A stretch of DNA of 64,000 bases, taken from the NCBI RefSeq assembly GCF_016863275.1, contig NZ_BOOO01000004.1, positions 372,001 through 436,000 of the forward strand, written 5' to 3'. A program made the translations under genes and the position numbers. Below the pieces are notes generated by a model. The model was not told where the DNA came from. It was given only the letters and a program-made list of their open reading frames with translations, and searched no databases. Positions 1 through 64,000 of this stretch are shown here, piece after piece. How positions within the stretch are numbered: position 1 is the stretch's first letter; every line of letters starts with the position of its first letter. This DNA is from Planotetraspora mira (GTDB taxonomy: Bacteria; Actinomycetota; Actinomycetes; Streptosporangiales; Streptosporangiaceae).

Positions 1-205
1 GCTGCCCGAGGAACTCGGCCGCAGGGACGGCTCGGGCCTGCGGCTGCTGCACGGCGTCGCGGCGATCGGCGGCGCACTCGGAGCCGGGCCTGACGGCGCT
101 GGTTCCGCGGACCCCGCCGGCTCGGGCTCTGACGGTGCGGGCGCCGACGGCTCACTCCTGGACGGCACGCAGGACGGCCAGGGGGAGGCGGCGCCGATCT
201 TCTAG
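1..205 (+). CDS. C-terminal end of a gene cut by the window edge, unknown product
   Basis: An open frame enters from the left edge (codons start at base 2) and stops with TAG at 203-205, giving the last 67 residues. The visible part starts with a short charged segment (LPEELGRRDGSG) and then becomes a Gly/Ala/Asp/Ser-rich low-complexity tail with GSGSDGAGADG-type repeats, ending in APIF. No domain can be recognised from the tail, so no function is proposed. The next gene lies on the opposite strand and ends 13 bp away, so the two are tail to tail. Confidence 0.6.
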   Translation, partial: LPEELGRRDGSGLRLLHGVAAIGGALGAGPDGAGSADPAGSGSDGAGADGSLLDGTQDGQGEAAPIF

Positions 206-217
206 GCCGACGTGCGG

Positions 218-589
218 TCAGTCGTCGACGCAGAGACAGAACGGGTGACCCGCGGGGTCGAGGAAGACGGTGAAACCGTCGTCGGCGCCGGGTTGGTGCG
301 CGTGCTTGACGGCCCCGAGGGCCAGTACCTCGGCCTCCGCCTCGGCCAGGTCGTCGACGGTCACGTCGATGTGGAACTGCTGCGGATGCTCGGGGTCGGG
401 CCAGACCGGCGGCTTGTGGTCGGGAGCCCGCTGGAAGCACAGGCGGATCGGCCCGCCGTCGGACACCGTGATCCAGTCGTCATCCGACCAGACGACCTTC
501 CACCCCACCAGCGCGGCGTAGAAGTCCGCCAGCGCCTTCGGGTCCGGGCAGTCCAGCACGATCGAGCGCATCCGTGCGATCCCACTCAT
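218..589 (-). CDS. VOC family (glyoxalase/bleomycin-resistance-like) protein
   Basis: This 123-residue single-domain protein has the vicinal-oxygen-chelate layout: an N-terminal beta-alpha-beta unit (RSIVLDCPDPKALADFYAAL), a central strand with FHIDVTVDDL and a C-terminal FLDPAGHPFCL strand, which is the usual ending of this family. The start is well set by GGAGG five bases before ATG. VOC proteins bind metals or small hydrophobic ligands and act as isomerases, dioxygenases or drug-binding proteins. The substrate cannot be told here. The gene stands alone and divergent from nothing obvious; function beyond the fold is open. Confidence 0.85.
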   Translation of the reverse strand: MSGIARMRSIVLDCPDPKALADFYAALVGWKVVWSDDDWITVSDGGPIRLCFQRAPDHKPPVWPDPEHPQQFHIDVTVDDLAEAEAEVLALGAVKHAHQPGADDGFTVFLDPAGHPFCLCVDD

Positions 590-675
590 CGCCTACCTCC
601 TTCGGCTCACCGGTCGAAAACGCTATACCGGTATTCCGCCCGGTGCCGGTGTGCCGGGAAAGGCCGCGTGAGTTC

Positions 676-1905
676 TCAGATCTCGTCCCGGGTGCGGGTC
701 GGCAGGCCGTACGTCTCGGCCACCGGATTCCACAGGTCGACGAAGCTGCCCTTGGCGTCGCCGGCGTCCTCGGAATAGGAGATGCCGTCGTCGTAGGACG
801 AGTAGTCCGTGATGCTGCCGCTGCAGTCGTCGTCCTGGTACGACTGGCCCGCCTCGTAGAACGCGTCGTCGGCGGCGCCGGAGGCCTCCAGAAACGCGAC
901 CAGGTACTCCTGCAGAGACTCTCCGCCGTCGAGCGCGTCGACCTCCAGGTCGTCGGCACTGCTCGCCTGGTCGTCGCGGTCCTCGCCGATGCTCGACAGT
1001 GTGCCGAGCGCGCTGTCCATGTCCCGGCAGGCCGACAGGTCGCTGATGGCCGCGGCCAGGTCGGAGCGTGAGGAGGCGCTGTCGTCGAGGAGGTCGTCGA
1101 TCGCCTCCGCCTGCTCCTGGCCGTAGTCGTACTCCGGAGTGGGAGACGGGTCGACCACGGTCAGCCCGTCGGAGGAAGGGGATTCGTACGGGGACGGCGA
1201 CTCGGACTCCGACGGCGACTCCGACGGCGAGGCCGACGAACTCGACGACGGACTAGCGGACGGGTCCGGGGACGGACCGCTGTTGGCCGCCGCTATGCCG
1301 ACCACAAGCCCGATGACGGCGACCCCCGCCACCACGGACAACACGACGGGAAGTCTGCGGGTCCCCGTCGCGGAGGCGGACGGGTCCGGGGACGGGGCGG
1401 GGGCGCCGGCCAGGAAGTCGGACACGGGAGGCAGCCGGGCGGACGCCGGCTGCACCGGTTCCGGCTGCGTGTACGGCGGAAGCCCGGCGCCGGGCGGAGT
1501 CGGGGGGAGTTCCTCCAGCCGGGTCCTGGCCAGGATCGCCGCGCCGCGCGCCACCGCCTCCGCGTCGTCCGGTGACCTGCCGGCGCCCGCACCGAGGGCG
1601 GCGACCGCGGCGTCGGAGGTGTCGACGCGGACTTTGCTCCGGTCGAATCCGGCGGCCACGGCGGACTCCACCATCTGGCCGCGCCGCTGGGCGTCCCACG
1701 ACGCCGGGACGGCGATCACCACCATCGCCGGCGTTCCCGGGACCCGTGCCTGGGCCCGGACCCGGAGCAGGCCGAGCACGCGGGCGGGGATCTCGTTCTC
1801 GATCGGCTCGGGATCGCCGACCCCGGTGTAACTTCCGTGCGCCTCACCGACCACCAGGGCCGAACGCGTGGCGCCGAACTCGATTCCGTAAACGAGATCC
1901 GTCAC
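676..1905 (-). CDS. Membrane protein with shortened Hsp70-like N-terminal domain
   Basis: The 409-residue protein starts at GTG with GGGAG four bases upstream. Residues 1-130 read like a condensed Hsp70/actin ATPase: GIEFGATRS (cf. GIDLGTTNS) near residue 7, then VVIAVPASWDAQRRGQMVES at 62-81 (cf. the VPAYFDDAQRQA region), then EAVARGAAI near 117-124 (cf. DEAVARGAAI). The segment that normally lies between the last two, with phosphate-2 and subdomain II, is missing. A Pro-rich linker leads to one transmembrane helix (about 185-207), a Ser/Pro/Glu-rich stretch (210-245) and an acidic C-terminal domain of about 150 residues of unknown fold. Probably a membrane-anchored sensor or scaffold rather than a chaperone; inference. 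Confidence 0.7.
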   Translation of the reverse strand: MTDLVYGIEFGATRSALVVGEAHGSYTGVGDPEPIENEIPARVLGLLRVRAQARVPGTPAMVVIAVPASWDAQRRGQMVESAVAAGFDRSKVRVDTSDAAVAALGAGAGRSPDDAEAVARGAAILARTRLEELPPTPPGAGLPPYTQPEPVQPASARLPPVSDFLAGAPAPSPDPSASATGTRRLPVVLSVVAGVAVIGLVVGIAAANSGPSPDPSASPSSSSSASPSESPSESESPSPYESPSSDGLTVVDPSPTPEYDYGQEQAEAIDDLLDDSASSRSDLAAAISDLSACRDMDSALGTLSSIGEDRDDQASSADDLEVDALDGGESLQEYLVAFLEASGAADDAFYEAGQSYQDDDCSGSITDYSSYDDGISYSEDAGDAKGSFVDLWNPVAETYGLPTRTRDEI

Positions 1906-2047
1906 GACTCTCCCTGAGTCTCACGGCGATCCAACGAGCCGGACGCCTGATATATCGGCGCGCTCCGCCCGGCCGCTACAGCACCGGCGCGCCGGCTACC
2001 GGACCCCCGTTAAACGAAGGAAAGGGACATGAGAGAACATCAACCTC

Positions 2048-2557
2048 ATGACCGGTGCTTTTGATGATCTGCTGGCCGCCAACGAGACGTACGCGAACAC
2101 GTTCTCGGATGGCGAGCTGACCGGGCGTGCCGCACGCGGGCTCGCCGTGGTGACGTGCATGGACTCCCGGATCGATCCGCTCGGCCTGCTCGGGTTGCAC
2201 GCGGGAGACGCCAAGATCCTGCGGAACGCGGGCGCCCGCGTGACGGACGACGTGCTCCGCACCCTGGTGCTCGCGGTCTATCTGCTCGGCGTCGACCGCG
2301 TCCTGGTCATGCCGCACACCGACTGCCGGATGGCGAAGTCGACCGACGAGGAGGTCCACCGGCTCATCTCCGCCGAGCACGGCATCGACACCCGGAGCCT
2401 GGAGTTCCAGACCGTGCGCGATCAGGAGGAGACCCTCCGGCACGACATCACCCGCATCATGACCAGCCCGTTCCTTCCGCAGACCCTCACCGTCGGAGGC
2501 GCGCTCTACGACGTCCGCACGGGCCGGCTGCGACTGGTCGAACCACCGCGCCCATAA
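2048..2557 (+). CDS. Beta-class carbonic anhydrase
   Basis: The 169-residue protein carries the zinc site of beta-carbonic anhydrases: CMDSR at 37-41 (Cys37 ligand, Asp39-Arg41 dyad) and HTDC at 90-93 (His90, Cys93). It interconverts CO2 and bicarbonate in the cytoplasm. Its length matches the short actinobacterial subgroup (Mycobacterium Rv1284 type). A purine-rich AAGGAAAGGGA lies 20 bases or more upstream, too far for this ATG; it is instead well placed for a 12-codon reading frame at 2029-2064 that overlaps the start (see findings). The gene is flanked by a divergent membrane protein and by a separate SPFH gene. Confidence 0.93.
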   Translation: MTGAFDDLLAANETYANTFSDGELTGRAARGLAVVTCMDSRIDPLGLLGLHAGDAKILRNAGARVTDDVLRTLVLAVYLLGVDRVLVMPHTDCRMAKSTDEEVHRLISAEHGIDTRSLEFQTVRDQEETLRHDITRIMTSPFLPQTLTVGGALYDVRTGRLRLVEPPRP

Positions 2558-2687
2558 CCGTTCCGTTCGGCGCCACAGGGGCTGTACGGGACCTGGAACC
2601 CCGGCTTCGGCTGCTACGTTCTCCAGCTGAGTGGATCACCACCCCCGTGGTCCACGAGGACCCCCCGACCGTTCGAAGGAACCGCCG

Positions 2688-3689
2688 ATGCCCAGCACCT
2701 CCGTCCGCAAGGAGACCGGCGGATCCCGGTCCTTCCGCGGAATCGCCGTACTGATCGTGATCGCGCTCATCGTCCTCGCGGTGCCGACCGTGATCGGAGC
2801 CTTCAACGGCTTCGAGCGGACCAGCGGCGGCGACGTCGCCGTCGTCCGTGACGGCGGACCTCTCGACAACAACAAGGTCCGCCAGGTCATCGATCCCGCC
2901 TCGGGTGTCACCTGGATCGGCTGGTGGTCGCAGATCCACCGGTATCCGGCGCAGCAGCGCTTCTACACGATCACGTCGACCGCCGGGCAGGGTGAGCGCT
3001 CCGGCGTCGACGTGGTCACGGTGCCGAGCAGCGACGGCGTCAACATGGGCATCGAGGGCACGGTGTACTTCGCGCTCAATCTCGACCACGCGACGCTCAA
3101 GTCGTTCGACGACAAGTTCGGCACGCGGAAGTTCCGCAGTGCGGCCGGCGGCACCTTCTCCCCCTGGGACGGCGACGAGGGCTGGTCCGCCTTCCTCGAC
3201 CAGATCATCCGGCCTGTGATCGACAACGACCTGCGCACCCAGGTCAACGCCTTCCGCTGCGCGGAACTCGTGTCCTCCTGCGCCCTCGTGCAGAACAACA
3301 GCAACCAGCAGGGCGGCCTGCAGCAGCAGGGCAACAACGCGAACATCGCGAAGATCCAGGACGCGGTGAACACGAGCCTCGCCGAGGACCTCAAGTCGAC
3401 GCTGGGCGCGGAGTTCCTGACCAACATCCACTTCAACCTCTCCCGCGTCACCCTGCCGCCCGAGGTCCAGGCGGCGGTCGACAAGGCGCAGGCCGCGTTC
3501 GCGCAGGTCACCGAGGCCCAGGCCAAGGTCGCCTCGGCGCGCGCCGAGGCGGACGCCAACAAGGCCCGCCAGGACGGCTACAACAAGTGCCCCACGTGTG
3601 CCGAGATCGAGAAGCTCAAGGCGCTTCCGCAGGGCATCACGGTGTACGCCCCGGGCAACACCGGTGGCGTCGCGCTGCCCACCAAGTAA
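2688..3689 (+). CDS. SPFH/band 7 domain membrane protein
   Basis: The start is the ATG at 2688, with AAGGA seven bases upstream; upstream in-frame codons lack a ribosome site. The 333-residue product has one N-terminal membrane helix (about 17-38), then a band-7-like region (residues 45-150 with VDVVTVPSSDGVNMGIEGTVYF), and a C-terminal Ala/Gln/Glu-rich helix (AAVDKAQAAFAQVTEAQAK) typical of SPFH coiled coils. It ends with a CPTCAEIEKLKALPQG motif seen in prohibitin-like proteins. SPFH proteins form membrane-bound oligomers that organise microdomains or control proteases. The small membrane-protein gene downstream (54 bp gap) probably forms an operon with it. Confidence 0.85.
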   Translation: MPSTSVRKETGGSRSFRGIAVLIVIALIVLAVPTVIGAFNGFERTSGGDVAVVRDGGPLDNNKVRQVIDPASGVTWIGWWSQIHRYPAQQRFYTITSTAGQGERSGVDVVTVPSSDGVNMGIEGTVYFALNLDHATLKSFDDKFGTRKFRSAAGGTFSPWDGDEGWSAFLDQIIRPVIDNDLRTQVNAFRCAELVSSCALVQNNSNQQGGLQQQGNNANIAKIQDAVNTSLAEDLKSTLGAEFLTNIHFNLSRVTLPPEVQAAVDKAQAAFAQVTEAQAKVASARAEADANKARQDGYNKCPTCAEIEKLKALPQGITVYAPGNTGGVALPTK

Positions 3690-3743
3690 TCGCGCCACCC
3701 ACCGAGTAAGCGTCGAACTCCTAGCGAAAGGGGTCGGGACCCG

Positions 3744-4064
3744 ATGCGGCTGTTCGCTCTCCCGGCGACCCTGATCGTGGTCGCCGTCCTGGTCTACCTC
3801 CTCGTGATCCTCCTGCGCGGATGGCGCAGGGCGGCGCAGGACGCGTCCGGCACGCCCCGCTGGGAGGTCGACACGGTCATGGAGGACGGGTGGACGCTGA
3901 TCGTCGTCAAGAAGACCGCCCCCGGCCGCCGCGGCCCGGTCGAGCTCACGAGGCAGACCGTCCGGGCCATCCCCGACGACGACGCGCACTGGGACGAGCG
4001 CTACCGCGAGGCCATGGTGGAGGCGCGCTCCCGGGTCACCACGCTGGAGATCGAGTCGCCCTGA
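3744..4064 (+). CDS. Small single-span membrane protein, partner of SPFH protein
   Basis: The 106-residue product has one N-terminal hydrophobic helix (residues 4-27) followed by a cytoplasmic basic stretch (RGWRRA) and a small soluble part with a WEVDTVMEDGWT segment and a charged C-terminus. No named domain is recognised. A ribosome site (GAAAGGGG) precedes the ATG. The gene follows the SPFH gene on the same strand with a 54-bp gap, so the two are likely co-transcribed and may act in the same membrane complex, an inference from position only. Confidence 0.75.
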   Translation: MRLFALPATLIVVAVLVYLLVILLRGWRRAAQDASGTPRWEVDTVMEDGWTLIVVKKTAPGRRGPVELTRQTVRAIPDDDAHWDERYREAMVEARSRVTTLEIESP

Positions 4065-4165
4065 TCGCAGCCGGGCGAATGCCGTCTCTCCACGGCTTCG
4101 CCCGGCGCCCACGCCGTATGATCAGAGGGTTTTCCGAACGCCGGGCTAGTTCCTGAGGGGTGGCC

Positions 4166-6397
4166 GTGCCGGATCCCCGTCCGCTCAATCCGGGGGCACC
4201 CGGCCAGATAGCGGGTTACCGACTGACAGGGTTGCTCGGCCAGGGCGGGCAGGGCGTGGTGTATCTCGGGATCGCCCCCTCCGGGGGGAAGGTCGCCGTC
4301 AAGGTCCTGCACGCGTGGATGTCGGAGGACGCCGACGCGCGCAGGCGCTTCCTGCGCGAGGTCGAGATCGCCCGCCGCGTCGCGCCGTTCTGCACCGCGA
4401 GGGTGCTGGACGCCGGCCTCCACGACGACGGGCCGTACATCGTGAGCGAGTACGTCCCCGGGCCGTCCCTGGACCAAGTCATCAGAGAGTCGGGCCCGCG
4501 AACCGGTGGCGGCCTGGAGCGTCTGGCAGTGGCGACCGTGAGCGCCCTGGCCGCGATTCACCGGGCCGGCGTCGTGCATCGCGACTTCAAGCCCGGCAAC
4601 GTCATCCTCGGACCCGAAGGTCCGGTCGTGATCGACTTCGGCATCTCCCGGGCCAACGACCACACCGTCACCCGATCCGGATCGGTCGGCACGCCTGGCT
4701 ACATGTCGCCCGAGCAGTTCACCGGAGAGACGGTGAGCCAGGCGTCGGACGTGTTCAGCTGGGCGGCCACCATGGTCTACGCGGCCACAGGGCATCGCGC
4801 GTTCACCGGCGACACGGTCCCCGCCGTGCTCAACGCCATCCTGCACCGGGAGCCCGATCTCTCCGGAGTTCCGGACGATCTCCGTTCCCTGCTGGCCACC
4901 TGCCTGTCGAAGGACGCCGGCGTCCGGCCGACCGCGTCCGAGCTCCACCGCACGCTCACGGGTGACAGCGGCCATGCCGCCACCCTGATCGCGCCCGCCC
5001 CGCCCCGGCCTGCTCCGACGGCCCCGTTACCGGTCCCCGGCGAGGCTCGGAGCACCGGCCCGGCACAGACACAGGCCGCGGACCAGCCGCAAGGCCCGGA
5101 CCCGGCACAGACACAGGCCGCAGACCCGGCACAAGGGCCGGACCCGGCAAAGAGCGCCGACTCGGCCCAGACGCGGCCCGCAGAGCCGCACGAGACGCGG
5201 TCACCCGAGCCCGATGAGGACGCCACCACTCCCGTGCGTCCCGCCGGCCCGGCCACTCGGCCGTCACCAGACGGCCGGCCGTCCCGGCGCCGCGCGCTGG
5301 TGGCGGGAGGCGGCGCGCTCGTCGCCGTGGCGGCGGCCCTGACCCTGCCGTCCCTCCTCCGCGGAGACGACGGCGAGCCGGCGACGCGGAAGACCACGAC
5401 CCCGTCGAGCCCGTCCGGCGCCGCCCGTACGGCACCGCCCTTCGGCACCCCCTTGTACGAGCCTGTGGCCGGGCATTCCGACGACGTCCGATCGGTGGCC
5501 CTGAGCCGGATCGACGGCACCCCCGTCGCCCTGACGGGCAGCGACGACGACACGGCCAGAATCTGGGACCTCACCGACGGGACGCCGATCGGGGCCCCGT
5601 TCGAAGGCCACACGGGCTGGGTGCGATCCGTCGCGTTCGTGGCCGTCGGGGCGGCCCAGGTCGCCGTCACCGCGAGCGACGACACGACCGTGCGCGTCTG
5701 GGACATCACCACGCACGAGGAGCTCGGCAGACTCACCGGGCACACCCAGCCCGTCAAGGCGACGGCCGCCGGAGACCTCCGCGGCACGCCGATCGCCGTC
5801 ACCGGCGGGCAGGACAAGGTGGTCCGAGTCTGGAACCTCGCGAATCACCGCCCGCTCGGCGACCCGCTCTCAGGCCACACCGCCACCGTGTGGTCGATCG
5901 CCCTCGGCATGCTGACCGGCACGCCCGTCGCCGTCACGGCGAGCGACGACGGCACCGTACGCGTGTGGAACCTGACCACCAGGCAGCAGATCCGCTCCAT
6001 GGCCGCGGGCGGAGGCGGAGGCGTGCGCGCGCTGGCGATCTACGAACTCGACGGTGTCACCTACGCCGTCACCGGCGGCCAGGACGCGGCCGTCCGGGTC
6101 TGGAACCTCTCCACGGGGGCGCAGGCCGGTCCCACGCTCACCGGGCACAGCGGCCCGGTCTGGGCCCTCGCCGCCGGCGACCTGAACGGGACACCCGTCG
6201 CGGTGTCGGGCGGCGAGGACGGAACCGTCCGCGTCTGGAACCTCGGGACCGGACGGCCTCTCGGATCCCCGTTCCTGGGGCACGACGACAGGATCTGGTG
6301 TGTCGCCTTCGGGGATCTGGCCGGCGACCCGATCGCGGTCAGTGGCGGACGCGACAACATGATCCGGGTCTGGAGCCTCGCCTCGCCTCCCCGATGA
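4166..6397 (+). CDS. Transmembrane Ser/Thr protein kinase with C-terminal WD40 propeller
   Basis: The start is set at GTG 4166 because GAGGGG lies five bases upstream; a GTG two codons earlier overlaps that site. Residues 18-265 are a Hanks-type kinase: GQGGQGVVYLG loop, VAVK (Lys46), HRDFKPGN (Asp140), DFG (Asp157-Gly159) and GTPGYMSPEQ. A Pro/Ala/Gln-rich linker holds two 42-bp coding repeats, then comes one membrane helix (about residues 370-395). The extracytoplasmic C-terminus has seven WD40 units, each with a GH start and a (R)(I/V)W(D/N/S)L end, enough for one seven-bladed propeller. This suggests ligand sensing outside and phosphorylation inside. All catalytic residues are present. 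Substrate unknown. Confidence 0.93.
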   Translation: MPDPRPLNPGAPGQIAGYRLTGLLGQGGQGVVYLGIAPSGGKVAVKVLHAWMSEDADARRRFLREVEIARRVAPFCTARVLDAGLHDDGPYIVSEYVPGPSLDQVIRESGPRTGGGLERLAVATVSALAAIHRAGVVHRDFKPGNVILGPEGPVVIDFGISRANDHTVTRSGSVGTPGYMSPEQFTGETVSQASDVFSWAATMVYAATGHRAFTGDTVPAVLNAILHREPDLSGVPDDLRSLLATCLSKDAGVRPTASELHRTLTGDSGHAATLIAPAPPRPAPTAPLPVPGEARSTGPAQTQAADQPQGPDPAQTQAADPAQGPDPAKSADSAQTRPAEPHETRSPEPDEDATTPVRPAGPATRPSPDGRPSRRRALVAGGGALVAVAAALTLPSLLRGDDGEPATRKTTTPSSPSGAARTAPPFGTPLYEPVAGHSDDVRSVALSRIDGTPVALTGSDDDTARIWDLTDGTPIGAPFEGHTGWVRSVAFVAVGAAQVAVTASDDTTVRVWDITTHEELGRLTGHTQPVKATAAGDLRGTPIAVTGGQDKVVRVWNLANHRPLGDPLSGHTATVWSIALGMLTGTPVAVTASDDGTVRVWNLTTRQQIRSMAAGGGGGVRALAIYELDGVTYAVTGGQDAAVRVWNLSTGAQAGPTLTGHSGPVWALAAGDLNGTPVAVSGGEDGTVRVWNLGTGRPLGSPFLGHDDRIWCVAFGDLAGDPIAVSGGRDNMIRVWSLASPPR
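5059..5142 (+). repeat. Two tandem 42-bp repeats in the kinase linker
   Basis: Units 5059-5100 and 5101-5142 each begin CCCGGCACAGACACAGGCCG and encode an AQTQAAD-type Gln/Ala/Pro-rich peptide. They lie in the flexible linker between kinase domain and membrane helix, so copy-number change would alter linker length without breaking the frame. Confidence 0.8.
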
Positions 6398-6404
6398 CCG
6401 CGGA

Positions 6405-6437
6405 CGTACTTCAACAATGGTTCATGTCCGCTAGCGT
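6405..6437 (+). promoter_or_regulatory. Candidate operator/promoter of soxR
   Basis: An imperfect inverted repeat (GGAC...CTTCAAC-AATG-GTTCATG...GTCC) fills 6401-6428 just before soxR. A poor -35/-10 pair, TTCAAC (6410-6415) and TAGCGT (6432-6437), spaced 16 bp, would start RNA near the GTG at 6444, giving a leaderless message. MerR-family proteins bind between the -35 and -10 boxes, as this layout would allow. Only a weak match. Confidence 0.3.
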
Positions 6438-6443
6438 GAGGAC

Positions 6444-6896
6444 GTGACTCTGTCCTGGCAGGCCCGCGAGCTCACGGTCGGCGACCTGGCGGACCGAAGC
6501 GGCGTCCCCACGTCAGCGCTTCGGTTCTACGAGCGCCAGGGGCTCATCCGGAGCCGCCGCACCAGCGGCAACCAGCGGCGCTTCTCCCGTGACGCCCTTC
6601 GCCGCGTCGCCTTCATCCGTGTCGCGCAACGCGTGGGCATCCCGCTCAGCCGGGTCAAGGAGGTCCTCGCCCTCCTGCCGGAGGAGCGCACTCCGAACCG
6701 CGAGGACTGGGCACGGGTGTCCGCGTGGTGGCGGGACGACCTGACCGACCGCATCGAGCACCTCCAGCGACTGCGGGACGACCTCACCGAATGCATCGGG
6801 TGCGGCTGCCTGTCGATCGACCGGTGCGCGCTGGCGAACCCGTGCGACACCCTCGGCGACGACGGTCCCGGCGCACGGCGCCTGCTCCGCTCCTAG
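6444..6896 (+). CDS. soxR: Redox-sensitive transcriptional activator SoxR
   Basis: The 150-residue protein has a MerR-type winged helix-turn-helix at the N-terminus (LTVGDLADRSGVPTSALRFYERQGLI), a dimerisation helix in the middle, and the [2Fe-2S] ligands Cys117, Cys120, Cys122 and Cys128 in the CxxCxCx5C spacing that defines SoxR. In actinomycetes SoxR responds to redox-active small molecules and switches on a few oxidoreductase and transport genes. No obvious target lies next to it except a possible self-site upstream. No Shine-Dalgarno is evident before the GTG start, consistent with a leaderless transcript. Confidence 0.93.
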   Translation: MTLSWQARELTVGDLADRSGVPTSALRFYERQGLIRSRRTSGNQRRFSRDALRRVAFIRVAQRVGIPLSRVKEVLALLPEERTPNREDWARVSAWWRDDLTDRIEHLQRLRDDLTECIGCGCLSIDRCALANPCDTLGDDGPGARRLLRS

Positions 6897-6910
6897 CTTT
6901 CCGCGGGCAG

Positions 6911-6924
6911 GGCCCGGCCGGGCC
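6911..6924. terminator. Short GC palindrome between soxR and the HxlR gene
   Basis: GGCCCGGCCGGGCC is a perfect 14-bp palindrome lying between the converging ends of soxR and the HxlR-type gene. It could form a short stem and act as a weak bidirectional terminator. No T-tract is present. Confidence 0.35.
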
Positions 6925-7368
6925 TCAGGACTCCCCCGCAGACGCCGTGGCGGCGTCGAAGGCGGCCTGGTGGCGGCGGATCTCGGCATGGCGGTCGGCG
7001 GACCAGGCCGCCAGGGCCAAGACGATCGACAGCAGTGAGGCGCCGAGGTCGGTCAGGGAGTATTCGACGCGCGGAGGGACCTCTGGGTACGCGGTCCGGT
7101 CGACGAGCCCGGTGCGCCGCAGTTGCTTCAGGGTGAGCGTGAGCATGCGCTGCGAGATGCCGGGGATCGCGTCGGCGAGATCGGAGTAGCGGGTCGGGCC
7201 GTCGGCGAGGGTCCCGATGATCAGCACGCTCCACTTGTCGCCGACGAGGTCGAGGACCTCCCGGATGAAGTCCGCGTCCTGGTCGCCCCACTGGGCGCAC
7301 GGTCCGGGCACTCGTCGCACGTTGGCCCGCACGCCTGTCCGCGCCTTCCGGATGCCCGCCGCTCCCAT
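6925..7368 (-). CDS. HxlR/MarR-like winged-helix transcriptional regulator
   Basis: The start is the ATG at 7368 with GGAAGGG about ten bases upstream; a start 16 codons earlier has no such site. The 147-residue protein shows the HxlR signature: a Cys-Xaa2-Trp near the N-terminus (CAQWG), the ILDLVGDKWS-like helix (VLDLVGDKWSVLIIGTL), the recognition part GISQRMLTLTLKQLRRTGLV and the wing PPRVEYSLTDLG. The conserved N-terminal Cys is the redox or electrophile sensor in characterised relatives such as YodB and HypR. It is divergent from an FrnE-type oxidoreductase gene and probably controls it through the palindromes in the shared spacer. Confidence 0.9.
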   Translation of the reverse strand: MGAAGIRKARTGVRANVRRVPGPCAQWGDQDADFIREVLDLVGDKWSVLIIGTLADGPTRYSDLADAIPGISQRMLTLTLKQLRRTGLVDRTAYPEVPPRVEYSLTDLGASLLSIVLALAAWSADRHAEIRRHQAAFDAATASAGES

Positions 7369-7400
7369 GCCTGCCGCCCTTCCTTCGTCGTGACCTCGAC

Positions 7401-7443
7401 GCACATGAATGTGCATTTTGTAGAGCTTCTGATTCTAATGCAC
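7401..7443. promoter_or_regulatory. Nested inverted repeats between hxlR-type and frnE-type genes
   Basis: Two inverted repeats share this AT-rich spacer. GCACAT-GA-ATGTGC covers 7401-7414, and GTGCATT (7411-7417) pairs with AATGCAC (7437-7443) across 19 bp. They sit between the two divergent genes, where a dimeric regulator would be expected to bind. Likely the operator of the HxlR-type protein; not proven. Confidence 0.5.
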
Positions 7444-7493
7444 CATCTGGTTACGAACAGAAGGTATGTATCGAGGAAATGAGGACGATCTCA

Positions 7494-8213
7494 ATGAGGA
7501 TCGAGTTCTGGTCGGACATCGTGTGCCCATACTGCGGGCTGATGGACGACAGGCTGCACCGGGCCCTGGACCGCTTCGAGCACGCCCCGGACGTGCAGGT
7601 GATCCATCGTTCCTACCAGGTGCACCCCGACCTGCCCCGAGAAGGCGTCACCCAGCGCGAGCTGTTCCGGATGGCCGGGATGCCCGCGGCGACCGGCGAG
7701 CAGATCCTCGGCTCGATCGAAGCGGCTGCCCGGTCAGAGGGCCTGACGCCCTACCACGCACTGGAGCGCACGCTCGGCCCGACCGACTTCGCCCACGAAC
7801 TCCTCGCCTACGCCACCGATCAGGGCCGCGGGGGCGAGATCTGGACGGCGATGTTCCGGGCCCACTTCGGGCAGGCCCGCAAGCTGTGGACCCTTGAGGA
7901 GGTCCTCGATTTCGCCGCCGAGGCGGGCCTGGACCGCGACGGCGCGGCCGAGGCCCTGGGCAGCCGGCGCTACCGTGATCGCGTGGCGGCCGATCAGCGC
8001 GCGGCCCAGCGCCTCGGCGCCCAGGGCACCCCGTTCATCGTCCTGGACGACAGGTACGCGATCCCCGGCGCGATCGGCGCCGACGAGTTGCTCGCCGCCA
8101 TGATCAGGACGTGGGACGAGAGCCACCCCGCTCCCCGGACCCTGCCGGCCCTCGGGGAGGGCGACGGGATGTGCGGCCCGGACGGCTGCGCGATCCCCAG
8201 CCCCACCAGCTAG
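7494..8213 (+). CDS. DsbA-family oxidoreductase, FrnE type
   Basis: The ATG at 7494 is chosen because GAGGAC lies eight bases upstream and the protein then begins MRIEFWSDIVCPYC, as in other FrnE proteins; an ATG five codons earlier is possible. The 239-residue product has the thioredoxin-fold active site CPYC (Cys11, Cys14), the helical insert with GEQILGSIEAAARSEGL, a cis-Pro region GTPFIVLDD, and a C-terminal Cys-X4-Cys (CGPDGC, 227-232) as described for Deinococcus FrnE. It is expected to be a cytoplasmic dithiol oxidoreductase active in oxidative stress. It is divergent from an HxlR-type regulator. Its stop overlaps that of parE. Confidence 0.92.
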   Translation: MRIEFWSDIVCPYCGLMDDRLHRALDRFEHAPDVQVIHRSYQVHPDLPREGVTQRELFRMAGMPAATGEQILGSIEAAARSEGLTPYHALERTLGPTDFAHELLAYATDQGRGGEIWTAMFRAHFGQARKLWTLEEVLDFAAEAGLDRDGAAEALGSRRYRDRVAADQRAAQRLGAQGTPFIVLDDRYAIPGAIGADELLAAMIRTWDESHPAPRTLPALGEGDGMCGPDGCAIPSPTS

Positions 8214-10282
8214 GCGTCGATGTGGTCGCGGTCCACCTCGGCCGCGCTGCCGACGATGAACTCGCGCCGCGGGGCGACGTCACTGCCCATCAGAAGGTCG
8301 AAGATCCGCTCGCCCTCCTCGACGTCCTCGATCCTGACGCGGCGCAGGACGCGCTGGCGCGGGTCCATGGTGGTCTCGGCCAACTGGTCGGCGTCCATCT
8401 CACCCAGACCCTTGTAGCGCTGGATGGGGTCCTTCCAGCGCTTGCCCCGCCGCTCCAGGTCTCGCATGACCTTCCGCAGCTCGGCGTCGGAGTAGGTGTA
8501 GACGTACTTGTCCTGGCCCTTGCCCGGGTTGGTGACCTCGATCCGGTGCAGGGGCGGGACCGCCGCGAAGACCCGGCCGGCTTCGACCATGGGCTTCATG
8601 TAGCGGTGGAAGAGGGTCAGCAGCAGGCAGCGGATGTGAGCGCCGTCGACGTCGGCGTCGGCCATCAGGATGATCTTGCCGTAGCGAGCCGACTCGATGT
8701 CGAACGACCGGCCCGATCCGGCTCCGACCACCTGGATGATCGCGGCGCACTCCGCGTTCTTGAGCATGTCGGCGACGGACGCCTTCTGCACGTTGAGGAT
8801 CTTGCCCCGGATGGGGAGCAGCGCCTGGAACTCCGAGTCGCGGGCCAGCTTCGCGGTGCCGAGCGCGGAGTCGCCCTCGACGATGAACAGCTCGCTGCGG
8901 TCTACGGCGTCGCTGCGGCAGTCGACCAGTTTCGCGGGGAGCGCCGAGTTCTCCAGGGCCGACTTGCGGCGCTGGTTGTCGCGGTGCTCGCGGGCGGCGA
9001 TACGGGCCTTGGCCGCGGCCACGACCTTCTCGAGCATCGCCCGCAACTGCTGCTTCTGCCCGCGCTTGGGATTGGCGAACTGGGCCTTGAGCTCGCGTGA
9101 GACCACGTGGCCCACGATGCGGGTGGCCGCGGAGGTGCCGAGCACCTCCTTGGTCTGGCCCTCGAACTGCGGCTCGGGGACGCGGACGGTCACGACGGCC
9201 GTCAGGCCTTCGAGGATGTCCTCCTTCGTGACCGGGTCGTCGCCGTTCTTGAGCAGCCGCGTCTCGCGAAGCTGCTCGTTGACCGTGCGGACGAGGGCGC
9301 GCTCGAAGCCCGCCACGTGAGTGCCGCCCTTGGGGGTCGCGATCACGTTGACGAACGAGCGCACGGTCGTCTCGTAGCCCTTGCCCCACCGGAGCGCGAC
9401 GTCGACGATGAGCTCGCGCTCGACCTCGGTGGACGTCATGTGGCCCTGCTCGTCGAGCACCGGGACGGTCTCGTGGAAGTGCCCGGCGCCCTGCAGCCTG
9501 AGCACGTCGCACACCGGCTCGTCGCGGGCGAGGAAGTCGGTGAACTCGCTGATGCCGCCGTCGAAGCGGTAGGACTCCTCGACCGGCTCCTCGCCCCGTG
9601 CGTCGCGGAGCGTGAGGGACAGGCCCGGCACCAGGAAGGCCGTCTGGCGCAGCCGCACATGGATCTCATCGACCGAGACCTCGGCCTCGGGCAGGAAGAT
9701 CTGCCGGTCGGTCCACCAGCGGACCCGCGTCCCCGTGGCCTTCCGCCCGGCCGCGCCGCCGTCGCGCAGCCCCGATTTCTTGCGGAACTTGGCGGTCGGG
9801 CCGTCGCCCTCGAAGGCGCCGGGGACTCCCCGGCGGAAGCTGATCTCGTGCGTACGGCCGTCACGGTCGACCTGGACGTCCAGGCGCGAGGACAGGGCGT
9901 TGACGACGGAGGCGCCCACGCCGTGCAGGCCGCCGGACGCGCCGTAGGAGCCGCCGCCGAACTTGCCGCCGGCGTGCAGCTTCGTGTAGACGAGTTCGAC
10001 TCCGGCGAGCCCGGACTTGGGCTCGACGTCGACGGGGATGCCGCGCCCGTTGTCGCGGACCTCGATCGACCCGTCCGGATGCAGTTCGACCTCGATGTGC
10101 GAGCAGAAGCCGGCGAGCGCCTCGTCGACGGCGTTGTCCACGATCTCCCACAGGCAGTGCATGAGACCGCGGGTGTCAGTGGACCCGATGTACATCCCCG
10201 GGCGCTTACGGACGGCTTCGAGGCCCTCCAGCACCGAGAGATGACGAGCCGTATAACCCGCCTCCGCGCTAACCGCCGTCAC
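8210..10282 (-). CDS. parE: DNA topoisomerase IV subunit B
   Basis: The 690-residue protein starts at GTG with GGAG seven bases upstream. It has a GHKL ATPase domain (EIVDNAVDEALAG, DNGRGIPV, GGLHGVGASVVNALS), a transducer domain, a TOPRIM domain with EGDSALGTAK and DADVDGAHI (metal-binding acidic residues), and the C-terminal GyrB tail (QRYKGLGEMDADQL). The EGDSALG variant instead of EGDSAGG is the one used by actinobacterial ParE rather than GyrB. With ParC it decatenates and relaxes chromosomes. It ends tail to tail with the FrnE-type gene, stops overlapping by two bases. Sigma factor and DUF7455-type neighbours match the usual actinomycete arrangement. Confidence 0.93.
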   Translation of the reverse strand: MTAVSAEAGYTARHLSVLEGLEAVRKRPGMYIGSTDTRGLMHCLWEIVDNAVDEALAGFCSHIEVELHPDGSIEVRDNGRGIPVDVEPKSGLAGVELVYTKLHAGGKFGGGSYGASGGLHGVGASVVNALSSRLDVQVDRDGRTHEISFRRGVPGAFEGDGPTAKFRKKSGLRDGGAAGRKATGTRVRWWTDRQIFLPEAEVSVDEIHVRLRQTAFLVPGLSLTLRDARGEEPVEESYRFDGGISEFTDFLARDEPVCDVLRLQGAGHFHETVPVLDEQGHMTSTEVERELIVDVALRWGKGYETTVRSFVNVIATPKGGTHVAGFERALVRTVNEQLRETRLLKNGDDPVTKEDILEGLTAVVTVRVPEPQFEGQTKEVLGTSAATRIVGHVVSRELKAQFANPKRGQKQQLRAMLEKVVAAAKARIAAREHRDNQRRKSALENSALPAKLVDCRSDAVDRSELFIVEGDSALGTAKLARDSEFQALLPIRGKILNVQKASVADMLKNAECAAIIQVVGAGSGRSFDIESARYGKIILMADADVDGAHIRCLLLTLFHRYMKPMVEAGRVFAAVPPLHRIEVTNPGKGQDKYVYTYSDAELRKVMRDLERRGKRWKDPIQRYKGLGEMDADQLAETTMDPRQRVLRRVRIEDVEEGERIFDLLMGSDVAPRREFIVGSAAEVDRDHIDA

Positions 10283-10527
10283 ACCGAGCTCCCACTTATC
10301 AATCGAACACGCGTACGCAGCTTAACCCTCACTCATGTTTTACGCGTACAAGCTTGCCAGGCGCAGCGGGGTCCTCAGCACCAACGCTGTGATCTGCGTC
10401 ACTTTCCAGATCATTCTGCTCTCGGCGTAGTTGCGGCACGGTTGGGAAGGCCCCCATCCGGTTAGATGTTGTGCCAAGTGACTGACGCCAACGTCCCCAC
10501 ACGGTGGGGCGACCCGAAAGGCGATAC

Positions 10528-10761
10528 GTGACTGGAGCTCTCGCCCCCACCAAGCCGCTGACAGCCCTGGACCGGTGCGACCGGTGCGGAGCTCAGGCCT
10601 ACATCCGCGCGACCCTGCCTGTGGTAGGTGGGGAGTTGCTGTTCTGCGCCCATCACGGGCGTCAGCACGTGGCTGCCCTGCGCGACAAAGGCGCTGAGAT
10701 CCAGGACGAGTCGGCCCGACTCAGTGAATCCCCCGCGACCGCCTCGGACGACGAACGCTGA
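10528..10761 (+). CDS. Small conserved actinobacterial zinc-finger-like protein (DUF7455 type)
   Basis: The 77-residue protein starts at GTG with GAAAGG seven bases upstream. It has CDRCGAQAY followed by FCAHHGRQH, i.e. two cysteine pairs/histidines that could form a treble-clef zinc site, and a Ser/Glu-rich tail. Such proteins are widespread next to the principal sigma factor and parE in actinomycetes but their role is not known to me. The gene is divergent from parE and ends at a strong bidirectional hairpin. Confidence 0.85.
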   Translation: MTGALAPTKPLTALDRCDRCGAQAYIRATLPVVGGELLFCAHHGRQHVAALRDKGAEIQDESARLSESPATASDDER

Positions 10762-10769
10762 TCATCGAT

Positions 10770-10807
10770 CGGTGTGGCCGGAATGATCCCTCATTCCGGC
10801 CACACCG
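10770..10807. terminator. Bidirectional terminator hairpin
   Basis: A perfect 17-bp stem (10770-10786 with 10791-10807, core GGTGTGGCCGGAATGA) closes a TCCC loop. It lies between the converging ends of the DUF7455-type gene and the GNAT gene. It has no U-tract, as is usual in high-GC actinomycetes, but is the strongest structure in this region. Confidence 0.8.
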
Positions 10808-10816
10808 CCGGTGTCG

Positions 10817-11557
10817 TCAGGGTGCGATCCGGTAGTGATAGTTCCCGGCGACGCCGAAGCCTTCGCCCTCGTACAGGGCGCGGGCTCCGGCGTTCGCCAT
10901 CGTGACAACGAGATACGCGCGGCTGGCGCCTCGCTCCCGTCCCCAGGCGAGCAGGGCGCGTAGCACCGATCCGCCCAGACCCCGGCGCCGGGCGCCAGGG
11001 TCCACGGCCATGCAGTAGATCCCCAGCCAATCTCCCTGCGGCACACCGCGTCCCACCGCCATCCCGGCGCCCGCGGACGCGTAGCCCGCGCCGACGCCCC
11101 CGAGGATGCGTTCGGCCCATTCGCGCGCCGCGACCTCTCCCCCGTCCGGATGGCGGCCGCCGTCCACCTGCCACCAGGTGCGCAACCACGACTCGGAGGG
11201 GCTGTCGTGGATCTCCGCGTCCGGGACGGCTCCCGGGGCCGGCTCGGCCAGCGGCGCCGTCATGACGAGCGTGGGGTCCGCCCGCCGGTATCCGCGGCGC
11301 TCGAGCTCACGGTCCAGATCAGGCGGCGCCTGCGCTCCCACCGAGAACACGCACGGCAGTCCCAGCCCCGCGTAGAAGCCCTCGGCCTCGTCGACGGCCC
11401 GGCGCAGATCGTCGCGCTCCCCCAGCGGGAGCACCGAGTTGGCCCGCTTGGTCACGCCGCCCGCGTGCCGGCAGATCCAGCCTTCCGCCTCCACCCGGTG
11501 CGGGGCAGGCCACGCCTCATCCACAAGCTGGTCGAACGGCGACATCTCCCGATTCAT
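10817..11557 (-). CDS. GNAT family N-acetyltransferase
   Basis: The start is taken at ATG 11557, giving 246 residues; a second ATG four codons later directly follows GGGAG and is an alternative. The C-terminal half is a GNAT fold: IYCMAVDPGARRRGLGGSVLRALL holds the acetyl-CoA loop (R/Q-x-x-G-x-G/A-like RRRGLGG), followed by AYLVVTMANAGARALYEGEGF, the usual alpha4-beta7 region. The N-terminal half (residues 1-110) looks like a degenerate second GNAT half. The acceptor is unknown. It converges on the DUF7455-type gene. Confidence 0.87.
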   Translation of the reverse strand: MNREMSPFDQLVDEAWPAPHRVEAEGWICRHAGGVTKRANSVLPLGERDDLRRAVDEAEGFYAGLGLPCVFSVGAQAPPDLDRELERRGYRRADPTLVMTAPLAEPAPGAVPDAEIHDSPSESWLRTWWQVDGGRHPDGGEVAAREWAERILGGVGAGYASAGAGMAVGRGVPQGDWLGIYCMAVDPGARRRGLGGSVLRALLAWGRERGASRAYLVVTMANAGARALYEGEGFGVAGNYHYRIAP

Positions 11558-11644
11558 CCGTGGAGCGTAGTCGAGCCCCCGTCGCGGCACCGGTACGCGG
11601 GGTGCCCGCACGCCCGGCTCCGCGGCCTAATAAAGTGCGGGATC

Positions 11645-12391
11645 GTGCTCATCCTGCTGCCACCCTCAGAGGGGAAGGCGCCCCGGGGGACCTCGAAACT
11701 CAGGCGGCTGAGCTTCCCCGAACTGGCGTCCCCGCGCGAGAAGGTCCTCGACGCCCTGATCGCGCTGTCCGAATCCGGCCAGGCGCAGTCGGTGCTCGGC
11801 CTCTCGGACGGCCAGGCGGCCGGCATCGCCCTCAATCGCGAGCTGCGCACGGCACCCGGCCTTCCCGTGTCGGAGCTCTACACCGGCGTCCTGTACGACA
11901 ACCTGGGCCTGAGCTCGCTGCCGTCCGAGGCGAGGGCGAGGGCGACCCGCCGGATCGTGGTGTTCTCGGGGCTCTGGGGGCTCCTGAGACTCAATGACAG
12001 GGTCCCGCCGTACCGGCTGTCCATGGGCGTGCGGCTTCCGCCCATGGGCGGCCTGGCGGCGTTCTGGAAGCCCTCGGTGACGGCCGCCCTCGAACCGGTC
12101 AAGGGCCTGGTGGTCGACCTGCGCTCCTCCACCTACGCGGCGGCCTGGCAGCCCGGTGAGCGGGCGGTGACCGTACGGGTCCTGCGCGAGGCCGCAGGGG
12201 CGCGCACGGTGGTCAGCCACATGGCCAAGGCGACCAGGGGCGCCGTCGCCCGTTCTCTCGTAGAGTGCCCTGACCGGCTCAGGACCGCCCAGCAGCTCGC
12301 CGGGTTCTTGACGGAGCGGGGACATCGGACCGAGCTGGGAGATCCTCCCCGGGCAGGCAGGCCGTGGACGCTGGACGTGATCGTCAGCTGA
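11645..12391 (+). CDS. yaaA: Peroxide stress protein YaaA (DUF328/UPF0246)
   Basis: The GTG start gives LILLPPSEGK at the extreme N-terminus, the family hallmark. The 248-residue protein also has the conserved LYTGVLYDNLG, VFSGLWGLLR and DRVPPYRLSMG segments and a C-terminal MAKATRG motif. YaaA limits intracellular iron and DNA damage during peroxide stress in E. coli and has a DNA-binding fold; its exact activity is unsettled. Its 3' end overlaps the end of the following convergent gene by 8 bp. Confidence 0.92.
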   Translation: MLILLPPSEGKAPRGTSKLRRLSFPELASPREKVLDALIALSESGQAQSVLGLSDGQAAGIALNRELRTAPGLPVSELYTGVLYDNLGLSSLPSEARARATRRIVVFSGLWGLLRLNDRVPPYRLSMGVRLPPMGGLAAFWKPSVTAALEPVKGLVVDLRSSTYAAAWQPGERAVTVRVLREAAGARTVVSHMAKATRGAVARSLVECPDRLRTAQQLAGFLTERGHRTELGDPPRAGRPWTLDVIVS

Positions 12392-13352
12392 CGTTGAGCC
12401 GCCCGCACGCCCGCTGGTACTGCTGACCGGGGTCGCCGAGATGGGACCACGGCAGCTCGCTGAACCTCCCGCCGGTCCTGACCAGGTGACCCCGTGCGGG
12501 CCGCCGCAGATCGGTGAGGAAGAACGCGGCGCCGAACGCGTTGTGGGCCTCGACGGCCCTGGGATGGGCGCCGGCCGGTCGCCGTTCCGACCACCGGCCG
12601 GCGGCGACGATCATCTCCCGCTGGACGTCGAACGGGAACCACCCGCCACGCGACATCGGCGTGCGCTCGGAGGCCACGAGTTCGAAGTGGGCGAGCGGCA
12701 CGAGCGCCGGCAGCGGGCTCCCCTCAGGGGCGCGGGAGGCCGCCAGGCGGGCGAATTCGAGCATCTCCTGCGCGGTGCCGCCCCAGCCGGGCGACAGCGT
12801 GACCATGCGCGCGACCGCCGCGCCGTACAACGTCGGCCATCGGCGCGAGGATTCGAGCCAGACCGCGTCCTTGTCGGCCCTGGGCCGGTCCAGCCCGAGT
12901 GCCAGCCACATCAGGCACTCCCATGGCACCGGGTCACTCGGAGCGAGCGCGGCGGCCGCCAGCAGCGGCTGGCGGCCGAGTTCCATGGCCGCGTGATAGC
13001 TCTGCAGCCGATCCGCCTGTACGGCTCTCGCCCGGACGTCGGGCTTGAGCGCCCAGGCCTCCTCGATCCTCGTACGGCCCAGCCAGAGCCAGAGGTCCGG
13101 ATTGGCCTGGTCGGCGGCGACGAGCGCCTCGATCGACCGGCTCGAGCCGACGGCGGTGCGCGACAGCGCCTCCACCCGCAGTGATCTCGCCTCGGGATCG
13201 CCCCGGCTCCCCAGAAGAGCCGAGGCCCCCGCAGCGAGAATCCCCCTGCGAACGGCCTCGGCCGCCTCGTCGAGCATGGCGTCCGCCCAAGGGCGGGCTG
13301 AGATCGCTCGTGGCCCCCGAGCACGCGCCCGTTCCACCTCGATCGCTCCCAT
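12384..13352 (-). CDS. Conserved protein with TPR-like helical repeats, unknown function
   Basis: The 322-residue protein is soluble and almost entirely helical by composition, rich in Ala, Arg and Trp. Segments such as ANPDLWLWLGRTRIEEAWAL, LLAAAALAPSDPVPWECLMWLALG and HPRAVEAHNAFGAAFFLTDLRRPARGHL have the small/large residue spacing of TPR helices (DUF4034-like). No catalytic motif is visible. It overlaps yaaA tail to tail by 8 bp. No ribosome site is evident before the ATG, so the message may be leaderless. Confidence 0.7.
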   Translation of the reverse strand: MGAIEVERARARGPRAISARPWADAMLDEAAEAVRRGILAAGASALLGSRGDPEARSLRVEALSRTAVGSSRSIEALVAADQANPDLWLWLGRTRIEEAWALKPDVRARAVQADRLQSYHAAMELGRQPLLAAAALAPSDPVPWECLMWLALGLDRPRADKDAVWLESSRRWPTLYGAAVARMVTLSPGWGGTAQEMLEFARLAASRAPEGSPLPALVPLAHFELVASERTPMSRGGWFPFDVQREMIVAAGRWSERRPAGAHPRAVEAHNAFGAAFFLTDLRRPARGHLVRTGGRFSELPWSHLGDPGQQYQRACGRLNVS

Positions 13353-13419
13353 GGCCGGAGCCTAGGAGTGTCAGGGTGCGCGGCGCGCTACCACGGTGTT
13401 ACAGAGAGGTTAAAGCCGA

Positions 13420-15129
13420 TCAGTCGAGGTAGTCCCGCAGAACCTGGGAGCGGGACGGGTGACGGAGCTTCGACATGGTCTTGGACTCGATCTGGCGGAT
13501 GCGCTCACGGGTGACCCCGTAGACCTTGCCGATCTCGTCAAGAGTCTTCGGCTGTCCGTCGGTGAGACCGAACCGCATCGAGACGACGCCCGCCTCCCGC
13601 TCGGACAGCGTGTCCAGAACGGAGTGCAGTTGCTCCTGCAGCAGCGTGAAGCTGACGGCGTCGGCCGGGACGATGGCCTCGGAGTCCTCGATCAGGTCGC
13701 CGAACTCGCTGTCACCCTCCTCACCCAGAGGAGTGTGCAGGGAGATGGGCTCGCGGCCGTACTTCTGGACCTCGATGACCTTTTCCGGGGTCATGTCCAG
13801 CTCGCGGGCCAGCTCCTCCGGCGTGGGCTCCCGGCCGAGGTCCTGCAGCATCTGCCGCTGGACACGGGCCAGCTTGTTGATCACTTCGACCATGTGGACC
13901 GGGATGCGGATGGTCCGCGCCTGGTCGGCCATGGCCCGGGTGATCGCCTGCCGGATCCACCACGTGGCGTACGTCGAGAACTTGTAGCCCTTGGTGTAGT
14001 CGAACTTCTCGACCGCACGGATCAGGCCCAGGTTGCCCTCCTGGATCAGGTCCAGGAAGAGCATGCCGCGGCCGGTGTAGCGCTTGGCGAGCGACACGAC
14101 CAGACGGAGGTTGGCCTCGAGCAGGTGGTTCTTGGCCCGGCGGCCGTCCTCGGCGATCCACTCGAGCTCGGCCCGCACATCGACGGGAAGCTGCTCGCCA
14201 TCGCTGGACAGCTGCTCCTCGGCGAACAGGCCGGCCTCGATCCGCTTGGCGAGCTCGACCTCCTGCTCGGCGTTGAGGAGCGGGACCTTGCCGATCTGCT
14301 TGAGGTAGTCCTTGACCGGGTCCGCGGTGGCACCCGCGGCCGCGACCTGGGCCACCGGCGCGTCATCGTCGTCGTCGGTGAGGATCAGGACCTCATCGTC
14401 GGACTGGACGACGACCTCGGCCTTGGGCTCGTCGGTCTCGGCCTCCGCGTCAGGCTCGGCCTCCGCGTCGGGCTCGGCGTCCGCCTCGACCTCCAGGTCG
14501 ACGTCCTCGACCTCCAGGTCGAGGTCCTCGATCTCGACATCGGCCTCGAGGTCGAGATCGTCCTCGTCCTCGGACGCGTCGGCGGACTTGGCCTTCGCGT
14601 CGGCCTTGGTCACCTTGGACTCGGGCCCGTTGGCGGGCGCGTCCTTGGCCCCGGGCTTGGCCCCCGGCGCGGCCTTCTTGGCGGCCGCCTGCGCGGGCGC
14701 CTTCGCCGGAGCGGGCTTTGCGGCTCCGGGCTTGGCGGCCGGCTTGGCGGGCGCCTTCTTGGCCGCGGGCTTGGCCGCCGGCGCGGAGTCGGTCACCACG
14801 GCGGTGACGGTCTCCGGCTGCGATTCCTTGGCCGCGGCCGACTTGGTCGTCGTCTTCTTGACGGGCGCGGTGGTGCGACGCTTGGCTTGACCTCGGGACC
14901 GCTTCGGCGCCGCGGAGTCAGCAGCGGTGACCACGACGGTCACACCCTCTTTGCTGAGGCTGCGCAGGAATCCAGCAGCGTGCGACAGCGGGATGTCCGC
15001 TTCCTCGAAGGCCTTGCGGACATCCTCGGACTCGAGGAAACCCTGCGAGCGCCCACGCTCGAGGAGCTGCTGAATCACTGGCTCGTTCAGCTCCGACGGC
15101 TTCGAGCGAGTCGAACTTGCAGGCGACAC
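13420..15129 (-). CDS. sigA: Principal RNA polymerase sigma factor (HrdB/SigA type)
   Basis: The GTG at 15129, with GAGAGG six bases upstream, gives 569 residues beginning SPASSTRSK; upstream in-frame codons are non-coding in character. Residues 15-75 are the HrdB-type N-terminal region 1.1 ([18 protein letters not shown]). Then come a Lys/Ala/Pro-rich stretch and a run of acidic repeats ([19 protein letters not shown]). Region 1.2 ([16 protein letters not shown]), region 2 ([46 protein letters not shown]), region 3 ([11 protein letters not shown]) and region 4 ([21 protein letters not shown]) are complete. It directs housekeeping transcription. Final residues VLRDYLD are typical of the group 1 factors. 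Confidence 0.96.
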
Positions 15130-15211
15130 GAACACCTCTCGAACGAACGCATGACGGGAATGGACCCAGTGCTTCTTCTTTTCCGGTGGTGAGGCCGCGC
15201 GGACCGCGACA

Positions 15212-15224
15212 TGCCATTGTGGCA
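15212..15224. promoter_or_regulatory. Short inverted repeat upstream of sigA
   Basis: TGCCA-TTG-TGGCA lies about 85 bp before the sigA start. It could be a protein site or a small leader hairpin. Nothing ties it to a known regulator. Confidence 0.25.
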
Positions 15225-15346
15225 CGCCACGGCACGTAATACGGCCGCGTACCGCCGGTTGCCTCTCCACCCTAGGCGGACCGAGAGACTAGTGCGTACG
15301 GAAGCCGGTCACTGATACCCGAAAGCAACCGTTATGACTGTTTCAT

Positions 15347-17437
15347 TCAGTCACTCTTCGTGGCGGACGGCACATGAACTGCGAGTACCGTCACGTCGTC
15401 ATCTTGCTCATACCCGGACAACATTCGGTCCACCAGGAAATCCAGCAACATATGAGGGCTGCTCACGACCTCCGGGGGCGCTTCGGCCACAACGGACGAA
15501 AGCTCACGAAGCCCCGCATCCAGCCCCCGCTTGCGGTTCTCGACGAGACCGTCGGAGTAGAGGACGGCCGTGTGCCCGGGCGGCACACAGAACCTGAACT
15601 GCCTCCGGCTGGTGGCCCAGCCGAGGGGCGTGCCGGGCTCGGTCTCGTGGAGCATCGCGGTCCCCTGGGGTGAGACGAGCAGGGGCGGCGGGTGGCCGGC
15701 CAGCGCCAGCGTGCCCTCTCCCGTGCCCGGCTCGACGACCATGTAGGCCAGCGTGGTGACCTGCTCCTCCTCCTCGGTGGCCTCGAAGACCCGATCGAGA
15801 CCCGTGAGGACGGCGGCGGGCGGCGGGTTGGTCAGCGCGAGGGCCCGCATCGCGTTGCGGATGCGGCCCATTCCCGCCGCGGCCTTGACGCCCTTGCCCA
15901 TGACGTCGCCGACGACGGCCGCCACGCGCCCGTCCTGCAGGACGAACGCGTCGTACCAGTCGCCGCCGACCTGGACGTGGCGCGAGCCCGACCTGAACCG
16001 CTGGGCCAACTCCAGGCCTCGCACGACCGGCAGGCGATCGGGCAGCAGGCTCCGCTGGAGCGTCTCGGCGGTCCGGTGCTCACGCTCGAACAAGGTCGCC
16101 CGCTCGACGGCGAGCGCGCACTGGCCCGCGAGGGCCTCCAGGAAGACGCCGTCCTCCTGGGAGATCTTCTGCGGGCGGGTGAAGGAGAACCGCAGCGCGC
16201 CGAGGGCGCGGCCCGCGGCCAGCAGCGGGAGGCCGACCCAGGCGCGCTCGTCGGTGTGCCGGAGGAAGCCGAGGATCTGCTCCTCCTCCGCGCCGGCGTC
16301 CACCAGCTTGGTCCGGAGACTGTCCGGCGACTCGGCGAAGACCGGGCGGCGGCTGTTGACCGCGATGGTCATCACGCTGGACTGGGACAGCTGGATGTCC
16401 TCGCCCGGCGCGCCGGGCGCGTCGGGGATGCCACCGCTGTTGATCACCTTGAGCGTCGCCCGATCGGGGTCGAGCAGGGCGACCGCCGAGTGGTCGGCGG
16501 CCAGGGCCGTACGGCCGACGTCGATGATGACCTGCACCACCTGCTCGACGGTGAGAGCCTCGGCGAGCAGGGCCGTGGCGCCCTGGAGCCTGGCGGTGCG
16601 CAGGGCCGCGGCGCCGAGCTGGTCGGTGAGACGTCCGCGCATCTCCTCCGCCTCGCGCTGCGGCGTGACGTCGGAGTTCGCACCGACCCACTCGACCACC
16701 CGGCCGTGCCTGATGATCGGCACGGCGCGGACCTCGAAGTGCCGGTAGCCGCTGGCCCGGGTGCGGACCCGGTAGCTCCACTCGAACATCGTCCGGCCGC
16801 GCAGCGCCTCGCGCCACGCCTCCTCGGCCCCGGGACGGTCGTCGGGGTGGACGGCCTCGAGCCAGCCGTGGGCGAGGTACTCCTCGAGGCCCTGGCCGGT
16901 GATGGCCCGCCACTGCGGCGCGTCCTCGACGACGCTGCCGCTCGGGGCGGTGATCCACACGAGCTGCTGCTGCGACTCGACGAGCGACCGGTACCGCTCC
17001 TCGCTGCGCCGCAGGTCCTCCTCGGTCATCTGCCGCTCGGTGAGGTCGATGCCGAACAGGGCGACGCCCACGACGCCCTCGTCGCCGTGCATCGGGTAGA
17101 ACGAGACCGCCCAGTGACGGCTGTCGCCGTTCTCCGCCCTGGTCCTGATCCGCTGGTCGGTGACCGGCAGGCCCTCCTCACCGATCCGGCGCAGGGCCGA
17201 GTCGATGAGTGCCGTGAGATCGGCGGCGAGAAGTTCCGCGGGGCGGCGATCGAGATGTCGCTCGACGGGATGTCCGGTCAGTTCGGTAAATGTGGAATTA
17301 ACTCGGACAAATCGACCGGATGGGTCAAAAAAGGCAAAAGCAAACGGAGCCTCCGACATCAAACCTCTGAAGAGGTCGGAGTCTGAGATGTCCAAACCGG
17401 ACTCCCGGGGCCGGGGCACGGAGGTTTCGGCGCTCAT
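15347..17437 (-). CDS. PAS-PAS-GAF-PP2C (SpoIIE/RsbU-like) serine phosphatase
   Basis: The ATG at 17437 with GGAGGTG eight bases upstream gives 696 residues. Domain order: PAS 1 (about 20-135, FAFAFFDPSGRFVRVNSTFTELTG), PAS 2 (about 150-265, with the EWSYRVRTRASGYRHFEVR strand and PAC-like end), GAF (about 290-450, ALLDPDRATLKVINSGG) and a PP2C/SpoIIE phosphatase (about 470-690, VGGDWYDAFVLQDGRVAAVVGDVMGKG; LYSDGLVENR). The metal-binding Asp of GGDWYD and GDVMGKG are present. Such proteins dephosphorylate anti-anti-sigma factors in partner-switch networks. No anti-sigma gene is adjacent, so its partner is unknown. Confidence 0.93.
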   Translation of the reverse strand: MSAETSVPRPRESGLDISDSDLFRGLMSEAPFAFAFFDPSGRFVRVNSTFTELTGHPVERHLDRRPAELLAADLTALIDSALRRIGEEGLPVTDQRIRTRAENGDSRHWAVSFYPMHGDEGVVGVALFGIDLTERQMTEEDLRRSEERYRSLVESQQQLVWITAPSGSVVEDAPQWRAITGQGLEEYLAHGWLEAVHPDDRPGAEEAWREALRGRTMFEWSYRVRTRASGYRHFEVRAVPIIRHGRVVEWVGANSDVTPQREAEEMRGRLTDQLGAAALRTARLQGATALLAEALTVEQVVQVIIDVGRTALAADHSAVALLDPDRATLKVINSGGIPDAPGAPGEDIQLSQSSVMTIAVNSRRPVFAESPDSLRTKLVDAGAEEEQILGFLRHTDERAWVGLPLLAAGRALGALRFSFTRPQKISQEDGVFLEALAGQCALAVERATLFEREHRTAETLQRSLLPDRLPVVRGLELAQRFRSGSRHVQVGGDWYDAFVLQDGRVAAVVGDVMGKGVKAAAGMGRIRNAMRALALTNPPPAAVLTGLDRVFEATEEEEQVTTLAYMVVEPGTGEGTLALAGHPPPLLVSPQGTAMLHETEPGTPLGWATSRRQFRFCVPPGHTAVLYSDGLVENRKRGLDAGLRELSSVVAEAPPEVVSSPHMLLDFLVDRMLSGYEQDDDVTVLAVHVPSATKSD

Positions 17438-17613
17438 GGTCGGCACCTCCGTCGCGTGCCAGGCTCTCCCACGAGGCACATCTCCATAACTGTGATTGGT
17501 AGCGCGATCTGCCCTACATCATCGGTGATGGGCATGTACGGACGGAAGCCCCGCCCGCCATACGGTCAACGCATCCTGTCAAAAGACCGGCACCCCGCGC
17601 AGGAAGATCCGGC

Positions 17614-18180
17614 TTACTTCTTGGCCGCCCGCTTCGCTTCCTGTTTCGTCGCACGGACCAGTTCCAGACTGCCGGCGTCGACGACGTCGGCCACCGACCG
17701 GTGCACGCCCTCCTCGCCGTACGGCCCGGCCGCCTCACGCCACCCCTGCGGCCGGACACCGAGTTGCTTGCCCAGCAGTGCCACGAAGATCTGCGCCTTC
17801 TGCCGCCCGAATCCGGGCAAGGCCATCAACCGGCCCAGCAGTTCGGCACCATCGCCGACATCTTCCCACACCCCGTCGGCCGAGCCGTCGTAATGCTCGA
17901 CCAGGTAGGCCGCGAGCTGCTGGATCCGGCCCGCCATCGACTTCGGATAGCGATGAACCGCGGGCTTGGCCGCCAGCAGATCCGCGAACTGCGCAGGATC
18001 ATAGGAGGCGATCTCCCGCGCGGCCAAGTCATGGCCCATCCTGTCGGCGATGGCCCGGGGCCCCGAGAACGCCCATTCCATCGGAATCTGCTGGTCGAGC
18101 AGCATGCCGATCAGAAGGGCGAGGGGGTTGCGGCCGAGCAACTCGTCGGCCTCCGGTTGCTGTGCGAGCTGGATCCGCAT
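17614..18180 (-). CDS. HhH-GPD family DNA glycosylase-like protein
   Basis: The ATG at 18180 gives 188 residues starting MRIQLAQQPEADELLGRNPL, the conserved N-terminus of a short actinobacterial HhH-GPD group; frame upstream of it has no coding character. The helix-hairpin-helix reads LMALPGFGRQKAQIFVALLGKQLG. The catalytic Asp normally found shortly after this hairpin in MutY/Nth enzymes is not obvious in RPQGWREAAGPYG, so activity is uncertain. A Lys/Ala-rich C-terminus follows. No Shine-Dalgarno is seen. It is divergent from the small gene at 18281. Confidence 0.85.
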   Translation of the reverse strand: MRIQLAQQPEADELLGRNPLALLIGMLLDQQIPMEWAFSGPRAIADRMGHDLAAREIASYDPAQFADLLAAKPAVHRYPKSMAGRIQQLAAYLVEHYDGSADGVWEDVGDGAELLGRLMALPGFGRQKAQIFVALLGKQLGVRPQGWREAAGPYGEEGVHRSVADVVDAGSLELVRATKQEAKRAAKK

Positions 18181-18213
18181 GCGACAAGCTTGGCATGTGA
18201 CGTCATCAAAGGG

Positions 18214-18241
18214 TTGACAGTCGCCCGGAAAGGGGTGGAAT
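18214..18241 (+). promoter_or_regulatory. Sigma-70-like promoter for the gene at 18281
   Basis: TTGACA (18214-18219) and TGGAAT (18236-18241) are spaced by 16 bp, giving a start site about 30 bases before the ATG at 18281. It is the clearest housekeeping-type promoter in the window. Confidence 0.6.
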
Positions 18242-18280
18242 AAGGGGCGGCAGGTCCCCATTGAGCGAGGAACGCAGCCT

Positions 18281-18526
18281 ATGCCCGCACTCGCAATGCG
18301 TGTCAGTGGCGGCCCGTCCGCGGAGGCCGAGCTCCGCGGATACGTGATCGCCCGGCTGGCCGCCGAATTCCTGAGCATCCCCGTGAGCTCCATCAACCGC
18401 TGCGTCACGGACGTGTCCGCGTGCGCAGGTCACCTGGGGCTCGACGTCACACCCGAGATCGTCGAGCGGGTCGCCCGCGAGCACCTGCTCGGAATGGTCA
18501 ACTCGGCTCCGCCGTCCCGCACATAA
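18281..18526 (+). CDS. Small protein resembling the three-helix-bundle dimerisation domain (DUF3562)
   Basis: The 81-residue protein has a GAGGAA ribosome site and a clear promoter. Its body (AELRGYVIARLAAEFL, then SSINRCVTDVSACAGHLG, then TPEIVERVAREHLLGMV) forms three predicted helices with the spacing of DUF3562 proteins, which often accompany actinomycete regulators. The assignment is from pattern only. It lies head to head with the HhH-GPD gene and 86 bp before a large unknown gene on the same strand. Confidence 0.7.
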   Translation: MPALAMRVSGGPSAEAELRGYVIARLAAEFLSIPVSSINRCVTDVSACAGHLGLDVTPEIVERVAREHLLGMVNSAPPSRT

Positions 18527-18612
18527 CGGGGACGTCACCGGCCCGCGTTCCTGATGCCGTTCGGCGCGGGAATGCGAGAGGGTGGGAGCGTGAGCGAGCG
18601 GAACGAGTTCTC

Positions 18613-20175
18613 GTGAGTCGTCGGCACCGACGAGATCCCCGGGAGACCCGGCCGCCGGACGACGTTTTCGCGGAGATGTTGCTGGCGGCCCGGGAGCTGC
18701 TCGCCGTCCGCAGCCCGCTCGACGCCGAGCTCATGGTGTCCGACATGCTCGGCGCCTGGTGGGGAAGGCGGCTGCGCGGCGGCGACGTCGAGCAGATACT
18801 CGGCGAGGGTCTCGTCGACTACGCGGCCAAGGCCGGCACCCCCGCGGCGCTGACGCTGCTCGTCTCCGTCGCCTATCTCGGCACCGCCCGCCAGGCCGCC
18901 AAGGCCGAGGGCGCCGCGCTCGCGCTGATGGAGTCGGACGTGGCCAGGCCCCAGTGGGCCGACCGCGTCGGCGCGGTGAAGCCCGCGGGGTGCTACGTCT
19001 CCAGGGACGTCTACGGCGACCAGGACACCGTCGTGTGCACCTTCGCCTACAACGGGCAGGACACGCACGCCCTGGTCCTGGTGGTCGACTACAACATGGG
19101 CGGCATGGCCAGGGACGCGTGGGTGTCGTCACAGGTCGACAAGCTGCTGGAGCAGGCCAGGCAGGAGGCCTCGGGGAACGCCCTGCTGCGCTTCCAGGAG
19201 ATCGAGCCGCAACAGGCCCGGGCGCTGCTGGACTTCGCCATGAAGGCGACCGGGGCCGCCCAGGGCCGCAAGACTCCCAAGCTCGTCAGCGACAGCTACA
19301 GCGCCTACCACGCCTTCGCACGGGCGCGGATCAAGGCCCTGCCGCCGGGACGCCTGCGCCCGGAACCGGCGCACACGGAGGCCCCCTACAGCCGGGACCG
19401 CCGCGCGATGCTCGCGGCCGAGTTCCTGGCCTCGGACGCGGCGGAGAACCTGTCCGACCCGTCGGCGGCCTCGCGATGCACCGACCACATCATCGACTAC
19501 GGCTGTGACCAGGACTTCGGGCGGCCGATGCGGGTGAGCCCGACCAAGTGCGAGACGTTCCTGCTCGACTGGCTGCCGCGCAAGGTCCTGCTCTCCCCCG
19601 CCGAGCAGGACGCCATTCCGCACGTGCTGTCGGCCTGGGTACGTTTCGCCGCCCCGCGCATCGGACTGCCGGAGGAGGGCGTCCGGGCCACCTTGGACGC
19701 GGTCTGGGAGGCGACGGCACGCTTCACCGAGGCCTACCGGGACCCGACGTCGTTCGGCCTGGACCCCTCACTCGTGCGACGGCTGCTGCCCGACGGCGAC
19801 CTGTCCGCCCTCGCCCGGCGGGCGTTCGCGTTCCCGCTGCTCCAGGGCATGCGCGGCTCGACCGACCTCGACCTGCTCAACCCGTCGGACGAGGCTGACC
19901 GGCGGATCCTCCTCGAGATCGACCACGCGGACGAGCTGAGCAGGCACGACCTCGAGGAGCATCTCGCCTGGCACGAGGAGATAGCGGGCAGGTTGTGGGT
20001 CGGCGACCCTCCGCAACTGTGGGAGGCGGCCCAGCGGCTGATCGATCTCGGGCACGACCGGCACGACGTGCTGCACATCCTCATCGAGATCGCCGAGCGG
20101 ATCGGCGACCACCCCGACGAACTGGCCGCGGCTCTGGACGACATCGCCGACATCCCGGACGAACCACCGGTCTGA
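18613..20175 (+). CDS. Conserved actinobacterial protein of unknown function
   Basis: The 520-residue soluble protein starts at GTG 18613. An eight-codon frame (GTG 18590 to TGA 18614-18616) with a better ribosome site (GGTGGGAG) ends across this start, so translation may be coupled. No domain is recognised. Features: an N-terminal helical part (FAEMLLAARELLAV), a beta-rich centre (DTVVCTFAYNGQDTHALVLVVDYNMGG) and a C-terminal helical part with repeated Trp/Leu. The central strand resembles sequences in uncharacterised actinomycete proteins that act as plasmid/SEC-C-like accessories, but I cannot assign a role. Confidence 0.8.
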   Translation: MSRRHRRDPRETRPPDDVFAEMLLAARELLAVRSPLDAELMVSDMLGAWWGRRLRGGDVEQILGEGLVDYAAKAGTPAALTLLVSVAYLGTARQAAKAEGAALALMESDVARPQWADRVGAVKPAGCYVSRDVYGDQDTVVCTFAYNGQDTHALVLVVDYNMGGMARDAWVSSQVDKLLEQARQEASGNALLRFQEIEPQQARALLDFAMKATGAAQGRKTPKLVSDSYSAYHAFARARIKALPPGRLRPEPAHTEAPYSRDRRAMLAAEFLASDAAENLSDPSAASRCTDHIIDYGCDQDFGRPMRVSPTKCETFLLDWLPRKVLLSPAEQDAIPHVLSAWVRFAAPRIGLPEEGVRATLDAVWEATARFTEAYRDPTSFGLDPSLVRRLLPDGDLSALARRAFAFPLLQGMRGSTDLDLLNPSDEADRRILLEIDHADELSRHDLEEHLAWHEEIAGRLWVGDPPQLWEAAQRLIDLGHDRHDVLHILIEIAERIGDHPDELAAALDDIADIPDEPPV

Positions 20176-20233
20176 CCCCGCGGCCCGGCCGATCTGCGGC
20201 AGGATTGATGATGCGAGGGGGGCGGCGGAGACC

Positions 20234-21007
20234 ATGAACGCAGTGATCGATCTGAACGCGGATCTCGGGGAGGGCTTCGGGGTCTGGAGCCTCGGCGAGG
20301 ATCTGGCCCTGCTCGACATCGTGACGAGTGCGAACGTGGCGTGCGGGTTCCATGCGGGCGACCCGCTCATCATCAGACGGACCTGCGCCGCAGCCGTGGA
20401 CCGGGGCGTGGCCATCGGGGCCCAGGTGTCCTACCGGGACCTCGCCGGGTTCGGCCGCAGGGAGATGGACGTCGACCCCGAGGAACTCTGCGCCGAGGTG
20501 CTCTACCAGATCTCGGCCGTCGACGGGATCGCCAGGGCCATGGGCGGCGAGGTGACCTACGTCAAGCCGCACGGAGCCCTCTACAACCGGGCCTGCCGGG
20601 ACGTCGTCCAGGCGGAGGCCGTGGTGGCCGCCGTGGCCGACTACATCCCCTCGGCAGGGCGGCCTCTGCCGGTCCTCACGCTGCCCGGCTCGGTGCTGCA
20701 CGAGATCGCCGCCGGATACGACGTGCCCACGGTGACCGAGTCCTTCGCCGATCGCGCCTACACACCGGCGGGCACGCTCGTGTCGCGCCGCGAGCCCGGC
20801 GCCGTCCTGCACGACCCGGACGAGGTGGCCGCCCGCGCGGTGCGGATGGCCCTCGAGGGGACGGTCACCGCCGTCGACGGCACCGAGGTGCGGATCGCCC
20901 CCCGCTCCGTCTGCGTCCACGGGGACACCCCCGGCGCCGTGGTGCTCGCGGAGGCCGTGCGCAAGGCGCTCACGGAGGCGGGCGTCACCCTGGAGTCCTT
21001 CGCATGA
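20234..21007 (+). CDS. pxpA: 5-oxoprolinase subunit A (LamB/YcsF family)
   Basis: The 257-residue protein has the PxpA hallmarks IDLNADLGEGFG at the N-terminus, SANVACGFHAGDP, AHPSYRD-like AQVSYRDLAGFGRR, VKPHGALYN and a C-terminal CVHGDTPGA. With PxpB and PxpC it hydrolyses 5-oxoproline to glutamate using ATP. A GGCGGAG site precedes the ATG. Its stop overlaps the pxpB start as ATGA. Confidence 0.96.
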   Translation: MNAVIDLNADLGEGFGVWSLGEDLALLDIVTSANVACGFHAGDPLIIRRTCAAAVDRGVAIGAQVSYRDLAGFGRREMDVDPEELCAEVLYQISAVDGIARAMGGEVTYVKPHGALYNRACRDVVQAEAVVAAVADYIPSAGRPLPVLTLPGSVLHEIAAGYDVPTVTESFADRAYTPAGTLVSRREPGAVLHDPDEVAARAVRMALEGTVTAVDGTEVRIAPRSVCVHGDTPGAVVLAEAVRKALTEAGVTLESFA

Positions 21008-21627
21008 CGATCCGGCGGGCGGGCGAGCAGGCCCTGCTGGTCGAGACGGGCTCGCTCGAGGCCGCCCATCGCCTGGACGCGCTGCTGCGGGCCGACCGGC
21101 CCGAGCACGTGGAGGAGATCGTGCCCGGCCAGGAGACCGTCCTGGTCGTCGCGCCGGACGCCGACCAGGAACGCCTGGAGTCGAGGCTGGCCGGCCTGCT
21201 CGCCTCGGTGACGGACGCCGGTCCGGCGCGGGACGAGACCGGCACGGCGGCCAGGATCGTCGAGATCCCCGTGGTCTACGACGGCGACGATCTCGACTCC
21301 GTGGCCGCGCTGACCGGCCTCACCGTCGCCGAAGTGATCGCGCTGCACGCCGGATCGGAGTTCGTGGTGGGCTGGCTCGGCTTCGCCCCGGGATTCGCCT
21401 ATCTCATCGGGCTCGACCCCCGGCTGCACGCGCCGCGCCTGGACGCGCCGCGCACGTCGGTGCCGCCCGGGTCCGTGGCGATCGCCGGGCCGTACTCCGC
21501 CGTGTATCCCTCGGCGTCCCCCGGCGGATGGCGGCTGCTCGGCCGTACGGACGTGCGGGTCTGGGACGTGGCGGCCGACCCTCCGACGAAGTTGCCGCCG
21601 GGGACGCGGGTCCGGTTCCTGCCATGA
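21004..21627 (+). CDS. pxpB: 5-oxoprolinase subunit B (KipI-like)
   Basis: The 207-residue protein begins RRAGEQALLVE and contains the KipI-type core EIPVVYDGDDLDSVAALTGL, FVVGWLGFAPGFAYL and PRTSVPPGSVAIAGPYSAVYP, which ends SPGGWRLLGRT, as in cyclophilin-like PxpB. It acts in the 5-oxoprolinase complex with PxpA and PxpC. It overlaps both neighbours by ATGA, so the three genes are translated together. Confidence 0.95.
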   Translation: MTIRRAGEQALLVETGSLEAAHRLDALLRADRPEHVEEIVPGQETVLVVAPDADQERLESRLAGLLASVTDAGPARDETGTAARIVEIPVVYDGDDLDSVAALTGLTVAEVIALHAGSEFVVGWLGFAPGFAYLIGLDPRLHAPRLDAPRTSVPPGSVAIAGPYSAVYPSASPGGWRLLGRTDVRVWDVAADPPTKLPPGTRVRFLP

Positions 21628-22490
21628 TCGAGATCGTGTCGCCGGGACCGTACGCGACCGTCCAGGACCTCGGCCGGCCCGGCTACGCCCATCTCGGCGT
21701 GCCGCGTTCCGGCGCGGCGGACGCCCCGAGCCTGCGCCTGGCCAACCGGCTGGTCGGCAATCCCGAGTCCGCGGCGGGGATCGAGCTGACCTTCGGGGGC
21801 GCGGCGCTGCGCTTCGGGGACAACGCGTGGATCGCCCTGACGGGGGCTCCGTGCCCGGTGGACGCCGACAGGCGGCCCACGGGCATGTGCGCGCCCGTCT
21901 GGATCCCCCAGGGCGGCACGCTCCGCGTCGGCACCCCCCGGGAGGGCCTGCGTACGTATGTCGCCGTGCGGGGCGGGATCGGCGTCGAACCGGTGCTGGG
22001 CAGCCGGTCCACCGACTCGCTGTCCGGGCTCGGGCCGCCGCCGTTGCGGACGGGGACGGTCCTTCCCGTCGGCGGGGCCGGGCCCTCGGCCGCGATCAGG
22101 GTGGACTCCGCCGTTCAGGGCCCGTTCTCCTCGTGTCCGCCCGTACGGATCGTGCTCGGGCCGAGGGCCGACTGGTTCACGCCGGACGCCGTCGCGGCTC
22201 TGCGCGCCGGGCCGTACGAGGTCGCCACGGAGATCAACCGCGTGGGCGTCCGGCTCAGGGGCACGGCGCTGGAGCGGGCCCGCGGGGGCGAGATCCCCAG
22301 CGAGGGGATGACGCTGGGGGCCGTCCAGGTCCCCCCGGACGGCCGGCCCATCGTCTTCCTCGCCGACCATCCGACGACGGGCGGTTACCCGGTGATCGGT
22401 GTGGTGGCGGCGCGCGACCTCTCCCTGGTCGCGCAGTTGCGACCCGGCGACCGGTTGTGGTTCCGGCCGGTGCCGGGCGTCAGGACGTGA
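21624..22490 (+). CDS. pxpC: 5-oxoprolinase subunit C (biotin-dependent carboxyltransferase-like, KipA)
   Basis: The 288-residue protein starts MIEIVSPGPYATVQDLGRPG and has the ELTFGGAALRF, TYVAVRGGI and TTGGYPVIGVV segments of PxpC. Together with PxpA and PxpB it forms 5-oxoprolinase. Its start overlaps pxpB and its end overlaps the convergent solute-binding protein gene by 11 bp. No transport gene for 5-oxoproline is seen in the operon. Confidence 0.95.
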   Translation: MIEIVSPGPYATVQDLGRPGYAHLGVPRSGAADAPSLRLANRLVGNPESAAGIELTFGGAALRFGDNAWIALTGAPCPVDADRRPTGMCAPVWIPQGGTLRVGTPREGLRTYVAVRGGIGVEPVLGSRSTDSLSGLGPPPLRTGTVLPVGGAGPSAAIRVDSAVQGPFSSCPPVRIVLGPRADWFTPDAVAALRAGPYEVATEINRVGVRLRGTALERARGGEIPSEGMTLGAVQVPPDGRPIVFLADHPTTGGYPVIGVVAARDLSLVAQLRPGDRLWFRPVPGVRT

Positions 22491-24177
22491 ATCCGATGTC
22501 GGCGTACTTGAGGTCGTAGAACCCGCTGGCCCCGATGTTGGCCAGGGTGGACCGCACGGCCACGTTCTGCGGCGTCTGGTAGAGCGGCAGGACGTTGATC
22601 TCCTGCCAGACCAGCCCGTCGGCCGTGTTGACGGACTCCTCGGCCTCCGCCAGGTCCAGCACGCTGCCCGCCCGGTACATCGCCTGGTCGATCTCGTGAC
22701 TGCCGGTGCGGCCCAGGTTGGAGTACCACTTCATGTCGTCACCCTTGGCCGCCTCGCCATTGGCGTACACGTCGAAGGCGTTCGAGATCGGGTACGGCGT
22801 GGCCGGATACGAGAAGGCGGTGACGTCGAAATTGCCCGGGATCAGGTACTTGGTGAAGAAGTCGTTGAACGGCACCGTCTGGATCGTGACGCCGACCCCG
22901 ATGCGCCGGAGCATGAGCCTCGTCACCTCGGCCTCGGTGTCGCTCACGCCGACCCCCGACGGGACGACGAAGCGCAGGTTCAGCGGGGTGCCGTTCTTGG
23001 CCCTCGTCTTGCCGGACAACTTCCAGCCGGCCTCGTCGAGCAACTGCCCGGCCCGCTGCGGGTTGTAGACGCCGAGATCTCCCGCGTTGCCGCGATACCC
23101 CTGCTGGCTGTTGGCCAGGAAGTGGTTGTCGAGCGTGACGGCCGGCCAGCCGAGCCCCTTCAGGTCGAGTTGCATGAGGGCGCGGCGGTCGAGCGCCATC
23201 GCCATCGCCCGGCGGACCCGGAGGTCGGACAACGCCGGGCTCTCGCCGTTGAAGGTGAACTGCCGGAAGTCGGTGCCCGCCGCCTGCCGTACGACGGCGT
23301 CCCAGGCCCCTCTCGCCCGCGAGTACTCGTCGGGAGAGGCGCCCACGTCGAAGACGTCCACCTCGCCCTTGGTGAAGGCGCGGACCATGTCGGTCTTGAC
23401 GCCCCTGAAGACGATCTTGTCGAGCTTCGCCTTGTCGCCCCACCAGTTGTCGTCGCGGTCGAGCGTGATCGTCTTGTTCTTCACGTCGAACGAGGACAGC
23501 TTGAACGGGCCGGCCGTGACAGGGATCTTGTTGACCCAGTCGGAGTTGAACGCCTCGGGCGTCGCGTTGGCCGAAGCCGGATACAGAGGTGAGAACAGCG
23601 ACTGCCACTCGTTGAACGGCTGCGCCAGCGTGACCACCACCTCGTGGTCGCTCGCACCCCTCGTCACGCTCTGGATGTTCTCGTAGGCGATCGTGGAGTC
23701 GACGCGGAAGGCCTTGTTCTGCCCGTTCATCGCCTTCCACTGCGCCGCGTAGTCGGCCCAGGTGATCGGCTTGCCGTCCGACCACTTGGCCTTCGGGTTC
23801 AGCGTGTAGGTGATGACCTGGTGAGGCGTGGTCGCGGTGACCCTGGCGTTGGTGACGTAGTCGAGGTCGAAGGAGACCTGCCCCCTCTCATCCGACCGGA
23901 AGGGGGCCGGCATCAGGGCGCTCATGACCGTGTCGACGCTGGTGATGTCGCCGTCGATGTGGTTCTGGTTCCACTGGGTGGGGAAGTCGCCGAGCCCCCA
24001 CTTGAGGGTCCCGCCGTCCCGCACCTTCTCTCGCGGCACCGGGTTGATGTCGATCGCCTTGACGGGAGACGGAGCGAGGCTGCTTCCGCGCCACCCCGGG
24101 ATGTTGTCGCCCCCGCAGGCGCTCACGGATCCCAGAGCGATCAGTGCGGCCAAGACGGCCGGCCATCGTGCTCTCAA
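22480..24177 (-). CDS. ABC transporter family-5 solute-binding lipoprotein
   Basis: The start is TTG 24177 with GGAGAG six bases upstream, giving 565 residues. A lipoprotein signal ends in the lipobox SVSAC (Cys21). The rest is an SBP_bac_5 fold as in oligopeptide-binding proteins: GGTLKWGLGDFPTQWNQNHIDG, YTLNPKAKWSDGKPITWADY, ITVAGPFKLSSF-like segments and FTKGEVDVFDVG. It probably captures peptides outside the cell. No permease or ATPase follows, so it is an orphan or pairs with a transporter elsewhere. An AT-rich inverted repeat (TGATTA/TAATCA, 24213-24235) lies just upstream. Confidence 0.92.
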   Translation of the reverse strand: MRARWPAVLAALIALGSVSACGGDNIPGWRGSSLAPSPVKAIDINPVPREKVRDGGTLKWGLGDFPTQWNQNHIDGDITSVDTVMSALMPAPFRSDERGQVSFDLDYVTNARVTATTPHQVITYTLNPKAKWSDGKPITWADYAAQWKAMNGQNKAFRVDSTIAYENIQSVTRGASDHEVVVTLAQPFNEWQSLFSPLYPASANATPEAFNSDWVNKIPVTAGPFKLSSFDVKNKTITLDRDDNWWGDKAKLDKIVFRGVKTDMVRAFTKGEVDVFDVGASPDEYSRARGAWDAVVRQAAGTDFRQFTFNGESPALSDLRVRRAMAMALDRRALMQLDLKGLGWPAVTLDNHFLANSQQGYRGNAGDLGVYNPQRAGQLLDEAGWKLSGKTRAKNGTPLNLRFVVPSGVGVSDTEAEVTRLMLRRIGVGVTIQTVPFNDFFTKYLIPGNFDVTAFSYPATPYPISNAFDVYANGEAAKGDDMKWYSNLGRTGSHEIDQAMYRAGSVLDLAEAEESVNTADGLVWQEINVLPLYQTPQNVAVRSTLANIGASGFYDLKYADIGFTS

Positions 24178-24296
24178 CGTGCTCTCCGATTCCTCCAGCT
24201 ACATATCGCACTTGATTAGTAGCAGAAAGTAATCACTCCCGGCCATCTGGACGCGCGAGCACGAAAGACATAGACCGTCAGGACTCCTTCAGCGGG

Positions 24297-26648
24297 TCAG
24301 GACAATTCGTCGACCGCGCTGCGGACGTCCTCACTGGTGATCGTCGTGAGCTCGGCGGTGTTCGCCGTCCCCTGGGCCGCCAGTCGCACGTCGCGCCGCA
24401 GTGCGGCCTTCTCGTACAGCGACCGGGCGAAGCGCCCGTTGCCCAGCCCGTCGATGAGCCCCTCGCGGCAGACCCAGTCGAAGACGTCCGCGAGGTCCCG
24501 CGCCGCCGCGTCGTCGAAGCGGTCGCCGCTCTTGGACGCCGTCAGCGCGGCGATCTCGGCCAGTTCGGAGGGGGCGTAGGACGGGAACGACACCCGCTGG
24601 TCGAACCGCGAGGCCAGCCCGGGGTTGGTCGCGAGGAAGGCGTCCATCTCCCGCCGGTAGCCGGCCAGGACGATGACGACGCGGTCGCGGTCGTCCTCGG
24701 CCCGCTTCAGCAGGGTCTGCACGGCTTCCGACCCGAAGGCGTCGCCCCCGGAGTAGCCCGCGTTGACCAGGCTGTACGCCTCGTCGATGAACAGCACTCC
24801 CCCGAGCGCCCGGTCGACGAGTTCGTTGGTCTTGATGGCGGTGGCCCCGAGGTGCTGTCCCACCAGGTCGGCGCGTGACGCCTCGACCACGTCGGGACGG
24901 GCGAGCAGACCCAGCGCGGAGAAGATCCGGCCGAGGATCCTGGCGACGGTCGTCTTCCCCGTGCCCGGTGGACCGACGAAGACGAAATGCCGCATCTGCG
25001 ACTGGATGGGCAGCCCCTGCTCCTGGCGCATCCGCGCCACCTTCAGCTGCGCCGCTATCGCGTGGACCTGCTGCTTGACCGGTTCGAGCCCGGCCATGCG
25101 GTCGAGGTCGGCCAGAGCGTCCTCGAGCGTCGGCGTGGCCTGGTAACCGCGGAACCGCGCGGTGATCTCGTTGAACGCCCTGGTGACGTCGGCGGCGATG
25201 ATCGTGACCAGGTCCTCGCCGCGCGGCGCGCCGCCGGCACTGACGACCCGCACGTCGCGGGCCTGAGCGGCGGCCGCGGTCAGGCTGCGCGCGAACCGCG
25301 CGTTGCCCAGTTCGTCGATGAGTCCGCGACGGTGGACGTCCTCGTACAGGCGGCGGAACACCGGCCGGGCATCGGGGGCGAGGGCGTCGCCGCGCTTGAT
25401 CTGCAGCGCCTCGGTGATCTCCAGCAGTTCGGCCGGCGTGTAGCTCGGGAAGCGGACCCTGCTGGCGAACCGGCTGGACAGACCGGGGTTGGACGCCAGG
25501 AAGCCGTTCATCTCCTTCTCGTAGCCGGCCAGGATGACGATCAGCCGGTCGCGGTCGTCCTCCGCCCGCTTGAGCAGGGTCTGCACCGCCTCCGAGCCGA
25601 ATCTGTCGGGCTGGCCGTCACCGGAGTTGATCAGGCTGTAGGCCTCGTCGACGAACAGGACCCCGCCGAGCGCCCGGTCGATGAGCTCGTTGGTCTTGAT
25701 CGCCGTGGCGCCCAGATACTCGCCCACGAGGTCGGCCCGCTGGGCCTCCACCACGAACGGGGTCTCCAGCAGCCCGAAGGCGTAGAAGATCTTGGCCACC
25801 GTGCGGGCGACGCTCGTCTTGCCCGTGCCCGGCGGGCCGACGAAGACGAAGTGCCGCATGGGCGGCTCGTTGGCGTAGCCGGCCTCCTTGCGGAGCCTGG
25901 CCGCCTCGATGGAGGCCGCGATCGCCCGCACCTGCTCCTTGACCGGCTCCAGGCCGATCATGGACTCCAGTTCGCCGAGCGCCTGCTCGACCGTGATGGG
26001 CGGCGGCGCTCCCTTGTCACCGGTGGACGCCTGATGGCCGCCGATCCGGATCCGCTGCTGGGCGGTCTGCGCCTCGCCCTCCGTCCCCTCCTGCTCGTAG
26101 TCGGCCCGGACCCCGCGCGCCAGGACGAACCGGAAGACGAGGACGGCTGCGGCCACGCCGTACGCACCCCACAGGGACGCGGCGGGAGACGACCACGACA
26201 ACGCGAACGCGACGACGCCGGCCGGGGCCAGTGCCATGAGCGTGGTGACCCACGGCGTCACCCAGCGGATCAGGTGCGCGGCCGCGGCGACGGGGACGGC
26301 GAGGAACAGCAACAGGGACGGCGCGATCGACTGCGTGCCGAACACGCCAAGGAACGGCCAGAGCAGCAGCCCCCAGGCGGCCATCACCAGCACGGTCGCC
26401 GCGGCTCGCGGATAACTGAGCGCGAGCGCGACGAAGGCCAGCACGACGACGGTGCAGACGAACGTCGTGCTGAGCGGCCAACTCAACGCCGCGGCCAGGC
26501 CCATGACGGCGATGAGCAGCCCCACGAACACGACACGTCTGGCGAACGGCGAAAGGCGGAAATAGCGGACGCGGACCTGTTCGAACACATCCCGTGCCGT
26601 GGTCCGTCTTAAGATCCCCGCGGACCGTGCCCTTTCGGAGTCTCGCAT
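24297..26648 (-). CDS. Membrane-anchored double AAA+ ATPase (CbxX/CfxQ family)
   Basis: The ATG at 26648, with GGGGAGG five bases upstream, gives 783 residues. About five or six membrane helices fill residues 35-190. Two CbxX/CfxQ-type AAA+ modules follow, each with Walker A GPPGTGKT (about residues 270 and 558) and Walker B VLF(V/I)DEAYSL, and each with the ASRF sensor region and a C-terminal lid (ARFARSLTAA; GRFARSLYEK). Such AAA modules occur in type VII secretion (EccA) and in rubisco activation; here the fusion to a membrane segment is different. The TPR/membrane gene 57 bp upstream is probably in the same operon. Confidence 0.88.
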   Translation of the reverse strand: MRDSERARSAGILRRTTARDVFEQVRVRYFRLSPFARRVVFVGLLIAVMGLAAALSWPLSTTFVCTVVVLAFVALALSYPRAAATVLVMAAWGLLLWPFLGVFGTQSIAPSLLLFLAVPVAAAAHLIRWVTPWVTTLMALAPAGVVAFALSWSSPAASLWGAYGVAAAVLVFRFVLARGVRADYEQEGTEGEAQTAQQRIRIGGHQASTGDKGAPPPITVEQALGELESMIGLEPVKEQVRAIAASIEAARLRKEAGYANEPPMRHFVFVGPPGTGKTSVARTVAKIFYAFGLLETPFVVEAQRADLVGEYLGATAIKTNELIDRALGGVLFVDEAYSLINSGDGQPDRFGSEAVQTLLKRAEDDRDRLIVILAGYEKEMNGFLASNPGLSSRFASRVRFPSYTPAELLEITEALQIKRGDALAPDARPVFRRLYEDVHRRGLIDELGNARFARSLTAAAAQARDVRVVSAGGAPRGEDLVTIIAADVTRAFNEITARFRGYQATPTLEDALADLDRMAGLEPVKQQVHAIAAQLKVARMRQEQGLPIQSQMRHFVFVGPPGTGKTTVARILGRIFSALGLLARPDVVEASRADLVGQHLGATAIKTNELVDRALGGVLFIDEAYSLVNAGYSGGDAFGSEAVQTLLKRAEDDRDRVVIVLAGYRREMDAFLATNPGLASRFDQRVSFPSYAPSELAEIAALTASKSGDRFDDAAARDLADVFDWVCREGLIDGLGNGRFARSLYEKAALRRDVRLAAQGTANTAELTTITSEDVRSAVDELS

Positions 26649-26705
26649 CGACGCCTCCCCGGTTCGCCCCCGGTTATACCGCACGGGACGGCGCAATGGG
26701 TGGAC

Positions 26706-28592
26706 CTAACGAGTGCGAGCCTGGTGGCGGCCGGGGTACTCCCGCATGAGGACGTGCCGGGGGGTGACGCGCAGGACGTCGTTGTCGGGCACGGCGACGC
26801 CTCTGACCTCCGCCCAGAAGCGCGGGTCGCCGACGTACAGGACCACACGGGGGTCGCGCTCCACGGCGTCCCACGCCTCGTCCCCGGTGATCAGGCGGAA
26901 CTCCCCCGACGCGCTCACCGAGGTGACCGCGCTGACCGCGAGCGCGCGCGGCCCGCCGGGCTCGGTGTAGGCCAGCACCACGCTCCGGGAGAAGGTCGCG
27001 GCGTGCCGTACGTCGTCACTCAGCCCGATCGACGGGCTGACGTCGCCGGAGAGCGGTGCCGCCCGCGAGTCCGACATGACGAGCGAGGAGCGCAGGGGTC
27101 CGGGACCGCCGCGCCACCACGCCCGCGCGGCCCGCGCCGCGAACGCGACGGCCACGACGACCAGTGCGCCCAGCACGCACAGCGACGCCCCACGGGCGAC
27201 GGCGGCGGCAGGCCCGGCGTCCGGACGCGGGACGGCTCTCGTCGCCGATCCGCCGAGGATCTCCGCGGTCCCGCTGACGACGCCGGCCACGACCAGGCCG
27301 GCGACGGCCACGAGCAGCGCCGACAGCGCGATCGCGAGCCACCGGTCGGTTCGCAGGATCGCGCGCAGAGGAAGCCCCCGCCCGGCTCCCCGCGCGACCT
27401 TCGCCCGTCCGTACAGCAGGGCGGCCGGGACGGCCAGCGCGACGGCGGCCGTGAACGGCTCGCCGGTGAGGGGCGGCAGCAGCGCGGTGAGCACGACCAG
27501 CCACCACCCGCGGCCCACCACGAGCCACAGCGTCACGTCGCTGTCGCGCAGGGCGGTCCGCTCGTCCGAGGCGGCGGCGAGTTGTGTCAGCGCCGGGACG
27601 AGTCTGCCCCGCCAGGTCTCCACGATGAGGCGCGTCAGCGCCACGGCCAGGCCGTTGAACAGCACCAGGCCGATCGCACCGGCCCACACGCCGTCTTCCG
27701 GCCGTCGCAGCGCCGTCGCAGCGCCTTCGGGAAGCGTCGCGATGCCGGCCACGTAGGCGGCGACGACGAGGAGGCTGACGGACGCCGACATGCTGAGCCA
27801 CAGGTCGCGTCCCATCATGGGGACGACGTACGGCCACGACCGCACCCGGCCCGCCTGCCTGATGGTGATCGCCAGCACCACGGCGAGCACCGCCGCGCCC
27901 CCGATCTGCGCCTCCCTGCGCAGGTCGAACCCGAGGCCGGCGACCGACGCCGCGGTCAGCGCCAGCGCGAGCAGCACCCGGATCTGGCGCGACCACATCA
28001 CGATGGCGTGCCTCGCGCGGCCCGTGTCGCGCGGGTCCGCCTCCCAGGCCGGGTCGTGGTGCCCGCGCGGCCGTTCCCAGCGCAGGAGCGTGAGTCCGAG
28101 GTTGATCCGCGCCACCCGGTGGTCCCGCGACCGGCTCAGCGCGGCCTCGTACGCCCTCGCCGCTCGCGCGTGTTCTCCCCTGAGCAGGGCCAGATCTCCG
28201 GTGAGGACGTGCGGATCCGCCTCTTCTGGGGCGAACCGGACGGCTGTGCGCGCCTCCGCCCACGCCTCGCGCCAGTGTCCCGGCACACGGCGGAGTGCGC
28301 CGCCGAGCCGCAGCCTGGCCGCCCACGACCCCGGCGCGAGCCGTACGGCCTCGCGGGCCGCCTCGACCGCCTCCGAGTCCCGGCCGAGACGCTCGAGGGC
28401 GAGACTCGCCAGGCGATGCCCCCACTCGCCGTGCGGGTCACGATCGACCGCCTGGCGCGCCGCGTCCAGCGCCGCGTCCGGCTGGCCGCGCGACAGTCTC
28501 GCCACCGCGACCGCACACCAGGCCCGAGGGTCGGCGCGGTCGTGCGGGGGCGGAACCGGGGATGTGTCCCATTGATCGATCTCGCTCCCCAC
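26706..28592 (-). CDS. TPR-domain multispan membrane protein
   Basis: The 628-residue protein starts at GTG. Residues 20-165 are about four TPR repeats (PRAWCAVAVARLSRGQPDAALDAA; RDPHGEWGHRLASLALERLGRDSEAVEAA). Residues 200-470 have about eight membrane helices. The C-terminal 120 residues are soluble (ARAWWRGGPGPLRSSL then a beta-rich VVLAYTEPGGPRALAVSAVTS and VVLYVGDPRFWAEV). It lies just upstream of the double-AAA+ gene. EccA of type VII secretion combines TPR and AAA in one chain; here they are in two neighbouring genes with membrane parts, suggesting a joint membrane machine. Inference only. Confidence 0.8.
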   Translation of the reverse strand: MGSEIDQWDTSPVPPPHDRADPRAWCAVAVARLSRGQPDAALDAARQAVDRDPHGEWGHRLASLALERLGRDSEAVEAAREAVRLAPGSWAARLRLGGALRRVPGHWREAWAEARTAVRFAPEEADPHVLTGDLALLRGEHARAARAYEAALSRSRDHRVARINLGLTLLRWERPRGHHDPAWEADPRDTGRARHAIVMWSRQIRVLLALALTAASVAGLGFDLRREAQIGGAAVLAVVLAITIRQAGRVRSWPYVVPMMGRDLWLSMSASVSLLVVAAYVAGIATLPEGAATALRRPEDGVWAGAIGLVLFNGLAVALTRLIVETWRGRLVPALTQLAAASDERTALRDSDVTLWLVVGRGWWLVVLTALLPPLTGEPFTAAVALAVPAALLYGRAKVARGAGRGLPLRAILRTDRWLAIALSALLVAVAGLVVAGVVSGTAEILGGSATRAVPRPDAGPAAAVARGASLCVLGALVVVAVAFAARAARAWWRGGPGPLRSSLVMSDSRAAPLSGDVSPSIGLSDDVRHAATFSRSVVLAYTEPGGPRALAVSAVTSVSASGEFRLITGDEAWDAVERDPRVVLYVGDPRFWAEVRGVAVPDNDVLRVTPRHVLMREYPGRHQARTR

Positions 28593-28649
28593 CCCCGCAT
28601 GATCCGTTGCGGGTCGTGGCTTGCCTAGACAGCGGCTATATACCTATGG

Positions 28650-28661
28650 CTCTCTAGAGAG
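28650..28661. promoter_or_regulatory. Perfect palindrome in the TPR gene/MFS spacer
   Basis: CTCTCTAGAGAG is a perfect 12-bp palindrome, set inside a wider imperfect repeat (CTATGG...CATAG). It lies between the divergent TPR-membrane gene and MFS transporter gene, in the AT-richest part of the spacer. Possible operator; no regulator gene is adjacent. Confidence 0.35.
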
Positions 28662-28779
28662 ACTTAAGAGGACATAGCCCGATATCGGATGGAGCTCACC
28701 GGAAGCGGCTGAGGAAGTCTCCGGTGATGGCCTAAGCTGCCACGCATGTTCCAGCGGGCCGAGGAGCCCTGATCCCCCT

Positions 28780-30366
28780 ATGATCATGGTCGGGGTTGAG
28801 ACCGAGTCCGGCGCTGTCAGCGCTGGAGGCGATGTGCGAGAACACCGGGCGAACCGGTGGTCGGTGCTTGTGCTGCTCTGTTTCAGCCTGCTCCTGATCG
28901 CCGTCGACGCCACGGTGCTGCACATAGCGGTCCCCGCACTGACGGCGGCGCTCGAGCCCTCCTCGATCCAGCTGCTCTGGATCATCGACATCTATTCGCT
29001 GGTCGTCGCCCCGCTGCTCGTGACCTTCGGCACGCTCGGCGACAGGTACGGCAGACGGCGTTTCGTCATCGCCGGTTATGTCGTCTTCGGCCTGTCCTCG
29101 CTGGCCGCCGCCTTCGCCTGGAGCCCGCTCGCCTTGATCGTCTCCCGGGCGCTCCTCGGCGTCGGGGGCGCGATGATCATGCCGGCCACGCTCTCGATCA
29201 TCCGGCAGGTCTTCACCGACCGCAGGGAACGCGCGATCGCCCTCGGCGTCTGGAGCGCGGTCGCGGCGGCGGGAGCGGCGGTGGGGCCGCTGATCGGCGG
29301 CGTGATGGTCGAGCACCTGTGGTGGGGGGCGGTCTTCCTGATCAACGTCCCCCTGCTCATCGTCGCGTTGCCGCTGGCGGTGCGGCTCCTGCCTCCGTCG
29401 CGGCGCCGCTCCGGCCATCCGTGGGACGCGCTGAGCGCCGTCCTGTCGACGCTCGGCATCCTGTCGGTCGCGTTCGGGCTCAAGGAGGCCGGCTACGGGC
29501 ACACGATCGGCCGAGGCCCCTCCGTGGCCGTGTTCCTCGCCGGCGTCGTCCTGCTGATCTGGTTCGTACAGCGTCAGCGCCGCCTGGCGTTCCCGCTGCT
29601 CGACGTCGGGCTCTTCACGCAGCGCGGGTTCTCTACCGGTGTGGCCTGCGTGCTCTTCGCGATCTTCGCGTTGGTGGGGCTGGAGTTGATGCTCGCCCAA
29701 TACCTCCAGCTCGTGCTGGGCCTGACTCCGCTGGCGGCCGCGGTCCGCATGTTGCCCCTGATGGTGGCCGCGATCGCCGGAGGGCTCGCCGCGGCGCACG
29801 TGCTCCAGCGGATCGGCCTGCGCGCGACGACGACCGGGGGGCTGGCCCTCACCGCCCTGTCCCTCATCCCCGTCCTGAGCTGGGGCGTCGAGCAGCACCC
29901 TGTCATGCTCACGCTCTGCTTCGTGGGGATCGGCTTCGGAGTCGAGGTTGCGCTGCTCGCGGCCTCGGACACCATCATGGCGTCCACCCCCGAGTCGCGC
30001 GCCGGAGGAGCGGCCGCGATCGAGGAGACGGCCTACGAACTGGGGGCCGGGCTCGGCATCGCGGTCCTCGGGACGATCACCGCGATCGTCTACGCGCCGT
30101 CGCTGGCCGCCGTCCCGGGAGTTCCGGAACCCCTGATGGCTGAGGCGCGGGAATCGCTCGCCGCGGCCGCCCACGTGGCCACGGAGACGGGGAGCACCGC
30201 CGGTCCCGAGCTGCTCAGCGCGGCCCGGGTCGCCTTCGTCACCGCACTGCACTCCACGGTCGTCGTCAGCGTCGCCCTGCTCTGCCTGACCGCGCTCGCC
30301 GTCGCCGTGCTGATCCCCCGGTCCGGCCCTTCCCCCCAAGAGGACGACGATCGCCTCTCGGCCTGA
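28780..30366 (+). CDS. MFS transporter, DHA2 (14-TM) drug exporter type
   Basis: The 528-residue protein has 14 predicted membrane helices. Helix 1 has the FSLLLIAVDATVLHIAVPAL start and motif A is GDRYGRRRFVIAGY, both typical of the EmrB/QacA subgroup. A motif C-like AAAGAAVGPLIGGVM is present. The family exports hydrophobic drugs or dyes by proton antiport. A GAGGAG sequence lies about 12 bases before the ATG. An ATG two codons later would be an alternative. A DoxX gene follows after 75 bp. Confidence 0.93.
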   Translation: MIMVGVETESGAVSAGGDVREHRANRWSVLVLLCFSLLLIAVDATVLHIAVPALTAALEPSSIQLLWIIDIYSLVVAPLLVTFGTLGDRYGRRRFVIAGYVVFGLSSLAAAFAWSPLALIVSRALLGVGGAMIMPATLSIIRQVFTDRRERAIALGVWSAVAAAGAAVGPLIGGVMVEHLWWGAVFLINVPLLIVALPLAVRLLPPSRRRSGHPWDALSAVLSTLGILSVAFGLKEAGYGHTIGRGPSVAVFLAGVVLLIWFVQRQRRLAFPLLDVGLFTQRGFSTGVACVLFAIFALVGLELMLAQYLQLVLGLTPLAAAVRMLPLMVAAIAGGLAAAHVLQRIGLRATTTGGLALTALSLIPVLSWGVEQHPVMLTLCFVGIGFGVEVALLAASDTIMASTPESRAGGAAAIEETAYELGAGLGIAVLGTITAIVYAPSLAAVPGVPEPLMAEARESLAAAAHVATETGSTAGPELLSAARVAFVTALHSTVVVSVALLCLTALAVAVLIPRSGPSPQEDDDRLSA

Positions 30367-30441
30367 CGACCACGCATGAGGGCAGGGGTTATGGGGAGAT
30401 TGTCTGGGCAAGCCACCCCCAGCCCTCCAGAATGAGGAGCC

Positions 30442-31257
30442 GTGAAGAAAACCCTCCAAGATCTCGCATCGCTGGCGGCCCGCATGGGCGTCGGCGGAAT
30501 CTTCTTCGCCAACGGCTGGCACAAGCTCGAAGCCGGCCTCACCGCGACCGGTGCGCAGTTCGGTGAGCTGGGCGCCCCCGCGCCCGACGTCTGGGCCGCG
30601 GCCACCATGCTGATCGAACTGATCGGCGGCACGCTGCTCATCGCGGGCCTGGCCGTGCCGGCCATCGGGCTCGTGCTGTTCGCCGAGGCCCTCGCCGTCT
30701 TCGTCCTCACGGCCGGGGACACCGGCCTGCCGCTCACCGGCGGGAGCATCGAGTTGATCGTCGCGCTGGGAGCCGCGTCCGTGCTGCTCGCGGTGGTCGG
30801 CGCGGGACGTGTGTCCGTCGATCACATGGTCGTGATCAAACGGCGTGAGGCGGAGGCGGCCGACGACTTCGCCGCGGACGCCGAGGCCGACGCCGTCATC
30901 GCCGCGCTGCGCGAGCCCCGGCCCGGCGACACCCGGCCGGGCGAAGGCGGGGCGGGAACGCCGGGCGCCGCCACGCCGTCGCCCGCTGCGAAGGCGCCCG
31001 CCGAGAAGGGCTCGGCCACGAAGGGGACGGCCTCCGGCACCTCGTCGCTCCGCGATCCGGAGACGCCGTCGCAGACCGGAACGGCCGGGAACACGGGAAG
31101 CGCGGACGCCAAGGAGGCGGTGGAGAACACCGTGCCTAAGCCGAGACTCCGCCGTCCCAAGCGGCCCGACGAGACGACCGAGAGCCGCAGCGAGGCCCCC
31201 TCACCGAAGTCGGGCGACACCCTGGTCGCCGGCCGGCGCACCGGCAAGCAGGACTGA
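30442..31257 (+). CDS. DoxX family membrane protein with long disordered tail
   Basis: The 271-residue protein starts at GTG. Residues 1-130 are the DoxX domain with four helices (ASLAARMGVGGIFFANGWHKLEAG; TMLIELIGGTLLIAGLAVP; GLVLFAEALAVFV; SIELIVALGAASVLLAVVG). Residues 140-271 are a Pro/Ala/Thr/Ser/Glu-rich tail with no structure predicted, ending in basic RRPKRPDE and RRTGKQD. DoxX proteins take part in membrane thiol/oxidative-stress complexes in mycobacteria, but the substrate here is unknown. It converges on the EamA gene. Confidence 0.87.
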   Translation: MKKTLQDLASLAARMGVGGIFFANGWHKLEAGLTATGAQFGELGAPAPDVWAAATMLIELIGGTLLIAGLAVPAIGLVLFAEALAVFVLTAGDTGLPLTGGSIELIVALGAASVLLAVVGAGRVSVDHMVVIKRREAEAADDFAADAEADAVIAALREPRPGDTRPGEGGAGTPGAATPSPAAKAPAEKGSATKGTASGTSSLRDPETPSQTGTAGNTGSADAKEAVENTVPKPRLRRPKRPDETTESRSEAPSPKSGDTLVAGRRTGKQD

Positions 31258-31275
31258 GGGGCCGGACGCCGGTCG

Positions 31276-32193
31276 CTACTCGGCGGCCACCGCGGCCACC
31301 GGGCGGGCAGCCCGGCGGCGGAGCGGGATGGCGCCCTGGATCACCGCGATCCCGACGAGCACGACGACGGCGCCGACCGGCTGGTGCCAGGTGAGCCGCT
31401 CGTCGAGGATCGTCACGCCGGAGACGGTCGCGAACACCGGCAGAAGGTATGTCACGGTCGAGGTGGTCGTGACGCCCGCGATCCGCTGGACGCGGTAGAG
31501 AAGCAGATAGGCGATGCCGGTGCCGAGCGCACCGAGCGCGAGCAGGCTGCCCCACACCTCCCCAGGGACATCGAGGTTGACGAGCGGCACGCCCGCGAGG
31601 GGCGTGATGACGGCGAGTTCGACCGTTCCCACGAGGATCTGGGTGGTGGCCAGCACCATCGGCTCCTCGCCGCGATGCGTGATGAATCGGCCCAGATAGG
31701 CGCCGCCGATGCCGTAACAGGCGGCGGCCGCCATGCAGGCGAGGCTGCCGGTCAGCTCACCGCCGGAAACGGGCTCCCAGACGCCCAGGACCACCATCAC
31801 CCCGGCGAAGCCGACGCCGAGCCCGGTGATCCTGGCGGCGGTCGCCTTCTCGCTCCTGAGGAGCAGGGCGAACAGGAGCGTGCACAGGGGCGTCGTGGCG
31901 TTCCAGATCGCGGCCACCACCGAGGACACGTGCTGCTCGCCGTACCCGAAGAGGGTGAACGGCAAGGTGGTGAGCACGATCGAGGCGACGGCGAAGTGAC
32001 CCCACAGCTTGGGATCCCTCGGCAGGCGCCTCCCGCCGGCGAACAGCACGACCAGCAGGGTCACCGACGCGATCGCCATCCGCCCGAACGAGATCTGGAG
32101 CGGATGGAGGCTGCCCACGGCGACTTTGATGAAGAAGAAACTGTTGCCCCAGATGGCGGCCAGCAGGATGAAGAAGGGAACCCACCGGCGCAT
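31276..32193 (-). CDS. EamA/DMT-superfamily transporter
   Basis: The 305-residue protein has ten membrane helices in two EamA repeats. The first repeat starts [24 protein letters not shown], the second starts [22 protein letters not shown], and the end is [19 protein letters not shown]. Members export amino acids and other small metabolites. The substrate is not predictable. It is divergent from the 2OG-Fe(II) oxygenase gene with a 105-bp spacer. Confidence 0.93.
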
Positions 32194-32298
32194 GTGTGCA
32201 GTCCTCTGCTCGCAAGACGATCTCGTGCCGGTAAGGAGCGTAATGCCCTATGGCACCTTAGTTCGAGCGATTTTCGGACCATGTGTTGGGATAGGAGA

Positions 32299-33288
32299 AT
32301 GTCGAGCGCATCGGGACCCTTGCCGATCATCAACGTGAGCGCCCTCGTCGGCCCGGCCTCATCCGAGGATCGTGCGGCCGTCGCACGTGAGATCGAGGCG
32401 GCCTGCCGGGACAGCGGGTTCTTCTACATCAGCGGGCACGGTGTGCCGCCGGAACTCGTGGCCGGACTGGACGCCGCCGCGCGGCGCTTCTTCGCGCTCC
32501 CCCTCGAGCGCAAGATGGAGATCTCCATGAACAGGGGCGGCCGGGCCTGGCGCGGCTTCTTCCCCGTCGGCGGCGAGCTCACCTCCGGGCGTCCCGACCT
32601 CAAGGAGGGCGTCTACTTCGGCACCGAGGCGACCGACGACGAGCAGCGTCCGCTGTACGGCCGCAACCTCTTCCCCGCCGAGGTGCCGGAGTTGCGGGAC
32701 ACGGTGCTGCGCTACCTCGGCATGCTCACCGACGTCGGCCAGGCGGTCATGCGCGGGATCGCCCTGAGCCTCGGGCTCGACGAGGACTACTTCTCCTCCG
32801 GCTACACGGCGGCGCCGACCGTGCTCTTCCGGATGTTCCACTACCCGCCGTCGCCGCCGGACTCCGACGACTGGGGGGTGGGCGAGCACACCGACTACGG
32901 ACTGCTGACGCTGCTGCTGCAGGACGGCAACGGCGGACTCCAGGTCCACACCTCCCGGGGCTGGATCGAGGCCCCGCCCATTCCCGGCACGTTCGTCTGC
33001 AACATCGGCGACATGCTGGACCGCCTGACCGGCGGCCACTACCGGTCGACGCCGCACCGCGTGCGCAACCTCAGCGGGCGGGAGCGCCTGTCGTTCCCGT
33101 TCTTCTTCGATCCCGGCTGGGACTGCGAGGTGCCGCCGCTGCCCTCGCTGCCGCAGGCCGACGGCGGACGCCCCCGATGGGACGGCCAGGACCTGCGCGC
33201 CTTCACCGGCACGTACGGCGACTACCTGCTCGGCAAGGTCTCGAAGGTCTTCCCCCAACTGCGGGACGAGGTTCTCGACCAGACGTGA
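32299..33288 (+). CDS. 2-oxoglutarate/Fe(II)-dependent dioxygenase, isopenicillin-N-synthase-like
   Basis: The ATG at 32299 is preceded by GGAG at very short spacing; another ATG six codons upstream exists. The 329-residue protein begins [10 protein letters not shown] and has [14 protein letters not shown] (DIOX_N region), [13 protein letters not shown] with His and Asp iron ligands, [20 protein letters not shown] with the distal His and the RxS 2OG-binding pair. It hydroxylates or oxidises an unknown small molecule. No biosynthetic cluster surrounds it. It is divergent from EamA. Confidence 0.92.
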
Positions 33289-33334
33289 TCTAAGCGGTGC
33301 AATCTTGTAATCAAGAAAGCCGCACAATGTCCGC

Positions 33335-34471
33335 ATGCGCCTGCCCACCTGGTTCGCGGAAAAGGTGGAACCCACCTCCCCCGAGAACGAGCTCCGCGTC
33401 TCGACGATCGAGCTCTTCTTCGACCTCGTCTTCGTCTTCACCGTCACCCAGCTGACCACGCTGGTCGTCGGCGACTTCACGGAAAGGGCGCCGGGAGCGC
33501 ACCACTTCACCGGCCAGGGCGCCGTCCAGACGCTGCTCATCTTCGGCGTCCTGTGGTGGATGTACGCCGGCTACGCCTGGCTGACGAACGCCGTCCCCCC
33601 GGAGAGGCCGGCCCGGCGGGTCCTCATCCTGTGCGGCATGGCCGGATTCCTGATCATGGCGCTGGCGGTCCCGAGCGCCTTCGACGGCGGCGGCGTGACC
33701 TTCGCGATCGGCTATCTCGTCATCGTTCTGGTCCACGGCGGGCTCTACCTGCAGGCGTCCAGCGCCGTATTCAGGCTGCTGCCGTTCAACCTCGGAGCGA
33801 CCGCGCTCATCTTCGGCGCCGCCTTCGCGTCGGCGCCGTGGAACTACGTGCTCTGGGCCGCCGCGCTCGTCCTGGTGTGGACCAGCCCGTACTTCATCGG
33901 CCAGCGGGGCTTCGCGCTCCACCCGGCGCACATCGTCGAACGGCACGGGCTGCTCGTCATCATCGTGCTCGGCGAGTCGATCGTGGCCATCGGCATCGGC
34001 GCGAGCGGCGCGCACCCGAGCGCGGGGCTGGTCATCGCGGCCCTGCTCGGGCTCGCGCTCACGGCCGCCCTGTGGTGGGTGTACTTCGGCGGGGACGAGG
34101 AGGCCCCGATGCGGTCCCTGCTGGGGATGGAGGTCGTGCGCCGCACCCGGCACATCCTCGGGGCCTACTTCTACGCCCACGTCCCCCTGCTGCTCGGCGT
34201 CGTGGCCACGGCCGCCGGGATCAAGAAGGCCATCGGGCACGACCATCTCGACCTCGGGCCGGCCGTCGCGCTGGCGGCCGGCGTCGCCCTGTTCATCGCC
34301 GGCAACGTGTGGTTCCGGCGCCTGCTCGGGCTCGGCCGCGGTCCGGCGCGGCCCCTCGCCGCGCTGCTGGCCGCGGCGAGCTTCCCCATCGGGCTGTGGT
34401 CGTCGACCGCGCACCTCGGAGCGCTGGTCGCGCTCCTCGTCGTGACGCTCTTCGCCGAACGCTCCCTCTAA
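33335..34471 (+). CDS. Low temperature requirement protein A (LtrA) family
   Basis: The 378-residue protein starts RLPTWFAEKVEPTSPENELRV with the family's VSTIELFFDLVFVFTVTQLT motif, followed by 10-11 membrane helices and the conserved HGLLVIIVLGESIVAIGIG stretch. LtrA-like proteins are membrane proteins of unknown chemistry. Just before the gene there is a TCTTG-TAAT-CAAGA inverted repeat (33303-33316) that could be an operator. Confidence 0.93.
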   Translation: MRLPTWFAEKVEPTSPENELRVSTIELFFDLVFVFTVTQLTTLVVGDFTERAPGAHHFTGQGAVQTLLIFGVLWWMYAGYAWLTNAVPPERPARRVLILCGMAGFLIMALAVPSAFDGGGVTFAIGYLVIVLVHGGLYLQASSAVFRLLPFNLGATALIFGAAFASAPWNYVLWAAALVLVWTSPYFIGQRGFALHPAHIVERHGLLVIIVLGESIVAIGIGASGAHPSAGLVIAALLGLALTAALWWVYFGGDEEAPMRSLLGMEVVRRTRHILGAYFYAHVPLLLGVVATAAGIKKAIGHDHLDLGPAVALAAGVALFIAGNVWFRRLLGLGRGPARPLAALLAAASFPIGLWSSTAHLGALVALLVVTLFAERSL

Positions 34472-34541
34472 CGGATCCAGTGAGGTCAGGCAGGCGGTGT
34501 GGCGGCCGTCGTGGACGCGTATGCCACCTCCTTTGAGTGGA

Positions 34542-34835
34542 TCATCGTTCGGGACGTCTGCGGATCTTGATGTTGCGCATGTCGGTCGCCGCGACGCGCA
34601 GTACGTCGTACTGCTGGCCGTAGGCGTCGAGTGCCGCGAGGGCCCGCCGGGTGGCGTCCTGCTCGCTGTCGTCCGGCTTGGCGGGCACCTGGCAGCGGAA
34701 GGTGAACGCTGACAGGGTGCCGTCGTGGGTGAAGGCGCCCTGCTCGCTGAAGGCGAGCCCGGACGCGGCGAGCACGGCCGCGCGGCCGGACTCGTCGAGA
34801 TCGCGGAATCGGCCGGAGATGATCACTCTGAACAC
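34542..34835 (-). CDS. DUF6204 family small protein
   Basis: The 97-residue protein reads MFRVIISGRFRDLDESGRAAVL...SAFTFRCQVPAKPDDSEQDATRRALAAL, the conserved pattern of DUF6204. Its start lies 13 bp inside the TetR-family gene upstream, on the same strand, so they are translationally coupled. The role is unknown; the family often follows such regulators. Confidence 0.88.
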   Translation of the reverse strand: MFRVIISGRFRDLDESGRAAVLAASGLAFSEQGAFTHDGTLSAFTFRCQVPAKPDDSEQDATRRALAALDAYGQQYDVLRVAATDMRNIKIRRRPER

Positions 34836-35476
34836 TGCGATTCCTGTCTTGTGGCGAAGGTGAGGATGCGGCCGCCGAGCAGGTCCTCGGCGGTGTCGAG
34901 GATGGCGAGGACGGCCGCGGCGATGGTGGCGGGGTCTTCTCCGGTGGCCGTGCGCCTGCCGATCTCGGTGTAGACGAGTTCATGCAGGGCGCCGACCTGC
35001 CAGGCCACCACGCGGGGCAGCGGGTCGGCAGGGGAGGCGCCGGTCTCTCCGGCGAGTACGGCGGCGAGTGTGTCGGTCATCTGCCGGCCGAGGTCCTCAA
35101 GCCGGGCGGTCAGCGTGGGCGCGGCCCGCATCATCACGAAGACGCGGCCGAACCCGTCGGTCAGGCCGATCCTGCGGTCACGGCGGCGCACCTCGCCGCG
35201 CAGGGTTCGCAGCACGGCCGGTACGGCGGCTTCGCCGGGCCTGCGGTCGCGCACCATGTCGGCGAGTCGCTGGGGGGACGCCTCGTCGGGCGGTAGGACG
35301 AGGTTCTCCTTGGTCTCGAAGTAGTTGTAGACGGTGTTGGCCGACACTCCGGCTGCGGCGGCGACCTCGGCGATCGTGACGTGCTCGAAGCCCCGCTCGA
35401 CGAACAGCCCGATGGCCGTATCCGAGATGCGCCGCCTGGTCTCGCGTTTCTTGCGTTCCCGTAGCCCTTCGGTCAT
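34823..35476 (-). CDS. TetR/AcrR family transcriptional regulator
   Basis: The 217-residue protein has the N-terminal TetR helix-turn-helix (RRRISDTAIGLFVERGFEHVTIAEVAAAAGVSANTVYNYFETKENL). The C-terminal ligand domain is not assignable. No Shine-Dalgarno precedes its ATG; a -10-like TAAAAT sits so close that the message may be leaderless. A 16-bp inverted repeat (35496-35511) upstream fits self-repression. The DUF6204 gene follows with overlap. Confidence 0.92.
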   Translation of the reverse strand: MTEGLRERKKRETRRRISDTAIGLFVERGFEHVTIAEVAAAAGVSANTVYNYFETKENLVLPPDEASPQRLADMVRDRRPGEAAVPAVLRTLRGEVRRRDRRIGLTDGFGRVFVMMRAAPTLTARLEDLGRQMTDTLAAVLAGETGASPADPLPRVVAWQVGALHELVYTEIGRRTATGEDPATIAAAVLAILDTAEDLLGGRILTFATRQESQCSE

Positions 35477-35495
35477 GAAGGAGAATTTTAACCGA

Positions 35496-35511
35496 ACTCC
35501 ATATTTGGAGT
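35496..35511. promoter_or_regulatory. Operator candidate of the TetR gene
   Basis: ACTCCA-TATT-TGGAGT lies 20 bp before the TetR ATG, between a plausible -10 (TAAAAT, minus strand) and -35 position. An inverted repeat so placed is the usual arrangement for TetR self-repression. Confidence 0.5.
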
Positions 35512-35519
35512 CGACCGCA

Positions 35520-35999
35520 TTATTTGTGCGACGCGTGCGCCTCGAGGATGTCCTTCAGAACCTGGAGATTCCGTGCGACGGCGCCGGCCATGCCGCGGGC
35601 CGCCAGGCCGCTCACCACGTTCAGGGCCCCGGCTTCGAGCTCGAACCGGTTGACCAGGTGCGTCGCGGTGGCGGACCCCTCGAGGTCGTAGATCGCACGC
35701 CCCTGGAACGGGCCGAAGCCGCCTTCGATCACGAGACGGCGGTCGCGCTCGTACTCGACGATCTCGAGTCGTTCCCGCATGACCCGGGGAAGGCTGCGGA
35801 GCTGCTCGTAAACCGACCCGAGACCGGCCGGTCCCGGCGTGACCGGCCGGGTCTCACGAATCGCGTAGTTCCAGGCGGGAAGATTTCGCAGATCGGCCAG
35901 ATAGTCGAAGACCGTGCCGGCCGGACGCTCGATGCGTACGGCGTTGGCGAACCTCACGCCCTTTTCCCTCCGCGAGGATCCGAGAAGGCCTGTGATCAT
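35520..35999 (-). CDS. SRPBCC (START/polyketide cyclase-like) family protein
   Basis: The ATG at 35999 with GGAG seven bases upstream gives 159 residues. The N-terminal strand (VRIERPAGTVFDYLADLRNLPAWNYAI), the middle (RERLEIVEYERDRRLVIEGGFGPFQGRAIYDLEG) and the C-terminal helix (MAGAVARNLQVLKDILEAHASHK) match SRPBCC proteins. Such proteins bind hydrophobic ligands; the ligand is unknown. The gene lies upstream of the TetR/DUF6204 pair with a short gap. A strong 29-bp inverted repeat stands before it. Confidence 0.88.
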   Translation of the reverse strand: MITGLLGSSRREKGVRFANAVRIERPAGTVFDYLADLRNLPAWNYAIRETRPVTPGPAGLGSVYEQLRSLPRVMRERLEIVEYERDRRLVIEGGFGPFQGRAIYDLEGSATATHLVNRFELEAGALNVVSGLAARGMAGAVARNLQVLKDILEAHASHK

Positions 36000-36070
36000 C
36001 GTTCGCTCCTTCGGTGATTCCTGGGCGCGTCGCGCCGGATCTGCTGCACCCGGCGCGACACCAGAAGTTC

Positions 36071-36099
36071 TATGTCGTGTCATTAAATTACACGACATA
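36071..36099. promoter_or_regulatory. 29-bp inverted repeat upstream of SRPBCC gene
   Basis: TATGTCGTGT (36071-36080) and ACACGACATA (36090-36099) are perfect reverse complements separated by a 9-bp AT-rich spacer. The site lies 72 bp before the SRPBCC start. It is the strongest operator-like palindrome in this region. The TetR encoded 0.6 kb away may bind it, but its own site has a different sequence. Confidence 0.6.
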
Positions 36100-36144
36100 T
36101 ATATGACGGTCAAGATCCTCCCGAATCCGGTGGGTATGCTCCGC

Positions 36145-36182
36145 GGCCACCGCGCGATCTTCAGAATGATCACGCGGTGGCC
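36145..36182 (-). terminator. Terminator hairpin downstream of GH1 gene
   Basis: GGCCACCGCG (36145-36154) pairs with CGCGGTGGCC (36173-36182) over an 18-base loop. It lies 29 bp past the GH1 stop on the minus strand, at the end of the GH3-LacI-GH1 operon. Confidence 0.6.
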
Positions 36183-36210
36183 GTCCGATGTTCCGCCGGG
36201 CCGCGGCCCT

Positions 36211-37494
36211 CTAGGCCGGCAGGCCGTTGCGCGCGATCACGTCGCGGTACCAGCGGGCGCTGTCCCTGGGCGTGCGCTCCAGGGTGTCGTAGTCGACCCG
36301 GACCAGTCCGAACCTCTTGTCGTATCCCCTCGCCCACTCGAAGTTGTCGAGCAGGGACCACACGAAGTAGCCGCGCAGGTCGACCCCCTTGCCGATGGCG
36401 GCGTGCACCGCGCGCACGTGCCCGTCGAGGTAGGCGATCCGCTCGGGGTCGGCCACTCCGTCCGGTACGGCCACGCCGTTCTCCGTGATCATCAACGGGA
36501 CGCCCGGGTAGTCCTGCGAGAGCCGTACGAGCAGGTCCTCGAGCCCCGAGGGGATGACCTCCCAGCCCATCTCGGTGAGCGCGCCGTGGGGCTGCGCCCA
36601 CGCGATCCCCTGAGTGCCGGGATGCTCCGGGGAGCCCTCCGCCGCGGGGTCGGCCACCACCCGGTTGACCGTGTAGTAGTTCACCCCGAGCACGTCGATG
36701 GGCTCGGCGATGGTCGCCAGGTCGTCCAGGTTCACCTCGGTGTAGCGCGACAGGTGCTCGAGGACGTCATCGGGGTACGCGCCACGCAGCACGGGATCGA
36801 GGAAGATCCGGTTCGCGAGGCCGTCGACGAGGCGGGCCGGTCCGGGGTCGCCGAGGATGGGCGTCAGGTTCAGGGTCAGCGAGATCGACTCCGCCCCCGC
36901 CGCCCGGAGGGCCTGGACGCCGAGGCCGTGCGCCAGCATTAGGTGGTGGGCGGCGGTGAAGGCCGCGGCGGGATCGGACACGCCCGGCGCGTGCCGGCCG
37001 GAGCCGTGACCGACGAACGCCGACACCCACGGTTCGTTCAGCGTGGTCCACGTGCGGACGCGGTCGCCCAGCAGGTCGTGGACGCGCGTCGCGTAGTCGG
37101 CGAACCGGTACGCCGTGTCCCTGTCGGTCCAGCCGCCCTTGTCCTGAAGGCTCTGGGGCAGGTCCCAGTGGTAGAGGGTGGCCACCGGCGCGATGCCCTT
37201 GTCGAGCAGCGCGTCCACAAGCCGGTCGTAGAAGCCGAGGTCGGCAAGTCGCGGCCAGGCGACCGAGAAGCGGTACGCCTGCAGGCCGAGCCACGACATC
37301 GTCTCGACGTCTTCGACGTACCGGTGGTAGTGGTCGCACGCCACGTCGCCGGTGTGCCCGAGGCGGACCTTGCCGGGGGTGTGGGAGAAGGTGTCCCAGA
37401 TCGAGGGCACGCGGCCGTCGGCATGGACGGCTCCCTCGATCTGGTAGGAGGCGGTGGCCGCGCCCCAGAGGAAGCCATCAGGAAATGTCGTCAT
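36211..37494 (-). CDS. GH1 beta-glucosidase/galactosidase with an internal deletion
   Basis: The 427-residue protein has the GH1 start [18 protein letters not shown], acid/base Glu154 in TLNEP, nucleophile Glu338 in MITENG and the end [16 protein letters not shown]. It has no signal peptide. Where GH1 enzymes normally have about 10-13 residues between WPR and FYDRL (residues 80-90), this protein has only [13 protein letters not shown]. The catalytic residues are intact. Its ATG overlaps the LacI stop (ATGA) and GH3 precedes LacI, so it would hydrolyse intracellular oligosaccharides from imported sugars. Sugar specificity cannot be told. Confidence 0.92.
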
Positions 37495-38501
37495 TTAGTG
37501 CTCTCACGTATGGTCAGGCGGGGTTCGAGAAGGGTCGACTGCGGTACGGGGTGGTCGTCCAGCTTGGCCATGAGCAGTCTGACGGCCTGCCGGCCGACGT
37601 CCTCGGCGGGGACGAGCACGGAGGTCAGCGCCGGGCTGGCACGCTCGGCCACGTCGTCCGGGCAGATCGCCACGACCGACACGTCCTCGGGCACCCGCTT
37701 GCCGAGGACGCGCAACGCGCCGAGCACGTGCCCGACCGCGGCCTCATTGTGCACCACCAGTCCGGACACGCCGGGATGCTCGTCGATCAGATCGCGCACG
37801 GCCGAGCAGACCTCGTCGAAGGACTCCTCACAGGGCCGGGTGAGCGCGCTGACGCCGTGCCTCTCCGCCGCCTCGGCGAAACCGGCCAGCGTGCGCTCGG
37901 CGAAGCCGGTGCCGCGCTCGTAGACCACGCCCGGGGCGCCGAGCAGGGCGATCTCCCGATGGCCGCGCTCGGCGAGGTGGTCGGCGCACAGGGCCCCGGC
38001 CCGGGCGAAGTCGAGGTCGACGCAGGTCAGCCCTTCCCTGTCCGCGGGGAAGCCGATGAGCACGCTCGGCTCGCCGAGTTGGCGGAGCAGCGGCACCCGC
38101 GGGTCGTGCATCTCCACGTCCATCAGCAGCAGGCCGTCCACCAGCGCGCTCGCCGCCACCCTGCGCAGCCCGTCAGGACCCTCGTCGGCCGTCATCAGCA
38201 GCACGTCGTGGTCGTACTGCCGCGCGGTGGTCACGACCGAGGTCGCGAACTGCATCAGCACCGGCAGGTTCATGCCGGCGCGCAGCGGCAGCACGAGCGC
38301 GATCACCTTGGCCCGCTTGCTGGCGAGGGCGCGCGCGCCCGCGTTCGGGTGGTAGCCCAGCGCCCGGACGCTGTCGAGCACCCGCTGCCGGGTGCTCGCC
38401 GAGATGGCCCGCTTGCCGCTCAGCACGTACGACACGGTGCTGACCGCGACCCCGGCGTGCTTGGCGACGTCGGCGATGGTCGCCGTTCTGGGCGGGCTCA
38501 C
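37491..38501 (-). CDS. LacI family transcriptional regulator
   Basis: The GTG at 38501 gives 336 residues starting [33 protein letters not shown], the LacI helix-turn-helix and hinge ([17 protein letters not shown]). The sensor domain ends in the usual [15 protein letters not shown]. Its start overlaps the GH3 stop (GTGA) and its stop overlaps the GH1 start. The two TCGAAGCGCTTCGA sites before the GH3 gene are its likely operators, so it would be an autoregulated repressor inside its own operon. Confidence 0.94.
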
Positions 38502-41341
38502 GGGCGGAACTCCAGCGCGCTCACCACAAGGCCCTCGTTCTCGAACACGACATAAAGATCGCGCACTCCGGCGGCTCCCGCCAGAGGGGTGCCGAGCCCG
38601 GCGAAGTCGTGCCTGGTCGGAGTGGGCGGCACCGCGACGGTTCCGATCACGTCCCCGGAGAGGGGGTCGTCGAGACGAAGCGTCAGAATTCCGCCCTGGG
38701 CGCCGGCGGCGGCGAGCGCGCAACGGGACGGCACACCGGTGAGATCCGCGTCGCGGAACACGATCCAGGCGCCCGGCTCGGCGGACCGGACGGCGTCACC
38801 GGCCTCGGGCGCGGCGTCGCACAACACGATCCCGTCGTACTCGTCGTGGTCGGCGGCCTCGATCGAACGGCCGACCACCTCGCGCGGGGGGATCCGCTCC
38901 CCCTTCACGGTGAACGACGCGCTCAGCTCGACGTCCCGCGACGAGCGGCCCACCAGCACCTTGTGCGGCGCGTCCTCCACGACGAACCGGCCGCGCGTCA
39001 CGTCCCAGAACGCGAGGTCGGCCACCGGGACGTCCACCGCGACCGTACGGCTCTCGCCCGGCCCGAGCCGTACCTTGCGGAAACCCCGGAGCTGGCGAAG
39101 AGGCTGCTTGACGCGGGAGCGCCGCTGGTGGGTGTAGACCTGCACGACCTCCTCCCCCGCCCGGCCGCCCGTGTTGGTGACGGTCACGCGGACCGTCAGC
39201 GTCTCGGCCGGCCCGACCTCAGGGGCGGACAGGACCAGGTCGGAGTAGGCGAAGCGGGCGTAGCTGAGACCGTGGCCGAACGGGTAGAGCGGCGTGCCCA
39301 GGAAGTAGAGATAGGTGGAGTCCGTCCCGATGATGTCGTAGTCGAGCAGGTCGGGAAGGTCGACGGCCGACCGGTACCAGGTCTGGGTGAGACGGCCGCC
39401 CGGATCCTCGTCGCCGAACAGCACATCGGCCAGCGCGTTGCCGTACTCCTGCCCGCCGTGCGACGACCAGACGATCGCGGGCACGTGCTCGTCGGCCCAG
39501 GTGACCGCGAACGGGTAGCCGCTGGAGACGACGAGGACGGTCGAGGGGTTGGCCGCGTGGACCGCCCTGACCATCGACTCCTGCTGCCGCGGCAGGCGCA
39601 GGTCGGTCCTGTCCTCGGTCTCGCGGCCGTTGACCAGGGGGTGGTCGCCGACGACGACCACCGCCACGTCGGCCGCCGCGGCCGCCTCCGCGGCCCGGAC
39701 GGCGCCGCTCTCGATCAGCTCGACCGCGAACACGGTCGCCGCCTCGGGGTCCTCGGCGACGGTGGCGACGCCGCCGGCGACCGAGACGTAGTGACCGGTG
39801 GAGATGTTCCGCAGGACCATCCCGCCGGGCCGGTCCTCCATCCGGAAGGTCTGGCGCACCTCCCAGCCGCTCGGCCCCGGCTGGTCGTTGACGAGGACGC
39901 CGTCGTCGCCCGCCGAAACGTGCCGCCCGTTCGCCGCCGCCCGGAAGGCGTACGCGCCGCCGCCCCAGTCGAACACGTCGAACGCCGACCTGACCGGCCC
40001 GACGCTCAGCGGACCGCCGGCCGGGTCGTCGGTCGCCTGGAGGTAGCCGTCGGCGGCGCGCAGCGCGACCCGGTCGACGCCCTCGCAGTACACGGTCCGG
40101 CATCGTCCGCCGAGGGCCGTACGCGCCGTGACCTGGTAGGGCAGCGTGCCGCTGTACCAGTCCTCCAGCAGGACGTCGGAGAGCGGGCCGATCACGGCGA
40201 CCGTCTTCGGCGCGGCGAGAGGCAGGATGCCGTCGTTCTTCAGCAACGTGATCGACTGCCGGGCGGCCTCCCGCGCGAGCGCGCGATGCCCGGGTCCGTT
40301 GACCACGTCCTGCGTGATCCCGTCGTACGGCGTGGCCGGGTCGAACTCGCCCAGGCGGACCCGGACGGCGAGCACTCGCCGCGCCGCGGCGTCGATGTCA
40401 CGCTCACTCAGCAGCCCGCGGTCCAGCGCGGTCCTGATGTGACCGAGTGTCGCGGCCGCGTCGGCGTCGTCCTGGGTGAAGCTGTCCAGCCCCGCCTTGA
40501 CGGCGTGCGCGTACGCCTCGGGCAGGTCGTGGTGGTAGTTCTGCGGGCCCACGAGGTTCGCCGGCGCGTGGGCGTCGCTGACGACCAGCACGTCGTCGTC
40601 CGTCCAGGTCCGCAACTCGGCGCCGATGAGCGGCGACAGGTGGGCGGGGCGCCCGTTGACCAGGTTGTAGGACGGCATGACGGCGACCGCGGCCCCCGAC
40701 TCGATCGCCGGTCTGAAGGCCCTGAGCTCGTACTCGTGCAACACACGGGGCGGCACGCTGCTCGACGTCACGTAGCGGTCGGTCTCGTTGTTGTAGGCGA
40801 GGAAGTGCTTGAGCGTGGGGGCCGTCTTCAACACGTCGTGGTCGCCGCGCAGGCCGCGGGCGTAGGCCGTGCCCATCACCCCGGTGAGCCAGGGGTCCTC
40901 CGAGTACCCCTCCTCGTTGCGGCCCCAGCGCGGATCCCTGAGGGGGTTCACCACGGGCGCCCAGACGTTGCGGCCCGCCCCGCCGGGATCCTTGTGGTGG
41001 AAGGCCAGCACCTCGTCACCCGTGGCCGCTCCCACCTGCGTGACCAGGTCGGGGTTCCACGTGCTCGCCAGCCCGACGGCCTGCGGGAACACGGTGGCCG
41101 GGCCGAGCCACGCCAGGCCGTGCAGCGCCTCGGTGCCGGTGCGGAACGCCCGCAGGCCGAGCCGGTCGACCGGGGCCTGGTACTGGTGCAGCAGGCCGAG
41201 CCTCTCCTCGGGGGTGAGCCGTCCGAGCAGGTCGCCCACGCGCTCCCCGACGGGCAGCGCGGGGTCCCTGAACGGGTGGGCGTCACGGCTGGGCGCCTCA
41301 TCGTCAGCCGCCGGACCGGAGGCGGTGACCGGTTCGTTCAT
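38498..41341 (-). CDS. Intracellular GH3 glycosidase with inserted beta-trefoil and C-terminal CBM6-like domain
   Basis: The ATG at 41341 with GAAGG ten bases upstream gives 947 residues, no signal peptide. GH3 N-domain: HGLAWLGPATVFPQAVGLASTWNPDLV, PRWGRNEEGYSEDPWLTG, TLKHFLAYNNE. The nucleophile Asp lies in VLVVSDAHAPANLV, where most GH3 enzymes have SDW. A beta-trefoil-like stretch (about residues 470-585: FDVFDWGGGAYAFRAAANGRHVSAG) is inserted in the C-domain. The fibronectin-like end (PLYPFGHGLSYARF) and a CBM6-like tail (GAWIVFRDADLTG) follow. A paralogue lies at 45424. It starts an operon with LacI and GH1. Confidence 0.9.
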   Translation of the reverse strand: MNEPVTASGPAADDEAPSRDAHPFRDPALPVGERVGDLLGRLTPEERLGLLHQYQAPVDRLGLRAFRTGTEALHGLAWLGPATVFPQAVGLASTWNPDLVTQVGAATGDEVLAFHHKDPGGAGRNVWAPVVNPLRDPRWGRNEEGYSEDPWLTGVMGTAYARGLRGDHDVLKTAPTLKHFLAYNNETDRYVTSSSVPPRVLHEYELRAFRPAIESGAAVAVMPSYNLVNGRPAHLSPLIGAELRTWTDDDVLVVSDAHAPANLVGPQNYHHDLPEAYAHAVKAGLDSFTQDDADAAATLGHIRTALDRGLLSERDIDAAARRVLAVRVRLGEFDPATPYDGITQDVVNGPGHRALAREAARQSITLLKNDGILPLAAPKTVAVIGPLSDVLLEDWYSGTLPYQVTARTALGGRCRTVYCEGVDRVALRAADGYLQATDDPAGGPLSVGPVRSAFDVFDWGGGAYAFRAAANGRHVSAGDDGVLVNDQPGPSGWEVRQTFRMEDRPGGMVLRNISTGHYVSVAGGVATVAEDPEAATVFAVELIESGAVRAAEAAAAADVAVVVVGDHPLVNGRETEDRTDLRLPRQQESMVRAVHAANPSTVLVVSSGYPFAVTWADEHVPAIVWSSHGGQEYGNALADVLFGDEDPGGRLTQTWYRSAVDLPDLLDYDIIGTDSTYLYFLGTPLYPFGHGLSYARFAYSDLVLSAPEVGPAETLTVRVTVTNTGGRAGEEVVQVYTHQRRSRVKQPLRQLRGFRKVRLGPGESRTVAVDVPVADLAFWDVTRGRFVVEDAPHKVLVGRSSRDVELSASFTVKGERIPPREVVGRSIEAADHDEYDGIVLCDAAPEAGDAVRSAEPGAWIVFRDADLTGVPSRCALAAAGAQGGILTLRLDDPLSGDVIGTVAVPPTPTRHDFAGLGTPLAGAAGVRDLYVVFENEGLVVSALEFRP

Positions 41342-41358
41342 CAGGATCCGACCTTCCT

Positions 41359-41374
41359 GTCGAAGCGCTTCGAC
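41359..41374. promoter_or_regulatory. LacI-type operator 1 (proximal)
   Basis: GTCGAAGCGCTTCGAC is a perfect 16-bp palindrome 18 bp before the GH3 start, with the central CG step of LacI-family sites. An identical 14-bp core recurs at 41454. Confidence 0.8.
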
Positions 41375-41453
41375 GACCAGCCGGAAAAACGCGCCCTGAG
41401 GCGCCTGTGCTTTCGACCGACCGTGTTCGGTTCGCTGAAGCGCCAAGCCGGAG

Positions 41454-41467
41454 TCGAAGCGCTTCGA
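41454..41467. promoter_or_regulatory. LacI-type operator 2 (distal)
   Basis: TCGAAGCGCTTCGA, identical in its 14 bp to the proximal site. The two centres are 94 bp apart, very near nine helical turns, as would suit looping by a tetrameric or paired LacI regulator. Confidence 0.8.
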
Positions 41468-41498
41468 AAAGGATTCCCTGAAGTTTCTGATGTGTTAA

Positions 41499-41516
41499 TT
41501 CCGGACTTATCCGGAA
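41499..41516. promoter_or_regulatory. Inverted repeat upstream of GH3 operon
   Basis: TTCCGGA-CTTA-TCCGGAA, a perfect 7-bp-arm repeat in the AT-richest part of the spacer. It is not the LacI core and might be the ROK regulator's site or a weak terminator of the ROK gene. Confidence 0.4.
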
Positions 41517-41564
41517 GACTGCCGGTTCATTGGCTTCCGGTCAAGACCCAAGACCGCGCCTCGA

Positions 41565-41583
41565 CGGCCCGCATCACGGGCCG
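41565..41583 (-). terminator. Terminator hairpin after ROK gene
   Basis: CGGCCCG-CATCA-CGGGCCG forms a 7-bp GC stem 17 bp past the ROK stop on the minus strand. Likely end of the ROK transcript. Confidence 0.5.
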
Positions 41584-41599
41584 CCCGGGGCTTCCCCGG

Positions 41600-42811
41600 T
41601 CAGGGGCGCGGCGGAAGACGCCCGGAGTCGACCGAGTCGAGCACGCGGGCCGCGGCGCCCAGGGCCGCCGCACGATGCCCGAGCGTGGAGACGACCAGCC
41701 GGCAGCCACCCGCGGCGGGGGCGAGCGAACGACGGAGCATCTCGTCCTGCGCGGGCCCGAGCAGCCACGGCCCGAGCGGGACGTAGTAGCCGCCGAGGAC
41801 GACGACCTCGGGGTTGAGCAGGTTGGCCACGATCGCCACGCCCTTGCCGAGTCCCCTGCCGACGGCCTCCAGCAGCGCGAGCACCTCCGGGTCGTTCTTG
41901 CCTGCCCGCCGGACGACCTCGTCGAGTTCCGCCTCCAACTCGGCCGGCGGGGCGCCGGGCGCCGTGTGGGCGAGGATCGCGCCGATGCCCGCCACCGCCT
42001 CCAGGCAGCCCCGGCGACCGCAGCGGCACTCGGGTCCTGCGGGGTCGATCTCGATGTGGCCGATCTCGCCGCTGTAGCCGTGGCCTCCGCGCCGCAGCCT
42101 GCCGTCCATGACGACGCCGGCGCCGACCCCGACCTCTCCGGTGACGTACACGAGGTCCCCGACGTCGCCGTGCGGGCCGAACCGGCACTCGGCCAGGGCC
42201 GCGAGGTTCGCGTCGTTGTCCACCAGAACGGGGAAGCCGGGATCACGCAGGGCCTTCGCGAGATCGCCGCCCAGGTCGGCGTCGTGCCAGCCCAGGTTGG
42301 GCGCGATGCGGACCGAGCCGTTCACGTCGACCAGGCCGGGGACCGCCACGGTGAGGCCGAGCACCTGCCGGGCCTCCTTCGTCATCCGGCTCACCGCGCG
42401 CCTGGCGATGGCGGCCACCGCGGCGACCGCCTGGCCGGCGCTCGACGTCCCTCCGGGGAAGGCGCGCCGCCAGTTCAGCAGTTCCTCGCCCTTGAGGTCG
42501 ACCGCGACGGCCGTGATGTAGTCGACGTTGACCTCGATGCCGATCGCGGCGTACGGCGAGCCGTCCAGCACGAGCATCGTGGCGGGGCGGCCGACCCGGT
42601 TCTCGGTCAGGCCGGTCTCACGCAGCAGCCTGCGGTCGATCAGGTCGGCCACCAGGCTGGACACCGTCGCCTTGTTGAGGCCGGTCGACGCGGCGATGTC
42701 CGCACGCGAGCAGGGGGCGCTCTCCCGCACGAACCGCAACACGACCGCCAGGTTGGTCGCCCGGACGTCGGTGAAGTCGGCAGGCTGAGGCCCGTTGTGC
42801 GATGTGATCAA
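41600..42811 (-). CDS. ROK family transcriptional regulator (NagC/XylR type)
   Basis: The frame opens at TTG 42811 (TTG ATC ACA) with a GGGG run nine bases upstream, giving 403 residues. N-terminal winged helix-turn-helix: SRADIAASTGLNKATVSSLVADLIDRRLL. The ROK domain has VDNDANLAALAE (Asp of the sugar site), YSGEIGHIEIDPAGPECRCGRRGCLEAVAG with the His/Cys zinc motif, and VVVLGGYY. A glutamate-glycine-histidine (GEIGH) sugar-binding motif is intact. It probably responds to a sugar and controls GH3/GH31 genes nearby. It is read toward the GH3 operon. Confidence 0.92.
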   Translation of the reverse strand: MITSHNGPQPADFTDVRATNLAVVLRFVRESAPCSRADIAASTGLNKATVSSLVADLIDRRLLRETGLTENRVGRPATMLVLDGSPYAAIGIEVNVDYITAVAVDLKGEELLNWRRAFPGGTSSAGQAVAAVAAIARRAVSRMTKEARQVLGLTVAVPGLVDVNGSVRIAPNLGWHDADLGGDLAKALRDPGFPVLVDNDANLAALAECRFGPHGDVGDLVYVTGEVGVGAGVVMDGRLRRGGHGYSGEIGHIEIDPAGPECRCGRRGCLEAVAGIGAILAHTAPGAPPAELEAELDEVVRRAGKNDPEVLALLEAVGRGLGKGVAIVANLLNPEVVVLGGYYVPLGPWLLGPAQDEMLRRSLAPAAGGCRLVVSTLGHRAAALGAAARVLDSVDSGRLPPRP

Positions 42812-42905
42812 AAGTCAGCCCCGTTCGTGCTCCGGCTCATCATGCCGCATGGGCGGGCGGCACGGCATGCCCTGCCTCTCCACAGGCACGGCGTTCCCCA
42901 TTTTG

Positions 42906-42927
42906 TTTGACCTTAATACTAACTAAC
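42906..42927 (-). promoter_or_regulatory. AT-rich ROK-type operator/promoter candidate
   Basis: On the minus strand this reads GTTAGTTAGTATTAAGGTCA, 95-115 bp before the ROK gene start. It holds a TAGTAT -10-like hexamer. TTAGTT-rich sites are bound by XylR-type ROK regulators. No -35 of good quality is seen. Confidence 0.35.
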
Positions 42928-42978
42928 GGGAGCGCGGGATGGGGAGTGGCGTTTCGGGCCAGAGCACGGGGACCCTGG

Positions 42979-44382
42979 TCAGTCGGTGATCCGGGCCACC
43001 CTCCGGAGCTTGTTGACGGCGTCGAGCGCGGCCACCTTGTACGACTCGGCCAGGGTCGGGTAGTTGAAGACGGCGTCCACCAGGTAGTCGATGGTCCCCC
43101 CGCAGCCCATGACCGCCTGGCCGATGTGGATGAGCTCGGTCGCCCCGGTGCCGAACACGTGGACGCCGAGCAGCGACCGGTCCTCCGGGGAGACCAGCAG
43201 CTTCAGCATGCCGTAGGTGTCGCCGATGATCTGGCCGCGCGCGAGTTCGCGGTAGCGGGAGACGCCCACCTCGAACGGGATGAGGGAGTCGGTCAGCTCG
43301 TCCTCGGTCTTCCCGATGAAACTGATCTCGGGGATGGTGTAGATCCCGATCGGCTGGAGCTGGTTCATCCCGCTCACGGGCTCGTCGCAGGCGTGGTAGG
43401 CCGCCAGCCTGCCCTGCTCCATCGACGTCGCCGCGAGCGAGGGGAACCCGATGACGTCGCCGACGGCGTAGATGTGCGGGACCGAGGTGCGGTAGAACTC
43501 GTCGACCGTGATCCGGCCGCGGTCGTCGGCGGCGAGCCCGGCCGCCGACAGGACGAGGTTCTCGGTCATCCCCTGGCGGCCCGCCGAGTACATGACCGTG
43601 GACGCCGGGATCTTCTTGCCGCTCTCCAAGATGGTGAGCGCGCCGCGCGGGTGCTTCTCCACCGCCGCGACCGTCTCGCCGAACCGGAACGTGACCGCGA
43701 GGTCGCGCAGGTGGTATTTGAGCGCCTCGACCACTTCGAGGTCGCAGAAGTCCAGCATCCGTTCGCGCCGCTCCACCACGGTGACCTTCGTGCCGAGGGC
43801 GGCGAACATCGAGGCGTACTCGATGCCGATGACTCCGGCGCCGACGACCACCATGGAGTCGGGCACGCGGTCCATCTGCAGGATGCCGTCCGAGTCGATG
43901 ATCGTCTGATCGTCGAACTGCACGCTGGCCGGCCGCGCGGGCCTGGTCCCGGTGGCGACGATGATCTTGTCGGCGGTGACCTTCATCTCGTTGCCGCGCT
44001 CGTCCACCACGGCCACGGTGTGCGGATCCACGAAGTGACCCGACCCGGTCAGGACCGTCACGCGGTTGCGGGCGAGCTGGTTGCGGATCACGTCGACCTC
44101 ACGGCCCACGACGTGCCGCGTCCGCACGGTCAGGTCGGTGACGGTGATGTCCTCCTTCAGCCGGTAGCTCTGGCCGTACATGTCCCGCTGGGTCAGACCC
44201 GTCAGGTACAGCACCGCCTCGCGGAGCGTCTTGGAGGGGATGGTCCCCGTATTGATGCAGACCCCGCCGATCATGTCGCGGCGCTCGACGATGGCAACCC
44301 GTCGTTCCAGCTTCGCCGCGGCGATCGCTGCCTTCTGCCCACCTGGCCCGGAGCCAAGGACAAGTACGTCAAAGTCGGTCAC
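42979..44382 (-). CDS. sthA: Si-specific NAD(P)+ transhydrogenase (soluble)
   Basis: The GTG at 44382 gives 467 residues starting [22 protein letters not shown], an FAD-binding Rossmann motif. [15 protein letters not shown] replaces the disulfide site of lipoamide dehydrogenases: only one Cys is left, which is normal for soluble transhydrogenase. An NAD(P) motif ([20 protein letters not shown]) and the C-terminal dimerisation domain ([12 protein letters not shown]) are complete. It reoxidises NADPH with NAD+. It is divergent from a small gene at 44641. Confidence 0.93.
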
Positions 44383-44640
44383 ATCGTTAGTTTGAGGCTC
44401 CACGATGGCGCCGCAAAGACTTCTCCGCGTTTCACCGCCTCCGACGTGGCATGTTGATCCGCATTTCGCGCATTGTTCACACCGCCGCAGATGACAGGGC
44501 GGACGTGGCGACGGACCGGGGATCGACGCCCGGTGACCGCCGGTCGAGGCGGGAGCGGCGGGGCGCTGCACAAGTCCGAGGATGGACGAGGCAATTCAAG
44601 TGCAACTCATGCGCAAGCGGGACAAGGCACTCTGCTGACT

Positions 44641-44988
44641 ATGTGGAAGGACACCTCTCGGTATCTCAGCGAGCTTCTCATCTGGGAGATCGAGGACTAT
44701 CTCAGCGCACAGACAGCGAAGCCGGACAAGGCGCGTGTCGCGTTCCTGCGGCTCGTCGACCACCGGGCCGCGGCGGCGGTCGCCGCGGACCTCGAGGCGG
44801 GCGGCAGCTTCTACGCGGCGGCCAAGCGGGCGCACGTGTTCGGCATGACACTGCCCGGCGACATGTTCGGCGTGGTGACCCGGGCAGAGCGTCCGAGCGT
44901 GTTCGACGCCGTGCCCGGCACCACGTTCCCTCCCGTCCCCGACGGCGAGGGTTATGTGATCATCCGTCTGATCGCCTTCGAGTCCTGA
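44641..44988 (+). CDS. Small protein resembling a parvulin (PpiC) domain, unknown role
   Basis: The 115-residue protein starts MWKDTSRYLSELLIWEIEDYL. Its layout resembles a PpiC rotamase: RVAFLRLVDHRAAAAVAADLEAGGSFYAAAKRAHVFG, then TLPGDMFGVVTRAERPSVFDAVPG and GEGYVIIRL in place of the GyHIIKV end. Key parvulin residues (two His, Cys/Asp) are mostly absent, so it may not be an active isomerase. A longer frame upstream has no ribosome site. It sits convergent with a metallothionein-like gene. Confidence 0.6.
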   Translation: MWKDTSRYLSELLIWEIEDYLSAQTAKPDKARVAFLRLVDHRAAAAVAADLEAGGSFYAAAKRAHVFGMTLPGDMFGVVTRAERPSVFDAVPGTTFPPVPDGEGYVIIRLIAFES

Positions 44989-44996
44989 CCCCGGGA

Positions 44997-45251
44997 CTAC
45001 CGCCGCCCGCCGGGAGCGGTCTCACGGTCGGCGACCATCGTCGCGCCGGCCTCGCGCGCGCAGTGGGCGCAGCAGTAGAACTGCCCGTCCACCGCCACGC
45101 CGTGACCGACGATGCGACACGAGCAGTGCTCGCAGACGGGCGCCATCCGGGTTATCGCGCACTCGAAACTGTCGAAGGTGTGCACCGCCCCTTGCGCGTG
45201 CACCTCGAAAGCCATGTCGTAATCGTTGCCGCAGACCTCGCAGGTCGCCAT
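44997..45251 (-). CDS. Metallothionein-like Cys/His-rich small protein
   Basis: The 84-residue protein has nine Cys (4, 7, 31, 40, 43, 45, 60, 61, 64) and five His in a small fold. CEHCSCRIVGHGVAVDGQFYCCAHCA resembles bacterial SmtA/BmtA metallothioneins (CxxCxC...DG-x-YCCxxCA). It may hold Zn, Cd or Cu, or form a zinc ribbon. The N-terminal CEVCGNDYDMAF suggests a second site. Such proteins are common in streptomycetes with no assigned role. Confidence 0.75.
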   Translation of the reverse strand: MATCEVCGNDYDMAFEVHAQGAVHTFDSFECAITRMAPVCEHCSCRIVGHGVAVDGQFYCCAHCAREAGATMVADRETAPGGRR

Positions 45252-45363
45252 GGTTCACCCCCGGGTTAGCCGATATCGAGTCCGGCATACCCCTCCGGCC
45301 ACACCGGCGAACCGCGATGTACCGCGCATAACAACCCACTGACCAGGACTTTCATCACCGGCC

Positions 45364-45400
45364 CCGGGCGCCGCGCCCCCCAGTGGCACGCGGCGCCCGG
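45364..45400 (-). terminator. Terminator hairpin after secreted GH3 gene
   Basis: CCGGGCGCCGCG (45364-45375) pairs with CGCGGCGCCCGG (45389-45400) across a 13-base loop, 24 bp past the GH3 stop on the minus strand. It ends the GH31-SBP-permease-GH3 unit. Confidence 0.7.
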
Positions 45401-45423
45401 AACCGGCTGCCATCAGCGGCCGG

Positions 45424-48378
45424 TCACCGGTTGAGGACGAAATCCTTGATCCGCAGGTCGCCGGTGAAGACGAGGTAGAGGTCCTTGACTCCCTCGGCGG
45501 GGCCGATCGGGGCGTTGGCCGTCCCCCAGGTGCGGACGTCCCCCGTGGCGGCGACGGGGACGGTGGCGAGGAGCCTGCCCGTGGGCGAGCCCAGGCGCAG
45601 TTCGAACGAGCCGCCGCTCACCGAGGAGACTCCGGCGGTGATGCGCGCCGGCTTCCTGAGATCGGCGTCCTCGAACACGATCCACTCTCCGCTCGACGCG
45701 GCGACGGCGTCACCGCGCTCCTTCGTCTCGTCGACCAGGTCGACGCCGGAGTAGTCGTCGAAGTCGACGGCCCTGGTCGACCGGGTCAGGTCACGGGGCG
45801 GGATCGTCTCCCCCTTCACGTTCAGCGTCGTCCGCTGCCTGATTCCGTCGGAGGAGCCGCCCACCATGACGTCGTGGCCGGAGGCCTCGACGACCCACCT
45901 GTTCCGGGTGACGTCCCAGATGGCCAGGTCGGCGACCTTGAAGGACAACGTCACCGTCTTGGTCTGCCCGCGCTCGAGGTGGACCCGTTCGAACGCGCGA
46001 AGCCGCTTGACCGGCTGCTCCACCCGCGAGGACCGCTGGTGGGTGTAAAGCTGGACCACCTCGTCACCCGCGGCCCTGCCGGTGTTGGTGACCTTGACCG
46101 TCGCCTCGACCGTGCCGTCCGGCCGCACGGCGTTCGAGTTCAGCTTCAGGCCCTGGTATCCGAAGGTCGTGTAGCTGAGTCCGTGCCCGAACGCGTAGAG
46201 AGGCCTGTCCTTCGAGTACTGGTAGGTCGCTCCGCTCTTGATGATGTCGTAGTCGAGGATCCCCGGGAGGTCGCCCACCGCCTTGGGCCAGGTCTGCGTC
46301 AGGCGTCCCGCGGGATTGACGTCGCCGAACAGCACGTCCGCGAGGGCGTGCCCGGTCTCGGCGCCGGCGTGCGTGGTCCACAGGATCGCCGGGACGTTCG
46401 CCTGCTCCCAGTCGATCGTCGCCGGATAGCTGTTCTCCAGCACCACCACGGTGTTCGGGTTGGCCTTCCTGACCGCCTTGACCAGGGCCTCCTGGCCCTC
46501 GGCGAGGTTCAGGTCCGTTCGGTCGTGCGCCTCGCGGCCGTTGATGAACGGCATGCTGCCGACGACGACGACCGCGACGTCCGCGCCCTTGGCCGCCGCC
46601 GCGGCCGCGTCCACGCCACTGGCGACCGTCTCCTTGGCGAACCTGGACGCCTGGTCGGCGGTGGTGAGCACGAGGGTCCCGTCGCCGCCCGCCTTGATGT
46701 AGGTGTTCGGCCCGAACCAGCTCTCGGCGGTCTCATAGCCGGCGTACCGGAGCAGGTAGGCGCCGTCGGCCTGCTTTTCCAGCTTGAACTGCTGCTGCAC
46801 GAACCAGCCGTTCGGCTGGGCCTGGTCGTTGACGAAGTTCGACCAGTTGTACCCGGCGTACTTGCCGTTGGCCGCGCTGCGCAGCGTCACGACGCCCTGG
46901 CCCCAGTCGAACACGTCGAACTTCTCGGTGTCGCCCGCGGTGGTCGCGCTCTCCTTGAGGACGGCGCCCGCCTCCCCGGCGCCGGCGGTGATGTACTTCC
47001 CGGTCGCGACGTCCTTCAGGGCGATGCGGTCGGCGCCCTCGGTTCCGGTGACGGCGCCGCCGCCGAGGCGCTCCCTGATCCCGTCGAGCGGGGTCACCTT
47101 GTACGGCAGGCCGCCGGAATACCAGTCGGTGTACAGAGTCTGGCTCAGCGGGCCGATCACGGCCACCTTCCTGGCCGCCGGGTTCAGTGGGAGGGCCCGG
47201 CTCGAGTTCTTGAGCAGCACCATGGCCTCGGCGGCCGTCTGACGGGCCAGCCGGCGGTGCTCGGGGCTGTCGATGACCTCCTGGCCGATCCTTCCGTACG
47301 GACCTCCGTCCGGATCGAACTCGCCGAGCCGGAAGCGGATGGACAGGATGTGCCGGACGGCGGTGTCGACGTCCGACTCGGTGATCAGCCCCTGCGCCAG
47401 GGCGGCCTTGATCGCCCCGGTGGTGGGAGCCGCGTTGGTGTCGTCGGTGGTGAAACTGTCGACGCCGGCCTTGAGCGTGGCCGCGTCCGCCTCGGCGAGG
47501 GTCGGGTAGTAGGCCTGCGAGCCGACGAGGTTGTTGGGGGCGCCGGCGTCGGTGACGTTGAGCAGGTCCCTGTCCGTCCACGACCGCACGACATCGTCCA
47601 GGTCGGGGTTGACGGTGGCGGGCCGCCCGTTGACCAGGTTGTAGGAGGCCATGACGCCGGTGGCGGCGTCCGCCGCGACGGCGGGCTTGAACGCGGCCTG
47701 GTCGTACTCCTGCTCGACCCGTGGCGGAAGCCCGGACGACGTGGTGTCCCGGCGGACCTCGTTGTTGTTGGCCAGGTAGTGCTTGAGCGTCGGCGCGGCC
47801 CTCAGGTGGTCGGGGTCGTCGCCCTGGATGCCCGAGCCGTACGCGATGGACATGGCGCCGGTCAGCGTCGGGTCCTCGGAGTAGCCCTCCTCGTTGCGGC
47901 CCCAGCGCGGATCGCGCAGCAGGTTGACGACGGGCGCCCACAGGTTCAGGCCCCAGACGCGGGGGTTGCGGCTGTTGAAGCCGCGGGCCTCGTCGCCGAC
48001 GGCGGCGCCGACCTGCTCGATCAGGTCGGTGTCCCAGGTGCTGGCGAGGCCGACGGACTGCGGGAAGACGGTCCCGTCGGCCGTGACGACCGCGCCGCCG
48101 TGGTCGATGTCGGTGGACCAGGCGACGCCGTGGAGGGCCTCGGTGCCGGTCTTGAACAGCCCGATGCCGAGGCGCGGGACCGCGGGCTGGTACTGGTGCA
48201 GCCAGGAGATCTTCTCGTCAAGCGTGAGCCGGCCGAGCAGGTCGTCGATCCGCTGGCCGAGCGGGAGGGCGGGATCGCGGAAGGGCGGATCCTGCGCGGC
48301 CCCGGCGGCCGGGGCCACCAGGAGCGTCATCAGCAGGCCGATGACGGCGGCCACCCATAACGGACGTCGCAGGGACAT
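45424..48378 (-). CDS. Secreted GH3 glycosidase with inserted beta-trefoil and CBM6-like tail
   Basis: The 984-residue protein has a Sec signal peptide (residues 1-28, ending AGAAQD) and no lipobox. Domain order is the same as in the GH3 at 38498: GH3 N-domain (HGVAWSTDIDH insertion, VFPQSVGLASTW, PRWGRNEEGYSEDP), TLKHYLANNNE, nucleophile Asp in LLNVTDAGAPNNLVG, beta-trefoil-like insert (FDVFDWGQGVVTLRSAANGKYAG), fibronectin-like domain (PLYAFGHGLSYTTF) and a CBM6-like C-terminal domain (GEWIVFEDADLRK). GGAGG lies four bases before the ATG. It is the last gene of the GH31-ABC operon and acts outside the cell. Confidence 0.92.
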   Translation of the reverse strand: MSLRRPLWVAAVIGLLMTLLVAPAAGAAQDPPFRDPALPLGQRIDDLLGRLTLDEKISWLHQYQPAVPRLGIGLFKTGTEALHGVAWSTDIDHGGAVVTADGTVFPQSVGLASTWDTDLIEQVGAAVGDEARGFNSRNPRVWGLNLWAPVVNLLRDPRWGRNEEGYSEDPTLTGAMSIAYGSGIQGDDPDHLRAAPTLKHYLANNNEVRRDTTSSGLPPRVEQEYDQAAFKPAVAADAATGVMASYNLVNGRPATVNPDLDDVVRSWTDRDLLNVTDAGAPNNLVGSQAYYPTLAEADAATLKAGVDSFTTDDTNAAPTTGAIKAALAQGLITESDVDTAVRHILSIRFRLGEFDPDGGPYGRIGQEVIDSPEHRRLARQTAAEAMVLLKNSSRALPLNPAARKVAVIGPLSQTLYTDWYSGGLPYKVTPLDGIRERLGGGAVTGTEGADRIALKDVATGKYITAGAGEAGAVLKESATTAGDTEKFDVFDWGQGVVTLRSAANGKYAGYNWSNFVNDQAQPNGWFVQQQFKLEKQADGAYLLRYAGYETAESWFGPNTYIKAGGDGTLVLTTADQASRFAKETVASGVDAAAAAAKGADVAVVVVGSMPFINGREAHDRTDLNLAEGQEALVKAVRKANPNTVVVLENSYPATIDWEQANVPAILWTTHAGAETGHALADVLFGDVNPAGRLTQTWPKAVGDLPGILDYDIIKSGATYQYSKDRPLYAFGHGLSYTTFGYQGLKLNSNAVRPDGTVEATVKVTNTGRAAGDEVVQLYTHQRSSRVEQPVKRLRAFERVHLERGQTKTVTLSFKVADLAIWDVTRNRWVVEASGHDVMVGGSSDGIRQRTTLNVKGETIPPRDLTRSTRAVDFDDYSGVDLVDETKERGDAVAASSGEWIVFEDADLRKPARITAGVSSVSGGSFELRLGSPTGRLLATVPVAATGDVRTWGTANAPIGPAEGVKDLYLVFTGDLRIKDFVLNR

Positions 48379-48448
48379 GGTGCCTCCAGGTCAGGTGGGG
48401 GGCATGGAGTTCACTGGGGTCCGGGGAAGACGAAAGGGAGCCGAGTCC

Positions 48449-49288
48449 TCACTTGATGGCGCCGACCGTGACTCCCCTGGTCAGCGTGCGCTGGAAGATG
48501 AGGAAGAAGGCGACGGCCGGCACGATGCCGAGCAGCGCCGAGGCGCTCGACATGGTGGCGTCCATCATCTTCTCCCCCTGCAGGACGCCGAGGGCGACCG
48601 GCACGGTCTGGTTGTCGTTGGAGATCAGGAAGATCAGCGGCAGGAAGAACTCGTTCCACGTCCAGATGAAGAAGAAGATCAGCAGTACCGACAACGTCGG
48701 GCGGCTGATCGGGACGACGATCCGCGACAGGGCCCGCCACTTGCCCGCCCCGTCGATCGAGGCCGCTTCGAGGATCTCGCGGGGGAACTGCCCGAGCACC
48801 GACGAGAGCAGATAGGTCCCGAACGCCGCCTGGATGACGGTGAAGATCAGGATCACGGCCAGCTTGGAGTCGTACAGCCCCACTTGCTTCGACAGGTAGT
48901 AGAGCGGGTAGACGAGCGACTCCTGCGGCAGCGTGTTGGCGACGAGGAACAGCACCAGGATCCACAACCGGCCCCGCACCCTGCCGATCCCCAGCGCGTA
49001 CGCGTTGAGCACGGACAGCACCACCGCGCCGATCGCGACGGCGCCGCTGATGAGGAGGCTGTTCCAGAGCTTCTCGCCGAAGTCGACCCGGTTCCAGAAG
49101 TCGATGATCCCGTCGAGGTAGAGCCCCTTGGGCAGGCTCAGCGGCCCGCCTGAGGAGTATTCCGCGGGCGACTTGAACGCGTTGAGCGTGACGATCAGGA
49201 ACGGGGACAGCATCACGACGGCCAGCAACGCGAGGGCCGCCAGCACCGCCCATCTCCCGGGGGCGCGGACCGGGCGTTCTGCGCTCAT
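48449..49288 (-). CDS. Carbohydrate ABC transporter permease (MalG type)
   Basis: The 279-residue protein has six membrane helices and the EAA motif EAASIDGAGKWRALSRIVVP near residues 185-205. It belongs to the CUT1 family. Its start overlaps the stop of the partner permease (ATGA). It works with the upstream SBP and permease to import oligosaccharides. Confidence 0.94.
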   Translation of the reverse strand: MSAERPVRAPGRWAVLAALALLAVVMLSPFLIVTLNAFKSPAEYSSGGPLSLPKGLYLDGIIDFWNRVDFGEKLWNSLLISGAVAIGAVVLSVLNAYALGIGRVRGRLWILVLFLVANTLPQESLVYPLYYLSKQVGLYDSKLAVILIFTVIQAAFGTYLLSSVLGQFPREILEAASIDGAGKWRALSRIVVPISRPTLSVLLIFFFIWTWNEFFLPLIFLISNDNQTVPVALGVLQGEKMMDATMSSASALLGIVPAVAFFLIFQRTLTRGVTVGAIK

Positions 49289-50166
49289 GAGTCACGCTCC
49301 TGGACGCGCAGGAAGAGGAAGGTCACGACGACGATGATCAAGGCGAGGACGGTCGCGATGGCCGAGCCGTACCCGACGTTGGCCTTCTCGAAGAAGTTCA
49401 GATACGAGAAGTACGAGGGCACCATCGTCGCGTTGCCCGGCCCGCCCCGGGTGAGCACGAAGATCGGCCCGAACACCTTCAGGGCGGCGATCGTGCAGGT
49501 GAGAAGCACGACGAAGATCTCCGGCCTGATCTGCGGGATCGTGATGTGCCAGAACCGGCGCCACCACGAGGCGCCGTCGATCTCGGCGGCCTCGTGCAGC
49601 GCGGGGTCGGCCCGCTGGAGGCCCGCCATGAAGATGACGACCGGGTAGCCGAGCTGGAACCACACCATGATCGCCATGACCGTGGCGAGGGCGAGGTCGG
49701 GGTCTCCCAGCCAGTTGACCTTCGTCCCGAAGATCGCGTTGACGGCGCCGTACGACGGGTGCAACATCCAGTTCCACACCACGCCCGCCACGGCGACGGG
49801 CAGCACCTGCGGCAGGTAGTACGCCGCACGCAGGGCGGAGGCCGTGCGTGAGCCGAACTTCTTGCCGATGTAGTCGAACAGGGCCGCGGAGAGCACGAGC
49901 CCGATCACGGTCGGCACGACGGCCATGGCGACGATCAGGGCGGCGTTGTGCTCGAACGACGTCCAGAACCGCTCGTCCTTGAACAGCTTCGTGTAGTTGT
50001 CGAGCCCGATCCAGGTGGGAGTGCCGACCCCGGACCAGCGGGTGAAGCTCGTCGCCACGTTCATGACGAACGGCACGACGATGACCACGGTGAAGAGCAC
50101 GAAACTGGGGATCAGGAAGAGCCAGTAGCCGCCTCGCCCTCGGGGACGCACCGGGGATGGCGCCAT
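49285..50166 (-). CDS. Carbohydrate ABC transporter permease (MalF type)
   Basis: The 293-residue protein has six helices and the EAA motif EAAEIDGASWWRRFWHITIPQ. CUT1 family. An N-terminal PRGRGGYWLFLIPSF cytoplasmic segment starts the first helix. It overlaps the next permease by 4 bp and follows the SBP gene after 79 bp, with no ATPase in the operon. Confidence 0.94.
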   Translation of the reverse strand: MAPSPVRPRGRGGYWLFLIPSFVLFTVVIVVPFVMNVATSFTRWSGVGTPTWIGLDNYTKLFKDERFWTSFEHNAALIVAMAVVPTVIGLVLSAALFDYIGKKFGSRTASALRAAYYLPQVLPVAVAGVVWNWMLHPSYGAVNAIFGTKVNWLGDPDLALATVMAIMVWFQLGYPVVIFMAGLQRADPALHEAAEIDGASWWRRFWHITIPQIRPEIFVVLLTCTIAALKVFGPIFVLTRGGPGNATMVPSYFSYLNFFEKANVGYGSAIATVLALIIVVVTFLFLRVQERDS

Positions 50167-50245
50167 GAGCAGACCTTTCGGAATATGCCCGGCGGCGGGA
50201 GCCGGTCACCCCTGCCGCCGGGAGCCTTGCGTTCGCGTCGGGAGG

Positions 50246-51556
50246 TCAGTTCCCGATGTCGGCGAGGTTGTCGTCGTACGGCCCGGCGATCTCGTCGAGC
50301 ACCTGCTCGGGAGTCTTGCTGCCGTTGATCAGCTCCTGCACGCCCGCGACGAGCACGTCGTAGTAGCCGGGGGCCGGCCAGTCGGGGTAGAAGGCCAGGC
50401 CGTCCTGGGCGGAGAGCTTGTTGAAGTTCTCCACCAGTTCCTTGCTCTTGGGGTCGGTGATCGCGCCCGGGTCGGCGGCGACGGGCAGGCCGCCCGAGTT
50501 CCCCAGCAGGTTCTGGATGTCCTTCTTCATCGTGATGTCGATGAAGTCGTAGGCGAGGTCCTTGTTCTTGGCCTTCTCGGGGACGACCCACAGGTTGCCG
50601 CTCGACCCGGGCGCCATCGTGCCGCCCGGCCACAGGAACGAACCCCAGTCGAAGTCCTTGATCTGCTCCTGGAACCTGCCGTACCACCAGCTACCCGAGA
50701 TCATGATCGGGAACTTGCCGCCGATGAAGGAGACGCCCATGTCCTCGGCCTTGATCCCGGCCGAGTCCTTGCTGATGTACCCCTTCTTCACCCAGTCGGC
50801 GAACGTCTGCGCGCCGTAGGTGAACTCGGGCCCGTGGAAGTCGACCTTGCCCTTGTACTGCTGGAAGCCGTCGACCCAGGCCCGGTTGGCCTTGCTCAGC
50901 GCGAGCAGGTACATGATCTGCTGAGCCGGGTACTCCGCGCCGCCGGTGGCGATCGGCGTGATGCCGGCCTTGGCGAACTTGTCCAGCGCGGTGGTGAACT
51001 CGTCGAAGGTCGTGGGAACCTCGATGCCCTGCTTCTTGAAGGCGTCCTTGTTGTAATAGACCATCACGTATTCGGCGTAGTTGGGGATGCCGAACCACTT
51101 GCCGGAGCCCATGATGCCGCGGTCGTCGTAGCGGGCCGTGGTCTGGAGTGACGGGCTGAGCAGCTTGTCCCAGCCGCGCTTGGCGGCCTCGTCGGACAGG
51201 TCGGTCAGCAGCCCCTGCTTGGACAGCAGGCCGGCCGTCGCGTTGCCCTTGTTGTACTCCATGACGTCGGGCGCCTCGTCGGAGTTGAGGACCATGCCCG
51301 CGGTCTTCTGGATCTGCTCGAAGCCCTTCTCCTCGAACTTCACCGTGACGCCGGGGTGGCTCGTCTCGAACTCCTTGATCGCCTGCGCCCAGGCCTTGCC
51401 CATGGCGCTGTCGGCGCCCTCGTAGTGCCAGAGCGTGAGGGTTCGCGGGCCCGACGAGGAGCCGCCGCCCGGGTCGCCCGACCCGCCGCACGCGGCGAGC
51501 ACCAGCGCGGAGGCGGCCAGCACAGCCGCCGCGGCCGTCCTGCCTATCTTCAACAT
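50246..51556 (-). CDS. Sugar ABC transporter solute-binding lipoprotein (family 1)
   Basis: The ATG at 51556 (GGAG seven bases upstream) gives 436 residues with a lipobox LAAC. The mature part is an SBP_bac_1 fold: TLTLWHYEGADSAMGKAWAQAI, VTVKFEEKGFEQIQKTAG, DVMEYNKGNATAGLLS, GSWWYGRFQ. It binds an oligosaccharide for the MalF/MalG-type permeases downstream. The preceding GH31 gene suggests an alpha-xyloside- or alpha-glucoside-bearing sugar, an inference. Confidence 0.93.
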   Translation of the reverse strand: MLKIGRTAAAAVLAASALVLAACGGSGDPGGGSSSGPRTLTLWHYEGADSAMGKAWAQAIKEFETSHPGVTVKFEEKGFEQIQKTAGMVLNSDEAPDVMEYNKGNATAGLLSKQGLLTDLSDEAAKRGWDKLLSPSLQTTARYDDRGIMGSGKWFGIPNYAEYVMVYYNKDAFKKQGIEVPTTFDEFTTALDKFAKAGITPIATGGAEYPAQQIMYLLALSKANRAWVDGFQQYKGKVDFHGPEFTYGAQTFADWVKKGYISKDSAGIKAEDMGVSFIGGKFPIMISGSWWYGRFQEQIKDFDWGSFLWPGGTMAPGSSGNLWVVPEKAKNKDLAYDFIDITMKKDIQNLLGNSGGLPVAADPGAITDPKSKELVENFNKLSAQDGLAFYPDWPAPGYYDVLVAGVQELINGSKTPEQVLDEIAGPYDDNLADIGN

Positions 51557-51579
51557 GGTCATTCTCCAGGGGGTTTGTG

Positions 51580-53862
51580 CTAGTTGATGATGACCGGTGC
51601 GCCGGGGCCCGTGAACTCGACGCCAGAGATCCGCTGGGGACCGTCGACCGTGACGACCAGGCGCTCGCCGTCGCGCACGGCCGTGACCGCGGTGTCGCCG
51701 GCCGGGTCCCTGATGGTCGTACGGCTCCCGCTCTCGGGAACGCCGAAGGCGACCAGGGTGACCGGTGCGTCCTCGCCCACCGTGTCGCCCGGCTCGGTCA
51801 CCGGGATGAGCGCGCCGTGCCGTACGAACAGGGGGATCTGGTCCAGCGGCGGCGAGACCGTGATGTGACGACCTCCGTCCAACGCCTCCCCGGTCCACCA
51901 GTCCACCCACACCCCCGCAGGCAGGTAGACCTTCCGGGTTCCGTCGGCCGAGATCATGGGGGCCACGAGCAGGTCGGTCCCGAGGAGGTACTCGAGGTCG
52001 GCGTGCCACGCGACGGGGTCGTCCGGGTAGTCGACGCAGAGCGCCCGCATCATCGGCGCCCCCGTCTCGGCCGCCGTGACCGCCGCGGAGTAGATGTACG
52101 GCATGAGCCGGTAGCGCAGCCGGATCGCCTCGACGGCCCCCCGCTCGGCGTGTGCGGGGAACTGCCACGGCTCGCGGCTGGTGGTGCCGTGGAAGCGGAC
52201 GAGCGGGGAGAGCGCGCTGAACTGCGACCAGCGGATGTAGAGGTCGGGCGTGGGCGTCCCGGTGAAACCGCCCGCGTCGTGGGTCCAGAACGGGATGCCC
52301 GACAGGCCGTGCGACAGACCGCCCCTGATCGTGCTGCCCATCGCGGGGTAGGTGGCGTCGACGTCGCCGCTCCACTGCGCGGCGTGCCGCTGGCCGCCCA
52401 GGTAGGACGAGCGCGCCCAGACCATGCCGTGACCGGCGACCTCACGGGTGACCTCGGAGACGGCGTCGTTGAACAGCAGCGCGTAGACGTTGTGCAGGTC
52501 GGTGCCCGTCATCCCGTTGAAGGCCACCGCGTCGGCCGGGACGCCCTCGGCGAAGTCGGTCTTGAAGACCGAGACGCCCTCGTGCAGGCGGTCGCGGAGC
52601 AGTCCCTTGAACCAGCCGACGGCCGCGGGGTTCGTGAAGTCGACGATGCCGCAGGCCGGATGGGAGCCGTGCCAGGAGTCGGCCACGTAGACCTCGCCAT
52701 CCTGCCTCCTGAGGAGATATCCGTTCTCAGCCGCCTCCGGAAAGGCCGGGCTGAGATGTGAAATATACGGATTCATCCAGAGGCAGACCTTGAAGCCCTG
52801 CTCCTTGAGAGTGGTCAGCATCCCCACGGGGTCGGGGAAGGTCTCGGGGTCCCACCGCATGTCCGACCAGTGGTCGCCGACCTGCCAGTAGGTGTCGAGG
52901 TGGAGGACGTCACAGGGGATGCCCCTATCCCTGATCTTTCCGGCCCGTTCCAGCACGCGCTCCTGGCTGTCCCGGAAGAACCCCGAGGAGATCCACGTGC
53001 CGAACGCCCACTTCGGCGGCAGTTCGGGCTTTCCGGTGAGCCGCCCGAACCGGGCGAGCACGTCCGCGGGGGCCGGTCCCGCGATCACGTAGTAGTCGAT
53101 CAGGTCGTCCGGCACGATGATCTGCACGTCGCTGTGCGTGGACTGGCAGACGTCGAACTCCACCGGTGATCCGCTGTCGACCAGGAGGCCGTATCCCCTG
53201 CTGGACAGGTAGAACGGCACGTTCTTGTACGCGCGCTGCGACTCCGCGCCGAAGGCGTCGAAGTTCCACATCAGCGGCCGCTGCCCGCGCTTGTTCACGG
53301 GCGTGAACGACTCGCCGAAGCCGCCGAACGCCTCGTCCGCCGGGGCGACGAACGTCTCGTGGTAGGCCACGGGGACGCCGTCGACGCTCGACCGGCCGAA
53401 GGGCAGCGTGCGGAGCCTGCCGCTGATGTCCGGGACTCCCGGGTCCTGCTCGACCAGGGTCCGGCCGGCGCGGTCGGTGAAGCGCATGTTCCACGGATCG
53501 AGCCTGATCTCCGCCCGGAGCGAGCCCGCGTCGACGATCACCCGGCTGTGCCCCGCCTCCACGACCGCTTCGCCGTACCGGCCGGGGGTGACCATGGTGG
53601 TCACCTGGGCGGCGCGACTGCGGGCGTCGGCCTCGGCACCGAGCCTGACCCGGATGACGCCCTCCCCCGCCACCGTGACCTGCACGACCAGTGTCTCGTC
53701 CGCCGAGGTGGCGCCCTTGAGGATGACGCCGTCTCCGTCCGAGGACACGACCTCCGCCCGCTTCACCGCCGACAGGCCCGTCTCCCCCGGCTCCCGCACG
53801 GGAAGCTCGGGCGGGTCCGCCACGAAGTACTCGCGCGCGATCAGGGGAGGGCGGTACGGCAT
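51580..53862 (-). CDS. GH31 alpha-xylosidase/alpha-glucosidase
   Basis: The ATG at 53862 is preferred: GGAG lies eight bases upstream and overlaps a GTG three codons earlier. The 760-residue protein has the GH31 nucleophile Asp in VFKTDFAEGVP (about residue 435) and the acid/base Asp in WSGDVDATYP (about residue 499). PKWAFGTWISSGFFRDSQE and RFHGTTSREPWQFP also fit the YicI-type alpha-xylosidases. No signal peptide, so intracellular. It leads the GH31-SBP-permease-permease-GH3 operon, consistent with xyloglucan or alpha-glucan oligosaccharide use. Confidence 0.93.
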   Translation of the reverse strand: MPYRPPLIAREYFVADPPELPVREPGETGLSAVKRAEVVSSDGDGVILKGATSADETLVVQVTVAGEGVIRVRLGAEADARSRAAQVTTMVTPGRYGEAVVEAGHSRVIVDAGSLRAEIRLDPWNMRFTDRAGRTLVEQDPGVPDISGRLRTLPFGRSSVDGVPVAYHETFVAPADEAFGGFGESFTPVNKRGQRPLMWNFDAFGAESQRAYKNVPFYLSSRGYGLLVDSGSPVEFDVCQSTHSDVQIIVPDDLIDYYVIAGPAPADVLARFGRLTGKPELPPKWAFGTWISSGFFRDSQERVLERAGKIRDRGIPCDVLHLDTYWQVGDHWSDMRWDPETFPDPVGMLTTLKEQGFKVCLWMNPYISHLSPAFPEAAENGYLLRRQDGEVYVADSWHGSHPACGIVDFTNPAAVGWFKGLLRDRLHEGVSVFKTDFAEGVPADAVAFNGMTGTDLHNVYALLFNDAVSEVTREVAGHGMVWARSSYLGGQRHAAQWSGDVDATYPAMGSTIRGGLSHGLSGIPFWTHDAGGFTGTPTPDLYIRWSQFSALSPLVRFHGTTSREPWQFPAHAERGAVEAIRLRYRLMPYIYSAAVTAAETGAPMMRALCVDYPDDPVAWHADLEYLLGTDLLVAPMISADGTRKVYLPAGVWVDWWTGEALDGGRHITVSPPLDQIPLFVRHGALIPVTEPGDTVGEDAPVTLVAFGVPESGSRTTIRDPAGDTAVTAVRDGERLVVTVDGPQRISGVEFTGPGAPVIIN

Positions 53863-53869
53863 TTGCGAC

Positions 53870-53899
53870 ACTCCAACGTTGATGCGAAGACTTTGGAGT
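53870..53899 (-). promoter_or_regulatory. Inverted repeat overlapping the GH31 ribosome site
   Basis: ACTCCAA (53870-53876) and TTGGAGT (53893-53899) are reverse complements 16 bp apart. On the minus strand the ribosome site GGAG of GH31 lies in the arm nearest the start. The region also contains the LacI-like half palindrome CAACGTTG (53874-53881). It may be a DNA operator or an RNA stem that hides the ribosome site. Confidence 0.5.
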
Positions 53900-54044
53900 T
53901 AGTTTGCCGTCCATCCGAACAAACGTCAACGGCCTACCGGGGCTCCACGTCGCGACAGGAGCTTTGGTACAACTTTCGCCCATTTTGTTCCGCTTTATGC
54001 CTGTTTTAGGTAATGTGACCGGCAATTGAGGGCCAGGAGGGGGC

Positions 54045-54398
54045 ATGAACAAGTTCGTTCACGTGATGCCGCTCGACGACGTCATCAGCCATGAGGGCAC
54101 GCCGGACTGCATCTGCGGCCCGGCGGGGCAGATCGTGAGCGCGGCGGACCTACTGGAGGACCCGGACCTCGACGGCGTCGTCGACCCGGACGACCTGACC
54201 GACTCCGACGGCCGGGGACTTCTGGACGGGGAGGACCCCGTGGACGCCACCTACCTCGACTGGGATCGGGCGGACGGCCTGGAGCAGGCGGACGACGATG
54301 ACCCGGAGGGAGACCCCCGCCTGGCGGTCTGCATCATCATCTACCACCACTACGCGCTGCGCCCCTGCCACGAATGGGAAGCCTCCCCCGAGCCCTGA
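54045..54398 (+). CDS. Acidic small protein, phage/actinomycete hypothetical type
   Basis: The 117-residue protein is preceded by a perfect AGGAGG. It starts MNKFVHVMPLDDVISHEGTPDCICGP, similar in pattern to small proteins of actinophages and actinomycetes (a VxPxDDLxxH...DCxCGP start and a basic/HH end). It then has an unusually acidic middle (DLDGVVDPDDLTDSDGRG, DDDDPEGD), and the end CIIIYHHYALRPCHEW matches the family's HH motif. Function unknown. It is 40 bp from the start of the 53-bp repeat array. Confidence 0.7.
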   Translation: MNKFVHVMPLDDVISHEGTPDCICGPAGQIVSAADLLEDPDLDGVVDPDDLTDSDGRGLLDGEDPVDATYLDWDRADGLEQADDDDPEGDPRLAVCIIIYHHYALRPCHEWEASPEP

Positions 54399-54402
54399 CC
54401 CA

Positions 54403-54437
54403 CCCCCCCGCCGTGACCAAACCCCCGCCGTGACCAA
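54403..54437 (+). repeat. 17-bp direct repeats at the array edge
   Basis: ACCCCCGCCGTGACCAA occurs at 54421-54437, with a near-identical copy ending at 54420, and the next 17 bp (from 54438) start the first full array unit with the same CCCCC[G/A]CCGTGA phrase. These look like truncated copies of the array unit's start. Confidence 0.65.
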
Positions 54438-54939
54438 ACCCCCACCGTGATCATGCGCACATTCGGCAGCAGCCCACCCGACCTGCCCAAACCCCCACCG
54501 TGATCATGCGCACATTCGGCAGCAGCCCGCCCGACCTGCCCAGACGCCTTCCGTGATCACGCATACCCTCGCAAGAAGGGCCTCTGACCAGCGCATTCAC
54601 ATCTGGCGATCATGCGAACATTCAGAAGAACACGCCCCGACCTGGCCGTACACCGGTGGTGATCATGCACGCAAGGGTCACGGGGGGCGACCCGCACCGA
54701 TCACGCCGGGGGTCGGCGCCCGTTTCGGCTCGTGCCGTACGGCTGGCGAGGCATTCCGTGCATGATCACGGATGAGGCTCGGCCAGGTCATCCGGCAGGC
54801 GCACGAATCTGCGCATGATCACGACAGGCCTTGCCGCAGGTGAGCGGACACTCCCCGAAGGCGTGCATGATCACGACGGGGATCGGGGCAGGCCAGGTGG
54901 GCTGCTGCCGAATGTGTGCATGATCACGCTCAAGGGAGG
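54438..54939. repeat. Phased 53-bp repeat array with TGATCA cores, inverted halves
   Basis: No gene is visible here. Cores lie at 54448, 54501, 54554, 54607 (CGATCA), 54660, 54763, 54816, 54868 and 54921 (first base of TGATCA). Steps are 53, 53, 53, 53, 103, 53, 52 and 53 bp. The first five units read GTGATCATGC (variants at units 3 and 4) and the last four read GCATGATCAC, so orientation flips near 54,710. The first and last units match over about 45 bp when one is reversed (GCACATTCGGCAGCAGCCC-type body). An extra CGATCA at 54698 is off register. The TetR gene's 3' end abuts the array. Confidence 0.9.
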
Positions 54940-55542
54940 TCAGGGGAAGGCGCGGAGGGCGATTTCTACGGTGCGGGTCAGTTCCTCGCGGGTGGCGCCG
55001 GCGGAGGCGTGGACGGCCAGGCCCTCCGACACGGTCATGATGTAACGGGCGAGGTCGTCGGGATCGTTCTCGGGGCCAAGGTCACTGTCCTCGATCGCAC
55101 GGCGGAACCGGTCGCGCATCGCGAGTTCCCCGCCCTTGCGCGCGAGGGCGAGGGTCGCGGTCACCTCGGCGTTGTCGGGCCCGCAGGACAGGCCGCCCTG
55201 AATGGAGAAACACCCCGGCGGCCGGTCCGGCGTGGTCACGGCCTTGGCGTTCTCCCGCAGGAAGGTCTCGGCGACCCCCCTGGCGGTCGGCGCGGCCAGG
55301 GCGTCGCGCGCGTAGGCCATGTCGACCTCGGCGTAGCGGACGAGCGCCTTGCCGAACAACTCACGCTTGTTGCCGAACGCGGCGTACATGCTGGTCTTGT
55401 TGATGCCCATGGCCTCGGTGAGGTCGCTGAGCGAGGCGCCCTCGTAGCCCTGACGCCAGAAGACCTCAAGCGCCCGGTCCAGCGCCGCGTCGGCGTCGAA
55501 TCCGCGAGGCCGGCCGATCACGGCCCGTCCAGTGCTGCCCAT
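54940..55542 (-). CDS. TetR/AcrR family transcriptional regulator
   Basis: The 200-residue protein starts MGSTGRAVIGRPRGFDADAALDRALEVFWRQGYEG, the beginning typical of the YxaF/LmrA-like group, with HTH GASLSDLTEAMGINKTSMYAAFGNKRELF. The C-terminal ligand domain contains CFSIQGGLSCG. It is divergent from the SDR gene. The 22-bp palindrome in the spacer is its likely operator, controlling itself and the SDR/LLM genes. Confidence 0.93.
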   Translation of the reverse strand: MGSTGRAVIGRPRGFDADAALDRALEVFWRQGYEGASLSDLTEAMGINKTSMYAAFGNKRELFGKALVRYAEVDMAYARDALAAPTARGVAETFLRENAKAVTTPDRPPGCFSIQGGLSCGPDNAEVTATLALARKGGELAMRDRFRRAIEDSDLGPENDPDDLARYIMTVSEGLAVHASAGATREELTRTVEIALRAFP

Positions 55543-55565
55543 GCCTTCAGGATAGCCAACGAGAA

Positions 55566-55575
55566 ACCGATCGGT
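55566..55575. promoter_or_regulatory. Secondary TetR half-site palindrome
   Basis: ACCGATCGGT matches the core of the 22-bp palindrome at 55608. The pair are 42 bp apart centre to centre between divergent genes, near four helical turns. Confidence 0.65.
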
Positions 55576-55607
55576 ACACAAGTCGTCCGCGCAGTGCTAT
55601 GGTCTTT

Positions 55608-55629
55608 TTCAGTACCGATCGGTACTGAA
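55608..55629. promoter_or_regulatory. TetR operator, 22-bp perfect palindrome
   Basis: The repeat centred at 55618.5 is perfect over 22 bp; its core is AGTACCGATCGGTACT. It lies 26 bp before the SDR ATG. TATGGT (55598-55603) may be the -10 box of the SDR promoter, so binding would block transcription. Confidence 0.8.
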
Positions 55630-55654
55630 GTTTTGGCAGGAAAGGACCAGACAA

Positions 55655-56404
55655 ATGGGACAGCTCGCAGGCAAGACCGCGGTCGTCACCGGAGGCACCA
55701 CCGGCATCGGACTCGCCACTGCCCGGCGACTGGCGCAGGAGGGCGCGCTCGTGTTCGTCCTCGGCAGGCGCAAGCCGGAACTCGACGACGCGGTACGGAA
55801 GATCGGACCCAACGCCGTCGGCGTCCAGGGCGACGTGTCGGACCTGACTGACCTCGACCGCCTCTACACCGCGGTCGAGCAGCGCGGGCAGGGAGTGGAC
55901 GTGCTGTTCGCCAACGCGGGCGGCGGCGCGTTCGCCCCGCTCGAGCAGGTCACCGAGGAGCACTTCGACCAGACCTTCGACACCAACGTCAGGGGCACGC
56001 TCTTCACCGTCCAGAAGGCGCTGCCACTGCTCAACGACGGCGCGTCGATCATCGTGAGCTCCTCCTCCGCCGCGGACTCGGGCACCGAGGCCTTCGGTGT
56101 GTACGCGGCGTCGAAGGCTGCTACCCGCTCCTTCGCCCGCACCTGGGCCAACGAGCTCAGAGGCCGCGGCATCCGGGTCAACGCCATCACTCCGGGGCCG
56201 GTCGACACCCCCGGATTCAGCGGCCTGGCCCCCGACGAGGAGCAGGCCGAGCAGCTCAAGGGCTACATGGCGAGCCAGGTGCCCATGGGCCGGATGGGGC
56301 GGCCGGAGGAGATCGCCGACGCGATCCTGTTCCTCGCCTCCGGCCAGAGCACCTTCGTCACCGGCTCCAACCTCTACGTCGACGGCGGCCTCAACCAGAT
56401 CTGA
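55655..56404 (+). CDS. SDR family oxidoreductase
   Basis: The 249-residue protein has TGGTTGIG (NAD(P) loop) near residue 13, NAGGG near 89, the catalytic Ser in SSSSAAD, Tyr and Lys in YAASKAA, and PGPVDTPGF. It is a classical SDR reducing a keto group or oxidising an alcohol. GGAAAGGA precedes the ATG. It is probably co-transcribed with the LLM gene 32 bp downstream and repressed by the divergent TetR. Confidence 0.93.
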   Translation: MGQLAGKTAVVTGGTTGIGLATARRLAQEGALVFVLGRRKPELDDAVRKIGPNAVGVQGDVSDLTDLDRLYTAVEQRGQGVDVLFANAGGGAFAPLEQVTEEHFDQTFDTNVRGTLFTVQKALPLLNDGASIIVSSSSAADSGTEAFGVYAASKAATRSFARTWANELRGRGIRVNAITPGPVDTPGFSGLAPDEEQAEQLKGYMASQVPMGRMGRPEEIADAILFLASGQSTFVTGSNLYVDGGLNQI

Positions 56405-56436
56405 GACCAGGACTAGGACGGACAGGAGCGTCAACG

Positions 56437-57294
56437 ATGGACCTGGGACGAGCGGGAATCTGGAGCACGGAACTCCGTCTCGGCGATCCGGTCGAGACAG
56501 CGGAGGCCGCGGCCGAACTGGACGACCTCGGCTGGGGGACGCTGTGGATCCCCGGCCTGGGCGGCGGCGACGTCCTCGGCGACGTGGAAAGGCTGCTGCG
56601 GGCCACCCGTACGACCACGGTGGCCACCGGCGTCATCAGCATCTGGCGGCACGACGCCGAGGAGATCGCCCGAGGTCACGCCGCGCTCCGGGAGGCGTAC
56701 GGCGCACGCGTCCTCACGGGCCTCGGGGTGAGCGACCCCGCCGCCGCGAACGGGGCGGGCCGCCCGTTCCGGCCGGTGGAGGACATGAACGGGTATCTCG
56801 ACCGCCTCGACCACGCGGACGTCCCCCTCCCCGCGGGCGAGCGCATCCTCGCCGCGATGGGCCCCCGCCTCGTACGGCTGGGCGGGCAGCGCACCTCGGG
56901 GGTGCACCCGTTCATGGTCACGCCCGAGTCAACGGCGGCCACCCGGGAGTCGCTCGGCCGGGGGCCCACGCTCGCCCCGTACCAGGCCGTCGTGCTGGAC
57001 GGGGACCCCGGCAGGGCGCGTGCCACCGCGCGCGGCTTCCTCGGGCCGTTCCTGACCATGGACCACTACGCCAGGAGCCTGCGCCGCCAGGGGTTCGCCG
57101 ACGAGGATCTGGCCGGCGGCGGCAGCGACCGCCTGATCGACGGGGTCGTGGCCTGGGGGGAGGTCGAGGCGATCGCCGGCCGCCTGGCAGAACACCACGA
57201 CGCGGGGGCCGACCACGTCGCCCTCCACGTCCTGCGCGCGGACGGGGCGTTCCCGCGCCGCGAGTGGCGGGAACTGGCGCCGCTCACCCGCTGA
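56437..57294 (+). CDS. LLM class F420-dependent oxidoreductase
   Basis: The 285-residue protein starts GRAGIWSTELRLGDPVETAEAAAELDDLGWGTLWIPG, as in the TIGR03620-type family of F420 enzymes, with TTTVATGVISIWRHDAEEIARGHAAL and a GLGVSDPAA segment. It uses reduced F420 or FMN to act on an unknown substrate. GGACAGGAG precedes the ATG. It is tandem with the SDR gene and ends at a strong terminator. Confidence 0.92.
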   Translation: MDLGRAGIWSTELRLGDPVETAEAAAELDDLGWGTLWIPGLGGGDVLGDVERLLRATRTTTVATGVISIWRHDAEEIARGHAALREAYGARVLTGLGVSDPAAANGAGRPFRPVEDMNGYLDRLDHADVPLPAGERILAAMGPRLVRLGGQRTSGVHPFMVTPESTAATRESLGRGPTLAPYQAVVLDGDPGRARATARGFLGPFLTMDHYARSLRRQGFADEDLAGGGSDRLIDGVVAWGEVEAIAGRLAEHHDAGADHVALHVLRADGAFPRREWRELAPLTR

Positions 57295-57313
57295 CGCCTC
57301 CGGACGCGGAGCG

Positions 57314-57355
57314 CGTACGGCTCCCGCGACCTGCGCGGGTCGCGGGAGCCGTACG
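57314..57355. terminator. Bidirectional terminator hairpin, 18-bp perfect stem
   Basis: 57314-57331 (CGTACGGCTCCCGCGACC) pairs perfectly with 57338-57355 over a six-base loop. It lies between the converging ends of the LLM and GH53 genes and should stop transcription from both sides. No T-tract. Confidence 0.88.
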
Positions 57356-57362
57356 GCCGGGC

Positions 57363-58889
57363 TCACTGGTGGGCGAACGCCCCCATCGCGGGGAGCGCCC
57401 GATTGTCGTAGCCGAACAGCGCCTGGTTCTCCCAGCCGTTCCCGGAAGAGGGGTCGGCCGGGTCCCAGCCGTTGCCGGGCACGGCGGTCCAGGTCGGCTC
57501 CCAGTAGACGGCGCCGAGCCCGCGCCCGTCCGGCACCGCCTGGACGATGCTCAGCACGTCACGGAACATCGCGGTCTGGCCCGCACGCGTTGCGGGATAG
57601 TTCGGGTACGGCTCGGCCGAGGTGATGATGTTGGTCAGGGGGTCGTTCTCGGCGTCGGTGAAGGGATAGGCCGTCTCGGCGATGAGCACGGGCTTGCCGT
57701 AACGGGCCGCGATGTCGTCGATGTTGGCCTGGAAGGCCCCGAGCGTCCCGTGCCAGTAGGGGTAGTAGGACACGCCGATCACGTCGTAGCGGACCCCGTT
57801 GGCCGCGGCGCTGTCGAACCACCAGCGGAACAGCCCGTTGTTCCCGCCCTCGGCCACGTGCAGGACGACCTTCGTCCGGTCCGAGACGTCCTTGACCGCC
57901 TGATATCCCGCGTTGAGCAGGCCCGCGAGGTCGGCGAAGTGAGAGCTGCGGCCCTCCTCCCACAGGATCCCGTCGTTGATCTCGTTGCCGACCTGGACCA
58001 TGTCGGCCGTTGTCCCCTGTGCCTTCAGCGCGTTGAGCACGTCGTACGTGTGGTCGTACAACGCGGTCTTCAGATGCGCGTAGTCGAGGCCCGTCCACGC
58101 GGCGGGCTTGTACTGCTTGCCCGGGTCGGCCCACGCGTCGGAGTAGTGGAAGTCGACCAGCAGGCCCATGCCGAGCGCCTTGACCCGTCTGGCCATGGCC
58201 AGCACGTGCGCCTTGTCGTTGTAGCCGTCGACCGGGTCGACCCACACCTTGAGCCGCACGTAGTCGGCCCCGGCGGCGTGCAGGATCTTCAGGGCGTCGG
58301 CCCGCTTGCCGCTCGCGGTCAGGTACCTGCCGCCGTTCGCCTCCGACTTCGGCAGGCTCGAGGTGTCGGCCCCCTTCACCGAGAGCATCGCCTTCCCCGG
58401 GGCGAAGGCGACGTCGTCGAATTCGGCCCAGCCTCCGGCGGCCGCGTCGGTGCCGAGGCTGATCGTGCACCTGCCCCGCGTCACCTTCTGGGTGACCGCG
58501 ATGTGCAACCACTCCGAGCCGGATGCCGGGACGAAGGTGGCCGCGTCCGGCGAGCCGCAGTCCTTCAGGGCGATCCGGCTCTGGCTCGCCGTCCCCGTCC
58601 GCACCCAGGCGCGCAGGGTGTAGTAGCCGTCCCGAAGCCCGGACACCGTCTGGCGGGTCTCGGCCCGGAACGCCGTCGCCGCCTGCTGCGTGAGCCGGTA
58701 CGCCCCGGTGTGCCCTCCCGCCTGGGCGGACACCGCAGCGTTCTTGCCTGCGGACGTCCGCCAGCCGGCGACTCCGTTCTCGAAACCGCCGTTGACGACC
58801 TTGGGAGGGCCGGAGTCGGCCCGTGCCGGTTGGATCGCGACGAGCATCGCGGTGGCGCACAGGGCGAGCGCCATCAGGGTCTTGTTCAT
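57363..58889 (-). CDS. Secreted GH53 arabinogalactan endo-beta-1,4-galactanase
   Basis: The ATG at 58889 (GAGGA upstream) gives 508 residues with a signal peptide (about 1-25, ending ARA-DS). Residues 30-170 are a CBM61-like domain (NGGFENGVAGWRTSAGKNAAV ... EFDDVAFA). The rest is GH53: KGADTSSLPKSEANGG, YVRLKVWVDP, LVDFHYSDAWADPGKQ, acid/base Glu in VQVGNEIND, nucleophile Glu in LIAETAYP. It cleaves pectic type I galactan outside the cell. A GH42 gene and an ABC importer complete the pathway. Confidence 0.95.
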   Translation of the reverse strand: MNKTLMALALCATAMLVAIQPARADSGPPKVVNGGFENGVAGWRTSAGKNAAVSAQAGGHTGAYRLTQQAATAFRAETRQTVSGLRDGYYTLRAWVRTGTASQSRIALKDCGSPDAATFVPASGSEWLHIAVTQKVTRGRCTISLGTDAAAGGWAEFDDVAFAPGKAMLSVKGADTSSLPKSEANGGRYLTASGKRADALKILHAAGADYVRLKVWVDPVDGYNDKAHVLAMARRVKALGMGLLVDFHYSDAWADPGKQYKPAAWTGLDYAHLKTALYDHTYDVLNALKAQGTTADMVQVGNEINDGILWEEGRSSHFADLAGLLNAGYQAVKDVSDRTKVVLHVAEGGNNGLFRWWFDSAAANGVRYDVIGVSYYPYWHGTLGAFQANIDDIAARYGKPVLIAETAYPFTDAENDPLTNIITSAEPYPNYPATRAGQTAMFRDVLSIVQAVPDGRGLGAVYWEPTWTAVPGNGWDPADPSSGNGWENQALFGYDNRALPAMGAFAHQ

Positions 58890-58939
58890 GTGTCCTCGCT
58901 CAGGTGAGGAGTGATACGGACATCCCCGAACCCCCGTGC

Positions 58940-58986
58940 GTCCCCGGCGCCGCGCCGCGGTCAGGAATCGGCGCGGCACCGGGGAC
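58940..58986 (-). terminator. Hairpin between GH42 and GH53 genes
   Basis: 58940-58957 and 58969-58986 pair over 18 positions with one G-U/mismatch and an 11-base loop (arm GTCCCCGGCGCCGCGCCG). Both genes are on the minus strand, GH42 first, so it would be a terminator or attenuator that lowers GH53 relative to GH42. Confidence 0.65.
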
Positions 58987-58988
58987 CC

Positions 58989-61100
58989 CTATGTGCGGAC
59001 CACCGCCACCCCTCCGGGCGGGACGGTGGCGGATCCCCGGTGTTCCACGCCGTCGAGCAGGCCGGTTCCCGTGACGCCGGGAACGGTGACCGGCCGGTCG
59101 GCGTGGTTGATGAGGAAGAGGTGGGCACCACGGCGGACGACCTCGACGTCCTCGGGGACGCCCGCGAGCCGCCGTACACCCGCGTGGTCGAGCACCTCGC
59201 GGAGCAGCCCCCGCAGGCCGTACGGATCACGCGAGCCGGAGCCGTGAGCCTCGTCCGTCGCGCCGTGACCATCGCCGTCCGTCGCGCCGTGACCATCGCC
59301 GTCCGTCGCGCCGTGACCATCGCCGTCCGTCGCACCGTGGACCTCGCCGAGGGCGGTGGCGACGTACCAGGCCGCGCCGGCTCCGAGGTCGTGCCTGGTC
59401 ACCGCGGGGTGGCCGGCGTCGGGGCCGTCGGCGAACGTCCACACGGGCGTCGCCTCTCTGACGCGAACGCGCTCGGACCAGATGCGGCCGACGGATCCCT
59501 CGATCCCGGTGGCGGGAGTGACGGTGACCGTGCCGTGCTCGCGGAGCGGATGGAACTCCTCCACCGACAGGCCGAGCACCTCGCGGAGCACCCCCGGGTA
59601 CGGCCCCCCGTGGATCGTGTCGTTCTCGTCGACGATGCCGGAGAAGAACGAGACGAGCAGGTGACCGCCGGCCTCGACGTAGCGGTGCAGGTTCTTGGCC
59701 GACGCCTCGGTGAGCAGGTACGCGCTGGGCGCGACCACCAGCCGGTACGCCGACAGGTCGGCCGACGGGTGGACGAAGTCGACGGTGACGTGCTCACGCC
59801 AAAGGGCGGCGTAGAACGCCCCCACCCGCTCCCGGAACCGCAGGTCCGTGGAGGGCCGCCACTCCAGTTCGAGCGCCCAGTAGGACTCCCAGTCCCAGAT
59901 GACGGCGACGTCCGCCTCGACCCGCGAGCCGCGGACGGGGGCCAGCCGGCCGAGGTCGGCTCCCAGGTCGACGACGTCCCGCCAGACCTCGGAGTCGGTC
60001 CCGGCGTGGGGCACCATCGCCGAGTGGAACTTCTCCGCGCCGTGACGCGAAGCGCGCCACTGGAAGAACATCACCGAGTCCGAGCCCCTGGCGACGTGCG
60101 CGAGGCTGTTGCGCCGCATCTCCCCCCGGCGTTTGGCGAGGTTGCGGGGCTGCCAGTTGACCGCGCCCGTCGAGTGCTCCATGAGCATCCACGGGCGGCC
60201 GCCGGCGACCGAGCGCGTGAGGTCCGCCGCCATCGCCAGGTCGATGTGGGCGTCGGGTCCCTCCGCGTCGAGGTAGTGGTCGTTCGCGACGACGTCGACC
60301 TCGGCCGACCACCGCCAGTAGTCCATGGGCTTGCAGTTGGGGATCATGAAGTTGGTGGTGACCGGCAGGTCGCTGAACCGCCGGACAGCGGCCCGTTCCC
60401 GCCGGTAGTTCGCTATGTGGGTGTCGACGGAGAAGCGCATGAAGTCGAGTTGGAGTCCGGTCAGCAGGCCGACCGGGGCGAGCACCGGCGGCTCGATCTC
60501 GTCGAACGAGCCGTAGGTCAGCCCCCAGAACGTGGTCCCCCAGGCCGCGTTGACGGCTCCGATGTCCCCGTAGCGCTCCCGCAGCCAGGCACGGAACGCC
60601 TCCGCCGAGGTCGCGCAGTAGCAGTGCGCGTTGGCCCAGCCGTACTCGTTGTGGACGTGCCACATGGCCAGCGCCGGATGCCCGGCGTAGCGTTCGGCCA
60701 GCCGTACGGCCACGCGTTCCGAGGCGGCGGCGTAGTGGGGTGAGCTGGGGCAGAAGCTGTGGCGGGTGGCTCCGCCGAGCACGCGGCCCTCCCGGTCGAC
60801 CAGCCGGCTTCCCGGGTAGCGGTTGCGGAACCACACGGGGGGTGAGGACGTCGGCGTCGCGAGGTCGACCATGATGCCCTCGGTGTGCAGGAGGTCGAGG
60901 ATCCGGTCGAGCCGGTCGAAGTCGTACACGTCCTCCGCGGGTTCGATCAGCCCCCAGTTGAAGACGCCGACCGTGACCAGGTTCACCCCGGCCTCGCGCA
61001 TCAGCCGGACGTCCTCCTGCCACACCTCCTCCGGCCACTGCTCGGGGTTGTAGTCCCCCCCGTATGCCAGGCCATCGGGCAGGACGGGATATCCAGGCAA
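58989..61100 (-). CDS. GH42 beta-galactosidase
   Basis: TTG 61100 is taken as start because GAGGG(GG) lies about six bases upstream and the protein then begins LPGYPVLPDGLAYGGDYNPEQWP, the family's N-terminus; a GTG at 61151 would add 17 residues. The 703-residue protein has acid/base Glu in MWHVHNEYGW, nucleophile Glu in LMEHSTG and a trimerisation-type C-domain. A Gly/Asp/His repeat, four HGATD copies, occurs near residue 600. It removes galactose from galacto-oligosaccharides, the product of GH53. No signal peptide. Confidence 0.93.
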   Translation of the reverse strand: MPGYPVLPDGLAYGGDYNPEQWPEEVWQEDVRLMREAGVNLVTVGVFNWGLIEPAEDVYDFDRLDRILDLLHTEGIMVDLATPTSSPPVWFRNRYPGSRLVDREGRVLGGATRHSFCPSSPHYAAASERVAVRLAERYAGHPALAMWHVHNEYGWANAHCYCATSAEAFRAWLRERYGDIGAVNAAWGTTFWGLTYGSFDEIEPPVLAPVGLLTGLQLDFMRFSVDTHIANYRRERAAVRRFSDLPVTTNFMIPNCKPMDYWRWSAEVDVVANDHYLDAEGPDAHIDLAMAADLTRSVAGGRPWMLMEHSTGAVNWQPRNLAKRRGEMRRNSLAHVARGSDSVMFFQWRASRHGAEKFHSAMVPHAGTDSEVWRDVVDLGADLGRLAPVRGSRVEADVAVIWDWESYWALELEWRPSTDLRFRERVGAFYAALWREHVTVDFVHPSADLSAYRLVVAPSAYLLTEASAKNLHRYVEAGGHLLVSFFSGIVDENDTIHGGPYPGVLREVLGLSVEEFHPLREHGTVTVTPATGIEGSVGRIWSERVRVREATPVWTFADGPDAGHPAVTRHDLGAGAAWYVATALGEVHGATDGDGHGATDGDGHGATDGDGHGATDEAHGSGSRDPYGLRGLLREVLDHAGVRRLAGVPEDVEVVRRGAHLFLINHADRPVTVPGVTGTGLLDGVEHRGSATVPPGGVAVVRT
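59251..59340 (-). repeat. 24-bp tandem repeat inside GH42
   Basis: Three full 24-bp units (59261-59284, 59285-59308, 59309-59332, unit CGCCGTGACCATCGCCGTCC + GTCG) and a partial copy on either side lie in frame and encode HGATDGDG repeats. They sit in a linker between the beta-galactosidase domains, so unit number may vary between strains. Confidence 0.85.
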
Positions 61101-61119
61101 AGCTCCCCCTCGACTTGTT

Positions 61120-61135
61120 CTGTGAACGTGCACAG
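61120..61135. promoter_or_regulatory. Regulatory box A between GH42 and ABC genes
   Basis: CTGTGAACGTGCACAG, with arms CTGTG/CACAG. It matches box B in 14 of 16 bases. It lies close before the GH42 start and is of LacI-type size and centre. Confidence 0.7.
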
Positions 61136-61238
61136 TAATCGAGCCGCCCACGCGAGAAAAGAGTCGCCGCCAACATCGCAGATCAACGCGTCAGTTAACG
61201 ACAATGTAACGAGCATTGACACTCGCAGACCGGGATTC

Positions 61239-61262
61239 CAGTCTGTGAACGTTCCCAGACTG
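61239..61262. promoter_or_regulatory. Regulatory box B between GH42 and ABC genes
   Basis: A 24-bp repeat CAGTCTG...CAGACTG contains CTGTGAACGTTCCCAG (61243-61258), centred on GAACGTTC. It is 36 bp before the SBP start. With box A, 123 bp away, it would let one regulator control both directions. No LacI gene is adjacent; the nearest is at 37491. Confidence 0.7.
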
Positions 61263-61294
61263 TTGACGTCTCCCCCACCCCCATGGAGGCACGT

Positions 61295-62608
61295 ATGCGT
61301 TCAGGTCGGCTCGCAGTGGCGGGGGCCGCGGCCCTCGCCCTCGCCTTATCCGCCGGATGCTCCGGCGGATCACGGGAAACGGCCGCGCCGACGGCCGCCC
61401 AGACCTCCGCCGCGGGGCCGGTCACGCTCTCCTACTGGAGCTGGGTCCCCAACATGGACAAGATCGTGGCGGTCTGGAACAAGGCGCATCCCGACATCCA
61501 GGTCAGCGTGAGCAAGCAGGCCGGGGGCGACGACGCGGCCGCCAAGTTCCTCACCGCCGCCAAGGCCGGGAACCCGCCCGACCTGATCCAGGCCGAGTAC
61601 CAGATGTTGCCGTCGTTCGTGGCCGCCGACGCCGTCGCCGACCTGACGGCAGGCACCACCCAGATCAAGGGCGAGTTCGGCGAGGGGATCTGGGGGCTGG
61701 TCACACTCGGCACGGACGCCGTCTACGCCATCCCGCAGGACAGCGGTCCGATGATGCTCTACTACCGCAAGGACCTCTTCGACAAGTACGGCGTCCAGGT
61801 GCCCCAGACGTGGGACGAGTACGCCGAGGCCGCCCGCAAGGTGCACAAGGCCGACCCCAAGGTCTACCTCGGCACGTTCTCGAGCAAGGACCCCGGCTCG
61901 TTCGCCGGCCTCGCCCAGCAGGCGGGCGCCCAGTGGTGGTCGATCCAGGGCGAATCGTGGAAGGTCGCCATCGACGACGACGCCACGAAGAAGGTCGCCG
62001 ACTACTGGGGCGGCCTGGTCAAGGAGGGGGTCATCGACGGCCAGCCGTACTTCACCCCCGAATGGAACAAGGCGCTCAACGACGGCACCCTGCTGACCTG
62101 GCCCTCGGCCGTCTGGGGTCCGGGAGTCCTGTCGAGCAACGCTCCCAAGGGCAAGGGGAAGTGGGCGATCGCGCCGCTTCCGCAGTGGTCCGCCGGTGAG
62201 AAGGCCACCGGCTTCTGGGGCGGCTCGTCCACCGCCGTCGCCCAGAAGTCGCCCAACCAGGCGGCCGCCACGCAATTCGCCACCTGGCTGAACACCGACC
62301 CCGAGGCGCTGTCCCTGCTGGTCACGGAAGGCGCGGTCTACCCGGCGGCGACGAAGGGCGGCGCCGCGCTGACCAGCGCCCCCGACTACTTCTCCAACCA
62401 GCCGGACTTCTGGCAGCAGACCGCCGACATCTCCGCGACGGCCCGGGGCTTCACCTTCGGACCGGACGTCAACGTGACCTACAACGCCTTCAAGGACGCC
62501 TTCGACAAGGCCGTGCAGGGCACGTCCTCGTTCTCCGACGCCGTGAAGGTGATGCAGGAGACGACCGTGGCGGACATGCAGAAGTCCGGATTCCAGCTCG
62601 CGCAATGA
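61295..62608 (+). CDS. Sugar ABC transporter solute-binding lipoprotein
   Basis: The ATG at 61295, with GGAGG five bases upstream, gives 437 residues. Signal peptide with lipobox SAGC (Cys22). Mature SBP_bac_1 fold: VTLSYWSWVPNMDKIVAVWNKAHP, DLIQAEYQMLPSFVAADAVADL, GPMMLYYRKDLFDKYGVQVPQTWDEY and FWGGSSTAVAQKSPN. It likely binds galacto-oligosaccharides, given the divergent GH42/GH53 pair. Its stop overlaps the next permease start. Confidence 0.95.
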   Translation: MRSGRLAVAGAAALALALSAGCSGGSRETAAPTAAQTSAAGPVTLSYWSWVPNMDKIVAVWNKAHPDIQVSVSKQAGGDDAAAKFLTAAKAGNPPDLIQAEYQMLPSFVAADAVADLTAGTTQIKGEFGEGIWGLVTLGTDAVYAIPQDSGPMMLYYRKDLFDKYGVQVPQTWDEYAEAARKVHKADPKVYLGTFSSKDPGSFAGLAQQAGAQWWSIQGESWKVAIDDDATKKVADYWGGLVKEGVIDGQPYFTPEWNKALNDGTLLTWPSAVWGPGVLSSNAPKGKGKWAIAPLPQWSAGEKATGFWGGSSTAVAQKSPNQAAATQFATWLNTDPEALSLLVTEGAVYPAATKGGAALTSAPDYFSNQPDFWQQTADISATARGFTFGPDVNVTYNAFKDAFDKAVQGTSSFSDAVKVMQETTVADMQKSGFQLAQ

Positions 62609-63510
62609 GAGCACACCGGCCGAGCGGCGCCCGCGGTGCGGGCGCCGCCCCCTACCTGTTCCTGGCGCCGGCCGTGGTGCTGTTCACGCTCTTCACCGCG
62701 GTCCCCATCGTGTACACCGCCTACCTCAGCCTCCGCAGGACGAAGGTCTCGGGACTCGGCCTCGGCCGCGGGGCACGCAGAGAGGTCTTCGCGGGCCTCG
62801 ACAACTACAGCGCGGCGGTCGGAGACGGCGAGTTGTGGGCGGGCTGGCTGCGCGTGCTCGGGTACGGCGCGATCGTGCTGACCGTCATGCTCGGCCTGGC
62901 GCTGCTGTTCGCGCTGCTGCTCGACTCGGCGCACGTACGGCTCGCCCGGTTCTCGAGGATCGCCCTGTTCCTTCCGTACGCCGTGCCGGGTGTGGTGGCG
63001 ACGTTGTTGTGGGGCTTCCTCTACCTGCCCAGCGTCACGCCACTGCGCGACCTCGGCATCGACGCCGTCCTGCTCGGCCCGGGGACCGTGACGTTCTCGA
63101 TGGCCAACATCGCGGTCTGGGGAGGCACGGGCTTCAACATGCTGGTCCTGTACACCGCACTCCGGGCGGTCCCCCGGACCTACTACGAGGCCGCCCGCAT
63201 CGACGGCGCGAGCGAGCGCCAGATCGCGCTGCGGATCAAGATCCCGATCCTGATGCCGGCGATCATCCTGACGACCGTCTTCTCCGTCATCGCCACGATC
63301 CAGGTGTTCACCGAGCCGACCGCACTGCGGCCGCTGACGAACACGATCAGCTCCACGTGGAGTCCGCTCATGAAGGTCTACCGGGACGCGTTCGTCAACG
63401 GCGACCTGTACTCGGCCGCCGCCACGTCGATCGTCATCGCGGCGATCTCCCTCGTCCTGTCGTTCGGTTTCCTGCGCGTCGTCCGCGACCGCGCGTTCCA
63501 GGAGGGCTGA
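62605..63510 (+). CDS. Carbohydrate ABC transporter permease (MalF type)
   Basis: The 301-residue protein has six helices, a MalF-type N-terminus (YLFLAPAVVLFTLFTAVPIVYTAYLSLRRTK) and the EAA motif EAARIDGASERQIALRIKIP. It overlaps the SBP by ATGA and the next permease by one base (TGATG). It is part of the galacto-oligosaccharide importer. Confidence 0.95.
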   Translation: MRAHRPSGARGAGAAPYLFLAPAVVLFTLFTAVPIVYTAYLSLRRTKVSGLGLGRGARREVFAGLDNYSAAVGDGELWAGWLRVLGYGAIVLTVMLGLALLFALLLDSAHVRLARFSRIALFLPYAVPGVVATLLWGFLYLPSVTPLRDLGIDAVLLGPGTVTFSMANIAVWGGTGFNMLVLYTALRAVPRTYYEAARIDGASERQIALRIKIPILMPAIILTTVFSVIATIQVFTEPTALRPLTNTISSTWSPLMKVYRDAFVNGDLYSAAATSIVIAAISLVLSFGFLRVVRDRAFQEG

Positions 63511-64000
63511 TGGCCGTCACCACCGGAACCGTCGCGAGGCAACGCACGCTCAGGAGACCGCTCCGGCCGTACGGTGTGGCTCCGACGGCGATCCTCCTGC
63601 TGGGCGCCGTCTACTGCCTCCTCCCGGTGAGCTGGGTGCTGATCGCCGCCACCAAGTCGAAGGCCGAGTTGTTCTCGACGGCGACCTTCGCCCCCGGCAC
63701 GGGCCTGGCCGCCAACATCGCCGACCTGGCCGCCTACCGGGGCGGCGTGTTCTGGTTGTGGATGCTCAACACGCTGATCTACGCGGGCGGCGGCGCGTTG
63801 TTGTCGACCGCGGTCTCGGCCGTTTCCGGCTACACCCTCGCGAAGTACCGCTTCCGGGGCAGAAACGCGATCTTCAACGTGCTGATCGGCGGCATCCTCG
63901 TTCCGTCCGTGGTTCTGGCGATCCCCCAGTACGTGCTGTTCTCCTCGATCGGGCTGGCCGGCTCCTACTGGTCGGTCCTGCTGCCCCAGATCCTGCATCC
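63510..64000 (+). CDS. Carbohydrate ABC transporter permease (MalG type), truncated by window end
   Basis: The frame starts at ATG 63510 (overlapping TGA of the previous gene) and is open to the window end, 163 codons so far. It has the N-terminus of a MalG-type permease (YGVAPTAILLLGAVYCLLPVSWVLIAATKSKAELF) and the helix region KYRFRGRNAIFNVLIGGILVPSVVLAIPQYVLFSSIGLAG. The EAA motif lies past the edge. Confidence 0.92.
   Translation, partial: MAVTTGTVARQRTLRRPLRPYGVAPTAILLLGAVYCLLPVSWVLIAATKSKAELFSTATFAPGTGLAANIADLAAYRGGVFWLWMLNTLIYAGGGALLSTAVSAVSGYTLAKYRFRGRNAIFNVLIGGILVPSVVLAIPQYVLFSSIGLAGSYWSVLLPQILH

What the first reader, a model, noticed from the sequence alone, without database searches (positions are those of the whole stretch)
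54399..54939. Array of nine GATCA cores phased at 53 bp (five helical turns)
The only large gene-free stretch in the window holds nine TGATCA/CGATCA cores at 54448, 54501, 54554, 54607, 54660, 54763, 54816, 54868 and 54921. Seven of the eight steps are 52-53 bp, and one is 103 bp (about two steps). At 10.5 bp per turn, 53 bp is five turns, so all cores face the same side of the helix. In DNA this GC-rich, a rough chance estimate is about 0.03 TGATCA per 541 bp, while eight exact copies are seen. Whole units, not just cores, are repeated. This looks like a binding platform for a protein (nucleoid organiser, conjugation/partition factor or regulator) or the remnant of a mobile repeat, and I know no described element with this form.
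Basis: partly seen in the sequence, partly recalled or inferred. Interest (0 to 1): 0.85.

Follow-up and report, generated by a model that had tools for sequence, protein, structure and literature searches.

The report
Gene-end arrays of a repeated motif
The nine evenly spaced DNA motifs are one of many similar two-armed arrays that sit mostly at the ends of genes in this soil bacterium and its relatives, apparently as landing sites for a still unknown DNA-binding protein, and I found no description of them in the papers I could search.

Summary
The genome, a Planotetraspora relative, has hundreds more: 641 core pairs at 52-54 bp, none for the reversed control. In 856 kb, 151 of 156 exact cores lie in such arms. 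In orthologous elements the core differs at 1.6% of positions, the spacers at 33%, flanking sequence at 15.8%. The motif is kept while spacers drift. No target-site duplication and no recent copying between elements were found. Several genera share the design with their own dialects. Spacing is 53 bp in most Streptosporangiaceae carriers, 41 bp in one genome, and irregular in three genomes of other families, so five-turn phasing is a lineage trait, not the essence. Best explanation: binding arrays for an unidentified, lineage-specific DNA-binding protein that marks or insulates gene ends. Protein binding is inferred from sequence alone; the transcription-boundary role is inferred from position and is weaker. 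A trans-driven selfish repeat is the main rival.

The parts
54399..54446 (+). C-rich leader between the stop codon of the 117-aa gene and the first core, with degenerate 17-bp GTGACC repeats
   Evidence: Sequence; TRF rows 54392-54443 and 54405-54450; array-flanked gene ends are 54% C and 16% G at +1..+15 (24 ends) against 38% and 32% at 311 other ends
54447..54499 (+). Left arm unit 1 (53 bp)
54500..54552 (+). Left arm unit 2 (53 bp), 48 of 53 identical to unit 1
54553..54605 (+). Left arm unit 3 (53 bp), core GTGATCACGC
54606..54658 (+). Left arm unit 4 (53 bp), core GCGATCATGC
54659..54668 (+). Left arm innermost core
54669..54759 (.). Centre between the opposed arms, G+C-rich, with short self-complementary stretches
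54760..54769 (-). Right arm innermost core
54770..54822 (-). Right arm unit 3 (53 bp)
54823..54874 (-). Right arm unit 2 (52 bp)
54875..54927 (-). Right arm unit 1 (53 bp), outermost, 45 of 53 identical to left unit 1
54928..54939 (-). Short leader between the right arm and the stop codon of the TetR-type gene
54045..54398 (+). Convergent flanking gene, 117 aa, no Pfam family at E 0.001
54940..55581 (-). Convergent flanking gene, TetR-family regulator
   Evidence: Pfam TetR_N E=1.2e-11

Best explanation
The array is one member of a genome-wide set of cis-acting DNA elements placed mainly at gene ends. Each arm is usually 3-6 direct repeats of a two-box site (GTGATCATGC plus a lineage-specific suffix, then TGACCTG from position 33). 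A sequence-specific DNA-binding protein, not identified, is inferred to bind the units of an arm side by side. In the 53-bp and 41-bp lineages the bound units would lie on roughly one face of the helix. Two arms often face each other across a short centre. Shown here: architecture, copy number, oriented arms, rigid spacing with drifting spacers, purifying selection on the boxes, dialects, a gene-end preference. Inferred: that a protein binds, that it binds cooperatively, and that the bound array acts as a transcription boundary (roadblock or insulator) between neighbouring, especially convergent, genes. Arrays appear to lengthen and shorten by whole units through local copying.
For: Selection on the boxes, over 16 orthologous element pairs in which the partner still has an array: core 13/821 mismatches (1.6%), positions 11-15 80/307, TTCG 19/245, GACCTG (34-39) 52/361, spacers 277/794 and 249/798, flanks 721/4560. 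Spacing held while spacers drift: of 142 same-strand steps up to 250 bp in 856 kb, 110 are 53 bp, 2 are 52, 22 are 18/19 and 34/35 steps in equal numbers that sum to 53, and 8 are other. Indel runs inside elements include 53 (5 times), 106 (2) and 265 (1) among 26 runs. No base-pair covariation inside the unit: the strongest dependencies are one or two positions apart, and the few longer-range pairs just above the 99.9% null (e.g. 22-30, 15-36) show no Watson-Crick excess. Dialects shift genome-wide, as expected for sites that follow one trans-acting factor: G001 has 729 core pairs but only 16 matches to the G000 suffix; its five arms read have GCAGAASTTCGG. In Microbispora G187, with no arrays by two patterns, two of nine compared sites keep spacer remnants with mutated cores. 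Gene ends: convergent 38, tandem 48, divergent 11 of 97 elements against 18.5, 60, 18.5 expected from gene-pair frequencies.
Against: No binding protein identified, and no expression or binding data. Irregular spacing in G122, G432 and G491 shows that phasing is not needed everywhere. Eleven of 97 elements lie between divergent genes. The 97 include named loci chosen because they hold an array; in the 856 kb of G000 alone the departure is not significant (24 elements, p=0.12; divergent against rest p=0.064). Single arms in tandem regions lean to the sense strand (22:9; 19:8 without G003), which an RNA-level role would also predict. Mirrored units are somewhat more alike than non-mirrored ones, which hairpin selection would also predict (0.408 against 0.379 in 54 elements; 0.450 against 0.386 in the 14 of G000).
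Confidence: 0.5

Rival explanations
1. A selfish or non-autonomous interspersed repeat, spread and kept up by an unidentified trans-acting enzyme, as REPs are proposed to be by RAYT transposases. Core conservation would then reflect what the enzyme recognises, with no host function.
For: Patchy presence among close relatives: the 3-unit pattern hits 5 of 15 g65 (Microbispora) genomes, while one gene next to a G188 array is 93-96% identical in the four other carriers and 92-95% in six non-carriers (87% in two more, no full match in one). Clean empty sites (27841 in G002; L163 and L165 in G187). Position right after stop codons. Local duplication of units and arm-to-arm near-copies.
Against: No target-site duplication at 27 elements (mean 2.30 against 2.47 shuffled). 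No two elements in 856 kb share spacer segments at 80% (0 of 3506 pairs). Y1_Tnp does not track arrays: missing in 7 of 13 carriers tested and present in 5 of 7 non-carriers; no other transposase family was searched. Eight long-gap arm pairs enclose genes that by eye are ordinary. Ten of 11 sites in one 340-kb stretch are still occupied in G003, two of these judged by position only.
Confidence: 0.25
2. An RNA-level 3'-end element: the C-rich leader loads Rho, or the inverted arms form a long hairpin that ends or protects transcripts.
For: C-rich, G-poor leader at array-flanked gene ends. The window element folds as RNA with z=-10.6. Very C-rich spacers in G122. Hairpin-like sequence follows some single arms, one kept in G187. 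Sense bias 22:9 of single arms in tandem regions. Excess similarity of mirrored units, reached by few or no shuffles for units 2 and 3 from the centre in four Planotetraspora genomes together.
Against: 10 of 24 elements in the 856 kb have one arm only, so no arm-arm hairpin. The excess similarity of mirrored units is small and partly due to a few near-copies. No within-unit pairing covariation. 9 of 31 single arms in tandem regions read antisense and 11 of 97 elements are between divergent genes. Rigid 53-bp spacing has no obvious RNA reason.
Confidence: 0.15
3. A DNA uptake-type signal: a short motif recognised in natural transformation, enriched by biased uptake, with lineage dialects.
For: Shared core with lineage dialects, and inverted pairs near gene ends, as described for DUS (PMC3630211, passages). 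Decay where the system seems lost. Competence (ComEC-type) domain PF03772 in 21 of 21 genomes tested.
Against: In 856 kb the motif hardly occurs alone or in genes: 151 of 156 exact copies lie in arms of at least 3 units, 3 in coding sequence. PF03772 is present with and without arrays, so it does not discriminate. I recall no DUS arrays at fixed 53-bp spacing.
Confidence: 0.07

Closest known systems
REP / BIME elements with RAYT transposases
   Same: Over 100 extragenic copies, inverted arrangement, species-specific sequence, copy number that differs between strains, suggested protein binding and termination roles (PMC2817692, abstract and passages)
   Different: Unit is not a short palindrome; direct repeats inside each arm; rigid 53-bp unit; Y1_Tnp (PF01797) missing in 7 of 13 carriers tested
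DNA uptake sequences (DUS) of Neisseriaceae
   Same: Short core with family dialects; inverted pairs near terminators (PMC3630211, passages)
   Different: Nearly confined to intergenic multi-unit arms instead of many dispersed single copies
MIRU-type tandem intergenic repeats of mycobacteria (recalled; one search returned no paper)
   Same: Actinobacterial, intergenic, tandem, unit near 53 bp, next to stop codons (recalled)
   Different: As recalled, MIRU units are near-identical direct repeats; here spacers diverge freely, only boxes are kept, and arms face each other. Sequence comparison with MIRU was not run.
Iteron or centromere-like repeat arrays such as sopC of F (recalled)
   Same: Tandem protein-binding units
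   Different: Many chromosomal sites at gene ends, not one partition locus

Membership tests
REP/BIME with RAYT | Extragenic repeat in more than 100 copies per genome | tested here: met
   641 core pairs in G000; 151 of 156 exact cores in arms in 856 kb
REP/BIME with RAYT | Cognate Y1 (IS200/IS605-type) tyrosine transposase in genomes rich in the repeat | tested here: not met
   PF01797 missing in G000, G002, G003, G004, G062, G188, G183; present in carriers G001, G179, G185, G189, G037, G086 and in 5 of 7 non-carriers
REP/BIME with RAYT | Each unit a short palindrome with a GTAG-type head | tested here: not met
   Unit consensus GTGATCATGCACAGRTTCGG..TGACCTGCGC, no internal pairing covariation
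MITE / transposon ends | Target-site duplication | tested here: not met
   27 elements, mean flanking direct repeat 2.30 against 2.47 shuffled
MITE / transposon ends | Near-identical copies at different loci | tested here: not met
   0 of 3506 (G000) and 0 of 21862 (named loci) between-element spacer pairs at 80% or more; recent copies could still lie outside the 9.5% of the genome examined
DUS/USS uptake signal | Motif dispersed as single copies, also in coding sequence | tested here: not met
   3 of 156 exact copies in coding sequence, 151 in arms
DUS/USS uptake signal | Motif-dependent DNA uptake | not testable with these tools
   Needs transformation assays
MIRU | Sequence relation to MIRU units | not tested
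   No comparison run; similarity recalled only
Intrinsic terminator | G+C-rich hairpin followed by a U run, as the conserved part of the element | tested here: inconclusive
   Inverted arms fold strongly and some arms end in a hairpin-like stretch, but single arms lack the partner; no U-run scan was made
Protein-binding array | A protein that binds the unit specifically | not testable with these tools
   Needs pull-down or gel shift

The most novel reading that the evidence does not exclude
A chromosome-wide gene-end marking system of Actinomycetes: one 11-bp core (GTGATCATGCA) with a lineage-specific suffix, arranged as inward-facing multi-unit arms between genes, read by a co-evolving, still unknown DNA-binding protein. 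It is gained and lost as a whole between close strains, and it insulates neighbouring transcription units.
Probability: 0.25. Interest if true: 0.88.

Novelty: new variant of a known kind. Interest (0 to 1): 0.72.

Why it matters
If it is a binding system, some high-GC actinomycetes mark or insulate gene ends in a way that I know from no model of their transcription termination, and the unknown reader could be pulled down directly with a 53-bp probe. If it is selfish instead, it is a repeat family without a recognised transposase that keeps its spacing to the base pair.

Tried and rejected
RNA family: no Rfam hit in the window at gathering threshold; no tRNA. Coding repeat: 53 bp is not a multiple of 3. 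RNA hairpin inside the unit: not supported by mutual information (139 non-redundant of 403 units). Long arm-arm hairpin as the maintained feature: judged unlikely, although index-matched arms show some excess identity. Autonomous mobile element between arms: eight loci with arm gaps of 673-2947 bp hold genes that look ordinary by eye; no family search was run on them. REP/RAYT: rejected. Plasmid or phage carriage: no blastn match to the window array in either collection. Competence as a discriminator: PF03772 in 21 of 21 genomes, uninformative. Binding protein: not found; no gene-content comparison was made. Arrays outside the class: the stricter pattern hit only G000 and G122 among 198 genomes; it requires A at core position 11 and at most 40 bases between cores, so it misses 53-bp arrays and other dialects. 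The last search, meant to survey relatives of G122, found one genome only.

Literature: searches were seen as listings (15 of 249, 0, 15 of 348, 0, 10 of 12, 20 of 48, 2 of 2 and 8 of 30 papers). Passages were seen of PMC3630211 and PMC2817692; term look-ups in PMC4514598 and PMC11431748 found no repeat, palindrome or intergenic term in the main text. Subscription papers are mostly not held.

Dropped before counts: 19 elements within 600 bp of a locus end; six aligned orthologous pairs in which the partner had lost or replaced the array (22 aligned, core 138/1042 with them; 16); called genes covered mostly by arms; L048 and L111-L133, so the named-locus statistics use 79 of the 103 stretches. 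Gene-pair classes of G000 elements differ by one between two versions of my gene caller.

Full report
What is there. They are oriented: five GTGATCATGC cores on the + strand (54447, 54500, 54553, 54606, 54659; the third and fourth with one mismatch) and four on the - strand (54760, 54813, 54865, 54918). The element therefore has two arms that face each other across a 91-bp centre, and it lies between convergent genes: a 117-aa gene without a Pfam family at E 0.001, and a TetR-type regulator. The exact 10-mer occurs 7 times in 64 kb against 0.08 expected, all in the array.

It is one of many. The own genome (9.03 Mb, 100 contigs) has 660 matches to an 18-base form of the site and none to the reversed control, and 641 pairs of exact cores at 52-54 bp. 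In 856 kb taken mostly without regard to arrays (C1 1-340000 and C4 1-516000, about 9.5% of the genome, including the window and three C4 stretches first fetched because they held hits) there are 24 elements with arms of at least 3 units: 14 double, all facing inward, and 10 single arms. 151 of 156 exact cores lie in those arms, against 0.7 exact cores expected from base composition. Of 142 same-strand steps up to 250 bp, 110 are 53 bp and 2 are 52; 22 more are 18/19 and 34/35 steps in equal numbers that add up to 53, from an extra core-like GATC inside some units; 8 are other.

The unit. From 403 distinct 53-bp units the consensus is GTGATCATGC-AC-A-G-R-TTCG at 1-19, a weak middle, TGACCTGC at 33-40, and C at 53. 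Mutual information is strongest between positions one or two apart (44-45, 12-14, 14-15). A few longer-range pairs just exceed the 99.9% null, without Watson-Crick excess. Those arms were found with spacings of 51-55 bp, so the unbiased spacing count is the one.

Selection. G003 and G002 align with G000 over 302 and 306 of 340 kb at about 91% identity. Ten of 11 element sites are occupied in G003 (two judged by position, not by flank mapping), and six of 11 in G002 with shorter arms (one by position). At the same site the unit number differs, for example 4+5, 3+4 and 2+2, and one site is 16 bp long in G002 where G000 has 479 bp. Over 16 orthologous pairs where both keep an array, the core mismatches at 13 of 821 positions, positions 34-39 at 52 of 361, spacers at 277 of 794 and 249 of 798, and flanking sequence at 721 of 4560. 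The spacers change about twice as fast as the flanks, and the core about ten times more slowly. The window's own array is kept at its site in G004, G003 and G002 with different unit numbers; G001 and G062 had no full-length match to the TetR gene.

Origin and turnover. Between different elements no spacer segment pair reaches 80% identity (0 of 3506 in G000, 0 of 21862 in named loci), whereas units of one element reach 95-100% within an arm or across arms. Growth therefore looks local. There is no target-site duplication at 27 elements. Y1 transposases are missing in 7 of 13 carriers tested and present in 5 of 7 non-carriers; other transposase families were not searched. Eight long-gap arm pairs enclose genes that look ordinary by eye.

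Distribution and dialects. One search names five Planotetraspora strains and Microbispora sp. H11081 as carriers; both genera are Streptosporangiaceae. Within the family (341 genomes) the 3-unit GTGATC pattern hits 27 genomes. Thirteen are clear carriers: all five g1 genomes, G062, five of 15 genomes of g65 and both of g34. The other 14 have 1-2 matches that I did not check one by one. Microbispora G188 uses GTGATCTTGTAGTTTGTCGCA in the outer unit and GTGATC[A/T]TGCA inside, often around a central palindrome; g34 has its own form. G054 keeps the design at 41 bp with the second box reversed, and G053 has 1+1 palindromes. G001 shows the shift of dialect for a whole genome: 729 core pairs but 16 matches to the G000 suffix. 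Outside the family, among 197 genomes drawn evenly from the class (16 of them from this family), G122 (174), G432 (115), G120 (23) and G491 (13) carry many copies with other suffixes; all other non-family genomes have 0-3. There the spacing is irregular: 33-58 bp in G122, 34-68 in G432 and 31-35 in G491 in the loci read, wider in the listed matches of G491, and 22 in G120. So the core is shared across families while fixed 53-bp spacing was seen only in Streptosporangiaceae carriers. This counts against phasing as the essence. 53 and 41 bp are near 5 and 4 turns, but 37 bp, common in G122, is not near an integer.

Loss. Microbispora G187 has no arrays by two patterns, although sequence beside nine G188 elements matches it at 76-95% identity (12 sought). 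Two of these nine sites show remnants in G187 with recognisable spacer (L162, L166b) and mutated cores; the others show no clear remnant. This fits decay after loss of the factor that made the cores matter, on small numbers.

Place and strand. In the 856 kb, elements lie in 17 of 464 tandem, 6 of 143 convergent and 1 of 143 divergent gene pairs; the departure from random is not significant there (p=0.12). With the named loci, which were chosen for having an array, convergent pairs are enriched twofold (38, 48, 11 of 97). Of 24 arms that follow a gene end, the first core sits 11-26 bp after the stop in 14, and at -4 in six, where the GTGA of the core supplies the stop. A C-rich leader marks these ends. 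Single arms in tandem regions read sense 22 and antisense 9 times (19:8 without G003). The gene calls come from my own hexamer caller, not from an annotation.

How it may work. Seen in sequence: oriented arms, selected boxes, free spacers, rigid spacing in one group of lineages, dialects, gene-end preference. The simplest inference is a sequence-specific DNA-binding protein that covers each arm unit by unit. Its likely use at gene ends is to stop or insulate transcription between neighbours; that step is inferred from position only. A trans-driven selfish repeat remains the main rival, because patchy presence and empty sites fit it well. An RNA-level role is less likely, because single arms are common, mirrored spacers are only slightly more alike than chance, and some arms are antisense or in divergent regions. 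The sense bias, the C-rich leader and the small excess of mirrored similarity keep it open.

Known or new. It fails the tested defining features of REP/RAYT, transposon ends and DUS (see membership test). MIRU and sopC comparisons rest on recall. The listings held no description; most subscription papers are not in that library.

Noticed in passing
window 59252-59349: About four copies of a 24-bp tandem repeat (8 codons, GATDGDGH in the - strand reading) inside the ORF 58989-61151, which looks by eye like a beta-galactosidase; in frame, unrelated to the array.
   Followed up: no
window 5055-5153 and 14430-14782: Further tandem repeats of 42 bp and of 12-30 bp found by TRF.
   Followed up: no
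L278-L282 (G122): In five of six G122 loci read, the region between the opposed arms holds a second recurring inverted pair, about AGAATGCTGG ... CAGCATT.
   Followed up: no
L290:885-1268 (G120): Eighteen cores at 22-bp steps (GTGATCATGCAGCCGCTCGGCC) in a row: the same core as a minisatellite.
   Followed up: no
L224-L229 (G053): Single-unit inverted pairs, e.g. GTGATCATGCACTTATTCGC ... GCGAACAAGTGCATGATCAC, at several loci: a possible minimal form of the element.
   Followed up: partly
   Followed up: no
L162 from 7148, and L262: A hairpin-like stretch after a single Microbispora arm is kept in G187 although the array has decayed: perhaps a terminator independent of the array.
   Followed up: partly
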